Source: Phycomyces blakesleeanus NRRL 1555(-)
Lineage: Eukaryota; Mucoromycota; Mucoromycetes; Mucorales; Phycomycetaceae
DNA: 64,000 bases
Direction: 5' to 3'
Assembly: GCF_001638985.1 (NCBI RefSeq)
Contig: NW_017265136.1
Span: 2,340,269-2,404,268 of the forward strand
The notes under the pieces were generated by a model, which ran no database searches, had not been told where the DNA came from, and saw only the letters and a list, made by a program, of their open reading frames with translations. Both the position numbers and the translations under genes were made by a program. Of this stretch, positions 1 to 64,000 are shown one piece after another. Numbering within the stretch: the first letter of the stretch is position 1; each line of letters opens with the position of its first letter.

Positions 1-2
1 TC

Positions 3-407
3 GTTGAGGGTTTACAAGAAACCCTGGACAAGATTGCTGGATCAGGTCTTCTGTCTCTGGAAGATTGCCCAACAAATGAGTCTGATCCACTCTATGAGAG
101 TCAATGCACTCATAGAGTGGTCAATGAAAATGAGATCGCAGATATTGTGATAGAAGAATATGACGCCGACGAAAATGCAGCCAACAACAGCAATGAAGAA
201 ACTACTGAAGTGGAATCAGCAGTTTCTTTTAAGAGAACTTATTCTGCTTCGGAAAAGTTTGAGTGTGTTTGCACGCTTTTGGATATCTTGGAAGACGAAG
301 ATATTGACAGAGACTTCGTCAGTAAGGTTGAAGGCCTTAGAAACAAGTTCCAGAAAACCGCGAACTCAAAGCAAACTAAAGTCACCAGCTTCTTCAAGTC
401 TTTTTAA
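3..407 (+). CDS. pogo/Tigger-type transposase, C-terminal fragment (5' cut by window edge)
   Basis: The reading frame is open from the first bases to a TAA at 405-407, so the start lies outside the window. The visible 134 residues are the acidic, non-catalytic tail of a pogo/Tigger transposase: an N/E/D-rich stretch followed by a helical block (FECVCTLLDILEDEDID...) of the type seen after the DDE domain. The DDE triad and CENP-B-like DNA-binding domain are not in view. The assignment rests on this tail plus the pogo-like terminal repeat 650 bp downstream with a TA flank. The protein ends in QTKVTSFFKSF, which fits the PCNA-interacting (PIP) box Q-x-x-h-x-x-a-a. No stop or frameshift is seen in the visible part. 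Confidence 0.6.
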   Translation, partial: VEGLQETLDKIAGSGLLSLEDCPTNESDPLYESQCTHRVVNENEIADIVIEEYDADENAANNSNEETTEVESAVSFKRTYSASEKFECVCTLLDILEDEDIDRDFVSKVEGLRNKFQKTANSKQTKVTSFFKSF

Positions 408-1058
408 AATTTATTCTTTTTCAAATAAAATAAAAACAATTTTCTATAAGAAATATATTTTTCTTCATTTAAAAATAGAAAAAAAAAGTTAGCAGCCAAG
501 TACAGTCAAAGCTTGATTTCGTAATATGTTTGTAAATAGTAACAATTGCAAATAACAATAAATAGTAATGACAGATAGAAATAATAAAATCTACAATAAA
601 AACTTTTATAACAAAACAAATTAGAATTATATTTATATTTTTCAAGTAAATAATCTTTACTAAACAATTAATAAATGAAACTTAATCAAAATATAGCACA
701 TATAGTTTTACTTTATTTCTAAAAAAAAAATGAAAAAAAAATTTTAAAAAAAGTAAGCTAGATGACAACTTGATAACCCAGTGTTTGGCATGCAAACTTA
801 ACGCACTTGACATTGATGTCAATTACAAAATCGTGAAAAGCTAGAATTAAAAAAAATTAAACCAAGCTATAACTATATTGCTCTCGTCTGATTGGCTAAT
901 TTTTTTTCTTTAAGGATTCAAGGCCAAAAAATTTTGTGAAAGTGAAATTAACGAGAATTGTGAAAGTTAAGCCCTATTTTTCGAGTTGGGTCTTCAGAGC
1001 CTTGAAATTATCGAAGCGTGAAATTAAAGGGGCGTGAAATTATTGAGGGACCACTGTA
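408..1058 (+). mobile_element. 3' non-coding arm and terminal repeat of the pogo/Tigger element
   Basis: This AT-rich arm follows the transposase stop. From about 925 to 1056 the motif GTGAAATTA or close variants recurs several times (GTGAAAGTGAAATTA, TTGAAATTATCGAAG, GTGAAATTAAAGG), ending in TATTGAGGGACCACTG at 1041-1056. Read inward this is CAGTGGTCCCTCAATA, very like Tigger/pogo terminal repeats, and it is followed by TA (1057-1058), the target duplication of this superfamily. The matching left end lies outside the window. Repeated subterminal motifs usually bind the transposase; that role is inferred here. Confidence 0.6.
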
Positions 1059-1425
1059 CAATTTACAATAAACCTAACACATCACACGTCAATGTTGTGG
1101 TACGAGGTGCTGTAAATATAGTCAACTGTTCACATAATTTCAGTTGTTTAGCAGTGAGGTAACATCACAGAATTCTTTGTAATTCTAGAAATATTATACT
1201 CTATTATTTTTTTTTAATTTTCTAATGGCAGCCGAAGCTGGATAAAAATCGATTTTTCTATTTGTAAAGCAAAATATTAATAAGTACAATGAAAAAGCAT
1301 CATCATATCAAAAATATTTTTATGTGACCACACATCTTATCTTATTTTTTTGCTATATTTAACTGAATGAATCAACTTAGAATTAACATTTTTTTATTAT
1401 TTTTTTTACAAGCTTAATTACCTTT
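1059..1425. other. AT-rich spacer, no gene seen
   Basis: Between the pogo end and the left terminal repeat of element A. No open frame, RNA gene or clear repeat was recognised. Confidence 0.5.
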
Positions 1426-1453
1426 CACTGTAAAAGACCGCTGATTTTAGTTT
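1426..1453 (+). repeat. Left terminal inverted repeat of element A
   Basis: Begins CACTGTAAAAGACCGCTGAT and pairs in inverted orientation with 20619-20646. CACT-start ends are typical of the CACTA/EnSpm superfamily, to which tnp2 transposases belong. Confidence 0.55.
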
Positions 1454-2245
1454 CTAAAAACCTGCAAAAAATTTACTACAATTTTCGATTTTTAATTTTT
1501 TCCAATAATTTCTATTTTTTTCTGTTGTGATTTCAGATCTCTCTTTTTTAGTTGTAAAATCACACTACCATCATTTTTTTTGGCCATAAAATTGCAAAAT
1601 TGGGTTTTTTTTATATTATATACTTCTTTGATATAATTCTAAATTACACTGAAAAAACACTTAAACAAAAGTTAATATAATATTTAATAAAAATTATATA
1701 TATTCTTATGGTTTCACTTTTTCTATTTCAAAATAAATTATTTAAATATTTTTTATGTATTATAAATATGAATATAAGAACAAATATTTAATCAATATAT
1801 TTCAAGGGAACGAGACAAGAGGTTGTGATTTCATTTTTACTGTAGCAATATTTTTTTGTGATTTTTCCCTTTGATATATGGAACTAAAATATCAGATTTT
1901 TTATTTCACATGTTGTGAGAGGTGAATGTTCCATTTTTGGATTATTTTTTGTCATGGTCAAATCATCATCATATCAAATATTATAATTTTAAAAAAAAGA
2001 CTTTAAAAAAATTGCGTACACTTTTAGTAATGTACGCAGTATTTGACTTGGTTAATGACTTAATGATATATGAGTATAATTATGATGATATGTGTCGTAG
2101 ATGTATCAAAGAATTACTTGGCATACTATAGTCATGGCATGAAGCAGTATTTCATCTATTTATAATTTATTTTTTGGTATATAAAGACCTTGATCAAGAT
2201 CTCTTAAAATCTATATAATTTTTTTTATAATTTAAAACAATCGAC
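1454..2245. other. Left subterminal region of element A
   Basis: AT-rich non-coding sequence with scattered TAAAA-type motifs and no convincing gene. A 69-codon open frame near 1922 has no recognisable content. The region probably holds the promoter and transposase-binding sites of element A. Confidence 0.35.
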
Positions 2246-4517
2246 ATGTCCAATAATCAAAAGAAAGACAGTTATGTTATCTGCAAATGTCCAGACTGTA
2301 CAAAGTTGGATAGCTGTAGAAAGAAACAGAAAAGACAAAATGCACAATGACACTATGAGAAACATATAGTGCCTGTTGCCAAAGACAATGCAATGGGTAA
2401 ATAACAAGAATAACTCGAGCTGTACATGTAAAATTAATATAAATTAATTTATAAAATAGATGTTTCTGAAGAACATTTTGACAACATGGAAGTAGATAGT
2501 ATTGACAATGACAATAACAATGATTATGATTACGAAAACAAAAGCAAAGGCGAATATGCAGATGAAAATGAAGAACAAAACATTGAATTTGATCAAGAAG
2601 GTAAGAAAAATAAAATAAAATAAATGAACAAAATAATAATTGGAACTGATATATATTTTTTTATTTTTTATTTTTTATATGATTATAATTATAATTATAT
2701 TTTTATTTCTACATCTTTACAACAATTATCCCTTTCCAGTTGACTTACCTTTGTCCCAAGAAGAGTTTATCTTTACTGCCGAAGATACAATTACAGGAGT
2801 ATTTGTGGTTGATGGCAATAAGATTGAAGAAGGCAATACCGGTTTTGATTTTGAACAAGAAGAAAACTTTGATGAGACTAGTGGAATCTCAATAGTAGAA
2901 TCAGGTATGAATTAATACAGTATAGATAATTAATCAATATATTAATTTAAACTAACTTAACCTTTGTCTTCATAGTTTGTTTTTTGTCTTTTGATAACAT
3001 GCCCTTGTATATCCGCTTTGTTGCAGTATTCATTATCATATTTCACTTGATCTTTTTGATGGAAAGCGGTGGATTGATTCTCATTGAGTTTTGCAATACT
3101 CTACTGCCTCTCTGTGATATGTCTGGCGCCCTTCCATTGACGATCAATAGCTTGAAGCATAAAACAGAATTTAACATGGCAACAGATGGAATAATAGTAT
3201 ACATTGCCTACTCACAATGTCATTCGATTTATCCTCAAGAAACAAGTCAAAGAGTCTGTACATTTAAGAAATTCTCTAAATCCGCCATTTGCAATAACAA
3301 TCTCTTTAAAGTGTCAACTGGAAACCATTCTCTTTCAGCAATGATATATCCATTCAACTCTCTGAAGTACGCCTTGCAACAAAAATTCTCCAAGCCAGAT
3401 TTCGTGTCTAAGATCAATTTGTGGAGAAATTGTCAAATAATTGAAAACACTAAACTTGACATTTTCGATGGTGCAGTTTGGAGTGATATTAAAGACATCA
3501 ATGGCAGACAATTGGTTGATGATAGCCAATCTTTAATGTTGACTCTGAATATCAATTGGTTTCAACCATTTGATGGATGAACACATTTCAGTAGTGCAAT
3601 ATATCTCTCTATCAACAATCTCCCACGGAGTGAATGGCTTAAGTCTGAAAATGTCATTCTTGTTGGTATGATGCCTGGGCTGAAGGAAGTAAGCACTGAC
3701 AGCATGAATCATTACTTGAAGCCGCTCGTTGACGAATTGATGGAGATGCACATTGGTGTAGAAATGACAGACTCACAGAATAGAAAGATTGTTATTTGTG
3801 CTGCATTGATGTGTGTTGCCTGTGATATCCCTGCTGCTTGCAAAACCTCTGGATCTACTGGCCACATGAGCAAATGCGCCTGTCACAAATGTCAACAACA
3901 ATTCACAACTATAAAGAAGACCAGCAAGCTTGACTACTCTGGATTCAAGTATAGCAATTGGGTGAGACGCACGAAGACAATGAATCTGAAACACACTGTC
4001 AGCTGGGCAAATGCATTGAATAATACTGAGCGAACACGCCTAGAAAAGAACACAACACTCGGTAGTCAGAGCTTCATTGGTTATCTTACTTTGACCCAGT
4101 CCGCTTTACAGTTATAGACCCAATGCATATCCTCTATCTTGGAACTGTAAAGCGAATGATTCAGATATGGCGCAAGTGTAACTGCATCAATGAAAAGAAT
4201 CAGTTAACTATGCAAGAGCTTGCCAATGGTATTGTTGTACCTTGTGGATATGTGTGTATAATAAAGAAGATTGCCGATGGTTTTTCGTTCATGAAAGCTG
4301 ATGAGTGGAAGTCGTGGTGCGTCATATACTCTCTATTTGTTCTGAAGCATGTGCTCCAAGCCAAGAATCTCAAAAACTGGATTTTGTTTGTTGACGCATG
4401 CCACTTACTCACAAAACCTTCAATCAAAGACAAAGAAATAGACGAAGCCCACAGTAAACTCCAATTGTTTTGTACAAGATTTCAGACACTGTATGAAAAA
4501 TCGGCCATGACACCGAA
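2246..4517 (+). pseudogene. tnp2-family transposase of element A, 5' part (broken and split)
   Basis: ATG at 2246 opens a short exon with a C-x-C-x-x-C zinc-finger-like start (ICKCPDCTKL), as in the copy in element B. Acidic exons follow (2460-2600 and about 2741-2903), then the main tnp2 exon from 2976. Diagnostic blocks are visible: LNINWFQPF, VGMMPGLKE, ACDIPAACKTSG, CACHKCQQQ and, in another frame, IDPMHILYLGTVKRM. The gene is dead. There is an in-frame TGA at 2348-2350, where B has CGT (Arg), another at 3578-3580, and a frameshift near 4095. The frame runs to ACACCGAA and stops matching B exactly where CACTAG of element B begins. The remaining C-terminal part resumes at 16783. Confidence 0.75.
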
Positions 4518-4527
4518 CACTAGAAAA
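4518..4527 (+). repeat. Left terminal repeat of element B
   Basis: CACTAGAAAA, placed directly after the last codon of element A's transposase that still aligns (TPN). It pairs with 16773-16782 in inverted orientation with one mismatch. The repeat is short, so the call depends on its position as much as on the match. Confidence 0.5.
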
Positions 4528-4790
4528 ACATACGGGAATTACCATGTACAAAGTTAAATTATAACAATAGAAAATCTGGGGTATTTTTTCATCTCAGCTT
4601 TTTTTGTGTGTTCAAGATGAAAACACTGTTTTCCGGTTTTCTATTGGCTTGGATACAACAGGCAAAAATATTATTTATTATTATTATTATAAAGACATAA
4701 CATTTCATTATAAAGACATAGTAAATTTAGTAAACGTTGTACTTGTTTCCTTTTTCTCTTAACACTTCAAAGTAAAAATAAATAAACATT

Positions 4791-7700
4791 ATGTCCACAA
4801 TTTCTGAACTCTACAACGAAAAGTGCCATTGTGCTGAATGTAGTCAGAACGATCTCGGCTATAGTTTTGTTGCCAGAAGAACTGCTCAACGTCATAACAA
4901 AAGGGCAAGACTAAATGCCATAAGATGTGAAAGGGGTACAATATTTGAATTTATTTAATTGTATTGTAATCCATGAAATAACGTGTTGTAATAGACATGT
5001 CTACCCAAAGAAATATGATGGAGGTCGATGATGAACATAAGATTTATTTAATTCAGATACCGTTAGATATTAACCAAGTGTTATATTCTAAATGTAGCTA
5101 TCTTAACCCATCAACCCAGAGCCCTGGAATAATCGTACACTCAGACAAACTCACCTGTTTGGGAAGGAGCTTCAATGTCTGACACTGAAGACGTTTCCGT
5201 TACTAATGACGTGATCAGCAATGGCGACAATGATGACAGTGGAAGCAACAGCAATGAAATCAGTGAAGACGAAAGCGAAGACAATGTTATTGAGCTCGAC
5301 GACAATGAATTGAATAGTGAAGGTCAGTTAGTGTTAAAAAATTTTTAAAAAAAAAGCGTTAATTTTTTTTTATAATAGACCCTTTTGCCACCCCCGATAT
5401 GCCCCAGAACCCAGTGCACAGGTTCATTGCTACTTTTGTAGTGGTGTTCGCTTCCCACTATGTGGTTGACAAGGGCGCCGTTGTCTTGATCGAGTTCATC
5501 AACAAGCTTTTGACAATTTACGAGCAGGATTTCCAACTGCCCTTGAGCCTTCCTGGTCTTCAGCGCATGACAGGTTTCTCAGCCATGACCAAAGGCATAA
5601 AGAAATTTGTTGTGTGTCAGGATTGTCACAAGGTGTACGAAGAAAGTGCATCTGTCCCGTCTCATTGTGATTTCGTAAAGCTTGGTGCACGCTCGTCTTG
5701 CAACTGCCAATTGACGAAAACATCAGCATCGGGTGCTTTGGTGGCCAAGCGTTCATACTTGTACCAGTCCGTTGTTAATACTTTACGAATGTTTTTTCTT
5801 CGTCCAGGATTTGAGGATAAAATTAGACATTGGAATCACGAGCTGAAGATGGTGGATACGATGTGTGACATATACAACGGTGCCATGTGGAAGGAGCTCA
5901 AAGACAAAGATGGCGTGCAATTCACAAAGGATTCGCGTTCATTAATGTTGACTCTCAACATCGACTGGTTTCAACCTTTTGATAACGTCACGCACTTGAC
6001 TGGTGCCATATACCTGGTAGTAAACAATCTGCCTCGCAATGAAAGATACAAGCCAGAGAACACACTTCTTGTAGGATTGATGCCTGGCCTGAAGGAACCC
6101 AAATCCGAAGAGATAAACCATTATCTCCGGCCTATGGTAGATGATCTGATAAGATTGTATGAGGGACTGGCAATCCCAACTTTCGAGTGTCCTAGTGGTG
6201 TCCACGTCTGTGCCGCATTGATGATGGTGGCCTGTGACATCCCAGCAGCAAGAAAGACAAGTGGTTTCACCTCGCACAACAGTACATGTGCATGTTACAA
6301 GTGCAACAGACATTTACCTTGCTTGGAAAACGGTGTCAATGTTGACTTTCGTGGGTTTGACTTCTCTTGGTGGGTGCTTCGTGACGGTGTAGAGAACAGG
6401 TTGCATGCTGAGGAGTGGGAAAGTGCTAGTACCCCCTCAGAAAGGCATCGCCTGGAGGTCGAAAATGGTGTTCGATGGTCGCAGTTGCATCGCCTTGGAT
6501 ACCTTGATCTAGTACGTGGAACGATCATTGATCCCATGCATAATTTATTCCTGGGAACGCCTAAAAGATTGATGGATCGTTGGATCAAAGACGAAGACAT
6601 TCAAGATGGCGATTTTGCGGCAATGCAGAAGACTGCAGAAACGATGATTGTGCCTGGTGGATACACCTCTTTGAACTCGAAAATAGGAAAGCAGTTTTCG
6701 TATATGAAGGCAGACGAGTGGAAGTCATGGGTGCTTGTATACTCGCCAGTTCTGTTGAAAGATGTTCTTGCAAAAGACAGATTCGAAAACTGGATTAACT
6801 TTGTTGATGCATGCCGCCTGTTGATCAAGCCAACGATCACATTCGATGAAGTCAACACTGCCCATCAGTTTCTTCAAACTTTTTGCACCAGATGTGACGA
6901 GCTGTACAACGCCAAAATCCTCACCTGTAATATGCACCTACACCTCCATCTTCGAGATACAATTCGTGATTTTGGACCAGTGTACGGTTATTGGCTATTC
7001 GGGTTCGAGCGGTTTAATGGGTTGTTAAAAAATTTGAAGACAAACAGGAAGATTGGGTTTGAAGAAACATTTATGAAGAAATTTATTGAAGATGTGTACA
7101 AAGACGATCTTGTCAACAGTTTCCTTCAGAGTACCCGCCAGACATCTGCATTTCCTCTCCTTACCAAACTCACTTCTTCCTTTACACCCGCCACCATTCC
7201 ATCCATCCGTCAACGTACCTTCTGCATACAGTCATTTGTCGAGGCTTCTGAAGATCCAAATGTACTTGTAAAAGGCAACGAACCTCTCTCTCCTTCCGCA
7301 TTCCCTCTATCATTAAAATCCGCTACCACAATGAGTGAAATTTACTATGTTCATCTCTTACAATACTACAAAGTTGCGTACAACAATGAACAATTAGTTC
7401 ACTTTCAACAAGCGTCAGAATCACCATACTTTGTCGACAATACAATCACCCTGTTGAAATACATCAACATCCTTGGGCAGGTCTATAAGGGTAAAGGTGA
7501 ATCTGGAAGTCATGGCTCTCTTGTACAAGCAAAGTTCATTGGAAGTACTAGTGAGCATATCGTCGCATACACGGGTCAAATACAGTACATTTTCACCCAT
7601 TGTTTCACTCCTCCACCCACCTCTTCATCCCTTACTCCCTTGCTCCACACCCATCGCCGCCCAACACAACTTCTTCATAATTCTCAACATACTTTTGCAT

Positions 7701-7906
7701 TTATCAAATGGTACACACCCGAAAATGATAAATTGCGAGAGTACGAACACGTTGAAACCTGCTTTCCAACATTTTCTCCTGACGATTTCCAATGTGTATT
7801 GCCAGTGCATAGAATTATGTTAGAAGTAGCAACTGCTGAGCACACAACACGCAGAAAAGTAAAAAAGATGCTGGTCATTCCTTTGCCAAAAAAACAATAC
7901 ATTTAA
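4791..7906 (+). CDS. tnp2-family (CACTA/EnSpm) transposase of element B, apparently intact in its main exon
   Basis: ATG at 4791 opens an exon with a zinc-finger-like CHCAECSQND and TAQRHNKR, ending near 4935. Middle exons (from 4995, and an acidic one ending at 5322) are less certain. The last exon, 5379-7906, is fully open for about 840 residues. It carries the tnp2 RNase-H-like core: LNIDWFQPFDNVTHL (first Asp), VGLMPGLKEP, ACDIPAARKTSG followed by CACYKC (metal-binding cysteines), IDPMHNLFLGTPKRLMDRW, and MKADEWKSW. The C-terminal domain has FAFIKWY and VLPVHRI blocks that recur in the element A remnant at 16883-17488. The product should cut and join element ends in the nucleus. No inactivating change was seen in the main exon. 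The splice pattern between 4995 and 5322 was not settled. Confidence 0.8.
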
Positions 7907-8037
7907 AAAATAATAAAATTATAACTCCCTTTTTTAAAGGCACACAGAAAAGAATAATCATAGTGTTTGTATTTGTTGGTACGTTTATCATTGTCAGATG
8001 GAGGATGTGGAGGATGTAGAGGATAAGAAAACAAAAT

Positions 8038-9463
8038 TTATTGAAACTCATCTCTAAAAGCCCAGTGAGGGAGAAGGGACGTCAATCTAGGCGGGACTGC
8101 TAAAACAGCATCTCTACCGAAGGACCTCTTCAATATCTGACGCAGATTGAAGTCCATGTGATTACGCATAAAATCATCAACAACTGCAAGAAAGTGATTG
8201 TACTAAATACAAATAAGTGATTAATCAAAGTTCTGTTTCATTTAAATCCATAAAAAAACAAAAAAAAGCTGTATACAATAATGTAAACAAAAGAAATTAC
8301 CTCATCGCTTCTCCAACTTGGACGCACTGTACGAATCGCATGGTTGCTCGAGACTCCAGGCATATCGTCTTCAGATTCGCCCTCAGACATTGCTTCTTTC
8401 TGTAAGAGTCCATCGCAGCTCTTACCCACCTTCATATCAATTTCAGCCTTGAATGTATGGTAGGTCAGCTCGTGACGGTCAAAATGCTAGTTTATAAATG
8501 TATTAATATGAATACATTTAATTTGCAATCAAAATATACTTCTAACATACATCGGTCTCTCGACCTGCTTTTCTTGACCAATAATTTGTCTTTTTGCGCG
8601 CTTCATAGGATTCCTTGACTCGGCGTCTCGTTCCACAAAAGTTTGTGTAGATTCAATTACTAATATCGGCCTGTCGAACACTAGTCCCAACAACCTTTGG
8701 AGCCAGATATGCATGAAGGTCATGCATCAGCTGTCTGTTGGGTGGAAGTCTGTAATCAACATTAACATCCCAACTGCGCTTGCTGTCGTTAGCTGCAACT
8801 AGTTCTGGCTTATTTGATTTGAAGTTGTGTTTCTTCAACTCTCCTCGGATAAGAGCCTATACTTAGTGTGAGATATTATGTTGATGAGCTACTGTACATC
8901 TCAACACTTACTAAAACTCTAGTGCGATCCTGTTTACTAAGTTCACCAGTGTTTGCACCAGTAAGAACCACTGGACCAACAGAAGGAGCAACAGAAGGAG
9001 CAACAGAAGGAGCAACAGAAGGAGCAACAGAAGGAGCAACAGAAGGAGCAACAGAAGGAGCAACAGAAGGAGCAACAGAAGGAGCAGCAGAAGGAGCAAC
9101 AGAAGGAGCAGCAGAAGGAGCAGCAGAAGAGATACCAAAAAAAGCCTCAGAAGGTGTTGTATACCAATCCAGAGTAGAACCAACGGAAGAAGCTGCGAAA
9201 GGGACAGAAGCAGAAGCAGGTATAGTGGTAGGAGCAATAACTGCAAGAAGTTCTCCAGAGGCATCGGCAATGCTATCAAGTATTTCCAATGAATCTTTGT
9301 TCCCCTTGATGACAATGCCAATGTTTGAATCCATGGTCTTGAGACTTTCCTCCATAGTGGTGAGCCTTCTTAAAAGCTCAGTATATTCCGGGGATGGAGC
9401 CGGGGCAATTGACTGACGATTGTTAACCATGGTCTGAAAGCTATCTAATAAAATGTTATACAT
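8038..9463 (-). CDS. Accessory protein gene of element B (PSWRS-motif family), convergent to the transposase
   Basis: ATG at 9463 opens an exon with a helical N-terminus (EYTELLRRLTTMEESLKTMD), then a long (SVAP)n repeat region. Later exons, read through GT..AG introns, carry a basic block (NPMKRAKRQIIGQEKQ), HFDRHELTYHTFKAEID and VRPSWRSDE, then a final exon ending in a TAA at 8038-8040 (LTSLLPHWAFRDEFQ). A frame change near 8660-8680 is either an unseen short intron or a real frameshift. The companion gene in element A ends with the same HPSWRSKE motif and layout, so this is a conserved element gene rather than chance. CACTA elements often encode a second protein that binds subterminal repeats (TnpA-like). 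That role is inferred here and the family is not recognised. Confidence 0.6.
8980..9128. repeat. 12-bp minisatellite inside the accessory gene
   Basis: About twelve head-to-tail units of GGAGCAACAGAA, with GGAGCAGCAGAA variants at the right end. On the minus strand the unit encodes Ser-Val-Ala-Pro or Ser-Ala-Ala-Pro. The unit length is a multiple of three and stop-free, so other frames (TEGA on plus, poly-Leu on minus) are also open by chance. Confidence 0.9.
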
Positions 9464-9932
9464 GAGTTGATTGTTAATTATATTTGTTTTATATATCTAT
9501 CCATTGTATATATAGAGTGTTATTAACATACAAAAGAAGTTAGATGTTAAGCGAAAGAATAAAGTGTAGTTAATGGAAAGATGGTAAAAGTAAAAGCAAG
9601 AACCCATTTATTATATTACACTTGTTGCTATAAATACTCAGGATTTCTTTAATATGCGTATCTTTATTAATACTTCCTGGAATTAACAGGGTGCAAATCG
9701 GCTTTGAACATGCTTTTTTCAACTCAATCCAATATATGATTTCTGTCTTTCGGTCTTTTGGCCCTTTGGTCTTTTGTTCTTTTTGTTTTTTTTTTCATTT
9801 ACAAGTTTTCTCTCTTTTCTCTCTTTCCAACATTTATTATATTCACAGATTTTCTTGGTAAGATATCTTATTCTTTAATATTATATATATATATATAACT
9901 AAAATGATAATAATTGTTTTCTATTACTACAG

Positions 9933-10248
9933 ACACTCGCGTTTTGTTACCTTCTGATGCATCCCCTTCACAATGTCCATCCAGATTAGCTAAGGTTAGT
10001 AAATATACTTTATGCTGTCATCCTATAAAATTATCCTGACTTTTTCCTTTCTTTTGTATAGGCCATATCGCCGAAATTACTCTCTACTATTAAACATGGT
10101 TATGAACATGGTAATATTTTATTTTATTTCAATCTATCTCTTTTTAATAAGCACATGGCTTAACATAATTTCTATTATAGATGAACCTCCCTCTCATGAG
10201 CACATCGCGAATCAAGAACTTTCATTTCATACGAGTGTCATTGACATG
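9933..10248 (+). other. Small spliced gene fragment of element B (three exons), split by the retrotransposon
   Basis: Three exon-like pieces (9933-9994, 10062-10110, 10181-10248) are bounded by AG acceptors and GT donors (GTTAGT, GTAATA, GTAATT). When joined they keep one stop-free frame of about 59 codons (TRVLLPSDASPSQ..., AISPKLLSTIKHG, EPPSHEHIANQELSFH). More exons may lie upstream of 9933 and downstream near 10320. It runs divergently from the accessory gene, and element A shows similar exon-like pieces after 18928. The product is not recognised. A non-coding explanation cannot be excluded. Confidence 0.35.
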
Positions 10249-10563
10249 GTAATTTTTTTTGTACATATAACAATATTATTTATTTTGTATATTAATGTAT
10301 ATCATTTACGGAAGACAATATTAGCGTCTCCTATGTACTCTCTTGGTCTGCAAATAAATCCTTTTGCTTCGGGTAGGTAAATGAAATATTCTACCACACA
10401 GTTCATAAAAAATAATTTTTTTTTAGCATTTTTATAGCCAAATAAAGTATATTGAGTACTATGGTTCGCATTCATGACGCCTTTTCTTTTTGTCTCTGGT
10501 AAGCTATTATATTGCAAGCATAATTACATATATATTCTTAATATCCACGATTTCTTGTTCAAA

Positions 10564-10568
10564 CAGCT
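10564..10568. repeat. Target-site duplication, left copy (CAGCT)
   Basis: CAGCT lies directly before the left LTR and is repeated at 16093-16097 directly after the right LTR, as left by retroviral-type integration. Confidence 0.95.
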
Positions 10569-10959
10569 TGTTATATTTTTAGAAAAGAAAGAAAAACAAA
10601 GTGCAGACGAGAAGTACGGTGAGACTTTGTTTATTGATGAAAAGAGAGATGATCTTCTATTGCTATTTGCTATGTGAGTTTATATAGACATTGCGTGTGT
10701 ATTTAGGATAATGATATGAGTATATCATGTGATGTCTGTTTTCTTATATCATAGATAATATATTGTTAAGTTATTACCCACGCTCTTGTTTGAGTGATTA
10801 GTGATGTTGACTAAGGTGTGTGACCTTGTTATCGGTATATTCTTTATTTAATGATAGTGTGAGAAATAATGTATAATTGATACTGGTCGCTTATTCAATA
10901 TGTCTTTGTCTTATTGTCTGTGCGCTCTATTTGAATCTACGATTATGTTGGATACAACA
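10569..10959 (-). repeat. 3' LTR of the chromovirus
   Basis: 391 bp, TGTTATATTTTTAG to TTGGATACAACA in plus orientation. Differences from the other LTR: AAGTGCAG here against AACTGCAG there, and TCTACGATT here against TCTATGATT there. Confidence 0.95.
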
Positions 10960-10960
10960 T

Positions 10961-10973
10961 TACCCCCCTCCAG
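10961..10973 (-). other. Polypurine tract of the chromovirus
   Basis: On the minus strand GGAGGGGGGTAA lies directly upstream of the 3' LTR, the expected place for the plus-strand primer of reverse transcription. A similar tract, GGGGGAGGGTAA, occurs inside the element at about 12455-12466, at the RT to integrase junction. Confidence 0.75.
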
Positions 10974-11034
10974 GTTGGAACAACCGTTTGAATTGCTTAG
11001 GGGAGTATCTGTACATGTATGAGAGCAAATGTCT

Positions 11035-14000
11035 TTATTTGCGTATGCGTTTGCTAAAGCGTGTAGGTTCTTGTGTTGGATGTGTACGCTTGTTATGTAT
11101 AATTGTAGATTTATTGGTGGGTTTTTCTGGACCTCGTCTTTGCCAATATTTGTCAATTATGCTCAGATCGTTGAAATTGCTTGTGGGCTCCCAAGTGTCT
11201 TGATCTGGTGCATAGTTTTTCCAGCGCACTCTGTAAAGATAGTCGCCTTTTTCTTGACGATGATCAATGATGGCCTGTATCTCGTAAAAGCTATCTGGAG
11301 ATATAACAGTATCTTGTGAGATCAGCTTTATCTGCGAAGGTGGGATGTTTCGTGATAGAAGTGCTCCCGTTTCGTCTTGCAAAATGTAGCTGCCTCCCTT
11401 TGTTCTGCCCTTGACTGTGAATGGTCCTTCATATCTTGGGTCCGTCTTAGACTTTCTTAATATGTTCTTTATCATCACGTTGCTGTCGTTCGGGAACTCC
11501 ATTATTATTTTATGGTCTTTGTCGTGTTTTCCTTTATCAGCAGCTTGTGTAGCTTTGATGCGTTCGCAGATTGCTGGGAATACGACAGTCTCCATTTGTT
11601 CAATTCTTTTTTTCATATCTGGTAGACTGTTAGGAGCGTTGTGCGTGCTCTCTGTTTTTCTGTAATCAGCAAAATCGTTTGGTTGTCTTGCAAACATTAG
11701 AGTGAATGGGTGTGTGCCATGTAGCTTAGCATGTTTGCTATTTATGGCTAGCTGTGTGCTTGGGATGTATATGTCCCAGTCTCGCTTTGCTCCCTGTGTT
11801 CTCTTGTTGATGACTTCCTTGGCTGTGTGTACCCATTTTTCAGCAACTCCATTTGCTCGCGGATGATAGGGTGTTACAAGCCGATGATCAATTCCTGCTG
11901 TATTTGTGAAAGTCTTGACGAGTTCGTTGACAAACTCAGTACCATTATCTGACTGTAAAACCTTGGGTAGGCCGAAGTCGCAAAAGATTTGAATGAGTTG
12001 TTTTGCAATTGTTAAAGATGTCTTATCTGGAATTGCGCGGAGTATGCAGAATCGGGAAAAGATGTCAACCATTACTAGCATGTAATGATTGCCGTTGTGC
12101 GAGGTGGTGTATGGGCCAGCTAAGTCTATGGCCCAGTGTTCACCTGGTTGACTGGCTGTAATAGGCTTCAGCGGATGATAGCCGTGTTTTGAGACATTGA
12201 ACCGTTGGCAATTCAAGCAGCGCTTTACTGTTTCTGTTGCCTCTTGCTTGAGATTAGTCCAGTGTAGTCCATCACTATGTATAGCGTTGACAATAGCGTC
12301 TGTACCAAAGTGGCCGAGTAGATGTGCTTGGTTGAGTAGATGCTGTCTGTCTTTGATAGGTGGTGTTATCATATCCCCTGTGTTGTGCATGCGTTGGATA
12401 GCATGTGTATTTTGTGTGTTCTTTATTCGATGATTTGTAGAGATTTCTACATTTTACCCTCCCCCAGCGGTTTTTCCGAGGTGAAAAGGCGCGATAAAAC
12501 ATCTGGCAATATATTGTCAATGCCAGGGCGGTGGACTATGTCATAAGTATAGTCGCAGAGTACATCAAGCCAGTTTATCATCATAGGGTTGGCAATTTCT
12601 TGCGTGTGAAGGTACGTGAGAGCCTTGTGATCCGTGTACAACGTGAACTTGTTACCTCACAAGAACTTATGGAATTTAGTCAAAGCATAAACGATGCCCA
12701 AAAGTTCACGTTTGGTGACAGGATAGTTGCGTTCAGATTTGGAAAGTGACCGTGCCATAAAACCAATGTAGCGATATTGGTTGTCTATGATCTGATAGAG
12801 CACGGCGCCAATACCTGTGTTGGAGGCGTCTGTGGCAACCAGAAATGGTTGGGTTGTGTCAGGGTGGCTTAGGACTGGTGCGTGTGTAAGTGCAATTTTG
12901 AGCTTGGAAAAAGCTTGCGTTTGTTCTTCTGTCCATAACCCGTGTAGTGAGTCAGCATTGCGTAGTTTGTCCAGAGGAGAAGACAGTTGCGACAAGTTGG
13001 GAATGTGCTCACGAAAATAGTTGACGAGACCCATGAAGCGTTGAATGTCTTTGCCAGACTTGGGTTGTGGCCACATGGTAGCATTGTGAACCTTGCGAGC
13101 ATCAAGATCAATACCTCTAGTGCTTACAGTAAAACCCAGTAACGATACAGAAGTTTGTGCAAAGTGACATTTCTGCGGATTGAGAATGAGATTGACATCC
13201 GTGAGCTTTTGAATAGCCGTTTGGACGTGTTTAACATGGTCAGACATGTTAGTGGAAAAAACTACAATGTCGTCGACAAATGCAGTGACATATGGAGTAT
13301 CGTGATAAATCAAATTGACTACTCGCTGAAACTTGGACGACAATGGCTTGAGACCAAAGGGACATCCTCGAAACATATACTGATTGCCTTCAAACGTGAA
13401 TGTAGTCTTGTGTCTATCATCTTCATGAATTTTGAATCAATGAAAGGCACTCTTGAGGTCTAGCGTAGTGAAGATTGTTGCACCCCGTAGCCTGTGAAAG
13501 AGTTCAGAGATGAGTGGCAAAGGGAATCTGTCGTCAGGTAGCAGAGTGTTGATGGCTCTGGGATCTAAGCAAGGACGCTTGCCTGTGGGATTACCAAACT
13601 CATCTTTTTTAGGAGCGAATGTAAGTGGGCTGTTCCACTTAGTATTGACGGGTGCCCTTTGTATGGTGCCATCAGTAAGCCATTGGTTTATATGTTTGGC
13701 CATCAGTGGAACAAGTTGTAAAGCAATAGGATATTGTCGTCTATAGACTACTTGACCTGGGGGCGTTGGTAGTCGTACAATAGATTCCTTAACTGTACAA
13801 AATGAAGTGATGGGTATGGCTTCATTGGCTTTAATAAAGGGTAGTAGAGCCTTCATGAATTGAGAATGTTCAGTGGGTGTACCAGCTGGTGAATTATTGG
13901 GCTTTTCTATTTCAGCTATGGGTGTAGGGGTCTGAGGTGTATTAGAACCGTACCAACTCTCTGCTAGTCCCAGTAAATGAATACCAAGGCTTGGCATTAA

Positions 14001-15668
14001 ATCTGTACCAATACTAACATCTATATTCTCAGCGAGATCCAAAACTTCAAAAGAATGTGTAATGTGTTTGTTGTTATAAAAAACTTTTATTGGTTTTGTT
14101 ACTCCTAGTCTATGAGCTATAGCGTTACTAGTGGCCAACACGATTTTCCCTTTGCGAGGAATTATTGACCACCCAAACTTGCTACAGAGCTTGGTGTTGA
14201 CAGAGCTGATGGTGGCCCCGGTGTCTACCAGTGCCCATAGTTTTTCCTCTTCTAAAGAAATAGGAACGAGATAGGAGTGAGTAGACCGTTTACTGAGATC
14301 TACGTGAGTGCCCGTGTACTTACATGGGGAGCACTGTTCAAAGTCCATGTGCATGGACTGATCATCCTCAGATGTGCTGACATCTGAGGGAGAACTGTCG
14401 TCAGAGACAGTGTGGGCAGAACGGACGGCGAAGTGGGGAGCAGAGCCCCTGGGAGAGCCAGACGCAGAACTGGAAGAGCTGGAGGAACCAGCGACGGAAG
14501 AACAGCGATGTTTGTGGGACCAAACTTCACCGCACCAACGGCAAGGAGCAGAACCAACGTACTTGTTGATGTAGGGGGCTTTTTCAACCCGATTGCCCCC
14601 TTTTGCTGCCAGTGCGTTCTTGAGGATGCGGCAGTCTTCGGAGTCATGGCTGCCCTTGCCATGGAGCGAGCACCTCTTGCTGGAAGAGCGCTCACGGCTC
14701 TGTGTGGCTTCACGGGGAGAACCAGGGGAGCGGGCAGAAGAGGTGGCAGCAGACATGCAGGTCGTCTGTTCTGGGCTGAGATGGCGGCCTTTGGGCACAG
14801 GGTCGTTATGCAAGCTCATCAGAAAGACCTTGCTATAGATGGACCGGGCCAGGGAAGCAGCCTTGTCAATGGTGTCCCGTTTTTCCCTGGGCATGTTGAC
14901 TTGTAGCAAGGAGACTTGTCTTGCCAGCTCGGGCAGAAGTGTGGCAGTGTATGCAATGGCTGCCTGCATGTTGTCTGCCACGTCAGCTTCCCGACGAACC
15001 CTTTGGTAACGGTCCGTGTAGTTGCTGACGGTTTCTGTAGGGCTCATTCTCATGAGCATCAGCTCATGTGTGAGCTGTACTTGACGCTCAAGGTCGTTGA
15101 TTCCATATACCTTGATAAAGGCGTTGCGGACAAAGGACCAGGGAAGCTCGGGGGAACTACGAAGGTAGTTGTCATACCAGGAACGCTGTTCTCTTGACAG
15201 AACAATGGGGAGTAGACGGTGCCAGTCCACATTAAGGTCCAGACTGTATGAGTGGAGCACATCCTCGAATTTGTCCAGACACTCTTCAATGGACGAGTAG
15301 ACCTTCTGGGTGTTGTCCCACTCGTTTCCTTGCCACTGAAGAACTGGTAGCTCGCGAGGTACAACACGGGATTGGGGAGCAACTTGCTCAGCGCGGGCAG
15401 GACCAGAACGAAGCAAATGGGTATGTGCTGACATGAGGATAGCCAGATCGCCTTCTGTGGCCGCAATTGTCAGCCTTATTTGATTCTTGGTGTCCTCAGG
15501 CTGGTTTTGTTCGATGGCATCGGCTAGGGCGATGGAAGCAGCAGCCAGGAGATCCCTAAGTCTGGTAATAGCCAACATGGACTTGTTGGCCTGTTCATTG
15601 CTTGCGATTTCACTTGTGTTGAGGCTGCCCTGAACACTGGGGGCGGGAGACTGGTTTTCGGAAGACAT
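11035..15668 (-). pseudogene. gag-pol polyprotein of the chromovirus (two nonsense codons and one frame change)
   Basis: ATG at 15668 starts gag. In order: a retrotransposon gag region (WDNTQK...WYDNYLRSS), Cys/His-rich segments (CSLHGKGSHDSEDC, PCRWCGEVWSHKHRC), an aspartic protease motif (LWALVDTGATISS), reverse transcriptase with LDLKSAFH and the active site AFVDDIVVFS, RNase H (ATDASNTGIGAVLY), an HHCC integrase with the DDE residues in WAIDLAGPY, LQSDNGTEFVN and YHPRANGVAEKW, and a chromodomain (YRVRWKNYAPDQDTWEP). TGA codons interrupt RT after DLKSAFH (13437-13439) and RNase H after KFHKFL (12657-12659). The frame then shifts by -1 near 12450. The integrase and chromodomain frame (12390-11035) is itself open. 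Chromodomains of this clade usually direct insertion to methylated-histone chromatin. Confidence 0.9.
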
Positions 15669-15701
15669 GTTTTGATTGTGATAAGAGTTCACCGTAAAAA
15701 A

Positions 15702-16092
15702 TGTTATATTTTTAGAAAAGAAAGAAAAACAAACTGCAGACGAGAAGTACGGTGAGACTTTGTTTATTGATGAAAAGAGAGATGATCTTCTATTGCTATT
15801 TGCTATGTGAGTTTATATAGACATTGCGTGTGTATTTAGGATAATGATATGAGTATATCATGTGATGTCTGTTTTCTTATATCATAGATAATATATTGTT
15901 AAGTTATTACCCACGCTCTTGTTTGAGTGATTAGTGATGTTGACTAAGGTGTGTGACCTTGTTATCGGTATATTCTTTATTTAATGATAGTGTGAGAAAT
16001 AATGTATAATTGATACTGGTCGCTTATTCAATATGTCTTTGTCTTATTGTCTGTGCGCTCTATTTGAATCTATGATTATGTTGGATACAACA
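15702..16092 (-). promoter_or_regulatory. 5' LTR of the chromovirus (promoter)
   Basis: On the minus strand a TATA-like CTATATAAACTC lies in the LTR at about 15807-15818, placing transcription start in the following tens of bases. AATAAAG occurs farther upstream in the same LTR. The minus-strand LTR ends next to TTTTTTACGGTGAACT, and TACGGTGA there is complementary to TCACCGTA inside the LTR. Confidence 0.7.
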
Positions 16093-16772
16093 CAGCTAAC
16101 ACTTTTCTAATTTCATAGAACAATCATTTACAAGCAAGCAACACACAACTGGGCTTTTCTCTGGGAGATATTGTTTGGAGAATACTTGTTTTATCAGAAC
16201 ATTGGCCATTTCAAATTGTATGAAGGATAGAACACTAGCCAGAATGTTCCTGAATATTAAATATAACCACTGTACTATAAACCTAAGAATATTCTTTTCT
16301 TTCTAATAAAAACAAAATAAACCAATAATTATTATAAATAAATTAAAGATTGGAGAAGTGTATGGAAGCAAACAGTATAAGAAGAAGTCTCTAAGATTGG
16401 ATAAAATAAATTCAAATACAACAAAACCCTGTAAAAACTGGCATATCCATAAATTAAACAATGTAAAAACTGGCATATCCGTATAATCGATCTTTCATTT
16501 ATCGTTCTTTTAATCGGAAAGCAGTAGGATATATTACAACAAAACGTAATTCTGAGTTGCTGTTTTAGTGCATGTGGTAAAAACCCATATACAGAAAATG
16601 CAAACACATCCTACTATCCTGCTGTTCTGACCTTTTCCTATGTTCGAAAGTTGGTCTTACCACCTATGAGTAAGCCAGCTTCATACACTTGTAAAAACTA
16701 TCTGATCACATCGTAAAACCTGGTCTTTTCACATAATTAATTACAGTTTTACACATAAGAAAACCGCACCTC
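16093..16772. repeat. Right subterminal region of element B with short repeats
   Basis: Starts with the right CAGCT duplication. The motif TGTAAAAACTGGCATATCC occurs twice (about 16430 and 16466), with weaker versions (GTAAAAACCCATA, TGTAAAAACTATCTG, CGTAAAACCTGGTC) up to the end. Such arrays in CACTA elements bind the element's own proteins. No gene is seen here. A 91-codon minus-strand open frame at 16332-16607 looks like chance. Confidence 0.5.
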
Positions 16773-16782
16773 TTTTCCAGTG
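16773..16782 (-). repeat. Right terminal repeat of element B
   Basis: TTTTCCAGTG, the inverse of CACTGGAAAA. The following ATACATTGG... is sequence of element A. Confidence 0.5.
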
Positions 16783-17488
16783 ATACATTGGTAGCTTCAT
16801 ACAATCTTTTGTCAAACATCTTCCCCAGTTCGCAATTGACTTTCTAAATCGCATTTCAAATAGTCAAGATCAATTAGCAGCATTGCATCCATCTTCTACT
16901 GCCAGTACCTTTTCTCTGTCTGACTTTGTTGAATATTCATTAAACCCTTGTTATTCTGCTTTGGGTTGTGAGCCATTGCCCCCTTCAGTGTTTCCGATTA
17001 AACTCGACCAAAGGATTATAATGTGCAAGAGACATTATGAATGTTTACTGGAGTTTTACAGACACGCGTATGGCAGTCGCAATCATTTTGACCATTATTC
17101 AAACTGCGAATCTAACCAGATTTTTGTCAATAACCGAATTGAGAAAATGACACAGATATTTCTTCTTGGACAGGAATACTCTTCTGGATCTTATTTCCGC
17201 GCCTATTATCTTGAGAATAACAGTGAAGATAAAGCAGCGTTTCCTGGCCATATACTGTATTTATTTCAACATTTGATAACCATCAACAAAACTGTCATCA
17301 CCCATACTTTTGCATTTGTTGAGTGGTACTCTAGTTATTCTTCAGGGAGTTACCAGCCAATGTTAAATGAAGGCATTGAGCTCTGGAATGAACCTTCTTC
17401 TGTACTTAATTATGAATATATTATTCCAGTACATTGTTTATATTCACTAATTGCAATTACTAAATATAGGTTTACTATAACTAGTTAA
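16783..17488 (+). pseudogene. tnp2-family transposase of element A, C-terminal part
   Basis: From about 16802 the frame is open to a TAA at 17486-17488. It encodes QSFVKHLPQFAIDFLNR, then LPPSVFPIKL, THTFAFVEWY and IIPVHCLYSLIAI. These align in order with the C-terminal domain of element B's transposase (FMKKFIEDVY, LSPSAFPLSL, HTFAFIKWY, VLPVHRIMLEVA). About 50 residues expected between TPNMH and FVKH are missing, so there is also a deletion. Together with 2246-4517 it makes one gene split by element B. It cannot encode a working transposase. Confidence 0.7.
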
Positions 17489-17600
17489 TTTAAATATTTA
17501 GTAATCCTTTTACCCCAAAAAATAGAAGCTTAAATAATATTAATAAAATACCACTTTGCACTCTTTTATCAATTTATTACAAAATATTTGATTTATTGTC

Positions 17601-18836
17601 TTATTGTTTCTTTGACCATGATGGTAGCTTGTTTGCCTTGGTCTTGCTAAGCTGCTTATCTCTTATTCCTTTAAATTTATGCTCAAACAGCCGGGTATTA
17701 TTTTTCTTATCATGAGCTGCCTCATAATCCACATCAAGTTCATCAACAAACCTATCTCCCTATATGTCAATTTAAGTATTATTACACATCATCCAAAAAA
17801 ATAGTTTTTTGTACTATACCTCTTTGCTTCTCCAGCTTGGGTGGAATCTCCAAAAAAAATGCTTTTCTGAGAACGAATCCTGTTCTTCTTCATCTCTTTC
17901 GTCATCACTCTCAAGGTCTGACATGTAATCAGCATGGAAAATACTGTCAACATTCTCTCCAAAGCTGTTCACAAAGTGTGCCCGATTGGCTTTCAAGACA
18001 GATTGTCTTCTTTCACATGACTATATATAAATATATAATATTTCTAATTTAATATCACATCTAGTATATTGTGTGAGTGTGTTTTTTATCTTTACACATC
18101 GCTGACAAAGACAGGCCCGTCGATTCTCTTCCTGCTTTTTTTCTCCTGTTTTTTTTTCTTGCAACTTTCTGTTGCCAATGTGCCGCACAATCTTAGTTCA
18201 AAGAGTTGGCAAGTCTACCTTTTTCCCCTCTTCTTGATGACGAAGGTAATCAGTAACAGACTTCAGAACGAGTCTGTTTCCCTCACTGTTTTTATTTTCA
18301 TTGGTATTATATTAGTCATACAATTTCTTTTCACTCAAATAATTGCGCAACAATTGCTATAATATAAATGTATATTAAATTCTATCTACATAAAAACATA
18401 TTATGATTACTTACATCCAATGTTGGTTGATGTCCAGGCAACATGTCTTGCTCAACTGTATTACTAGCAGTGGCTTCGGCTTTCTCAGAAGATGTGTTCT
18501 TCAAAACAGTGTTTAAGACACTATTCATGGTGTCAAGTTTCTCGTACACATCATGGATGTTACGAGTTCTACCTGACAAATCACTTTCAAGATTCAACCG
18601 AGCTTTCTTTGGTGCTAGTGGTCTTTGATTGCTCACTGTTCCCTGTGAGTGTTGCAACATTATTGTCCTTATATCATTGGTATTTCTTGGTGGGCTTTTT
18701 TTTTTGATTTTTATAAAAAACGAAAATAAAATTAATATAAGAAAATTGAAGACTGCCTGGTTTTAATCTACCTTCCCACAGAAGGTTTTTCACCAAAAGC
18801 ATTGTTAACTGAATTGTTATTGAGATTTCTTGACAT
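17601..18836 (-). CDS. Accessory protein gene of element A (PSWRS-motif family)
   Basis: ATG at 18836 opens a short exon (MSRNLNNNSVNNAFGEKPS) ending at 18772. The next exon, beginning NTNDIRTIMLQHSQGTVSN, carries LDTMNSVLNTVLKNTSSE. After an intron-rich stretch come an acidic exon (MSDLESDDERDEEEQDSFSE) and FHPSWRSKE, then a last exon ending in TAA at 17601-17603 (KANKLPSWSKKQ). Gene order, orientation and the PSWRS[KD]E block match the accessory gene of element B, but the SVAP repeat is absent. No inactivating change was recognised, though exon limits around 18010-18410 are uncertain. The function is unknown, and a role in binding element ends is only inferred from CACTA biology. Confidence 0.5.
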
Positions 18837-20618
18837 TGTGAATAATAAGAATAGCTTGTTTTTTTTAAATCCAAAGGGTCTATTTATATTATGTTTAATT
18901 TGGACTTTAAGTTTTATTCTTTCTCAGAGAACACCATGATCTATTACGTAACAAGAACAGCTTTGAATGTTTTCACTCTTGTTGTGAGTATTTTATGTGT
19001 TTCTTTAATTTAATTTTTAATCCATGTTTTATTCTTATATTATGTATTAGTACTTGAATAATATGATTTTATACTATACTCCGGTTTTCATATGTATTAG
19101 CTGCTGGCATAGTGCAACTGCGTTGTCATTCAATTCTAAGTAACAGACAAAAATTATTTTTTGATTTATTTATTTTTAAAAAAAAACCTCAAATTCATAT
19201 TTAGTAGAATAACCGCGCCCCTCTTTTTTATTTTCTCTTTCTTTAACCTGCTCTTCTCGTTTTGTCTCTTTTTACATGTCTTGGTAAGCTTACTCTTAAG
19301 ATCTCAACTTTTATTAATACTTTTGGTTTTTAGAATCATCTTAATATATATTAGATAAACAATACACTCAACAAGCATTCAAAACAGTACAGATAATAAA
19401 CAATCTCCTAACTAAAATGAAACACCTTGCTGACTAAATATTTTTTATTTTTAAAATGATAGGGCTTCTATCCATTTTGTAATAAAAGATGTTTTGCTCT
19501 TGACACTATATACTTTCTGGTATTTTCAGTCTATGAAAAGGTAATATATATATATAACTCAACTTAAATAATATAACTTATCAATTCTTCTTCTCAGATA
19601 AATATGTCACGCCTTTTTTTCAAGTTATACTGGTTTGTCCCCTTTTGCAAATGCATGTCTATAATATGTAAGTAATTTAAGTGTCTTTACAATCAAAGCA
19701 TACATATTAATAAAGTTATTTATTTTATATCTTGCTTTTTATTTAAAAGAAAATATCAATCAAACAGATTTTTATTCTATCGCAAGGTTTGTTATGAACT
19801 CTCATAAATGATCTAGTAAGTATGTTATTTTATTTTATTTTATAAAGAAACCTGTATTAATACTTCTATATCTTTTTTTGCTCTAAGCTAATGTAGTTCC
19901 AAACAAACGTATTCTCCAAGAAAATATCAAGGATTTCATTTTCAGTTAAAGAAGTGTAAAACCAAAAAAAAAACGCGCCAAATAAATGAAACCAATAAAG
20001 TAGGGAAGTATAGTATAAGTCAGGTCATCCAATGTATTCAAGCCATCCAATAAATGAATGTATAACATGTATACAAGTCGTACTATTCGGATACACACTT
20101 TTAAAGAAGTATTAGTGGTCCATATTAAATAGCTAAATATATATTCCAACTGTTCAAAAATCAATAAAAACCATTTTTTTCATAAGATTCTATTTCAAAT
20201 GTGTCATCTCTTGATAATGTCAACAAGATCTATTTAAGTTTTTTTTTACAATCATTCATTTGAATGCTGGTTCCTGTCAGATTTCAGACTGATTCTAGGT
20301 CGACTTTAGTTAGGTCTATCCAATAATATCATGTAATTAAAGCAAATAAAAAATTTTAAGAGGTAGAGAGTTCAAAGCCAATTTCATAACAAGTAGGGTT
20401 TAGCAATGGTTTGCAGTTATGGGTGAATATATAATCAGAATTACAGACAATTATAACATTTCAAGAAAAGGGTGAATTATAACTCTCAATTAATCTATTG
20501 ATTTTAGTATCTATAATGTCATCATTTGGTTAACTAAATGAACTAATTTTTGTAAAAAATACCAAACTATAATTGAATATAAACCACTGATTTTTAGAGG
20601 ATTTAAACAAAAATTAAG
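18837..20618. other. Right arm of element A with exon-like pieces
   Basis: Exon-like segments bounded by AG and GT occur on the plus strand, for example 18928-18985 (ending CACTCTTGTT before GTGAGT) and after 19100. This matches the position of the small spliced gene of element B, but no product could be assembled. The rest is AT-rich with no gene seen. Confidence 0.3.
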
Positions 20619-20646
20619 CTACTTAAATCGGTTGTCTTTTGCAGTG
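20619..20646 (-). repeat. Right terminal inverted repeat of element A
   Basis: Ends CGGTTGTCTTTTGCAGTG, the inverted counterpart of 1426-1453. Confidence 0.55.
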
Positions 20647-22274
20647 CACGCTTTTTTAATATGACATCAATTCTCGCTCTTTTTTTTTAATTTTTTTGGA
20701 TATACTTTCTTATTGAAAATAAGTCATATATCATACATTATTATATTCTAATAAAAATCTGTATTTTTTGCGATGCAATAAAAATATTATTGAATCTAAA
20801 TTAGGTGCATCTGTATCAAAAAAATTTTCTTCAAAAAAAATAATTAAATACTACATTTAATATTTAATTTTTTTATTTATTTTTTTCTGCCAAGTCAATC
20901 GAAGCATATATTTTTTAAGACAATTATGCAATTTACTGCCAAATTAATAAATCTTTGAGTTTGTATTTGTGTTTATTTAATATAATCAGAAAAAAATGCA
21001 AATTCATATCTCAAGAAAAAAATTATTGAAAAACAATGGTGTTTGAAATATTTTTTTAAATTTTATCAAAATTCAAAAAATAAAATTTAACCAAATCCAC
21101 TCTTCTTTTGCTGTGTACCTATATAAATATTTTGTTATGAAAGAAGAAATAGATAAAGCTATAATATATAACTACAAGAAAAAATATTAGAAAGAAGTAT
21201 ATTATAAATAAAAGGTAAAACTATTCTGTTAATAATTTTGGTAAAGTAGTATTTGAGAGGAAGCATCATATTTAGTATACAGAAATAAAAATAAAAAGAA
21301 GAGAGAGAAAACAATTGTAGGAAAAAATATAAGAAAAAAGATTTTGATTTTCAGAAAATCAGTTTTTGAAGAAAGGCAATTTTATGAAAATGAAAAAAAG
21401 AAATTAAAGCTAAAATTAAAATTTTGAAAAAAAATTAAAAATGTGTTTTCAAAAGAATGTCTGAACTTGATAAAATATGGTTTTTTGATAGTGACTAATA
21501 GCATAACTACAACATATGTTGTAAGTGACATGTGATGTGTTTGTTTGTTGTGGATTATAACAGTATCACTTGGCAAATAAATATAATGTGAATTACAAAA
21601 TACAAGAAGAAGAATACAATAATAATGAAAAAAATGGGTAATTTGACATGTAAGAATTGGTGACAGACAGGTAGAAAAAATAGAAAGAAGATTAAAATGG
21701 AAATTGTGACAACAACAACGTCTAAGAAAGACAGAAAAGGGAAAACAGAGAAACAAAATATATTAAAATCAACAGACAACACTCCAAAGAACAAGGACAC
21801 TGTGTATAAATGAAAAATAATGATAATAATGGACAAAAATAAATAAGATCAAAGATAGAATGATGATTTTATTGATTGAAAAGATTGTTCCTTTTATAAA
21901 TAAAAATGTTTGGTTAAAACAAGTTTTTGAGGAAAAGAAAAGAAAGTCAAGTGAAAATTTTTACTACATGTAACTGGTGTTAATAGTAAAAGTAGAATAG
22001 AAAATTATAGAGAGAGTAAAATAAAAGTATAGTAAAAATATAATAATTGAATAAAGATAAAATAAAAATATAGTGAGGTAAAATAGAAGTAAAGTAATAA
22101 TATAATAACAATATAGTAAAGTAAAGTAAAAAAATATAATAATAGTATAATAATGGAATCTAATAAAATGTAATAAAAAATAGTGTAAAATAAATGTCGG
22201 CGATAAAGAAGTGTATAAATTAGGGGAAAGAGATATAATGTTTTTAGTGGGTGACAGGTGTTTCTGAGGTGACG
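20647..22274. other. AT-rich intergenic DNA, no gene seen
   Basis: Very AT-rich with long A and T runs. Open frames here (for example on the minus strand at 21382-22385) are low-complexity Phe/Leu/Ile strings without recognisable domains. Confidence 0.5.
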
Positions 22275-22523
22275 ATGTTTAATTTTAAAGAACGAGATTA
22301 TATTAGGGGTTTGGGTATAGGGGTATCGGGAGCAAGATTTCCCAAGAAACCTGGGGGACCACTCTTGTCCCTCGAGACACGTCACTCGGTCGACTCACCG
22401 TCGATGTCAACGCCCACGAGTCCGGTATCACCCGTCATGGCTCACCGCCGGACCAAACCACTGAAGGAATCCACCGTCTGGTATCCCTCACCGGAAACTG
22501 GCCAAAGCCTGACTTGTCTTTAA
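22275..22523 (+). CDS. Possible small coding segment of unusual composition, upstream of tRNA-Gly
   Basis: From 22300 to 22520 base composition changes sharply to GC- and CpG-rich inside AT-rich DNA. One plus frame stays open and reads as a Ser/Pro/Thr-rich polypeptide (VDSPSMSTPTSPVSPVMAHR, PSPETGQSLTCL) to a stop at 22521-22523. A TATAG acceptor-like site at about 22316-22320 could begin an exon here, and there is an ATG at 22275. The opposite strand is also partly open. No family was recognised. It may be the last exon of a gene, a gene relic or a CpG-rich regulatory patch next to the tRNA. Confidence 0.25.
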   Translation: MFNFKERDYIRGLGIGVSGARFPKKPGGPLLSLETRHSVDSPSMSTPTSPVSPVMAHRRTKPLKESTVWYPSPETGQSLTCL

Positions 22524-22545
22524 CACATGTGACAATAAGAGCAGT

Positions 22546-22616
22546 GCGTTAATAGTTCAATGGTAGAATTTCAGCCTTCCAAGCTGAAGGTCGGGGTTCG
22601 ATTCCCCGTTGACGCA
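22546..22616 (+). tRNA. tRNA-Gly (anticodon TCC)
   Basis: 71 nt. The acceptor stem GCGTTAA pairs with the 3' TTGACGC. The anticodon stem TCAGC/GCTGA encloses loop CTTCCAA, giving anticodon TCC. The T arm CGGGG-TTCGATT-CCCCG and the A/B box sequences are intact. No intron. Confidence 0.95.
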
Positions 22617-22654
22617 TTTGATTATCTTACTTTCGTTTTGTCGTTTGCGATTGT

Positions 22655-23130
22655 TGTTTTGTCGTTCCCGATCTGGGTTGGTCTTCCTTTTACTATAACA
22701 AAGTCAAAAGGTCAAACCCACTGGGGATCAAGGAGTATACGTAAAATCAAAGAGAGGATAAAAGATACTTTTTATTGATATGAATTGAATTGTCTTATAT
22801 AGTTTTCTAAACTAATACTGCGCATTATCCGCAGTAGTTATTATTTATATTTAATTAAAGAAATAGTCATTATACTGCGGTTAATGCTAAGGAAGATATT
22901 ACTGCGCATAAAGAAGTACTGCGGTTAACTATCTTCAGATTTTACAGATTCATCAAAATAATGTCCAACAGTTTTCGATCTGAGTTGTTCTTCCAATGCT
23001 ATAACACAGCCAAAATTGGTCAAACCCACTGGGAATTGTAAGCAAAGATTAAAGAATAAAAAGAGGATAGAAAGATAGATAACATTTATTGAATGAAATA
23101 ACACTCTCTTTTATATCTTTTTTAAACCTA
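22655..23130. repeat. Pair of direct LTR-like fragments next to tRNA-Gly
   Basis: 22664-22790 and 22972-23110 share GATCTG(G/A)GTTG, TATAAC, GGTCAAACCCACTGGG and a GAGGATA...TTTATTGA block. Between them the palindrome-like ACTGCGCATTATCCGCAGT and ACTGCGGTTAA are repeated. A related piece (ACCACTGGGGATC ... AAAGATGCTTTTTATT) lies at 33565-33630 near tRNA-Pro. These look like ends of one degenerate LTR family. No coding part was found. Confidence 0.4.
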
Positions 23131-23532
23131 CTCAGCCATTATAAATGTCTGTTTCGGTTTCTATTCTACTTTTGTTAAACTATGTGCTTTCTAATTCTTT
23201 TCACTATGGGAAAAAATGGCAGTTTTTTGCTTTTGTGACTATGTTTTCGGCCTATAATAATTAAAAAATCATTAAAAATCCAATTTGAAACTAGAAAATC
23301 TCTGTTTTTTGAAAAGGTTGACAAAAAGCAAATTGACCACCTAAAATTAAATCTCCTGATAGACAAAAGTAAGCTTTAACTACAGATTTTACATTTTTAG
23401 TAAACGTAGATTGCATTTGATGACTATTAAAAGTCAGAAGAAAAAGAGAAGAAAATATCTAAACTTTCTGCTGAGAAAATAAAATATGTTAAGACAATTT
23501 GAAAAAAAAAATGTATTACAAAAAAAAACAAA
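23131..23532. other. AT-rich spacer left of element C
   Basis: No gene seen. A left CACTA end matching the 28068 end was looked for here and not found. Confidence 0.4.
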
Positions 23533-26464
23533 TTATAGGTCTGCAAGAGAACCAAGTGACAATTTTGGGCTGCGGTTAAGCTTTGGCCACACTATGTATG
23601 TTGTTGTTGTTGTTGTATTTATAGTCATATCCAACTTCACCAAACCAACCAATTCTTTGACATCTGTCAGGTGAACTACCTTTGGCTTCATTTGCTCATT
23701 GTTAACAACTGGTATACCATTTACCAAACGGACTGCCGCAATCTCTACAAGAGCAAGCAGCCATCTCTTCTTGTTGAGCTTGTGTTCAAAGAAGACAACA
23801 ACTATTCCAAAGAAATCCTTGTAAACCAGGGAGTATGCAGAATTTATGTTGCGGTTTTCATCAACCTGAATCTGTAATCTGATGTTATGTGCCTCCCTTA
23901 CACAATTTTGGTCGAGTGCAGAGTCAATCACACAACCATTGACAAATGCCTTGCGGCTAGTTTGTATAGCTGCTTCAATCATACTACACTCTTCCCCCTT
24001 TGATTCATAGAAGTCTTCAAGAAGTTTCGAAAGACAAGAAATGCCTTCAAAACTATCTCGGATCGTTCTATTCCTCAAAGGCCCCCAGAACTCAATATCA
24101 GACCTAGCACCAACACGCTCACCCTCATCTGTCAACAGCCAACCAGCAGTGGAATCTTCATATTGTAAGTGTCGTGCTGTTCTTGCTTCTGTAATCATGA
24201 CAGTGGCTCCGGCCTCTGCTTGTCGTATTTGTGCTAAGCCAAGCATGATATTGCCAGCGTTAACATTTATAGCAGAATTACTCTTGATAGCCCTTGAGTA
24301 TTCACCAATTGCTCGTTCCACGGATCTGGCGCTATATGCACGAGGTGGGCCATATGCGTCAATCATGAGAGGATAGTGCTGAAGAAGATGCTGGTTTATA
24401 GTGAAAATATTGATTTTGATTTTTCCACTTGTAAGCAGCGATTCCAGATACATGTTCCATATTTCAAGTTTACTGAAGAAAAATAGTTAGAATAAATAAT
24501 AGAATAACACATAGCTTTTACTAAAATATACCTTTTGATAGAGGTTTGTTCCTCTGCTGATAACTCCCAGCTCATGAGTAGGTTACATGCTTGAACCAAG
24601 CCAAGTAACGTGTTCCGGGCAGTTGCATCTCCAATATGCTCTGCCACCAGCGTAGGGACGACGAACAGAAGAAAGTCTGCCCAATCGACGGCCTTGAACG
24701 ACCCGGGGTTCTTGTATACATCTCTCCAATTGCCATGGAAGGATGTAGGGATGGTATTTCTTGTTTTGTACATTGCTGTACCGATCTCCTTCCAAACACC
24801 AGAAGAAAGAGCAAAACAATGGTCTGTTCCATAGGTACCAGAAACCAAACCCCAGACCTGCTTGCTTATTCCATGGCAAAGTCCATGCATCTCATCAAGG
24901 GCAAAAAACAATGGTCTAGAGAATACCTTCAATGTTGCCAGAGGGGATTGTCCGTTTAACCCTTTGTAGCTGGATGCACTGGCCTGGGAAAAATTCTGGA
25001 AACTTTCCAGCGTACGGATATTGGTGCTGGGCAAAGTTCTGAAGTATTGTCCATGCTTGGGACATTGGCTGACAACATGACAGATATGGCAACCGTCTTT
25101 GCTCATATGTCCAGAATGACATGCCAACTTTTCTAAGGCAGGAATGTCACCAGTGACCATTAAGACATGTACCTTGGCACGAATGGTCTCGTTTGATGTC
25201 TTGACGACCATCCCTTTGCTCTCCAACACCAGAAGCTCTTTCATCGTTGGTTCCATGAACGACCAGAAATTGGCAGGTGCACCTGGACCTGGGATCATTG
25301 CGATCTGGAGCATTCTGCTTCTCTCATACCGGACCATGGGATTCAGGTTAAGAATGGTGGCATAGAGGATCGTTACAGAACCAGAAACATTGTGTGGCGT
25401 GAATCCATCAACAGACAACAAAATTGCAATGTCATCTTTTCCAGAAAACAGATGTTTTGCTTGCTGGTAAACCTGGCTATCAAACACATTGGTTTTACTT
25501 CTATCCGAGCTTGGGTCATGATTATGGCAGTAATGCATATCTGCTCTTGTATTCTCATTGGCTAATGCAAGAGCCAGTTGTCTCGCCAATGGAAGCTGTA
25601 TCATCGTGGCAGCAGCAACCAGATCACCACCCTCGGTTTCTCCGCGTCTTGTTTTGTACCGGCTTTGTCCACAGTTGGAGCACTCAGTCTGGGATGGACT
25701 GGTAAAGAGCATACATCACCTCTGACAGATATCATGAACTGTCTCTTCAACACCCGAGAAATGCTTCAAAAGCTTTTTGCCAAGATGGGGAGTACATGCT
25801 TTGTATATAATACAAGTTGACGTTTCCAAAATGCTGTTGAAATGCTTGACTATCATTTCATGAGCATTGCGGGAGATACCAAAATCCTTAATGATCTTGA
25901 GAAACTCAAGGTTCTTTGCATTGTCTTTGTCAGGGGTAGGTGCAGGCTGACTGAAGTCAAAAACCAAAGGAGATGTTTTGTTTTCAATGATGTCCATGTC
26001 ATTGCCAAGTTCCGCATCATACTTTAACAAGGTAAATAATAATTAGCATTATATAATAAGATATATATATATATCTTACCATAGACTCATCATTATCATC
26101 ATTACTGAATATATTCATAATTGGATCATCATTATCTTTGCTGTTGAGTGTATCCATGATCTGATCTTTGATTGCATCAGCACATTCTCTGCTTGTTTAT
26201 GAAGATAACAATATAATTAATTACACTTTCTAATAGTATGTATGTGATTTGTAGTCTTACTTGATAGTGTCATTTGAGACAGTATTCAAAACAACACTGA
26301 CTTGTCCAGGAACAGGCGTGGTCTGTGAAGTCTGGATATCATTATGTCTTCTATAATAGTTCTTAAAGCATTGAGCTCTACAACTCTTGGCTTTTTTTTA
26401 AATTGGTGTGGCACTCTTTGCATTGATTGCATTGATAACTATCAAGGATTGAATTTGAAGACAT
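23533..26464 (-). pseudogene. tnp2-family transposase of element C (frameshift and nonsense)
   Basis: ATG at 26464 opens an exon with CNQCKECHTN. A run of A residues near 26392 shifts the frame, and with one base fewer the frame continues CRAQCFKNYYRRH. After introns, the exon ending EETVHDICQR meets an in-frame TGA (read GTCAGAGGTGATGTATG on the minus strand near 25715). It then continues TECSNCGQSRYK, LLSVDGFTPHNVSGSV, IAMIPGPGAPANFW, VTGDIPALEKLACHSGH, CHICHVV and LDEMHGLCHGISKQVWG, the tnp2 core. An intron at about 24480-24540 leads to the last exon, ending at 23533. It belongs to a different subgroup from A and B, closer to tnp2 forms with a GDIPA-HSGH core. The gene is divergent from the accessory gene at 26801. 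Confidence 0.8.
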
Positions 26465-26800
26465 TTTTTAGGTTGGAAATAAACACTTAAGAATAAAGGT
26501 ATGAATATTGATAATTCCTTTTAAATAATATGCCTTTATACTTAATAGCGTTGAGATTTGTATAGACTTAATGACTACAAGTAGGCAATAACATAGATGA
26601 TACAAATATAAACTCAGAAACAGAAGCTAAAACATTGCGTAATAGCTGTTATTAGAACTACAGTAGTCCAATAAAAATATTGGCTGGACCAATAGGTTAA
26701 ACTCATTTATACAAAACTAATAATAGACAATAGAAAATTTTTTTGGCCTTTATCTTTCTTTCACAACAATCCTTTTTCTCAGGTAAACCAAACTCTCAAC
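26465..26800. promoter_or_regulatory. Bidirectional promoter region of element C
   Basis: 336 bp between the divergent start codons. It contains AGTCCAATAAAAATATTGGCT and GGACCAATAGG, which match the CCAATAAAA motif repeated near the element's right end. They may be binding sites for an element-encoded protein, or CCAAT boxes. Confidence 0.4.
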
Positions 26801-27455
26801 ATGAATAACACAGATAACAATTCCATCTCTTTGCTACATGCCATGTACAATGAGATACTATCTTTGAAGGCAGACCAAGAAAAGGCCAAACTTGAAATGA
26901 AGGCACAGATCAAAGAGTTGAAGCTCGAAATGAAGACGAGCATTGAAGATTTGAATTTGGAGATTACTGCTCTCCAGAGCCAACTGGAGAATAGAAACAT
27001 TTCCAACCAACACACTTCGCCTTCTGTCTTTGCCATTGTAAGACAAAAAATAAAACGAGTTGAATATATATTATTATGTCATTTAATAGTCTAGTGCTAA
27101 TACCATCCGCAAACCGGTGAGCATATTCCGTGAAATAACTTTAAAGCATATCTTCAAGATGATAAGTGAAGATCTTGGCATTGAAGTAACAAGTAACAAA
27201 AAGGCTACACTCGATATGTGTACAAAGCTTATATGTGATGATATGGCTGCCCATCCTTCAGTGATCGCTCTTGGTCCTAATCCTAGCTGGTGGTCTATAC
27301 CAGTAGCACTTAAGAAAGAAATGTGTGCCAGGCACGCAAATATAATGAAGGATTCTGGTATAGACTTCACTAGATGTCTTGGAAACTGGGCATCAACTGC
27401 AAGAGTTGCACATCTCTGGAGGGACCGCCATAAAATATTACAGTCTTGTAAGTAA
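26801..27455 (+). CDS. Accessory protein gene of element C (coiled coil plus PSWWS motif)
   Basis: Exon 1 (26801-27037) encodes MNNTDNNSISLLHAMYNEIL followed by a strongly charged Glu/Lys/Leu coiled coil. The intron 27038-27089 is GTAAGA..ATAG. Exon 2 (27090-27455) encodes a compact domain: RKPVSIFREITLKHIFKMIS, LICDDMAAHPSVI, GPNPSWWSIPVALKKEMC and LGNWASTARVAHLWRDRH, ending at a TAA. The frame is open, with no damage seen. It stands where CACTA elements carry a second gene. The PSW motif recalls the accessory proteins of A and B (PSWRS), but homology was not tested. The function is unknown. Confidence 0.6.
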
Positions 27456-27509
27456 TCTAGTGTAGTGGAATTGAATAGAATATTTTACTATGAAAACCTA
27501 GAATATTAA

Positions 27510-27925
27510 ATAGTAAATAGCCAATAAAATGTATCTATAGATTTTTTTATGCTTTAACAGCCAATAAAATAAACAATATTATTTATTTTTCTGTCATAAT
27601 AACCAGTAAAATGAACAATATGATTTTTTTTCTGTCATAACAACCAATAAAAATGATTAATAAAAATGATCTCCTATTGTAATAACCAATAAAAATTTGT
27701 ATTTATTAAAATGATCAAACATTTACATGTATATTATCCAATAAAAAACTGTTTTCATAAAAGTAACATTAAAAAAAAATTACTAGTGTCCAATAGAATT
27801 CCTTTCTAAGCTAAAATATTAAAGTAATAAATGACATTTAAGAGAGTACCCAATAAAAGTAATCAATTATATAATATACTTTATACAATAAAGAATGAAA
27901 CGCTGTCCAATAGAAGAGCCAACAA
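27510..27925 (+). repeat. Subterminal array of CCAATAAAA motifs, element C
   Basis: At least eight copies of (A/G)(C/T)CCAATA(A/G)AA or one-base variants are spaced roughly 30-60 bp apart, all in the same orientation, for example AGCCAATAAAATG, CAGCCAATAAAATAA, AACCAATAAAAATGA, ATCCAATAAAAAACT and GTCCAATAGAAGAG. Arrays of short repeats just inside the ends are a hallmark of CACTA elements. Confidence 0.6.
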
Positions 27926-27984
27926 AGGAGAATCAGAAAGCGGAGATCTGTAATATGTATTAAAACTCCAGGGGGGCAAAGTGG

Positions 27985-28068
27985 ATATTTGGCAAAAAAC
28001 TGCCACAAAGCCGCCCTGTCAAACCGCCATAAAGCAGCCATAAAACCCCACTTTTTTTTCCCGTATTG
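27985..28068 (-). repeat. CACTA-type right terminus of element C
   Basis: Read inward from 28068: CAATACGGGAAAAAAAAGTG, then GGGTTTTATGGCTGC and CCGCC-rich repeats. The outer 80 bp closely match 49908-49988, whose tip is CACTACGGGGG, so CAATACGGG here is a decayed CACTA tip. Confidence 0.6.
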
Positions 28069-30950
28069 TAATATTATTATTGTCTAAAAGCTATAGGTTA
28101 TTGGTTAGTACTTTGTAAAGTCTGAAATACTTGTCAACAATAGTAATAGTGAGAAGAAATAGAAAGAAAAAGACTTTATGAAATAAAACACAAGTTTGTA
28201 TTAAAAAAATATCAGTAGATATGACTGTTTCTGATATAAGCTCAGATCCAAGATACAAAGTTCATAGGGCTTGTTTAACCCTCTAGTTGATTTTTCTTTA
28301 ATCAAGCAAGTAGTTCTCTCTATTCGGAAATCAAGATGGTTTCCTGGGTTGACAACAAGACTTTCATCTTCAAAATATTTTTCTAGAGCCAAAATAGAAT
28401 AGAGATATTCTAAACTTGGTAAGTGCTAGATATTGTTCAAAAATCTGCCATTTCTTTCCAAAATAAGGCAGCCTGTTTCAAATACATGTAGATTTTTTTC
28501 TACAGTGAAATAATGTCCAACAATGGAACATAAAAATACAAATCATTAATTATACTGTAGAAAATAGCAGAATTTATACCTCTGACCTTGTACCAAGTTA
28601 CGTACTTGTAACTTCTGTTATTTAAAAGTCAGTCCTTAAAATACCAACCTTGTAACGAGTTACAAACTCATAACTTTTATAGCCAATAGAATACCTGTTT
28701 CAGCCTATTAGTTTTACTTTTTGTCAAATACAATTTATGGGATTTTTTATTATTTTGCATCTAAGCCAATAAAATATTCTAAATATGGCAGATCTATATC
28801 TTTTTAGATATTTATATTCTCTTTATGATTGGTTCAACAAATGCATAATGTTTTATATTGATTTTTTTATAGTTTTTATTGATCAAAATAATACAAGTTA
28901 AACATAAAGAAGTATGCAAAGAAGAATTACTAATTCTTATGATATTTAGTAACAGCTTAATCTATACATTCATTAAATAATATACATATATATATTTTTA
29001 TGTGATACTTTTTATATTGTTTTATCTAAAAAAAAGTTATTTTCTAAGTACTATGATATTGATGAAGGCATGTATATTTCTTAATTGATTCTTTTAATCA
29101 AAGAGTATAAACTTGCTTTGTGTTAACATTGTTATGCCTGATTCCTACTTTTGAAAAAACAGAAGACAGATTCCCTATGATTCTCGAAATCTACAGAGAT
29201 CTCTAATGAGCATGCAAGCAATCTTGACAACCAAATTGTACTTGATGCAGATATTTTTCTGTCAATTCTTCTTGGGTTACTTTATTTTGTCCACTTTGCT
29301 AATTCGTATTTTATTAATACTAGCCTTCATAGTTGTTAAGTGTGTTCTTTTTAGAAATCTTTAATAATTTAGACCTTGTGAAAAAGTAGAATTAAAAGAC
29401 TTTTACAAAATAAAAAAACAACAATACATTAAAAAGTAATCACAGTCATTACTTTTTGGTGGCAAAGGCTTCTTTAAGTTCAGATTAAAAATATAAGCAA
29501 TCTGTAGACCATGTTTGTCCCTTTCCCAGTTTTGCAGTCTGATAAGCAGTTTCACATACTATATTCATCTAAAATGGCCTTCTGGCTTAAAAGCGAAACA
29601 ACCATATTTTAATGTCAGCCTCAGAATACTAAAATAGGCTTAGCACATACTAAACTTGGTAAGTGCATGTCGGACCTTTTCAAGTTACAAGTGTTGTGAA
29701 TGAGTATTGATTACTGCTGAATCTGAGAGTAAGACTGAAGGATAAAATAATACCCTCAGCTATTCCAGTCAAACGGATCTCCCTTTATGATATTATCTAA
29801 TACACAGATCATCATACACATAATTGATTATTTATTATTATCACCATGACATGGGATATACAAATACATATACATTATATATATGGCATCATTATATTTC
29901 ATCTACATATTTCTTTTATTATACAAATACTTAATTGAGAGACTACAACTACAACTATTTAATATTATGAAACATTACCCGAGTATCTGGGTCGGAATAC
30001 TAAAATATTACCAATAGCATAAATGCTCTTCTTTACCAAAACTCTTGGACTGATCTGACTGGAGAAGTATCATATCAATTGGTCTTTCTGGATCTTTCCA
30101 GAAGAATAATACTCCTGGAAGATGACTCATCGTGATAAAGATTACTTAAGCACACACTGAATTACAAATTAGAAAAACATATAAATATCAGTAGATAGTT
30201 CCGTGTAGAAAGAAATCGAATTTTATCATTCTTTACTTTTCTTTTGAAATAAACAACCTACACAAGTTCTCACAAATTCTTTCGTCTATATTATATTTTG
30301 CTTTATTTTCTCCCCACAACAACAAGTTTTGGGTAGAAAAGGGATCTTGGACACATCATATAAGATTTATTTAGATGGAGATTGTGTTCTTAAAAAGGAA
30401 TAGTGTGTTTCCAAATCGCGTTTTTTTATATGATATAAAAGCATGATATAAAGTGTTTTAGTCAATCATATTTATTTTCTTGCTACAATTAGCCAATAAA
30501 ATCTCATTATTCTTACTGCTAAACTGACAGATATTTTACTGGCTTATGGATATACAATTATAAAAAAATAATAAAGTCTAACCAATCTAGATTACAGCTA
30601 ATTTTTCAACAAAAATATATAAATGAAAAGAAAAATTATAAAAGAGCTAAAACTATTTTTGCATGGCAAAATAGTCAACTAGTCTGTACCTGATAAAAAC
30701 TAGATTAAAAAAAAAAGGTACTAAAAAATAAGCAACCGCTATAAAAGCATTTAATTGATGCTTATAATTTTTATTTAAATTATGCACACAGAGTATGACA
30801 GTGAATCAATAGAATGCAAAAGAAGTAGAAATAAAAATTTAATAAATATGAATAAAATTATATATTAAAAGGTTGCACTTACTTATTTTACACTCAAAAA
30901 TAAATATCAAAGAAATTATCCAACCTGCAGAGCCCCCCCCAAAAAAAAAA
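28069..30950. other. AT-rich intergenic DNA, no gene seen
   Basis: About 2.9 kb without a supported gene. It holds scattered CCAATAAAA motifs (28750, 30490) and a repeated CTAAACTTGGTAAGTGC at about 28410 and 29650. Sequences such as ACCTTGTAACGAGTTACAAA near 28650 recall the tail of the repeat at 33507-33550. A 63-codon minus frame at 28201-28392 is not recognised. Confidence 0.5.
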
Positions 30951-31251
30951 TGAGTATATTACAGACAAGGGAGAAGAGGTTCTTGCCAAAGAGATCGTCA
31001 TCCGTGATATATTGCACAAGAACTATGGAGAAGTGAAGACTATTTGGGAGGATATTCTTAAGACCGTAAACGATGTTGATCGTGGTGCTGGTGATGTTGT
31101 GCTAATATCAATCAAGAAAAAATATAATGCTTTGATAAAGAAGTTCAAAGAAAGACAGTCTTGTGTGCCTAAGTTATTCCATTTGCAGATGGCACTTTCT
31201 GAGAAAGACAGACTCATGATGGAGCTCATTGATCTGATAATAAATACATAA
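30950..31251 (+). CDS. Small helical ORF, possible Myb/SANT-like companion of the Harbinger element (partial or decayed)
   Basis: An open frame from about 30950 encodes ITDKGEEVLAKEIVIRDI, then GEVKTIWEDILKTVND, LISIKKKYNALIKKFKERQ and KDRLMMELIDLIINT. The W...I...VN spacing and the basic helix recall the Myb/SANT-like DNA-binding protein that PIF-Harbinger elements encode beside their nuclease. The nuclease relic lies about 650 bp away on the opposite strand. Downstream to about 31790, related helical sequence continues in several frames with stops, so the gene is probably decayed. The function is inferred. Confidence 0.4.
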
Positions 31252-31899
31252 TTGTTTTTGAATATTGTCATGCTAAATAAAAATTGAGTGAAAAGGATGA
31301 TAAATCTGAGGAGCACATCCATCAGGTCAGTGCCAACAAGGCCGAAATAGCCAAGGTGTATGCTGAGAAGGAACATACGATTCAAGAGAGGTCAACTGGT
31401 GCGATCTACTCAGTAGTGAAGGGTGGGCCGCACGCATCAAAAAAGTTGTGAGTGGACAATGGTGAAGGACCCTAGACCCAGGTTCCAGTGAGCCCAGTCG
31501 TACCTCCGACTTCTGTGGCCCATCTGTTCTCGTCTCTGAAGGAACAAGTGGCAGATGTGATCAGCATAAAGGTAGATGAGAACATTCTTTTCGTCTATTC
31601 AGAGTGTTGAAGGGACTGTCAAGAACATTTGAGATGATGAGAATGTCTCAAAGATTGGTGGCAAACTAGACAAAGTACTTGAAGAAATGTCCAGTATGAA
31701 CACTGAGATCAGAGACGGCTCTCTCAGGGTTGAGAAGGCAATAGAAAAGCTCGTAGCCTTTATTGCTGCATTTGTGTCTTCTACAATATAACCACCCCTA
31801 CAATAAAAAAAATATAAAATAAGTTAAACAAAATATTCTTATATTGATGTTATTTCTTGACCTCTAAAGTAAAGTTTGCTTCCTGTAATAATAAGATGT

Positions 31900-33330
31900 T
31901 TAGTGATTTAAGAGGCCTGCAATATACTCCATTGGTGTTGGAGAAGAGACTTTAAACCGCATGCTCGTTTGGTTTCCATGGTTGTAGCAAACATGCAAGT
32001 TTTTGAAGAGCGTTGCCACAATGTAATAAGAGCTTACATTGCCCTGAAGAATCCTTTGTGTTTGTGCATAATTCACATAAGCAAACAAGTTTCCTACATG
32101 TCCAAACTCCTTCTCTACTACAACACGAGCAGTTGACATATCTTAGTTGCCGATATACTCTGGAGAATCTTCTTTTGCTAAAACATTATAAATATTAAAA
32201 GACTTAATTAAAGTAAAATGCATGATATTATATAACTTACTCTCTGCAAATGGACGCATCACAAATTCTGAGGATGTATATCCTCTGTCAGCATAAAGGT
32301 GGTAACAAGGTCCACCAATACTCCTGAAATCAAATACTTTACACATATGCATTTCAATACCACTTTCGTAAAATACAGTCATATAATGACGTCTTCCAGC
32401 TACTGGGCCATAAAAAAATGAAGTTATTACATCCGGAGTAACTACAGCTTGGTAATTAAAACCGTGCACTTTCTAATAAATTGTTTATGCCAAGTTAACA
32501 GATATAAAACACAAACTAATGTAAAAATGACTATAGTATTCAACTTGCATGCTAACCACTGTATACAGTCTTTTGTTCCTTGGTTAGCTTAGCAGTCTCC
32601 TTAAAGGTACCATTGAGGAACCTAACACAATGCTCAACTGGTACGCCTTTTTTAATCAATACACATATAATACTGTTAATATTAATAGCATGTAATATAT
32701 TAAAAATTGCTCTTACCTAGAGCTCTGATTGCATTGCTAAATTTCACCAAATTTTCTGGGCGAAATTGACGATAGTCAAATATTATGGCTATACCAAACT
32801 TGAGATGCAGTAGACGCACAACATGGTTTGATATACGACTTATATCAGTTGAGTTCCTGCCAAAAAGCAAAGACAAATCTAACAATTGACAGGGAAAAGA
32901 CATTTTGCAAAGTAGAATGACCAGTACTTCTGTGGTAGGAACAGACAACACAGTGGAAGAACCTCTCTCAATATAAACTTTGTCTCCCATTTCGAAAAGA
33001 ACACACATTGATTGTATCTGTTTAATTTTTTTAAATATATACTTATTGTTATTTTTCTTTTTAGATTTTATAATTCTAATTTTTACCTCTGTATAAGTAA
33101 ATCTGAACAAGCACTTGCACTCTTCAGTTGGAACAGTGCTGATGTCCAGATGACCTTGTCAACATAGAGAAATCACAACACGTTTGGCCTCTTGTATGCG
33201 AAGCAGCTTCAGAGCTTCTGTTTGATCATTAGCTCAATCAAGGGTTTCCCCAAGAATCTCATCACAAAATGCTTGCTCGGATAATTCCAATACTTTTGCA
33301 ATGTTGTTTATATGAGAGTTGAAAGGCATC
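31900..33330 (-). pseudogene. PIF-Harbinger-type nuclease (DDE_Tnp_4), inactive
   Basis: The coding pieces in order are: 33330 to about 32716 (MPFNSHINNIAKV, then TEVLVILLCKMSF, LFGRNSTDISRISNHVVRLL and RPENLVKFSNAIRALG); about 32660-32565 (CVRFLNGTFKETAKLTKEQK); about 32475-32265 (HGFNYQAVVTPDVITSFFYG, LYADRGYTSSEFV); and 32139-31900 (ARVVVEKEFGHVGNLFAYV). These are the usual Harbinger blocks, with Asp 2 (ADRGY) and Glu (VEKEFG) present. The first catalytic block reads FLNGT where active members have F-[IL]-D-G-T. Two TGA codons interrupt the first exon (after ILGETLD and VVISLC). Confidence 0.75.
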
Positions 33331-33506
33331 TTCGAGATTTGTAAATGATAAAACAGCAATGATGTTTTTTAGATTGATTTTTAATGCCATGTCTTTGCAT
33401 TAAAAATGATTTGGTAAGTTTAGGAAAAATACACTTCCGACAATGACATAAACAGAACTTTGGTCCATGTATAAAAACTTTGGAAATGAAAAATAAAATC
33501 ATATAA

Positions 33507-33550
33507 ATGTCAAGTCTCAATCTGGTATTTCTTTTCTGGCACTTGTAACT
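33507..33550 (+). repeat. 44-bp dispersed repeat, copy 1
   Basis: TCAAGTCTCAATCTGGTATT through CACTTGTAACT, nearly identical and in the same orientation at 36796-36838, directly outside the left end of the KDZ element. Confidence 0.7.
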
Positions 33551-33564
33551 AAGTTGCAGAATCA

Positions 33565-33660
33565 ATACCACTGGGGATCGTCAAGTTTATGAATAGTTTT
33601 TAGATAAGAATAAAGATGCTTTTTATTAAATATATTTCTTGACTATTTATACAAAATGAT
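33565..33660 (+). repeat. LTR-like fragment near tRNA-Pro
   Basis: ACCACTGGGGATC, then AATAAAGATGCTTTTTATT, similar to the two copies at 22655-23130 beside tRNA-Gly. No second LTR or coding part is present. Confidence 0.35.
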
Positions 33661-33980
33661 AATTGATTTCTGATTAAAAGAATAGCTACAATAATATGTC
33701 TTAGATGCCTGTTGTCCAGTAATATCTTCTACAAGTATATTTACCATCTTAAACATCTAAAACATATATGAAAGACCAATTGGCAAAGTCAAGATCTTTT
33801 ATCCTAAAAAGTCAACTCTTACTGGTTGCTTATAACTACCGCTTTTGTTCACCGATGTCAACTCTGACAAATGTTTCAAAAAAAATTTATATGACGTGTC
33901 CAAGATCCCTAAAGTTATGAGTATCAAAAAATACTCGTAGATATTTTTCTACAGTGCAACTGATTAATTCCAGTAAATGT

Positions 33981-34052
33981 GGGCTTCTCCGGGAATCGAA
34001 CCCGGGACCTCTCGCACCCTAAGCGAGAATTATACCACTAAACCAAGAAGCC
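33981..34052 (-). tRNA. tRNA-Pro (anticodon AGG)
   Basis: 72 nt on the minus strand. The acceptor stem GGCTTCT pairs with AGAAGCC, with C as discriminator base. The anticodon stem CTCGC/GCGAG encloses TTAGGGT, giving anticodon AGG. The T arm CCGGG-TTCGATT-CCCGG is intact. No intron. Confidence 0.95.
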
Positions 34053-34549
34053 ACCTCTCTTTCTGCTAAGCATGTGTTAAATAAATAGACCTAAGTACTT
34101 CAAAACAAACAATTCCTTGCATCATGCCACCAAGAAGTACCCCATAGTCCATCCATACATTTTCTTGTGCATCTCTTTCCCAGCTTTCAGATAGGCCTAG
34201 TTTGAAGTCTCCAGCACCTTTGGTTCAAGAGTTATCCTCTTCAAGGCTCAAGAAAACCTTGTTCAAAAAGATATTGACAAAGTCTTTCACCCTCCGGACA
34301 CCTTCTCCCCCAAACATCTATATTTCCTAGTAGATGGTAAAGTATTAGCTGAAAAAGAAGCTTATCTATCAGAAAATAAAATAAAAAAATTCACCTACCA
34401 GAAAATAAAAAAAGTTCATAATTTACTAAGTCACTTTGATAATCATTTCAATTAATAGCACAATTTTTTGGAAAAAAAGAAAGATAAATATATTTTTATT
34501 GTTATGTGTTTGATCTGCAAAAGTTCACTTCGTATTTATTTTTTAAAGC

Positions 34550-36636
34550 TTAAATTGACTGAAGATAAAGCTGTTGCATATCATAGACGTGCTTGGCTTC
34601 ATCATCTGTTATATACTGGGATAGTTTTGTAAGATCGTGATGAGATTGATGTATTGTTTGATTTGTTTTTGTACACTAGTCAAAAAAGAGTCTAGATTGA
34701 TTGCTGGAATTTTCAGTGTTTTGTGGAGTTTGTGGTATGTGTATTTGATTGGTAGTAATGGCAGAAGTGGTAGAGAAGAAAATAGAGTTCGATGTGTATA
34801 TCTTCAATAGATGCATATGTTCGCAAGATCTGTATCTTCTTTTAAAATCAAAGCAAGGACATGAGATAATTGTGTTTGTATCTGAAATCTCAACTATATA
34901 AGCAGTATTTTGGTCAACAAATGACTGAACCTGCTATTGTCTACTATCCACTGAATCAGGAGCAGCAATTCTTGCTTCTCTTTCATTATCATCAACTTCT
35001 TCTACTTCTATCTCGTGTATTCTTTATTCTCTTGTAAATGCACTCATTGCCTCATTGTTAGACATCACTCTATCATACTTTTGAGAAAGATAGTATTCAA
35101 CATTGTGAACAAAAATGAATATAAGTTTATCTAGACGTTTGTTCCGGAATCTCTTCATGAAGACAGTTTTCAATTGGTTATGCCAAGACTCAATATAATT
35201 ATTGGTGAACATATGTGAAAATTGGCATTCAAAATATGCTCTACTCCAAAGCTTAAATTTGTTTTCAGTACACCAGTTTTTCTCGAAGTAGTCCAAAAAG
35301 ATACATTAGTTGTTAAAATCTTCTTTGAACTATACAAGTTTGTGATGAAACTGATCTAAATCTTCTTTATATACAATCTCTTGAAGAGATTTCATCATTT
35401 TATCATGAAGAAGACGAGCCTCAGATAGCAAAGAGCCAGAAATCTTAACGGAGTCAGAGAGCTTTCTGTTCCATGCTTGAGTTATGTGAAATATGCAGAA
35501 TTGGATTTGTGTGGTAAAAAAAGTGGTTTGAATTGCATGGACTTTGGCCAAGCAGCAATCAATTGTTATTTGTTTTGGATTAACAAGCAAGAGAGAAGAC
35601 GTTAAGAATTGCAGCCACTGCACAATGGGGCCCACATCTCTATCATTGGTAATCATATATGCTACAGGCCAGCCTCTACCAATTTCTTCATTATGGATAA
35701 GAAGAGTATAAAGAATCTCATCAATTTTTCCAGAGATACCATAAGTGGCATCCAAACAAAAAGAAACAGCATTTTTCATCTTATTTTGCTGTATTGGTGA
35801 CATAAAACCACAAGTAAATAAGTTTAGACTTGGTGAGTAGCTAGTATTGGTCTTGAAAATTGAGAAGTTCATTGCAGCAAGTTTCTCATTTATCCAAATC
35901 ATGAAGGAAATCATTTGATTCTTGTCAAAATGATACAAAGTCTTATTTATCTATAAACAATTAGTTAAATAAAATTTTATTTAATATAAATTCATATGTT
36001 TACCTTGTTCATCAAGTTCCAAATGTTATAATAGTTGACCTTACAATCAGAACTTCTTCCATATCTATCAATAGTTCTCAACATGTCGATACGTATCTGG
36101 CTGGCAGATTTAGATGATTGCTCTAATTGTTGGGATAGTTCATGCAGCTACTTTTTGGCAAGAGAAAGAGTATGAATATCGTCACAGATATCACCAGGAG
36201 TATGATCAGCATGATCTTTGGTCAAGGTTATCTCATACCACTCAGGTGTCTTAAAGAATTCTCTGACGCAAAGAAGAGCAGGACACTTATTTTTCTTAGC
36301 TCTCTTTTGAACTACTCGCATCTCTGTCTTAGATTCATAAGTTCCTGAACAATGACACGAGTACTTCTGTGAGAAGCACATCTTAATTCCACTGTTTTTG
36401 GCTTCTTCAGCAGTGATATCAGTACGTCGTTTGTTGGAGTTACAAATAGTCTATTTGACCGCACAGGATTCACCAAGTTCTACAAGGCATTCTTTCCACT
36501 CAGATGTTCTAACTCTAATAGTATTGTTGAGTCTAAGTGTCATTACTCCGGGAATAGATGAGCACTCCAATGCTTCTGAAATTGTTGCAAGAGTGTAAAT
36601 GTTTTCATTCATTGGTGTAATATTGACAGTAGACAT
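34550..36636 (-). pseudogene. MULE (FAR1/MuDR-type) transposase, heavily decayed
   Basis: ATG at 36636 (MSTVNITPMNENIYTL). Domains in order are a FAR1/WRKY-GCM-like zinc region (CFSQKYSCHCSGTYES, KKNKCPALLCVREFF, LTKDHADHTP), the MULE DDE core (FCLDATYGISGK as Asp 1, WPVAYMITNDRDVGP, ITIDCCLAKVHAIQ as Asp 2, QFCIFHITQAWNRKL, FTNNYIESWHNQLK with Glu) and a C-terminal SWIM zinc finger (CPCFDF...CEHMHLL). At least six in-frame stops occur, for example after ESCAVK, SLAKK, HHKLV and AFTRE. A short intron lies near 35945-36005. No terminal repeats were recognised. It is much older than the MULE at 45640. Confidence 0.75.
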
Positions 36637-36795
36637 GTTTAATAGCAATATATATAAATAAAAGAACGCGCTTTCAGGGGATACAGAATCTTTGTTTCAA
36701 ACAAACAATTCAAAAACAAGAAAAAGTATTGACTGTCACTATTTTGGTTAAATATTTATGACATACCAGGAAATATAGACTTTCTAGCTTTTATA

Positions 36796-36838
36796 TATCA
36801 AGTCTCGATCTGGTATTTCTTTTCTGACACTTGTAACT
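36796..36838 (+). repeat. 44-bp dispersed repeat, copy 2
   Basis: TCAAGTCTCGATCTGGTATT through CACTTGTAACT, the direct copy of 33507-33550. It ends immediately outside the left terminal repeat of the KDZ element. Confidence 0.7.
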
Positions 36839-36839
36839 A

Positions 36840-37070
36840 CACCTCACAAATCTGGATAACAATTTTCATTTATCAAAATGCAAATTTCCCCCGCAAAATT
36901 ATTTGTCACATTTGCTAACTGCATAGTGTTATCTAGTTATATAGTTATCTAGTGTAAGACTAATAATTTTACCATTAGTTACTAATAAATTACAATATAT
37001 GATTGGTAGCAAAATCAGGTTCCCATCAGATGAATTGACACATCATCTGGTCATTATTCCAAAACAGCTG
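36840..37070 (+). repeat. Left inverted end of the KDZ element
   Basis: CACCTCACAAATCTGGATAA... to ...CATCTGGTCATTATTCCAAAAC. It is nearly identical in inverse to 49677-49907, with only scattered single-base differences. Confidence 0.8.
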
Positions 37071-37139
37071 AAATAATTGTTTATTTTATTTCATATTTTT
37101 ATTATTATATATTAAATACCTAAAAATAAATGTTAATAG

Positions 37140-38185
37140 CTTCTTGAATGATACTGCAAACTTGCCAACCAATGCAGTAGAAAAATTGCGATTAGAATTG
37201 CAGCATAGAAAAGAATTCGAAATTAGATTTGCTAAAGAATTTAATTTGCAACAAAAGGTTGTTGAAAACATGGCTGAAGCTGCCTATAATTTCAGCAATA
37301 CTGTATTGAGGCTCAAAAAGATTAAAAAAATCCTTTTAATCTTTACACTAAGGAGATGAAGAACAAGAGAAAACTTGACAGTAATACAATTAACTGCATT
37401 GATTACAAGTAAAACAGTAGTTTTGTAATGATTCAAAATATATTTTTAGGGGAAAACTACAGACGCAAGGAAATCATTGATTCGTACAACTCAATGGGTC
37501 CTTTAGAAAAAGGCAGATATTACGAGATGACAAAAGAAAATTCCACTACTCTTCACCAGGAATCTTCTGTCCCTGATGTCAATTGTGCTGCAAAATCTAT
37601 ATTGACCATCATGGACACAATGAAGCTATTGATGAACTATGATAGTCTGTTTCTGTTTTGGAAGTCAGACACCAGCTTCAGTCGAAAGATTGACCACCTC
37701 TTGTCAGGAGATACATCTTCTATCTTTTTTAAGTGCATTGAGGAAGATGGTGCTCTGAAGAGTTTCTTGGAAGCATTGGGAAACGTCAAAAGACGCTAAA
37801 GTAAGTATTATATAATAGATGTATTATTTATTTCATCTTAATCTATTTTTCTGTCATAGTGCAAGAAATACAACTCGCAACCATTGCTGCCAACGACTTT
37901 AGGAATAAGATCAACAAATGTTTGATAAGCTTATTTAATGATAAGTTTATAAAATATCAAAATTAACATTTACTTCATATTGTCAATTTCTTAGAAGAAA
38001 CTGGAGAATCGAGAAAATCTTTTCCTTGGAAAGCAATCGAAAACAAAAAAGATACCATCAGAGCTGTTGGATGGCCAGAAAAGTTGCCTTTTGTGCCACT
38101 CAGTCTTATGAAAGATATTGAGAAAGAAATGTTAGTTGATGCTCTGGACAAAGAGCTCATTTCTTTCTCTTGCTCTTTTGAGTAA
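37140..38185 (+). pseudogene. Accessory gene of the KDZ element (unrecognised, broken)
   Basis: After an ATAG acceptor at 37140 a frame encodes LNDTANLPTNAVEKLRLELQ and further coiled-coil-like sequence. A run of A residues near 37326 shifts the frame, and the neighbouring frame continues NLYTKEMKNKRKLDS. A TTTTTAG acceptor leads to 37449-37799 (GENYRRKEIIDSYNSMGPLE, CAAKSILTIMDTMKLLMN, LSGDTSSIFFKCIEED). A further exon from about 37861 (CKKYNSQPLL or, in another frame, EIQLATIAANDFRNKIN) and a last exon (FPWKAIENKKDTIRAVGWPE, KLPFVPLSLMKDIEKEM) end at 38183-38185. The start lies about 70 bp inside the inverted end, mirroring the transposase at the other side. No known family was recognised. 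Confidence 0.4.
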
Positions 38186-41100
38186 AAGGCTTGAAAAACT
38201 TAATTAAAACATGTTTTCATCTCTAACTTCTATAATTAATGACTTGTATGCTAAACTTATGTGTACATTTTATCCAAAGGCTTTCCAGTGTTATACAATA
38301 GATTCTTGCTTTTACTATTTGTCGTGACTTGTTTTTTTATGTATTTTAATTTTCAAAAAAAATGACTTAAATTTTTTCTTTCCTAATCCACTTTAATAAT
38401 ATACACGTTATAAGTATTTTAAATAATAAATAAAATGTTACCCTTTGCCATCATCATCATCTTGTAGCATGTATCGGACACTTGATTGAATGAACTTATA
38501 CATCTTGTCATAAACTTCTTGTAATCATGCAAAAACAGTTAAAGACAGATGAGAGCACTAGTCAAGATAAATAAGCAAAGAAAAACAACTATCTGATGAT
38601 TTTATTTGAATATTAAGATCAACAAATAAACTTGGAGCAAGAATAAATATATATTAAAATTTAAGTCTTTGGAAGTAATGATTTTGATAAACAATGCTTA
38701 TACGATCTTCTGCTTTGCTTTACAAAAGATAGTATATCTTTTTAAAATAATCTTAAGGCTATCCTCAAAAAAATAAAAAATAAGTAAAAATGTTTTTAAT
38801 GTTTTGCTCAATTAGTTTTCTTTCCCAATTGTGTAAAGTTTTTTTTTTGGTTCATCTAATGCTACTGCTTAGAATTATAAAAACAATGTCATATAATTTA
38901 TTTATTTTTGTAAGAGTATACTTTAGACTTTTTTTTTTCAAGCAAAAACAAAACAAAATGTAAGAAAGTAGAATACATGTTTATACTGATGTCTTGGGTA
39001 ATAAAGTTATTGTTTTTTAACATTTTAATTTTGTAAATAAAAAATCTTCTTTCTTAAATAAATTCCAGTTATGCTTATCAATATTGTGAATGAATCAACT
39101 CTGTAAAAGTTATATTAAATATTTATTTATCAATTGTACTTCATCAAGAGCAGATATTAGCAAGTACGTGTTTTATAAAACTAATATGGCATGTCTTGAG
39201 TTTTATTGAAATTCTTTTAGCATCAAGTATTATTACTAGATAAGTAAAAAAACGCGCCTTTATATAAAAAGAAAGGGCGAAATATTGTCATTTCATAAGT
39301 TGATCTTTATGTACATCACTTATTAATTAACTGACTTGTCTTATTAATTATATATTTATTTAATCGTAACATTTTATTAATGTAGTCTATTACTTGCAAA
39401 GTTAATATCATTGCTAGCTTTATATAACAATTTAAATAATAATCAATATTTATATATTTATCTTTGATTTAACTAATTCTTCTTGTCTACTTTTGCCTTT
39501 AGTCTTCATGTTGTAATTTTTGGCCTAGTTTTATGAAAGCAACTAGCACCCTCCCCGATCTTTCTTAATCTATTCTTTCCAGATATTACAAAAGCTGATA
39601 GCTGCAAACAAAGTCCTTGTTTTATACTTTTAAATATGCTTACTTCAAAAAAAACAAGCTAGTAATAACAAACACTAGTTATATACAATATTGTTTTATG
39701 ACAATAATAATAATTATTATATTTAGCCCGTTATTTTTTGAAAGAAAATAAAGTACATTTTATTAATAAGAGAAAATATGAATTATTAAAAGTATAATTA
39801 TTTTATTTGACAAACAGTGATCCTGAAATGCAGTAAGACTATCATGTTACTTTTTCAAATTAAGAAAACTACCATCCTTTATGTAAATAGATAATATAGA
39901 ATCAATCATAAATTAAATTGCTAAAAGTACAAATCGGTTTGAATAGAGTAATTACGAAATATAACTTAAAGAACAGAGTTCAGAAGGGAAAGAAAAGAAA
40001 AAGAAGATCGGGAAAAGATGGGGTACAAATATTGAATGAGTAAAATAAAAAGAAGAAAGGTTATCAATTTCACTTGGAACAATTGAAGTTATAACAAAAA
40101 ACGTACTGGGAAAAAGTAAATAGAATAAAATGAAAGAAGAGGGTTTTGATTATGTCAATCAGAACATACAATAAAAATAAAAAAATAACATACCAGACAA
40201 AAAAATAAAAAGAAGTAAATAAGAGAAAAGAATATATAAAAAGGACAGAGACTGTGACTTAACATTGAGAAAATCTGACTTTGGATGTGACCATGCCAAC
40301 ATCTTTACAGTGAAAATGAGTGGTTTCATAGTAAAAATGAGTGGAAAAAGTGGCTTGGTAAACAATACTATAAAATTATATTATAATTAATCTATTAAAA
40401 CTTTTTGCTATAGATTATTCATTATTGCTTTTGACTATGATAGAGACAGCCAAGGTTCGACTTTTTCCTGAAGCATTTTTTTGTATTTTTTTTTGAAAAA
40501 AAATTATTAATCTTTCTGTTTTGCTAAAAAGAAAAATGAAATGTTTTGAATATTTAATGAATTGCTTTATACTATTTATTCTTTATAAATATTTTAATGT
40601 TATGTGAAATAAAATTATATGTTTTTAAAATAAAATAAAATAAAGTAGCAAACAAAACAAATTTTATTTATGTAAACAGAGTTAAACAGCTAGATACCAA
40701 TAAAACAAAATAATTTTTAATATTGTAACTTCCTGAATGAGAAATGCTATTTACTTGCTTTTGAAAATAATAAAATAAAAAATAAAGCATGTAAAATACT
40801 AATGAAATTAGATAAAAACTTGATATTTTATTATCTCAAAATAAGTATGTAGTTATGTGTATTATTGAATTAATTACTAATAGACTCTAATGATATAAGT
40901 GATATATATATATTACAGAAAGAAGTAAAGTAAAATCTTGAAACATAAAACATATATTTAAAATGGGCAATTTTTTTTACTTCTTGATTAAATGTAGAAA
41001 ACAAGAAGTATATTTCAAGCAATAAAAATTAAGCTGTCAGCTTCTCTATAATTTTATGATATTTTTACTTGTAAAAGCTATTAAAGCATTTTACAGATTT

Positions 41101-41250
41101 GAAAAAAATGGGTGAGAGTTTGTGTTATTCTAGAGAAAAGAAACTTACCTTAGTTATCAACTTTAAATGCTAACAAATAAACTGAATAGACTTTTTACAA
41201 TAATAGAGTAACTTACCATATATTGCCTCAGACTCAAATATGTTATTGTG
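38186..41250. other. AT-rich interior of the KDZ element, no gene seen
   Basis: Three kilobases of low-complexity AT-rich sequence. The open frame at 40159-40365 on the minus strand has no recognisable content. Confidence 0.5.
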
Positions 41251-42653
41251 TTATTCGTTTTCATTAGCATCATCATTGTTGTCATCATTGTCATCATTGT
41301 CATTGTCATCGTCATCATCACCTTCCACAACAAAAGTAATGCTGACTTCTCCATCATTGGGGAAGTTAATGTCTTCAACAATAAGTGAAGAAGAAGAGAT
41401 GAATGAGAGGACATAAGGAATGCAGGAGGAGGAGGCAAAAGGAATGGAGGAGGAGGAGGCTGAAGGAACAGAGGAGGGAGAGGATGAGGATTCCAGAAGA
41501 AAACTAGTCTGAGTAAAGACTGCTCACTCCCAAGACATAGAAAGCTGAAGCTTTCTAGTCAAAAGGAACTGCATCCTGCAAAGAACCTCTGGGTCCAGAA
41601 TACCTACTACATCATTGAGAGCCTTGAACCCTTGCTCTCACAAGTATCTCTCCTTTACTGCACAATGTTGGAGCCAGAAGGCATCACACTTGAAATTTTA
41701 TATATTAGTTGATTTATTTTTAAAATCCTTAGTATCTTTATATTAATTATTACCTTCAGAAGTGTAACTTCTTCTTCTGCTCTTTTTTTGGCAACAAAGA
41801 GGTAGACTCCAGGAGAGATATTTATATTCCAGAAAGTACTTTTCTGATTAATTATAAAACTAAACGTTAAAGACTCATTTGAAATATGGTCATAAAAATA
41901 AGTATCTATATCTTTAAAATCCTTAGTAACTATGTTGTGTGCCAGACGTGGCACAGCAGAGGTACAAATAGTAAGAGAAGAAAATTCAATAGTAAGAAAA
42001 AGATAGTCTTTATTGATTGATATTTTGAATGATATTTATACTATTTGTTAATTGCTAATTGCTATATAAGTGTTGAATAATGTTACTATTGAGGATAATC
42101 CCAATGATTGATATTTGGGGATTATATAAGTGGTGTGAGAATATGATATGTTAAGATAGTTATAATAGATAGATTTAACTATGTAGGTGTTGTGACTGTT
42201 AGAGCATCTGCTCCTAACAACTAAAAATCACGTGATTTAGTTATTCCCAATTTGGACCTTACAACCATCTTAAAATCTTTACCTTTTCTAAATCATATGA
42301 CTTAGCAACTACCACTTTTCACTATCTTAAAATCCTTGCCTTCTCTAAATCACGTGACTTAGTAATGTCAGGAGCGGATTGGAATTAACACTCAGTTCCA
42401 ATCCTCTCCAATAAGGAGCAACTACTCCAACCGCAGTAGTTGGGTGAGCAATGCCAAGAAAAAGAAGACAACTATTGCTCAGCAAGAAACCGCAGTAAAC
42501 ACACTTAGCATATAATATTGAAGACTGCAGCATCTCTTACATTAGTATAAATATCACAAACATTATCACAAATAAAGATTATCTTTATCTTCATATTTGA
42601 TTCCATCTTATTATCTTATTGTGTGACTTCTCACACATTACAGTAACTGTCAT
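41251..42653 (-). pseudogene. Second KDZ-element gene of unknown function, interrupted by a solo LTR
   Basis: ATG at 42653 reads MTVT and is cut after 11 bases by the insertion at 41931-42642. It resumes as KDFKDIDTYFYDHISNES and continues NISPGVYLFVAKKRAEEEV to a GTAATA donor at about 41753. The second exon from 41688 encodes CDAFWLQHCAVKERYL, a TGA (41638-41640), EQGFKALNDVVGILDPE, Ser-rich sequence (SSSSPSSVPSASSSS) and an Asp/Asn-rich acidic tail ending ANENE at a TAA (41251-41253). It lies between the two other KDZ-element genes in the transposase orientation. No family was recognised. The acidic tail suggests a DNA- or chromatin-associated protein, which is only a guess. Confidence 0.45.
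41931..42642 (+). mobile_element. Solo-LTR-like/fold-back insertion with GTAAC duplication
   Basis: 712 bp flanked by GTAAC on both sides (41926-41930 and 42643-42647). The ends are inverted relatives: TATGTTGTGTGCC at the left against TGTAATGTGTGAG read inward from the right. Each is followed by a small hairpin (GTGCC-AGAC-GTGGCAC; GTGTGA-GAAG-TCACAC) and by a TATA/AATAAAGA block (AGTATAAATATCA...AATAAAGATTATCTTT). It could be two head-to-head LTR remnants or one fold-back element. It contains no coding sequence. Confidence 0.6.
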
Positions 42654-42825
42654 TTACAACTCTGAAAAGCCTAAAAAAAATTAATAAAATCAATTGACTG
42701 AGCACCATTTGTCTATATTTAAAAAGACAAATAGAGGAAAAAACTATGTAATTGTGTGCCCATTAGAATAGAGCAGTAGGTAAGAGTTTTATATTAACTG
42801 CCTGTAGGATTCTGGCCCCCCAGGA

Positions 42826-42896
42826 GGAAGGGGAGTCCATGGGCCTCCCCTGAAGGGAGGGGGGAGGGGGGGGGAGCACCACTCCCCTAGTAGCAA
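42826..42896. repeat. GC-rich palindromic patch with G-runs
   Basis: Inside otherwise AT-rich DNA: GGCCCCCCAGGAGGAAGGGG, then AGTCCATGGGCCTCCCC and GGGAGGGGGGAGGGGGGGGG, ending CACTCCCCTAG. GGGGAGT at the left pairs with ACTCCCC at the right, and the G-runs could form a quadruplex. Confidence 0.7.
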
Positions 42897-43089
42897 TTTA
42901 ATATTTCTATTGTGAAAAGTTTAGAAATTACTGTTACCTTAGAATTCAAGATTGTATGCTTTTAAGAGGTTATTAATTTATTTGATCTGTTTATTCCAGC
43001 ATATTCTGTGCTGTTTGGCTTTGTTTGTGCCTATATATATATATATTTAAAAAGATTAATTCATGAAATAAATACAGCCACTTTTCCCC

Positions 43090-45566
43090 TTCTTACCAAC
43101 ATGGCCAGATTTAAAGAGCAATGTTGAGATATGGTGATACTCTCAAACATTGGCTCTGATTGCATCTTTGTAATTTTTTTTGTAAGTCAGAAACTCATTG
43201 TACTCTAGCCAGGCATTTTCTTTTATATATTTTATGAGGTTTATATTGTTTTTATCAGATTCTAGGAAGCCCTCAACTTCCTACTGGATCTTTGTCTTTA
43301 ACTTTGTCATTTCTTGCTTCAGCCTATTGATCTCATCTTTCACATGATTTCCGTTGCCATCATTAGTGAGCCTACAATAAAATCGATTTTTTAATGTTTT
43401 AAAACATAAAAACAAAAGTATTAAATACATTTACTCTCTTAGTTGGTGTAAAAGTGTGAATTTTACAAGAAACAAAGCAATATTGCCCTGAACCTTGTGG
43501 CCAGACTCCAGCAAATCAGCAATGTCAATATAGTTCTCTGGCTTCTCTACCTTGTCAACATACTGCTTCCATTCTCGCTCAACAACAACATAGTCAAATC
43601 TCTCCAATGCCTTTCTGGACTCTTCTATGATGTGCTTTGCTTTGACATACTTACTCTCCAACATCAAGCCCATCTCAACCTTCTTTGCCTCATTGCAGAA
43701 CTTGATGGCTCTGTACAAGACTAACCTCTGATTTGCTTGTCCCATCTCTCTGGTCATTGCCACAAAGCAGTTAAGATATGATCAGAGGCGTTCCAAACAT
43801 TCACCATTTGTCAAGTCAAACCCATCTCTATATTTAGGGTTGAGCTTAACCTGACAGTGTTGAACATGAGCATACACATGGAAAATCAGAACTGCTAGTT
43901 TTGATTTCTCCATCAGTCCGGGAAAGTTAGCCTATGTTAAGTATTGTTACTATATGCTTATATATTTAACATGTACATTAAAAATAACTCTGTATTTACC
44001 TTCAGTGACTTTGCCAGCTTACAGACAACATCATATATCACATTGATGTTGGGAGAGTTATCAGCAGACTGGCCATCACTACCTCAATAACCAAGTAGTT
44101 GATTAAATATGGAGAGAGGGTACTTAAACTCTTCACCAGTTTCCATGTCTACCAACTTAATGACTGACTCATGGCATGCACAGCTTGCTGCAAAAAGATC
44201 TTTAATAGGATACTTCCTGGACTTTGTCATATCACTAGAGCCAGCATGGAAGCTGCTATCAAAATGACCAACCTAGAATTAAAAAATAAATAAAATAAGT
44301 ATGCATTTTATATCCTGTCACTTTTTATTACTTATGCCTTCTTCAGCTCTCTCTTTCTCAAACCTTTTCACCACGTCATCACCAATCCACACCTGATTCA
44401 GTTGAGCCTCTACTTGCTCCAACTCTTCTTCACCAACACTGTCAGCATTCTCCATCCTCTCACACTTCAAGCTAAAGTTGCTGTCCATGGCAAAAAATTG
44501 GATATCTTTGATAGTCACATTACTATCAACCTAATACAAAAGTACAACTTCAATATTTTGGTGCAAGTAAACTATATCATACAATTCACTTATATCTGGA
44601 CAAGCAGGGCAACAGTTGGGTCTCCTGAAATCCAGGTGAAAGCTTCTCTACCTTGGCCTCAACAATTATTGTAAGCATGATGAAGACATGTAGAATATTT
44701 TGGCAATACACCCTTGAGATCTGTCTCTATTTATTTTATTTTAACAGAATATTTAAAATCAATTAGTAACACATACTGATGTATAATTTTTTTCTTATCT
44801 CAGCACCCAGATTGATCTTATTGTACAGATCAGCCAAGCCCTGACCAGAGATAGCAAGAACATCTTGCATGTCTCTTATAAACTCAAGAAGTCCGAAATG
44901 AATTGCATATTGAACATTGTTGAGGGAAGCAGGGAGCATACCCATCTTAACCAACTGCTTGGAAATGGACTTGCATCTGCAAAAAACAACTTCAAATATT
45001 CCTGAGACTGTGTACACATATAAGATGTTAATATATTAATCTAAGGGCAGTTTTTTTTGAAAAATTAATAACAATTGCTTACAATGCAAAAAAAACATGT
45101 AGATGTTTTTCTTAGAGAACTTTGTGCAAGAATAGAGGAAATGAGACAAAGGAGCAATAACCTTCTTATCCAGACAGCCATCCTTGCATCTTCCAAGATA
45201 ACGCAGGAAGGAATCAGCTAACTGAAGAAGCAAATCTACCCACTTGTTGTATAGACTTCTTTTCTGGGTCTGACTGGCTTCATATGTATTGAAATCAATT
45301 TCGACATCCAAGTCAGTCTGAGAAGCAGCAATGTTCTTGGAAGGCATTTCTATGGGGGCTACAGCCATGGTTCTTGCTCTCTTCTTACGCGCATATGTAT
45401 ATTGTAGGCGAAGACTATTAAATTCCACCTCAGAAACAGATGGTTTTTTAGTGGGAATATAATTCAAACCACTTATTGGAGCGTCTTCAGAAAAGTGATC
45501 CAGTAAGAACTGAGATACAGCTGTTCTCTGTCTTCTTTTGATAGTATACTTGCTTGGGTTGTACAT
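43090..45566 (-). pseudogene. KDZ-family (Kyakuja-Dileera-Zisupton) transposase, inactivated
   Basis: ATG at 45566 (MYNPSKYTIKRRQRTAVSQF). The domain order fits the KDZ family. There is an N-terminal helical part (YNKWVDLLLQLADSFLRYLG), a CxC region (VFCRCKSISKQLVKMGMLPA), the cysteine motif NCCPACPD, the first catalytic Asp in AMDSNFSLK, GHFDSSF, ETGEEFKYPLSIFNQLL, the second Asp in VIYDVVCKLAKSL, FHVYAHVQHCQVKLNP, and NGECLERL with the Glu. The tail is coiled coil (VKDEINRLKQEMTKLKTK). Exons are separated by GT..AG introns near 45010-45075, 44680-44800, 44535, 44280-44340, 43930-43995 and 43380-43430. In-frame stops occur at 44085-44087 (after LLGY) and where ERLW would need Trp (TGA near 43777), with more in the tail. 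KDZ elements are known from fungi, some linked to TET/JBP genes; none is seen here. Confidence 0.75.
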
Positions 45567-45639
45567 GTTTAATTTGCTTGTTAAATTCAATAAAAGCATA
45601 AAGAGTAAAGAATTATGATACTCTAAATGAGTTCTGGTA

Positions 45640-45945
45640 GGGCAATGATATGGACATGCAAGAAAAATTAGGGTCAGACATGCAAAAAAAGACCAAAAGG
45701 GAGAATTAAACGTGACGTCAATTGTAATTGGCCTTTGGGAGTGTTACAGACAAATTGAGCACTGATAAGACATGCAAAAGCAACCAAATTGAAGAATTAA
45801 ACGTGACGTCACCTATAATTGACTTTTAGGAGTGTTACCAACAAATTGGACACTGATAAGACATGCAAAAGCGAGCAAATTGAAGAATTAGACGTGACAT
45901 CACATATAATTAGTTTTGCATGTTACACGCATTTTTTTTGGGGGA
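45640..45945 (+). repeat. Left terminal inverted repeat of the MULE, with CRE palindromes
   Basis: Inverted match to 49371-49661. TGACGTCA, the palindromic CRE/ATF site, occurs at 45713-45720 and 45804-45811, and the variant TGACATCA at about 45896. The tandem units are nearly identical, with the outermost unit most diverged. Confidence 0.85.
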
Positions 45946-46031
45946 TCAGATCAATTACCCTCCAGATTGCCAATTAAATCACTGCCCTTTTTTACTACAA
46001 TATCAGTGCATAATTTTTTTTGACATTTAAC

Positions 46032-49000
46032 ATGAGCAACATTAACAACATCAACAACACCAACGACTTTGTCATTGTTAGCGAGACGTCGAAGAAGTAC
46101 GATGCTGCCTTGACTGAGTTCAACTCAATTTTTCTTGTTGGAAGAGAATTCTCTTCAGTTGTAGCTGTTCGAGAAGCTGCCAAGGCATATGGTGTCAAGC
46201 ATAACATTGCTCTCACTACTGAATATGTATCAAGCTCTCGCATCAAATTGATTTGCAAGCACTCTGGCGAATATAGAGATACCAGAAAAGCTGAGAAGGT
46301 TGCTTCCAAAACATCAGTTATGGATGAAACTCTTTCTGGATGGGAGAGAAAGCGCGAAAAAGACGCGCAGAAGCATGGCTGCCCTTGCTTCATGTATACC
46401 AACACCAAGAAGGGCGGAAAGCTCACTGTGCACTCCTGTGAGGTAGAGCATAACCACCCCATTGAAGAAGACTGCAGAGCATATGCTATGCACCGCAAGC
46501 TCTTGCCTGAGGCAATGACGCTTGTAGTTAAGCATCTGGGGAACAATAACGATGTATTCACCATCATCAACAGTTTGAAGATAAATGGATATACAAACAT
46601 TGTTTGCCATGACATTGCTAATATAAAGCAACATTTCGGAAAATCGGAAAAAGGAAAGGAGATGTTTGACTTTATCACCACTCTGCAAGATCTTGACTTC
46701 CATGTCAGGTATTCTGTCGGTAATACAGAAGACAATCAAGTGAATATGGTCTTTTTTGTGCATCAGGATGCGATCAATGAGGCACGAAGAATGCCTGAGA
46801 CTGTCATTATTGATGTCACATATAAGACAAATAGTCATCGAATGACTTGGGTCAACATTGTTGATACTAGCAATGTGAGTGAAAACCCTCGTACCACTTT
46901 AAAGACGTATCCAATTGCCAGTGCTTGGGTAGAGCATGAGACAGAAGAAAATTATCTCTGGGTGCTTAGCTGTCTTCGCGATGCAGTCTGGCCCGATGAC
47001 AACAATAACAACAACAGCAACAGCAGCAACAGCAGAAACAACAAACAAACAACACTTCTCCCAGATGTTTTCATCACAGACAATGAAAAAGCATTGAGAA
47101 ATGCTATTACTTGAGTCTTTCCTGAGTCGAAGCAGTTGTTGTGCTATAAGCATATCAAAGACAACTTTAAAAAGCAATTGCTTCTGATGATGAAGGGAGA
47201 TAAGAGTAGCAAAAAGAGAGATCTGTTGGATAAGCTGTCAGAATCCCTTGACCTAATTGCTTTAAAATGCATTACACATCAAGAAGTAAAAAACGAAACA
47301 AATGGATACCTTGAATTTGCAAAGGAAAATTGCAAAGACCAGGGAAAAGCTGCTAGTGCTTTTCTTGAGAAGTATATATAAATTTTTTAAATTTGATGTA
47401 AACAGTATTTAACTATAAAAAATCGTGTTTTTTTAATATACTTTATCAGAAAAACGAAAGACAAGGAAAACTGGGTGAACATGTATGTTTACAAACATGC
47501 CCATTTTGGCAATTGTATGTCGGACTGTGCAGAAAGTGCCCATGCTTCTCTCAAGCATTCTCTTGGTACTTCCTCAGGTAAACTGAAGACAGTTACCCTT
47601 AAAGTAACAAAGTGGTATGACGAGTTGGTAAGTTTATTCTATACTATTTTATGCATTTATTGGTTATAATATATTTATAAATTGTACAGGTTGCAGATCG
47701 CAAGCATCGGCTAATGGTGGAAAGCCTTGGAGAAGGAACAAAAATTGTGTTCGATAAAGTCAATGCCGCCAGACTAAATGACATTCGTCTTAAAGTCTGT
47801 AGATTTGCAATGGATCAAATCAAATTAGAATTATCCAAATCCATTATACCCGAAAAACTAGCCAAATAGTGCAAATGCCTCATACAATACAACTACCTGC
47901 TTCCTTGTTACCACACACTTGCCAAATTCGATACTATCCCAATCTCCTGCATCCCAAGACGCTGGAGAAAAAACTCTCTAGAAGGAGAAAGTAATATATG
48001 TAATAATAGCAATAATTACGTGACGATTTTCTCATATAACATTTTATTATGTAAACCATTTAACTATCCAAAATGCAACCCCAGTACCCCCAAACATCAA
48101 CAATATCAAACCAATAACCCCAAAATTCAACTATGCTCTTGAGCTTATTTGCAAACATTTTGCCAATGCTCAGAGCAAACAAGAACAAATCAATATATAC
48201 CAATGGATAGAAAAAACTTTGAAACAAATCAACGCACAGAAACTCAAAAACCTTAAGGGCCCAACAGTAGTTGAAGCCATTAAAGGCCGACCAAAAAATA
48301 CCAAGCGCAAGATGATTGCATTAGGGCATTGCATCAATACCGAAAAAGAAAAAATCACAAAAAAAATTAAAACAGAAAAAGAACAAAAAAAGTAAGATTT
48401 TAATATTGTTTAGATTTAATTTACTAAATCTTTGCTTTGTTTTCTAGGCAAAAAATATCCTCAGCTAAAGAGCAAAAAGCCATAAAAAATATTATCAACC
48501 TTGGGTTACTATGCGATCCCACATTACTAACAAATCTCACAATCGCACCAAAACATATATCAACAATCTTTTCTCCTGAAGCAGACGGAAATTGTGGGTA
48601 CAGGGCGATAGCAATGGAAGTGTACCAGGACCAGGAGGAGTGGTCAAAAGTAAAAGACAAAATGCTAGAAACATTTTTAAAGCACCAAAACAACTACTAC
48701 CACGGAAGAATGGAGCATGGCAATATGCCTGCATCCAATAACCCACTAATTCGCAGTCTCCAAGACAAGCGCTCACCTCTCCCCCAGCAACATTGGTTCA
48801 GTACAATCGACCATCCTCAACTTGTAGCCAATACATTTAGCAGAGCAGTGGCTGTATATTGGAATACTCCAATTGAAACAGGCGACTGTCTTTTTGTTCC
48901 ATTTGCTACCTTGCCAGAAAAAGTGGAACCAATAATTATTATCTTAGATGTAAACCACTTTCTTCTTGCCAAGCGCAAAAACACTCGAAATTTCTGCTGG

Positions 49001-49072
49001 CCAAAAATCAACCCCTTTCATAAAAGAATAATTCAAAAACATGGCCTTGAAGATTATTCTTTGATGTACTAA
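46032..49072 (+). pseudogene. MULE transposase fused to an OTU-type cysteine protease domain (two nonsense codons)
   Basis: ATG at 46032 (MSNINNINNTNDFVIVSETS) is preferred over an upstream TTG. There is a FAR1-type DNA-binding region (LICKHSGEYRD, HGCPCFMYTN, VHSCEVEHNHP), then the DDE core with Asp 1 in VIIDVTYKTNSHRMTW, Asp 2 in FITDNEKALRNAI and Glu in SDCAESAHASLKHSL. Next come a SWIM-like finger (CKCLIQYNYLLPCYH) and an AT-hook-like GRPKNTKRK. After an intron ending at 48447, the last exon has the OTU catalytic Asp/Cys motif EADGNCGYRAIAMEVY and the His block ILDVNHFLLAKR, ending at 49072. A TGA (47112-47114) stands before VFPESKQLLC, and a TAG stands just before CKCLIQ. Introns lie at about 47375-47450, 47627-47690 and 47988-48060. 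OTU domains remove ubiquitin-like proteins; the benefit to a transposon is inferred. Confidence 0.85.
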
Positions 49073-49370
49073 CAATCAAGGTATGGCTTTTAAACTAGAA
49101 TTATCTTGAATTATACTAACTTTTCATATATATCTTTTTTAGATTTTTTTTTTACTTTTTAGATTCTATATTTATCTCTATTATCAATATTCCCTTCTGT
49201 TTCTATTCAATTTATTATTATCTTTCTATTTTTCTATATTTCTATATTTATCTTCTTTACAATCTTTCATTTTTATTTTTATATCTATCTCATTATCATT
49301 TTTTATATTTTTACAATCAACATTAATTTTGAAACATTTAACAAATATCAAGGCTGACCCCCCAAAAAAA

Positions 49371-49661
49371 TGCGTGTAACATGCAAAACTAATTATATGT
49401 GATGTCACGTCTAGTTCTTCAATTTGCTCGCTTTTGCATGTCTTATCAGTGTCCAATTTGTTGGTAACACTCCTAAAAGTCAATTATAGGTGACGTCACG
49501 TTTAATTCTTCAATTTGGTTGCTTTTGCATGTCTTATCAGTGCTCAATTTGTCAGTAACACTCCCAAAGGCCAATTACAAGTGACGTCACGTTTAATTCT
49601 CCCTTTTGGTCTTTTTTTGCATGTCCGACCCTAATTTTTCTTGCATGTCCATATAGATCCC
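49371..49661 (-). repeat. Right terminal inverted repeat of the MULE, with CRE palindromes
   Basis: Mirrors 45640-45945. TGACGTCA occurs at 49491-49498 and 49582-49589, with the variant TGATGTCA near 49400. Confidence 0.85.
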
Positions 49662-49676
49662 CTAAAAAAATTATTT

Positions 49677-49907
49677 CAATTGTTTTGGAATAATGACCAG
49701 ATGACGTGTCAATTCATCTGATGGGAACCTGATTTTGTTACCAATCATATATTGTAATTTATTGGTAACTAATGGTAAAATTATTAGCCTTAAACTAGAT
49801 AACTAGATAACCAGATAACACTATGAAGTTAGCAAATGTGACAAATAATTTTGCGGGGGAACTTTGCATTTTGATAAATGAAAATTGTTATCCAGATTTG
49901 TGAGATG
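49677..49907 (-). repeat. Right inverted end of the KDZ element
   Basis: Inverse of 36840-37070, ending CCAGATTTGTGAGATG at 49907. It begins only a few bases outside the MULE. Confidence 0.8.
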
Positions 49908-49988
49908 AAAAAAAAAAATAACGCCATAAAGCCGCCTTGTCAAACCGCCATAAAACAGCCATAAAACCCCACTTTTTCCCCCGTAGTG
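49908..49988 (-). repeat. Isolated CACTA terminus (element D remnant)
   Basis: Read inward from 49988: CACTACGGGGGAAAAAGTGG, then GGTTTTATGGCTG and CCGCC-rich units, to an A-run at 49908. It matches the element C terminus (27985-28068) in sequence and orientation. The rest of its element is absent, as the KDZ end begins immediately inside it. Confidence 0.6.
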
Positions 49989-52831
49989 CATAATATTCAA
50001 TAGCTGGCAGGAGGAGCAAGAGGGGGTCAGAAAATAAATTTCTGCACACATTGGACGCCGCTTGGAGAGTCTCTCAGCGAAACCCCAGGAGAACCTCTTT
50101 TTTCTCTTTTACTAGTGCGCATGTAGTCTCTTATGAACTTCAATGTGTTCTCTATTTATATAACTGCTAATATCAAATGCAAGAGTATTCAGATTGTTTA
50201 GTATTATTATAGTGATTACCGGAAATGTTGTTTTTTTTTTCCTTTATTGTCAAACAAGTATTCTTATTTCTCAATGACCAAGTTTTTATTAAAGAGCAAT
50301 ATGATTTTGATTGGCTACTCATGGGTTGTAGGTATTTTCTTTAGGGAATTGGTATTAATAAGAAAGGAAACATTTTGATTCAATCTTTACCTCTGATATC
50401 TCTTTACGTGTATAGTGATAGAGCTATTTAACTTAAAAATATAGACAATAATGGGGTAAAAAAAACACTTCTTTTGGAGTCGCTTTTGAAATTGCTCATT
50501 TTATATAATTAGATATTTGGTTTGGACATGGTATTATTACTTTGATCTGGAAACACCCTCTAGTCTTGTATAATTACTTCCTTGTTTCTATTACGAGCAA
50601 GAGTTTTATAGATCAGTAATATCATAATTTGTTTATGTGTTTTATTCAAATAAAAAAAAAGATATCTATAGCACTTGGATTTCTTATAGTAAAATTGAGG
50701 AAAGATTAGAGATTTACCACAAAACAAGACATGGTAGCTTTATATTAAACAAACAAAATAAGCTTTTGTAGATGTATTGTATTTACCATATGAAATAAAT
50801 GTGCGGACCGGACAATTAAGTATATTGATGATACAACCTACCGATTAACCTATTTATCTATTAAAATATATATATTTGATATTGGCCCGGGTCACCGACA
50901 GATTTTCTTAATAATAATGGAAAGAGATAGAGAAAAACCGCATAGTTGGGATTTGTGGTTTGCTGGCATAAACTATAGAATGATCAAGTAACTGAATGAA
51001 TGAATTATTTTTTATATAATAAAAAAAGGGTCTTTTTTATTATTATTATTATTATTTGTACAGCAGTAATTGGGTCTTGTGATTTGTTGTGAGAGGTCAA
51101 TTGTCCTTTTTTTTATATATATTTTTAGTTTGTGCTTTGTTGAGGATTCCTAAGTCAAGACAGGGCAACACACTTTATTATTTTTATTTTTGGAACTGTT
51201 GCTCTTGTGTTCACCCACATCGTTTTAATTAATAAATAATAATAAAGTGAAGAATGAAGGCCTGGGACCTTTGCTGCAATTATCATTAACATTGGGATTA
51301 TTGTTATGGTGTATATCTGTTTAATTAAGAGAAATGAATACAATAGATGGTGGGGGGGTATTCAATCAGTTAGGATCAATTTTTATGTATTTATATTTAT
51401 ATGATAGGCCTGGTTGATATTGATATCAATGATGATTGAAGTAATAGTATTATCTATATGTATATATATGTATTTTTTTTTTTTTTTTTTTGGGGGGGGG
51501 GGGGGGTCATTAATGGTGATGGTAGGACAGATATTTATTTATACAGGTAATATAAAATTAACCAGGAAGCATATACCCACGATTTACATCAAACTAAACT
51601 AAGCTCAAATAATCCAAGTCAAGTTGAAATGCATTAAAGAAGCCAAATCATTTATAGCCTATACGGTGTACATGTAGTTAGCCAAAATTGTATGAATAGA
51701 ATAGAAAAGAAAGGTAGAAATCGTATGCTTCAATTTGTATATAATATGTAGATGTATATTTCAATCGGGTCCATAAATAATCATATAAATCCCTGGGAAA
51801 CCATGTGTCTTTTTCTTTCTTTCTGATTTTGGTTTTGGATTTGGATTTCGTATCTGATCATACAATTTTTTTGCCTTGTATTCTTTCCAAACCCAAAACC
51901 CAAAACCCAAAACCCAAAACCAAAAAAAAAACATGTCACTATATTGTAATATATTATTATGATTATTACTATGTTTAATTTAATTAGTTGAAGAATAATG
52001 CATTGAAAGTATCTAGTCAATTCCAATACACTGAATTGTAATGATATACGTGTATATATATTTTAACTAAAAATCAATAATAATTTTCAAACGTTTTTCA
52101 AGTTAAAAAAAAAAAAAACTTTAGCATGAACGGGGTCTACCATGAATCAATTGTATATTTGATATTGTAAAAGTATTTCAAATGTCAATCTTATTATTTA
52201 TTTATTTATTAAATAAAATAACGAATGATATTATTATTAATAGTAGTAATAGTAATTTTAACATAAAGAAAGAAAGATCATATTTTATTTTATTTTTTGG
52301 CTTTGACACTTTTTGACCCAATCGTTTGTCCACTGGGTACCTCAAACCAAAAATTATAATAATAATAAAAAGAAGAAGAAGGTTATGAGCAAAAAGGAAT
52401 CTGTGATGACTGTACTACTTCTACAGACAAATTCCAAGGTTACTATGGTGATAATTTTTATTACAGTACATTTGTATATATGTGTGTATGTGTACAAAGT
52501 GTGTAAATAATCAGCCAATCAATTAACCAATCAAGTCAGAAATTAAGATAGTGAGATAGTAAAGAAAATGATTCCAATAAAAATAAAAACAGTTGATTGA
52601 TTGATTGATTAATCGATTGACTGAATGATATTTTATTTTTTATTTTTTATTTTCTGTAAAACCAAAACCAAAACCAAAATTAGCTTAAATAGTCAATGGT
52701 TTTTTTACAAAGCTTTTCTTTTTCTTCTTCTTTTCTTGATTCTTTACGATACTTGTCCTTAACATCTCGTTCTCAGTTACTGGACTGATCTAATTACATA
52801 CCACCAACTCACTCAATACATCTCACATATC
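49989..52831. other. AT-rich intergenic DNA upstream of pyruvate kinase
   Basis: No gene seen. It contains a (T)19(G)15 tract, a CCCAAAA array (51893-51921) and several poly-A/T runs. The last 100 bp before the pyruvate kinase ATG are pyrimidine-rich (TTTCTTTTTCTTCTTCTTTT), as is common just upstream of highly expressed fungal genes. Confidence 0.5.
51473..51506 (+). repeat. T19-G15 homopolymer junction
   Basis: An uninterrupted run of T followed directly by an uninterrupted run of G, the longest G run in the window. Confidence 0.85.
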
Positions 52832-55322
52832 ATGACTCGCGCTGTTCCCGAAGTTTCCTCCAAGGTCCAATGGATCTCTGAAATGGATGTTGATATCGAA
52901 CCCACTGCTGGCAGAAAGTCCAGTGTTATTGGCACAATTGGTACAAACTGATATAAACATAGAAAATTGTTTGATAAATACATCAATTCTCTTTCTCATT
53001 GTATATCTTGTTCTTCTATAGGCCCAAACACAAACAGCGTTGAAATGATTACCGAGCTCCGTAATGCTGGTCTCAATGTTGTCCGTATGAACTTTTCTCA
53101 CGGATCTTACGAGGTAAAGTCAAATCAAATCAAATACTCATCTTAAAAAAATAACACTTTGAATTTATAACGTTTTCATTGTTTTTTTTGACAGTACCAT
53201 CAATCTGTGATTGATAACACTCGCACCAGTTTCGAACGTATGTTGGCTTTTGCGTCTATGTAACACGAACTAGACTAATCGGAGAATGTTCTATAGTGTA
53301 CCCCGGCCGTCCTGTCGCCATTGCCTTGGACAACAAGGGTCCTGAAATCCGTACTGGTAACATGAGAGACGGTGAAGAGGTAAGAAAAGAGTAAAAAAAG
53401 AAAAGAAAAGAAAGAACGCTATATAAGAAAAACTCTAGACTACTACAATTCATACAAGTCTCAAAGAGAGTTATGATGGATAATGTCTTTTATTAACAAA
53501 AATCATTTGTTCTCCTTCGCTTGTCTTTGTCTGGTAATATATATATCTATCTATACACACTTAGGTTCCTATCTCTGCTGGCCACGAGATGACCTTTAGC
53601 ACCAATGAGGAGTTCCAGGACATCTGTGACGGAGAAGTGATGTACATCGACTACAAGAACCTGACCAAGGTTATCGAGGTCGGCAGAATCATCTATGTCG
53701 ATGACGGTGTGCTTTCGTTTGAAGTATTGGAAGTCGAGGAAGACTCCCTGCGGGTGCGTGCAATCAACAACGGCAAACTCTGCTCTCACAAGGGTGTCAA
53801 CTTGCCCGGCACCGACGTCGATCTGCCTGCTCTGTCCGAAAAGGACAAGGCTGACCTCGAATTCGGTGTCAAGAACAAGGTCGACATCGTGTTCGCATCC
53901 TTTGTCAGACGTGGCCAGGACGTCAAGGACATCAGAGAAGTTCTCGGTGAGGCAGGCAAGCGTATCCTCGTCATTGCCAAGATTGAGAACCACCAGGGTG
54001 TAGCAAACTTTGATGACATTCTTCATGAAGCTGATGGTATCATGGTTGCCAGAGGTGTAAGTTAAAAAAAAAAGAAGTTTTTATATTATATCATTGCTTC
54101 ATAACATTAGAATTACTATTGCTCGTCTATAATCATGTACATATAGCTGGGAAGAATACATACGCGTATAAAGATATATAATGGACGGTGAATTATAACT
54201 AGTGGTATTGATCAAGAGTTGGTGGAACAAAGAATTAAACCATTTTATTTTATTTTATTTTAGGATATGGGTATCGAGATTCCTCTTGAGCGTGTCTTTA
54301 TTGCCCAGAAGTCTATGATTGCCAAGTGTAACCTGGCCGGAAAGCCTGTAATCTGGTAAGCAGTGGTTGTTAATTAATTAATAAGAAGAATATGAAGAAG
54401 AGGTGTAACTAACTAACAAACAAAATGTGCATAATGTTGTACTGTAATGTATTTACTCCTATAGTGCCACACAGATGTTGGAGTCCATGACAGTAAGTAC
54501 ATAAACCCTTGTATATATATTCAAATAAAGAAAGAAAGAAAAAAACTAATCGTATTTATTTATTTAATGATGATTCCAATAGTACAACCCCAGACCCACT
54601 CGTGCTGAAGTATCTGACGTAGCTAACGCTGTTCTTGATGGTGCTGATTGCGTGATGCTTTCTGGCGAGACTGCCAAGGGCAAATACCCTGTCGAGGCTG
54701 TGCGTACTATGCACGACATCTGTCTTTTGGCTGAGTCTGTTGTGTGCTACCCTGCCCACTTTAACGAATTGCGCTCTCTCACATCTCTGCCCACCGAGAC
54801 CACCGAGACCGTTGCCTGTGCTGCGGTCAGTGCCGCACATGAGCAAAAGGCCGGTGCCATCATTGTCCTGACAACCTCTGGTGACTCTGCCCGTCTGGTA
54901 TCCAAATACAGACCATCGGTGCCTATCATTGTCATCACCAGAAATGCCCAGACCGCCCGCCAGGTCCATCTCTACCGCGGCTGCTTCCCCTTCCACTACA
55001 AAAAGGCCTCTGCCACCCCAGTCACACAGTCCCACTTCTTGTCTCCCTTTGGCGGAAACCTTTCTCACCTCAGCCCTGCCGAGACTGCACCATGGCAAGA
55101 GGATGTAGATGCCCGAATTGTCTGGGGTATGGAGCAGGCCATCAAATACGGGTAAGTCTTTTTTTTTTTTTAATTTTTTCATTCGTTTATTTTTGACTCT
55201 AATATTTATTCTTCAAAACAATCATTAGCTTGGTACAGCATGGCCAGTCTATCGTTGCCATTCAGGGATGGAAGAATGGCTTGGGTAACACCAACACCCT
55301 CCGTGTCATCTATGCCCCATAG
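52832..55322 (+). CDS. Pyruvate kinase
   Basis: Converts phosphoenolpyruvate and ADP to pyruvate and ATP in the cytosol, the last step of glycolysis. Nine exons join in frame to 533 codons: 52832-52940, 53022-53113, 53195-53237, 53297-53379, 53565-54056, 54264-54355, 54465-54492, 54583-55151 and 55229-55322. All introns are GT..AG. Family blocks visible include [72 protein letters not shown], the signature [18 protein letters not shown] (catalytic Lys), [46 protein letters not shown] and [12 protein letters not shown]. The length fits fungal enzymes (about 500-530). The coding region is richer in G and C than its surroundings, consistent with codon selection for high expression. No damage seen. 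Convergent with the sla2-like gene. Confidence 0.97.
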
Positions 55323-56109
55323 ATATAGATATCGATATATAACATATACTCTATATTTATTTATTAGCTCATATATACATATATACCACTGAAAAACCAA
55401 GATGATATATCTATAGTTTTTGTTATAAAAAAAAATAAAGTAGCAGATGAATATAAAAAAAATATACCATTATTTATATATAACATGTATATAAAACCAA
55501 TACAAAATATCTCGTATCTTACCTACACGTCTTTTATTATTATTATGTTTTTCATTGTTGAACATAAATCTATATATAATCGATTGCTCTAAGAAGCTCT
55601 AAGATCACCTCTTACCTCTTAGCGAATAACTAAAAAGGGAGATGGTATTACAACAAATAAAGGTCTTGTAGAGTAATTGGTCTACAGAACCTACAACACT
55701 AATTAGATGCCTAATACAAGTATCAATTTAAATTGATATAATAATAATAAAGAAAGACGACCACAACAACAGGGTATAGATATATAAAGAGGTTGTAGCA
55801 GTATTTATTTATTTATTTCTTGTCTTGTCTGTTTTTGTTTTCTTCTTTCTTTTGTGTATAAAATATTTCTCAATGGATGAAGATGAAAAATGTTGCGTGC
55901 ATTGCTGAGAGAGTAGGATAAATAGGAATTGAAGGGTAAAGAGGTCAAGGAAGAACAAAGCAGAGGAGAGTAGATGAGAGGAGGAGAAGGAGAAGGAGGA
56001 GGAGGAGGAGGAGGAGGAGGGGGGGGGGATAAAGAGGAGGATTGTACACAAGCTATAAAAGAAGAATAAAAGGCGAGGAGGATATGGGAGAGTCTGCCAA
56101 GTGTAAATA
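55323..56109. other. Convergent 3' spacer between pyruvate kinase and the sla2-like gene
   Basis: 787 bp with several AATAAA-type signals (for example AAAAATAAAG near 55430) and a GGA-rich stretch (55980-56030). No gene seen. It probably holds the polyadenylation sites of both genes. Confidence 0.5.
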
Positions 56110-60734
<4,625 letters not shown>

Positions 60735-61850
60735 TTTTCTTTGGGGATTTTTATTTTTACTCTATGGTTAGAGATAAAGATAATTGTGGTACAATATTAT
60801 GTTTGTAGATATATATTTTTTTCTTTAATATTTATATATAAAAGGGAAAGACAGAAAGAGAAAGAAAGAAAGAAAGAGGGGAGAGTGGTTAAAGAAGTAC
60901 AATAATATTATCCGCTCTTTTTTTTTTTGGTCTTTTTTTCTTCTAATAATAAAGCAGGTTTAAATTCGTTTTCTTTTTTTTTGTGTCTGCGTGTGTGAGG
61001 GCAGATGCGCGGGGTTCTTTTCCAAATTTAGTATTCCTGGCTGTCTACAGAAACTGACGTCAGTATTCCAGCTCGAGGTCAAACAATATATATGTATCTA
61101 TCACTTTATTAACCAGCAAAGAAAAAGATTCATATTTACCATTACATACTTACCACCTACTACTGCTAATACTTCTTTATTTCTTTGACTTGTACTTTTG
61201 GTTTGCTGAAATGGTCATCTTCTGCCTGTGTTTGTAAGTATTAGATATATATTTATATATATGAAAGCAGTGTACTATAAAATATCGTTAATAGATGAAT
61301 TATATAGATGTTTATAGAGATTGTAAGACCAATTAGCGTACATTTATAAAATAGATATTATATGATATGATGTTACATGATGTTCTATTTTGTTTTGTCG
61401 TGTATAATTATGATAATAATTATGGTTATTGTAGTTAATATCAATGTTCTTGGCTTTTTTTTTTTGGTATTCTAGATGGAGTTTTCTGAGTTAGAAAACC
61501 AAAGTTGAAAGGCGAAATCTGTAACACTTTTAGCAATGAAAAAACTGTAACTGATTTTTTCTTTTCTTTGTTACCAGTAAAGATGTAAATTCATCAGGTC
61601 ACGTGAATTTAATTTTTTTTTTTTACTTATTTCTTACTCTTACTCTTACTCTTATCCGTATTCAATATTATTAAATGAAGAATCTCTAAATCTACACTCA
61701 TCCTCGAAAAGAAAAGAAAAGTAAAGGCAGTAATACATGAGAGAATCCCTACGTAATTGTCGGAAAGCGATGCAAATTCAAGTAATAGAAACAGAATAAA
61801 AGAATCCGATTTATTGGACAGAGTATATCGAGAATACCAACGTAACTCCC
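60735..61850. promoter_or_regulatory. Upstream region of the sla2-like gene
   Basis: Contains GAAA-rich and polypyrimidine tracts immediately upstream of the start codon (60840-60990). No gene seen. The rest is AT-rich. Confidence 0.35.
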
Positions 61851-62710
61851 CAACAGTCTATCAAAGACGCCAAAAGAGTGACAATAAGACATAGAATAGA
61901 CGAAGAAGTGGAAACAAATAACTGGAGTGATTATGAAACTATGATCAGAAAGGGGCCTACTGCTGTATCCGGCTATTGTGGATGTCTTTTTTCTTCCAAA
62001 AAGAAATGTCTATAATTGAAAGAAGCACGCTGAAAGAAACTTTGGGTTGTGATGATAATATTGTCTGAAAAACTTTCTGGACAATCGACAAGCAACATAT
62101 CACAACTGCTTTTCTGAATAGCTTAACAGTTGATCAAATCCCGTTATACTTCACATGCAAGAATATCTTGAAGAAAAGAAAAATAACTCCAAAGCTTTTT
62201 CTATCTAATGGACTTTATTTTCCTGATCATGTCGTTTTTCTTGATGATCTTACAAGATTAGATGAAAGACTCGTCTTCCCTTGTCATGTTTCTCAATCAA
62301 TTTGGATACACAAAGGATTAACTAGGCAATGCAGAAGCAAAGGCGGCGTATTAGATGCTCCAGTTAACGTAGACAATAGTTTCTTCACTAATTCGTAATC
62401 TTGACGAGTCCAACACAATCCACTTGAGTTTAGTTCGTAGGATGTGCCATGTCAAGGATTATATCAAAGGCAACACAAGTCCGGCAAAAGTTTGGAGAGC
62501 AGCCGTTTTCTTGTAGTCGACACCACTCTATCAAGACATGAAGGCCAGTGGTGAGAAAACGATCCGGTATAATAACACCATCTTCCAGACAGAAGGTTCC
62601 CGGTTCGACCACATGTTACAAGCAATCTCTTTTGTGGCTTATCTAGTACACCCTGTTGTGTGGACATCAAAGAACTGTACTTTTGGTAGGATGTACTGCA
62701 AGTAGATACA
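61851..62710 (+). pseudogene. Helitron-type (DUF6570-like) protein remnant
   Basis: Reading across at least two frames gives KGPTAVSGYCGCLF, then LTVDQIPLYFTCKNIL, ITPKLFLSNGLYFPD, LTRLDERLVFPCHVSQSIW, KGGVLDAPVNVDN and, in another frame, LVRRMCHVKDYIKG and SPAKVWRAAVFL. The order (GP..C..CG.L, then NGL, then L...E..L..P, then KG.V..P..VDN, then P.KV..A) matches the region before the helicase of fungal Helitrons. Several stops and frame changes show it is dead. Rep and helicase motifs are absent, so this is only a fragment between the two housekeeping genes. Confidence 0.5.
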
Positions 62711-63089
62711 TACAAGTGCATAATCATTCTTATTCCCTTGTTTCTGTCTGTATTCTCTGTCCGTCTCTTTTTCATATAAGAAAATAGCTATTCACTTATA
62801 ACCAAGCACAATATATATCTACTACTCCAACTGTTGTGACAGTTATTATCTATACTGCAATCCTTTTTATTATGATGTTTCAATATTGAAATATATATGA
62901 AAACAATAGCCTCCATAGCGCTCGATACAATGCTTTTTTTTGCCACTATCTATTAAAAGCGCCTGTCATTTATATCTATATTTGGAAATATTTACTAGTT
63001 TATAGCACATACAAAACGAAATGAATTGATGTGTGATTGTGTATATAATGAGTTTTGGAATGCAAAGAGAGACAGAGAGAGGGTAATAG

Positions 63090-63091
63090 TG

Positions 63092-63155
<64 letters not shown>
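63090..63155. repeat. (TA)n(TG)n microsatellite upstream of the WD40 gene
   Basis: About ten TA units followed by about eighteen TG units, roughly 140 bp before the start codon at 63296. Confidence 0.9.
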
Positions 63156-63157
<2 letters not shown>

Positions 63158-63295
63158 TGTTTATTGCATGTGCGAATGTAAACCGTAGCAATTCATTTAT
63201 TCTCTCCTTTTGAAATTACCATTGCGATTATAATTACAATTTACCTTTATTTTTTTTTTATTTTTTTTTACAATTAATACTACTTTGTTATTGAA

Positions 63296-64000
63296 ATGCA
63301 AGTACCTGAGCCGATTCCGTTAGATGACCATGTATTTGACTTTGCATTCCATCCAAAGGAATCACTTTTGGTGGCAGGGCTTATAACTGGTCATGTACAT
63401 TGGTAAATAATAATAATAATAATAAAAAGAATTGAAATCTCAAATTGAATAACAACAATTGTTAGTTATCGTTATGGTGTTGAAGGAAACCAACAATTGT
63501 GGTCGACTCAACTATCAAAAAAGTCTTGTAGAGGAGTTGAATTTACACCAGAAGGATCAGGTAATTTGCATGTATTGGGACTTTATCAGATATCTATGAT
63601 CAATTTTTTGTATTTATACATGAAATGCCTGTAAACTATCTCTCTGTGTGTGTGTGTGGGAAATTAGTTTTGATATCTATATCCAGAGACCGGTCCATTC
63701 AAAAGGTGGATGTACAGACAGGACGACTATTGATGAGAATGCCAAAAGCACACAAGTAAATAAATAATATACATTTAGTATTAGTATTATTATTATTATC
63801 ATTCATTCTTTTCTTTAAAAACAACAACGATAATAATAAAGGTATCCTATCAATAAGATGTGCTTAATGGATGAAAATATGATGGCTACTGGTGATGATG
63901 AAGGTGTGGTAAAGGTGAGCATGATTATTAAAATGAAATCATAGTATATTAGGCTCTTATCATTATTCTAATAAAATATGTGTATATAAAAGATATGGGA
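63296..64000 (+). CDS. WDR55/JIP5-like WD40-repeat protein, 5' part (cut by window edge)
   Basis: ATG at 63296. Exons 63296-63402, 63466-63560, 63668-63755, 63842-63914 and 63993 onward join in one open frame: MQVPEPIPLDDHVFDFAFHP, SLLVAGLITGHVHC, EGNQQLWSTQLSKKSCRGVE, FTPEGSVLISISRDRSIQKV, TGRLLMRMPKAH, YPINKMCLMDENMMATGDDE and GVVKIW. The FDFAFHP start, CRGVEF, KAH..PIN and ATGDDEG blocks follow the WDR55/JIP5 family of seven-bladed propellers, needed for ribosomal RNA processing and nucleolar function. Only the first two to three blades are in the window. Introns are short and GT..AG. No damage seen. Confidence 0.85.

What the first reader, a model, noticed from the sequence alone, without database searches (positions are those of the whole stretch)
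46032..49072. MULE transposase fused to an OTU-type protease domain
One gene runs from a FAR1-type zinc region through the MULE DDE core, a SWIM-like finger and an AT-hook-like segment to an OTU domain with intact DGNC and NHF motifs. Plant MULEs with ULP1-type SUMO proteases show that peptidase capture is possible. An OTU fusion in a fungal MULE would be a parallel solution aimed at host ubiquitin control of the transposase or chromatin.
Basis: partly seen in the sequence, partly recalled or inferred. Interest (0 to 1): 0.75.

Follow-up and report, generated by a model that had tools for sequence, protein, structure and literature searches.

The report
Fungal MULE transposon carrying OTU domain
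A decayed jumping gene in the fungus Phycomyces encodes a transposase whose tail is a ubiquitin-protease-like (OTU) domain; relatives show that selection kept this tail and that Mucor and plants have similar proteins, so one can now ask directly why transposons carry such domains.

Summary
Window 46032-49072 is one five-exon gene inside a 4,023-bp MULE (45640-49662) with 307-nt TIRs in Phycomyces blakesleeanus. The OTU exon is spliced in frame: among 40 aligned copies in three subfamilies the last intron has GT in 38 and AG in 39. Between subfamily representatives OTU dN/dS is 0.07-0.09, like the transposase (0.07-0.10); the linker is 0.21-0.39. OTU-like hits lie downstream of 46 of 51 close and 45 of 47 distant listed MULE cores in the genome. 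Two distant families have open fusion models (1,002 and 1,007 aa). Mucor saturninus has fused gene models, and two plant FAR1-related proteins share the layout with Cys replaced by Tyr. So it is not fungus-only; a Hydra MULE with OTU is already tabulated.

The window copy is damaged: two stops and a broken splice acceptor. Cys and His are conserved, but the canonical Asp/Asn two residues after His is absent, so protease activity is unproven. Best reading: a transposase with a tethered OTU-fold module that edits, or only binds, ubiquitin-type conjugates and helps transposition. Side finding: distant families carry SUMO-acceptor-like repeat exons and (I/V)DLT tails.

The parts
45640..49662 (+). 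Whole MULE element, 4,023 bp (GGGCAATGATATGGACATGC ... GCATGTCCATATAGATCCCC)
   Evidence: ends fixed by comparison with sister copies; no TSD in this copy (TTCTGGTA / TAAAAAAA)
45640..45944 (+). 5' TIR, with two imperfect 91-nt tandem units (45685-45775, 45776-45866)
   Evidence: inverted-repeat pair 45638-45944 / 49358-49664, 307 nt, 97%
49358..49662 (-). 3' TIR, with two imperfect 91-nt tandem units (49391-49481, 49482-49572)
46032..47371 (+). Exon 1: FAR1-like region (about 46239-46463) and MULE DDE core (about 46803-47165; D codons at 46812 and 47079)
47112..47114 (+). In-frame stop TGA of this copy
47450..47627 (+). Exon 2: third catalytic residue of the transposase (E codon at 47532)
47690..47990 (+). 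Exon 3, including SWIM-type C-x-C...C-x-H (about 47870-47914)
47867..47869 (+). In-frame stop TAG of this copy
47991..48054 (+). Intron 3; acceptor reads AA in this copy and in L041, AG in the other 38 of 40 aligned rows
48055..48391 (+). Exon 4: linker with AT-hook-like KGRPKNTKR (48282-48308)
48392..48447 (+). Intron 4, joins linker to OTU exon
   Evidence: donor GT in 38 of 40 and acceptor AG in 39 of 40 aligned rows; sequences
48448..49072 (+). Exon 5: OTU-like domain; Asp 48584, Cys 48593-48595, His 48956-48958; His+2 at 48962 is Leu

Best explanation
The locus is a damaged copy of a Phycomyces MULE transposon whose single gene makes a FAR1-like / DDE transposase / SWIM / AT-hook protein that is spliced in frame to a C-terminal OTU-fold domain (shown by sequence comparison). 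Selection has kept the OTU part as tightly as the transposase part, so it most likely helps the element move (inferred). The transposase brings the OTU module to the TIRs and the excision site, where the Cys-His protease, or a ubiquitin/UBL-binding pseudo-protease, removes or engages ubiquitin-type conjugates on the transposase itself and on nearby chromatin or repair proteins (inferred, untested). Confidence: about 0.95 for the anatomy, about 0.5 for the enzymatic part of the mechanism.
For: 40 collinear or partly collinear rows aligned, three subfamilies about 23-30% apart in DNA. Intron 4 donor GT in 38 of 40 and acceptor AG in 39 of 40. dN/dS OTU 0.092, 0.067, 0.091; transposase 0.069, 0.074, 0.101; linker 0.209, 0.223, 0.385 in the three comparisons of one representative per subfamily. 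No in-frame ATG between the previous stop and the Cys codon in 38 of 40 rows. Pairing of listed MULE cores with a downstream OTU: 46 of 51 and 45 of 47; controls 2 of 99 upstream and 2 of 99 on the opposite strand. Open spliced fusion models L059 (1,002 aa) and L057 (1,007 aa), built on separately open MULE and OTU frames. Mucor fused models P0012 and P0013. OTU profile A3 against the PDB: all 6 hits at E<=1 are OTU proteases, best OTUD5 7.5e-7. Mobility: perfect 8-bp TSD in 7 of 10 copies with both ends, and a nested insertion whose joined flanks restore a TIR.
Against: His+2 is Leu in 38 of 40 rows (1 Phe, 1 gap) and V, I, Y or T elsewhere, so the canonical triad described for OTU enzymes (PMC3950621) is incomplete. 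Both plant relatives found have Tyr for Cys, and Pfam lists no OTU in them. No full-length copy of the window family was free of stops: 2 of 40 rows had none, L017 and L041, and both lack the 5' part in the aligned stretch. The Pfam OTU scores are under cut-off. The fold model is poor (pLDDT 53). Published models P0003, P0005 and P0006 splice past the His motif. Some Mucorales models end without an OTU (P0015; P0016 partial; P0017). 31 of 76 distant OTU hits had no listed MULE core upstream, although the MULE list was truncated. The splice search accepts only open frames, so openness of the short linker exons is not an independent test. No transcript evidence.
Confidence: 0.6

Rival explanations
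1. Pseudo-protease: the OTU-fold part no longer cleaves anything and serves as a ubiquitin/UBL-binding or dimerisation surface on the transposase.
For: Asp/Asn at His+2 absent in every row with letters; Cys to Tyr in both plant relatives; strong selection would also fit a binding role.
Against: Cys kept in 38 of 40 Phycomyces rows and His in 36 of the 39 with letters; Cys kept in all 9 fungal rows of A3 including the distant families.
Confidence: 0.3
2. Self-processing protease: the OTU domain cuts the fusion protein or other element products instead of acting on ubiquitin.
For: Location at the C-terminus of a long protein after a fast-evolving linker.
Against: Besides the exons of this gene and short sense fragments, the ORF list of the element shows only antisense ORFs, so no second product is evident; the best sequence relatives are deubiquitinases.
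Confidence: 0.06
3. The OTU exon is a separate gene, or a host gene that happens to lie inside the TIRs.
For: Non-coding sequence separates the ORFs; some Mucorales gene models end before the OTU.
Against: Intron 4 in frame with conserved splice sites; no ATG before Cys in 38 of 40; fused published models P0001-P0004 and Mucor P0012/P0013; open multi-exon fusion models.
Confidence: 0.03
4. Passenger: the OTU domain was captured once and is kept without helping transposition.
For: MULEs often carry captured gene pieces (PMC6446971 passages).
Against: OTU dN/dS equal to that of the transposase over near-saturated synonymous divergence; present downstream of 91 of 98 listed related MULE cores in the two identity groups.
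Confidence: 0.05

Closest known systems
MuDR-6_HM, Hydra MULE (group 14 in Dupeyron et al. 2019, PMC6446971; Table 1 passage seen)
   Same: MULE with one ORF and an 'Ovarian Tumour Gene' motif
   Different: Animal element with no zinc finger or TIR listed; sequence not available here, so the relation of the OTU domains is untested
Ginger1 transposons (Bao, Kapitonov, Jurka 2010, PMC2836005; passages seen)
   Same: DNA transposase with a C-terminal OTU (or Ulp1) domain; the authors propose a ubiquitin/SUMO role in transposition or repair
   Different: Gypsy-integrase-type DDE core, not MULE; animals
Plant FAR1-RELATED SEQUENCE 5-like proteins P0018 (Tripterygium) and P0019 (Tanacetum)
   Same: MULE core, GRP AT-hook, OTU-like tail in the same order; P0018 also keeps the SWIM cysteines and histidine
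   Different: Catalytic Cys replaced by Tyr; OTU similarity weak (17 and 13 bits) and not listed by Pfam; whether transposon or domesticated gene not established here
Ulp1-carrying plant MULEs (KIU/Kaonashi, Vandal VANC; review PMC13317346 passages)
   Same: MULE carrying a ubiquitin-like protease domain
   Different: Ulp1 (SUMO protease class) and, as described there, in an accessory gene rather than in the transposase
Helentrons with OTU and/or VTD domains (PMC9741609 passages; PMC6431247 passage, which also names certain fungal Helentrons)
   Same: DNA transposon carrying OTU; PMC9741609 says of the viral and transposon OTU domains it discusses that none had been tested for activity
   Different: Rolling-circle Rep/helicase elements
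MULE-Mucorales (group 5 in PMC6446971)
   Same: Mucoromycota, SWIM finger
   Different: Listed with 40-bp TIR, 10-bp TSD and no extra domain; here 307-nt TIR, 8-bp TSD, OTU

Membership tests
MULE superfamily of DNA transposons | MULE transposase domain | tested here: met
   PF10551 54.9 bits, cut-off 27.6
MULE superfamily of DNA transposons | DDE residues | tested here: met
   D, D, E intact in the window copy; D1 31, D2 36, E 35 of 40 rows, with 4, 4 and 3 gaps
MULE superfamily of DNA transposons | Long TIRs | tested here: met
   307 nt, 97% complementary
MULE superfamily of DNA transposons | 8-11 bp target-site duplication (range as given in PMC6446971) | tested here: met
   perfect 8 bp in 7 of 10 copies with both ends; not in the window copy, L018 or L022
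MULE superfamily of DNA transposons | Mobility | tested here: met
   nested copy in L020 with TSD; joined flanks align over 300 bp to a TIR, 96%, 1 gap
OTU cysteine peptidases | D-G-x-C motif with catalytic Cys | tested here: met
   Cys in 38 of 40 rows; 9 of 9 fungal rows of A3, Tyr in both plant rows
OTU cysteine peptidases | Catalytic His | tested here: met
   36 of 40 rows, 1 gap; invariant in the 11 rows of A3
OTU cysteine peptidases | Asp/Asn two residues after His completing the triad (PMC3950621) | tested here: not met
   Leu in 38, Phe in 1, gap in 1 of 40; V, I, Y, T elsewhere
OTU cysteine peptidases | Curated Pfam score (PF02338 or PF10275) | tested here: not met
   14.0 vs 23.3 and 16-18 vs 24.3 bits; of 11 rows of A3, 5 match PF10275 and 4 PF02338 at E<=1, best 0.007
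OTU cysteine peptidases | Profile relationship to solved OTU domains | tested here: met
   6 of 6 PDB sequences at E<=1 are OTU; OTUD5 7.5e-7
OTU cysteine peptidases | OTU fold | tested here: inconclusive
   pLDDT 53 model; Foldseek top 18 of 33 hits all OTU but none at E<=0.001
OTU cysteine peptidases | Deubiquitinase activity | not testable with these tools
   needs protein
Plant Ulp1-MULEs | Ulp1 (C48) domain | tested here: not met
   no C48 match in Pfam scans at E<=1
Ginger1 transposons | Gypsy-type integrase core | tested here: not met
   the core matches MULE, no integrase family listed at E<=1

The most novel reading that the evidence does not exclude
Mucoromycota and plants share an ancient MULE architecture (FAR1, DDE, SWIM, AT-hook, OTU), and in some Phycomyces families it has become a ubiquitin/SUMO device: tandem microexons add SUMO-acceptor-like IKQEPLDP cassettes, and the protein ends in a SUMO-interacting-motif-like (I/V)DLT tail. 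The transposase would then act as a SUMO-guided deubiquitinase that shields itself or the excision site from SUMO-targeted ubiquitylation.
Probability: 0.15. Interest if true: 0.8.

Novelty: new member of a known kind. Interest (0 to 1): 0.52.

Why it matters
Transposon-encoded OTU domains have been noted in Helentrons, in Ginger1 and in one Hydra MULE, and PMC9741609 (passages) says of the viral and transposon OTU domains it discusses that none had been tested for activity. Phycomyces offers two loci with open fusion models from different families (L057, L059), dozens of copies, and a selection signal suggesting that the OTU part matters to the element. That makes the open question 'why do cut-and-paste transposons carry ubiquitin proteases?' testable. 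The OTU tails fall under Pfam's cut-off (PF02338 gave two matches in the whole genome at E<=0.01), so surveys that rely on Pfam may have missed them.

Tried and rejected
Separate OTU gene: rejected on splice sites, phase, lack of ATG and fused models. Chance neighbour: rejected by collinearity of the copies and the pairing controls. Domesticated host gene: rejected for this family by multiple copies with TIRs and TSDs. Structure of the OTU exon: the alignment allowed for folding was too shallow (pLDDT 53), so the Foldseek list is only supportive. SUMO-motif enrichment in the linkers: 2 psi-K-x-E sites in L059 against 0.22 expected from shuffles (1.9% reach it), 1 in L057 against 0.94 (no enrichment); post hoc, so only a lead. 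The automated splice search found no model for L055 (0 models) and four candidate models for L059, of which I took the longest. Protein searches scored only the candidates sharing most words, so absence from other taxa is not shown; the third (P0013 OTU region) returned four proteins, all Mucor. Ten paper searches (listings seen) and passages of papers showed no description of an OTU-carrying fungal MULE. A fungal survey by Muszewska and colleagues that I recalled could not be read: the id I tried, my guess, was not held. So 'not in print' is limited to these searches.

Full report
What is there. The window lies in Phycomyces blakesleeanus: the best protein hits carry that name and the contig lengths of several of them equal contig lengths of the genome. 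A 307-nt inverted-repeat pair, 97% complementary, brackets the finding. Comparison with sister copies fixes the element at 45640-49662, 4,023 bp. The gene has five exons.

Copies. A search with the OTU exon listed 41 matches (40 of 55 candidates scored, so a lower bound); 20 of them cover the whole exon at 93% or more. I cut out 38 stretches and aligned 40 rows including the window. The rest fall mainly into two groups about 70-78% identical to the window element over the coding part, with some mosaic or broken copies. Of 10 copies with both ends found, 7 have a perfect 8-bp TSD; the window copy, L018 and L022 do not; one further pair of ends in L020 came from the nesting and was not counted. 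L020 holds one copy inserted in another; its outer flanks, joined with one copy of the 8 bp, align to a TIR over 300 bp at 96% with one gap. So the family moved as a cut-and-paste element.

The fusion. Intron 4 joins the AT-hook linker to the OTU exon: donor GT in 38 of 40 rows, acceptor AG in 39 of 40, while intron bodies differ between subfamilies. Between the last upstream in-frame stop and the catalytic Cys there is no ATG in 38 of 40 rows, so the exon is unlikely to be a gene of its own. Published models agree: P0001-P0006 run from the end of the transposase core through the linker into the OTU part, with the SWIM region whole in P0001-P0005 and cut short in P0006; but P0003, P0005 and P0006 splice past the His motif at the end.

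Selection. Comparing one representative of each subfamily (L025, L041, L049; Nei-Gojobori, synonymous sites near saturation, some short regions without an estimate), dN/dS of the OTU part is 0.092, 0.067 and 0.091, of the transposase (residues 250-612) 0.069, 0.074 and 0.101, and of the linker 0.209, 0.223 and 0.385. For a transposon gene such constraint implies that the part helped past transposition (inference).

Wider in the genome. I searched the genome with the DDE core and with the OTU part. The MULE search found 215 matches but listed only the stronger ones; I kept 99 listed rows, dropping exon-2-only rows and second pieces of a copy. Of 137 OTU matches I kept 127, dropping 10 short or second pieces. 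Of MULE cores at 56% identity or more, 46 of 51 have an OTU hit within 4 kb downstream on the same strand; of those at 50% or less, 45 of 47; one core at 54% was in neither group. Controls: 2 of 99 upstream, 2 of 99 on the opposite strand. One of the five unpaired close cores (C36) appears to be a copy split by an insertion, since its OTU and TIRs lie further away; the other four were not followed up. In the other direction 45 of 50 close and 45 of 76 distant OTU hits have a listed core upstream; because the MULE list was truncated, the 31 unpaired distant ones are undecided. Two distant families have open fusion models: L059 (1,002 aa) and L057 (1,007 aa), each five exons with GT-AG introns. 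The MULE and OTU frames of these loci are long and open on their own; the short linker exons were chosen by a search that accepts only open frames, so their openness is not an independent test. No full-length copy of the window family was free of stops among the 40 rows; the two rows without stops, L017 and L041, lack the 5' part.

Other organisms. Profile A1 found Mucor saturninus P0012 and P0013, single gene models of 936 and 957 aa with a MULE core and an OTU-like tail (58 and 85 bits to the Phycomyces OTU profile in a 19-protein set). A later search added Mucor saturninus P0021, with only part of the core, and Mucor mucedo P0020, with SWIM, AT-hook and OTU only. P0018 (Tripterygium) and P0019 (Tanacetum) have MULE core, GRP AT-hook and OTU-like tail in the same order (P0018 with the full SWIM pattern), with weak OTU scores (17 and 13 bits), no OTU listed by Pfam, and Tyr for Cys. 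Models P0015, P0016 (partial) and P0017 (Rhizopus microsporus) end without an OTU, so loss or incomplete prediction occurs. The protein searches scored only candidates sharing most words, so the spread is a minimum.

Is it an OTU protease? Pfam scores stay under cut-off. A profile of 11 such domains matches six PDB sequences at E<=1, all OTU, OTUD5 best at 7.5e-7. The fold attempt was poor (pLDDT 53); its best 18 Foldseek hits are all OTU but none is significant. Cys is present in 38 of 40 and His in 36 of 40 rows. The residue two after His, Asp or Asn in studied OTU enzymes (PMC3950621 passage), is Leu in 38 and V, I, Y or T elsewhere. I therefore call it an OTU-fold domain with a conserved Cys-His pair, not a proven deubiquitinase.

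How it may work. Shown by comparison: one gene, one spliced frame, long conservation. Inferred: the DNA-binding transposase brings the OTU module to TIRs and cut sites, where it removes or binds ubiquitin-type conjugates on the transposase, chromatin or repair factors. PMC2836005 proposed a ubiquitin/SUMO role in transposition or repair for Ginger1, and PMC9741609 proposed protection from proteasomal degradation for Helitron-encoded VTD domains. An unexpected lead: in L059 and L055 the linker contains tandemly duplicated exon-plus-intron units of about 130 nt, each adding ...K(Q/K)EPLDP. In the distant families the protein ends in IIDLTHI (L057, L060, L061), VDLTIT (L055, L062), VDFTIT (L056, L063) or PIDLTPK (L059); L054 and L058, whose OTU frames are interrupted, do not show it, so 8 of 10 loci do. 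These resemble SUMO acceptor sites and SUMO-interacting motifs (recalled consensus, not tested); the window family lacks both the repeats and the tail.

Novelty. MULE with OTU is tabulated for Hydra MuDR-6_HM (PMC6446971) and transposase-OTU fusions are published for Ginger1.

Noticed in passing
L059 2166-2600, L055 2390-2780: Tandem duplication of a whole exon plus intron (about 130 nt period) adds IKQEPLDP/IKKEPLDP cassettes between transposase and OTU; looks like SUMO acceptor motifs (recalled consensus).
   Followed up: partly
C-termini of L055, L056, L057, L059, L060, L061, L062, L063: In 8 of 10 loci of two distant MULE-OTU families the protein ends in (I/V)D(L/F)T plus 2-3 residues, resembling a SUMO-interacting motif (recalled); L054 and L058 (interrupted frames) and the window family do not.
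   Followed up: partly
subfamily A alignment (window 45950-49200 and sisters): C>T and G>A make up 1,024 of 1,286 changes from the column majority in 19 rows, 453 of them (44%) at CpG, suggesting methylation-linked or RIP-like decay of these copies.
   Followed up: partly
L021: The two distinguishable element ends are swapped relative to the coding strand, as if the interior had flipped between the long TIRs.
   Followed up: no
window 11035-15692 (-): Gypsy-like retroelement remains with gag, RT/RNase H, integrase and chromodomain.
   Followed up: no
window 5399-7906 (+) and 24396-25712 (-): Transposase_21 (tnp2, CACTA-like) ORFs.
   Followed up: no
window 35330-35938 (-): A second, partial MULE transposase ORF (PF10551, 30.0 bits).
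   Followed up: no
window 56249-57553 (-): ORF with an I/LWEQ domain (Sla2/talin-like host gene).
   Followed up: no
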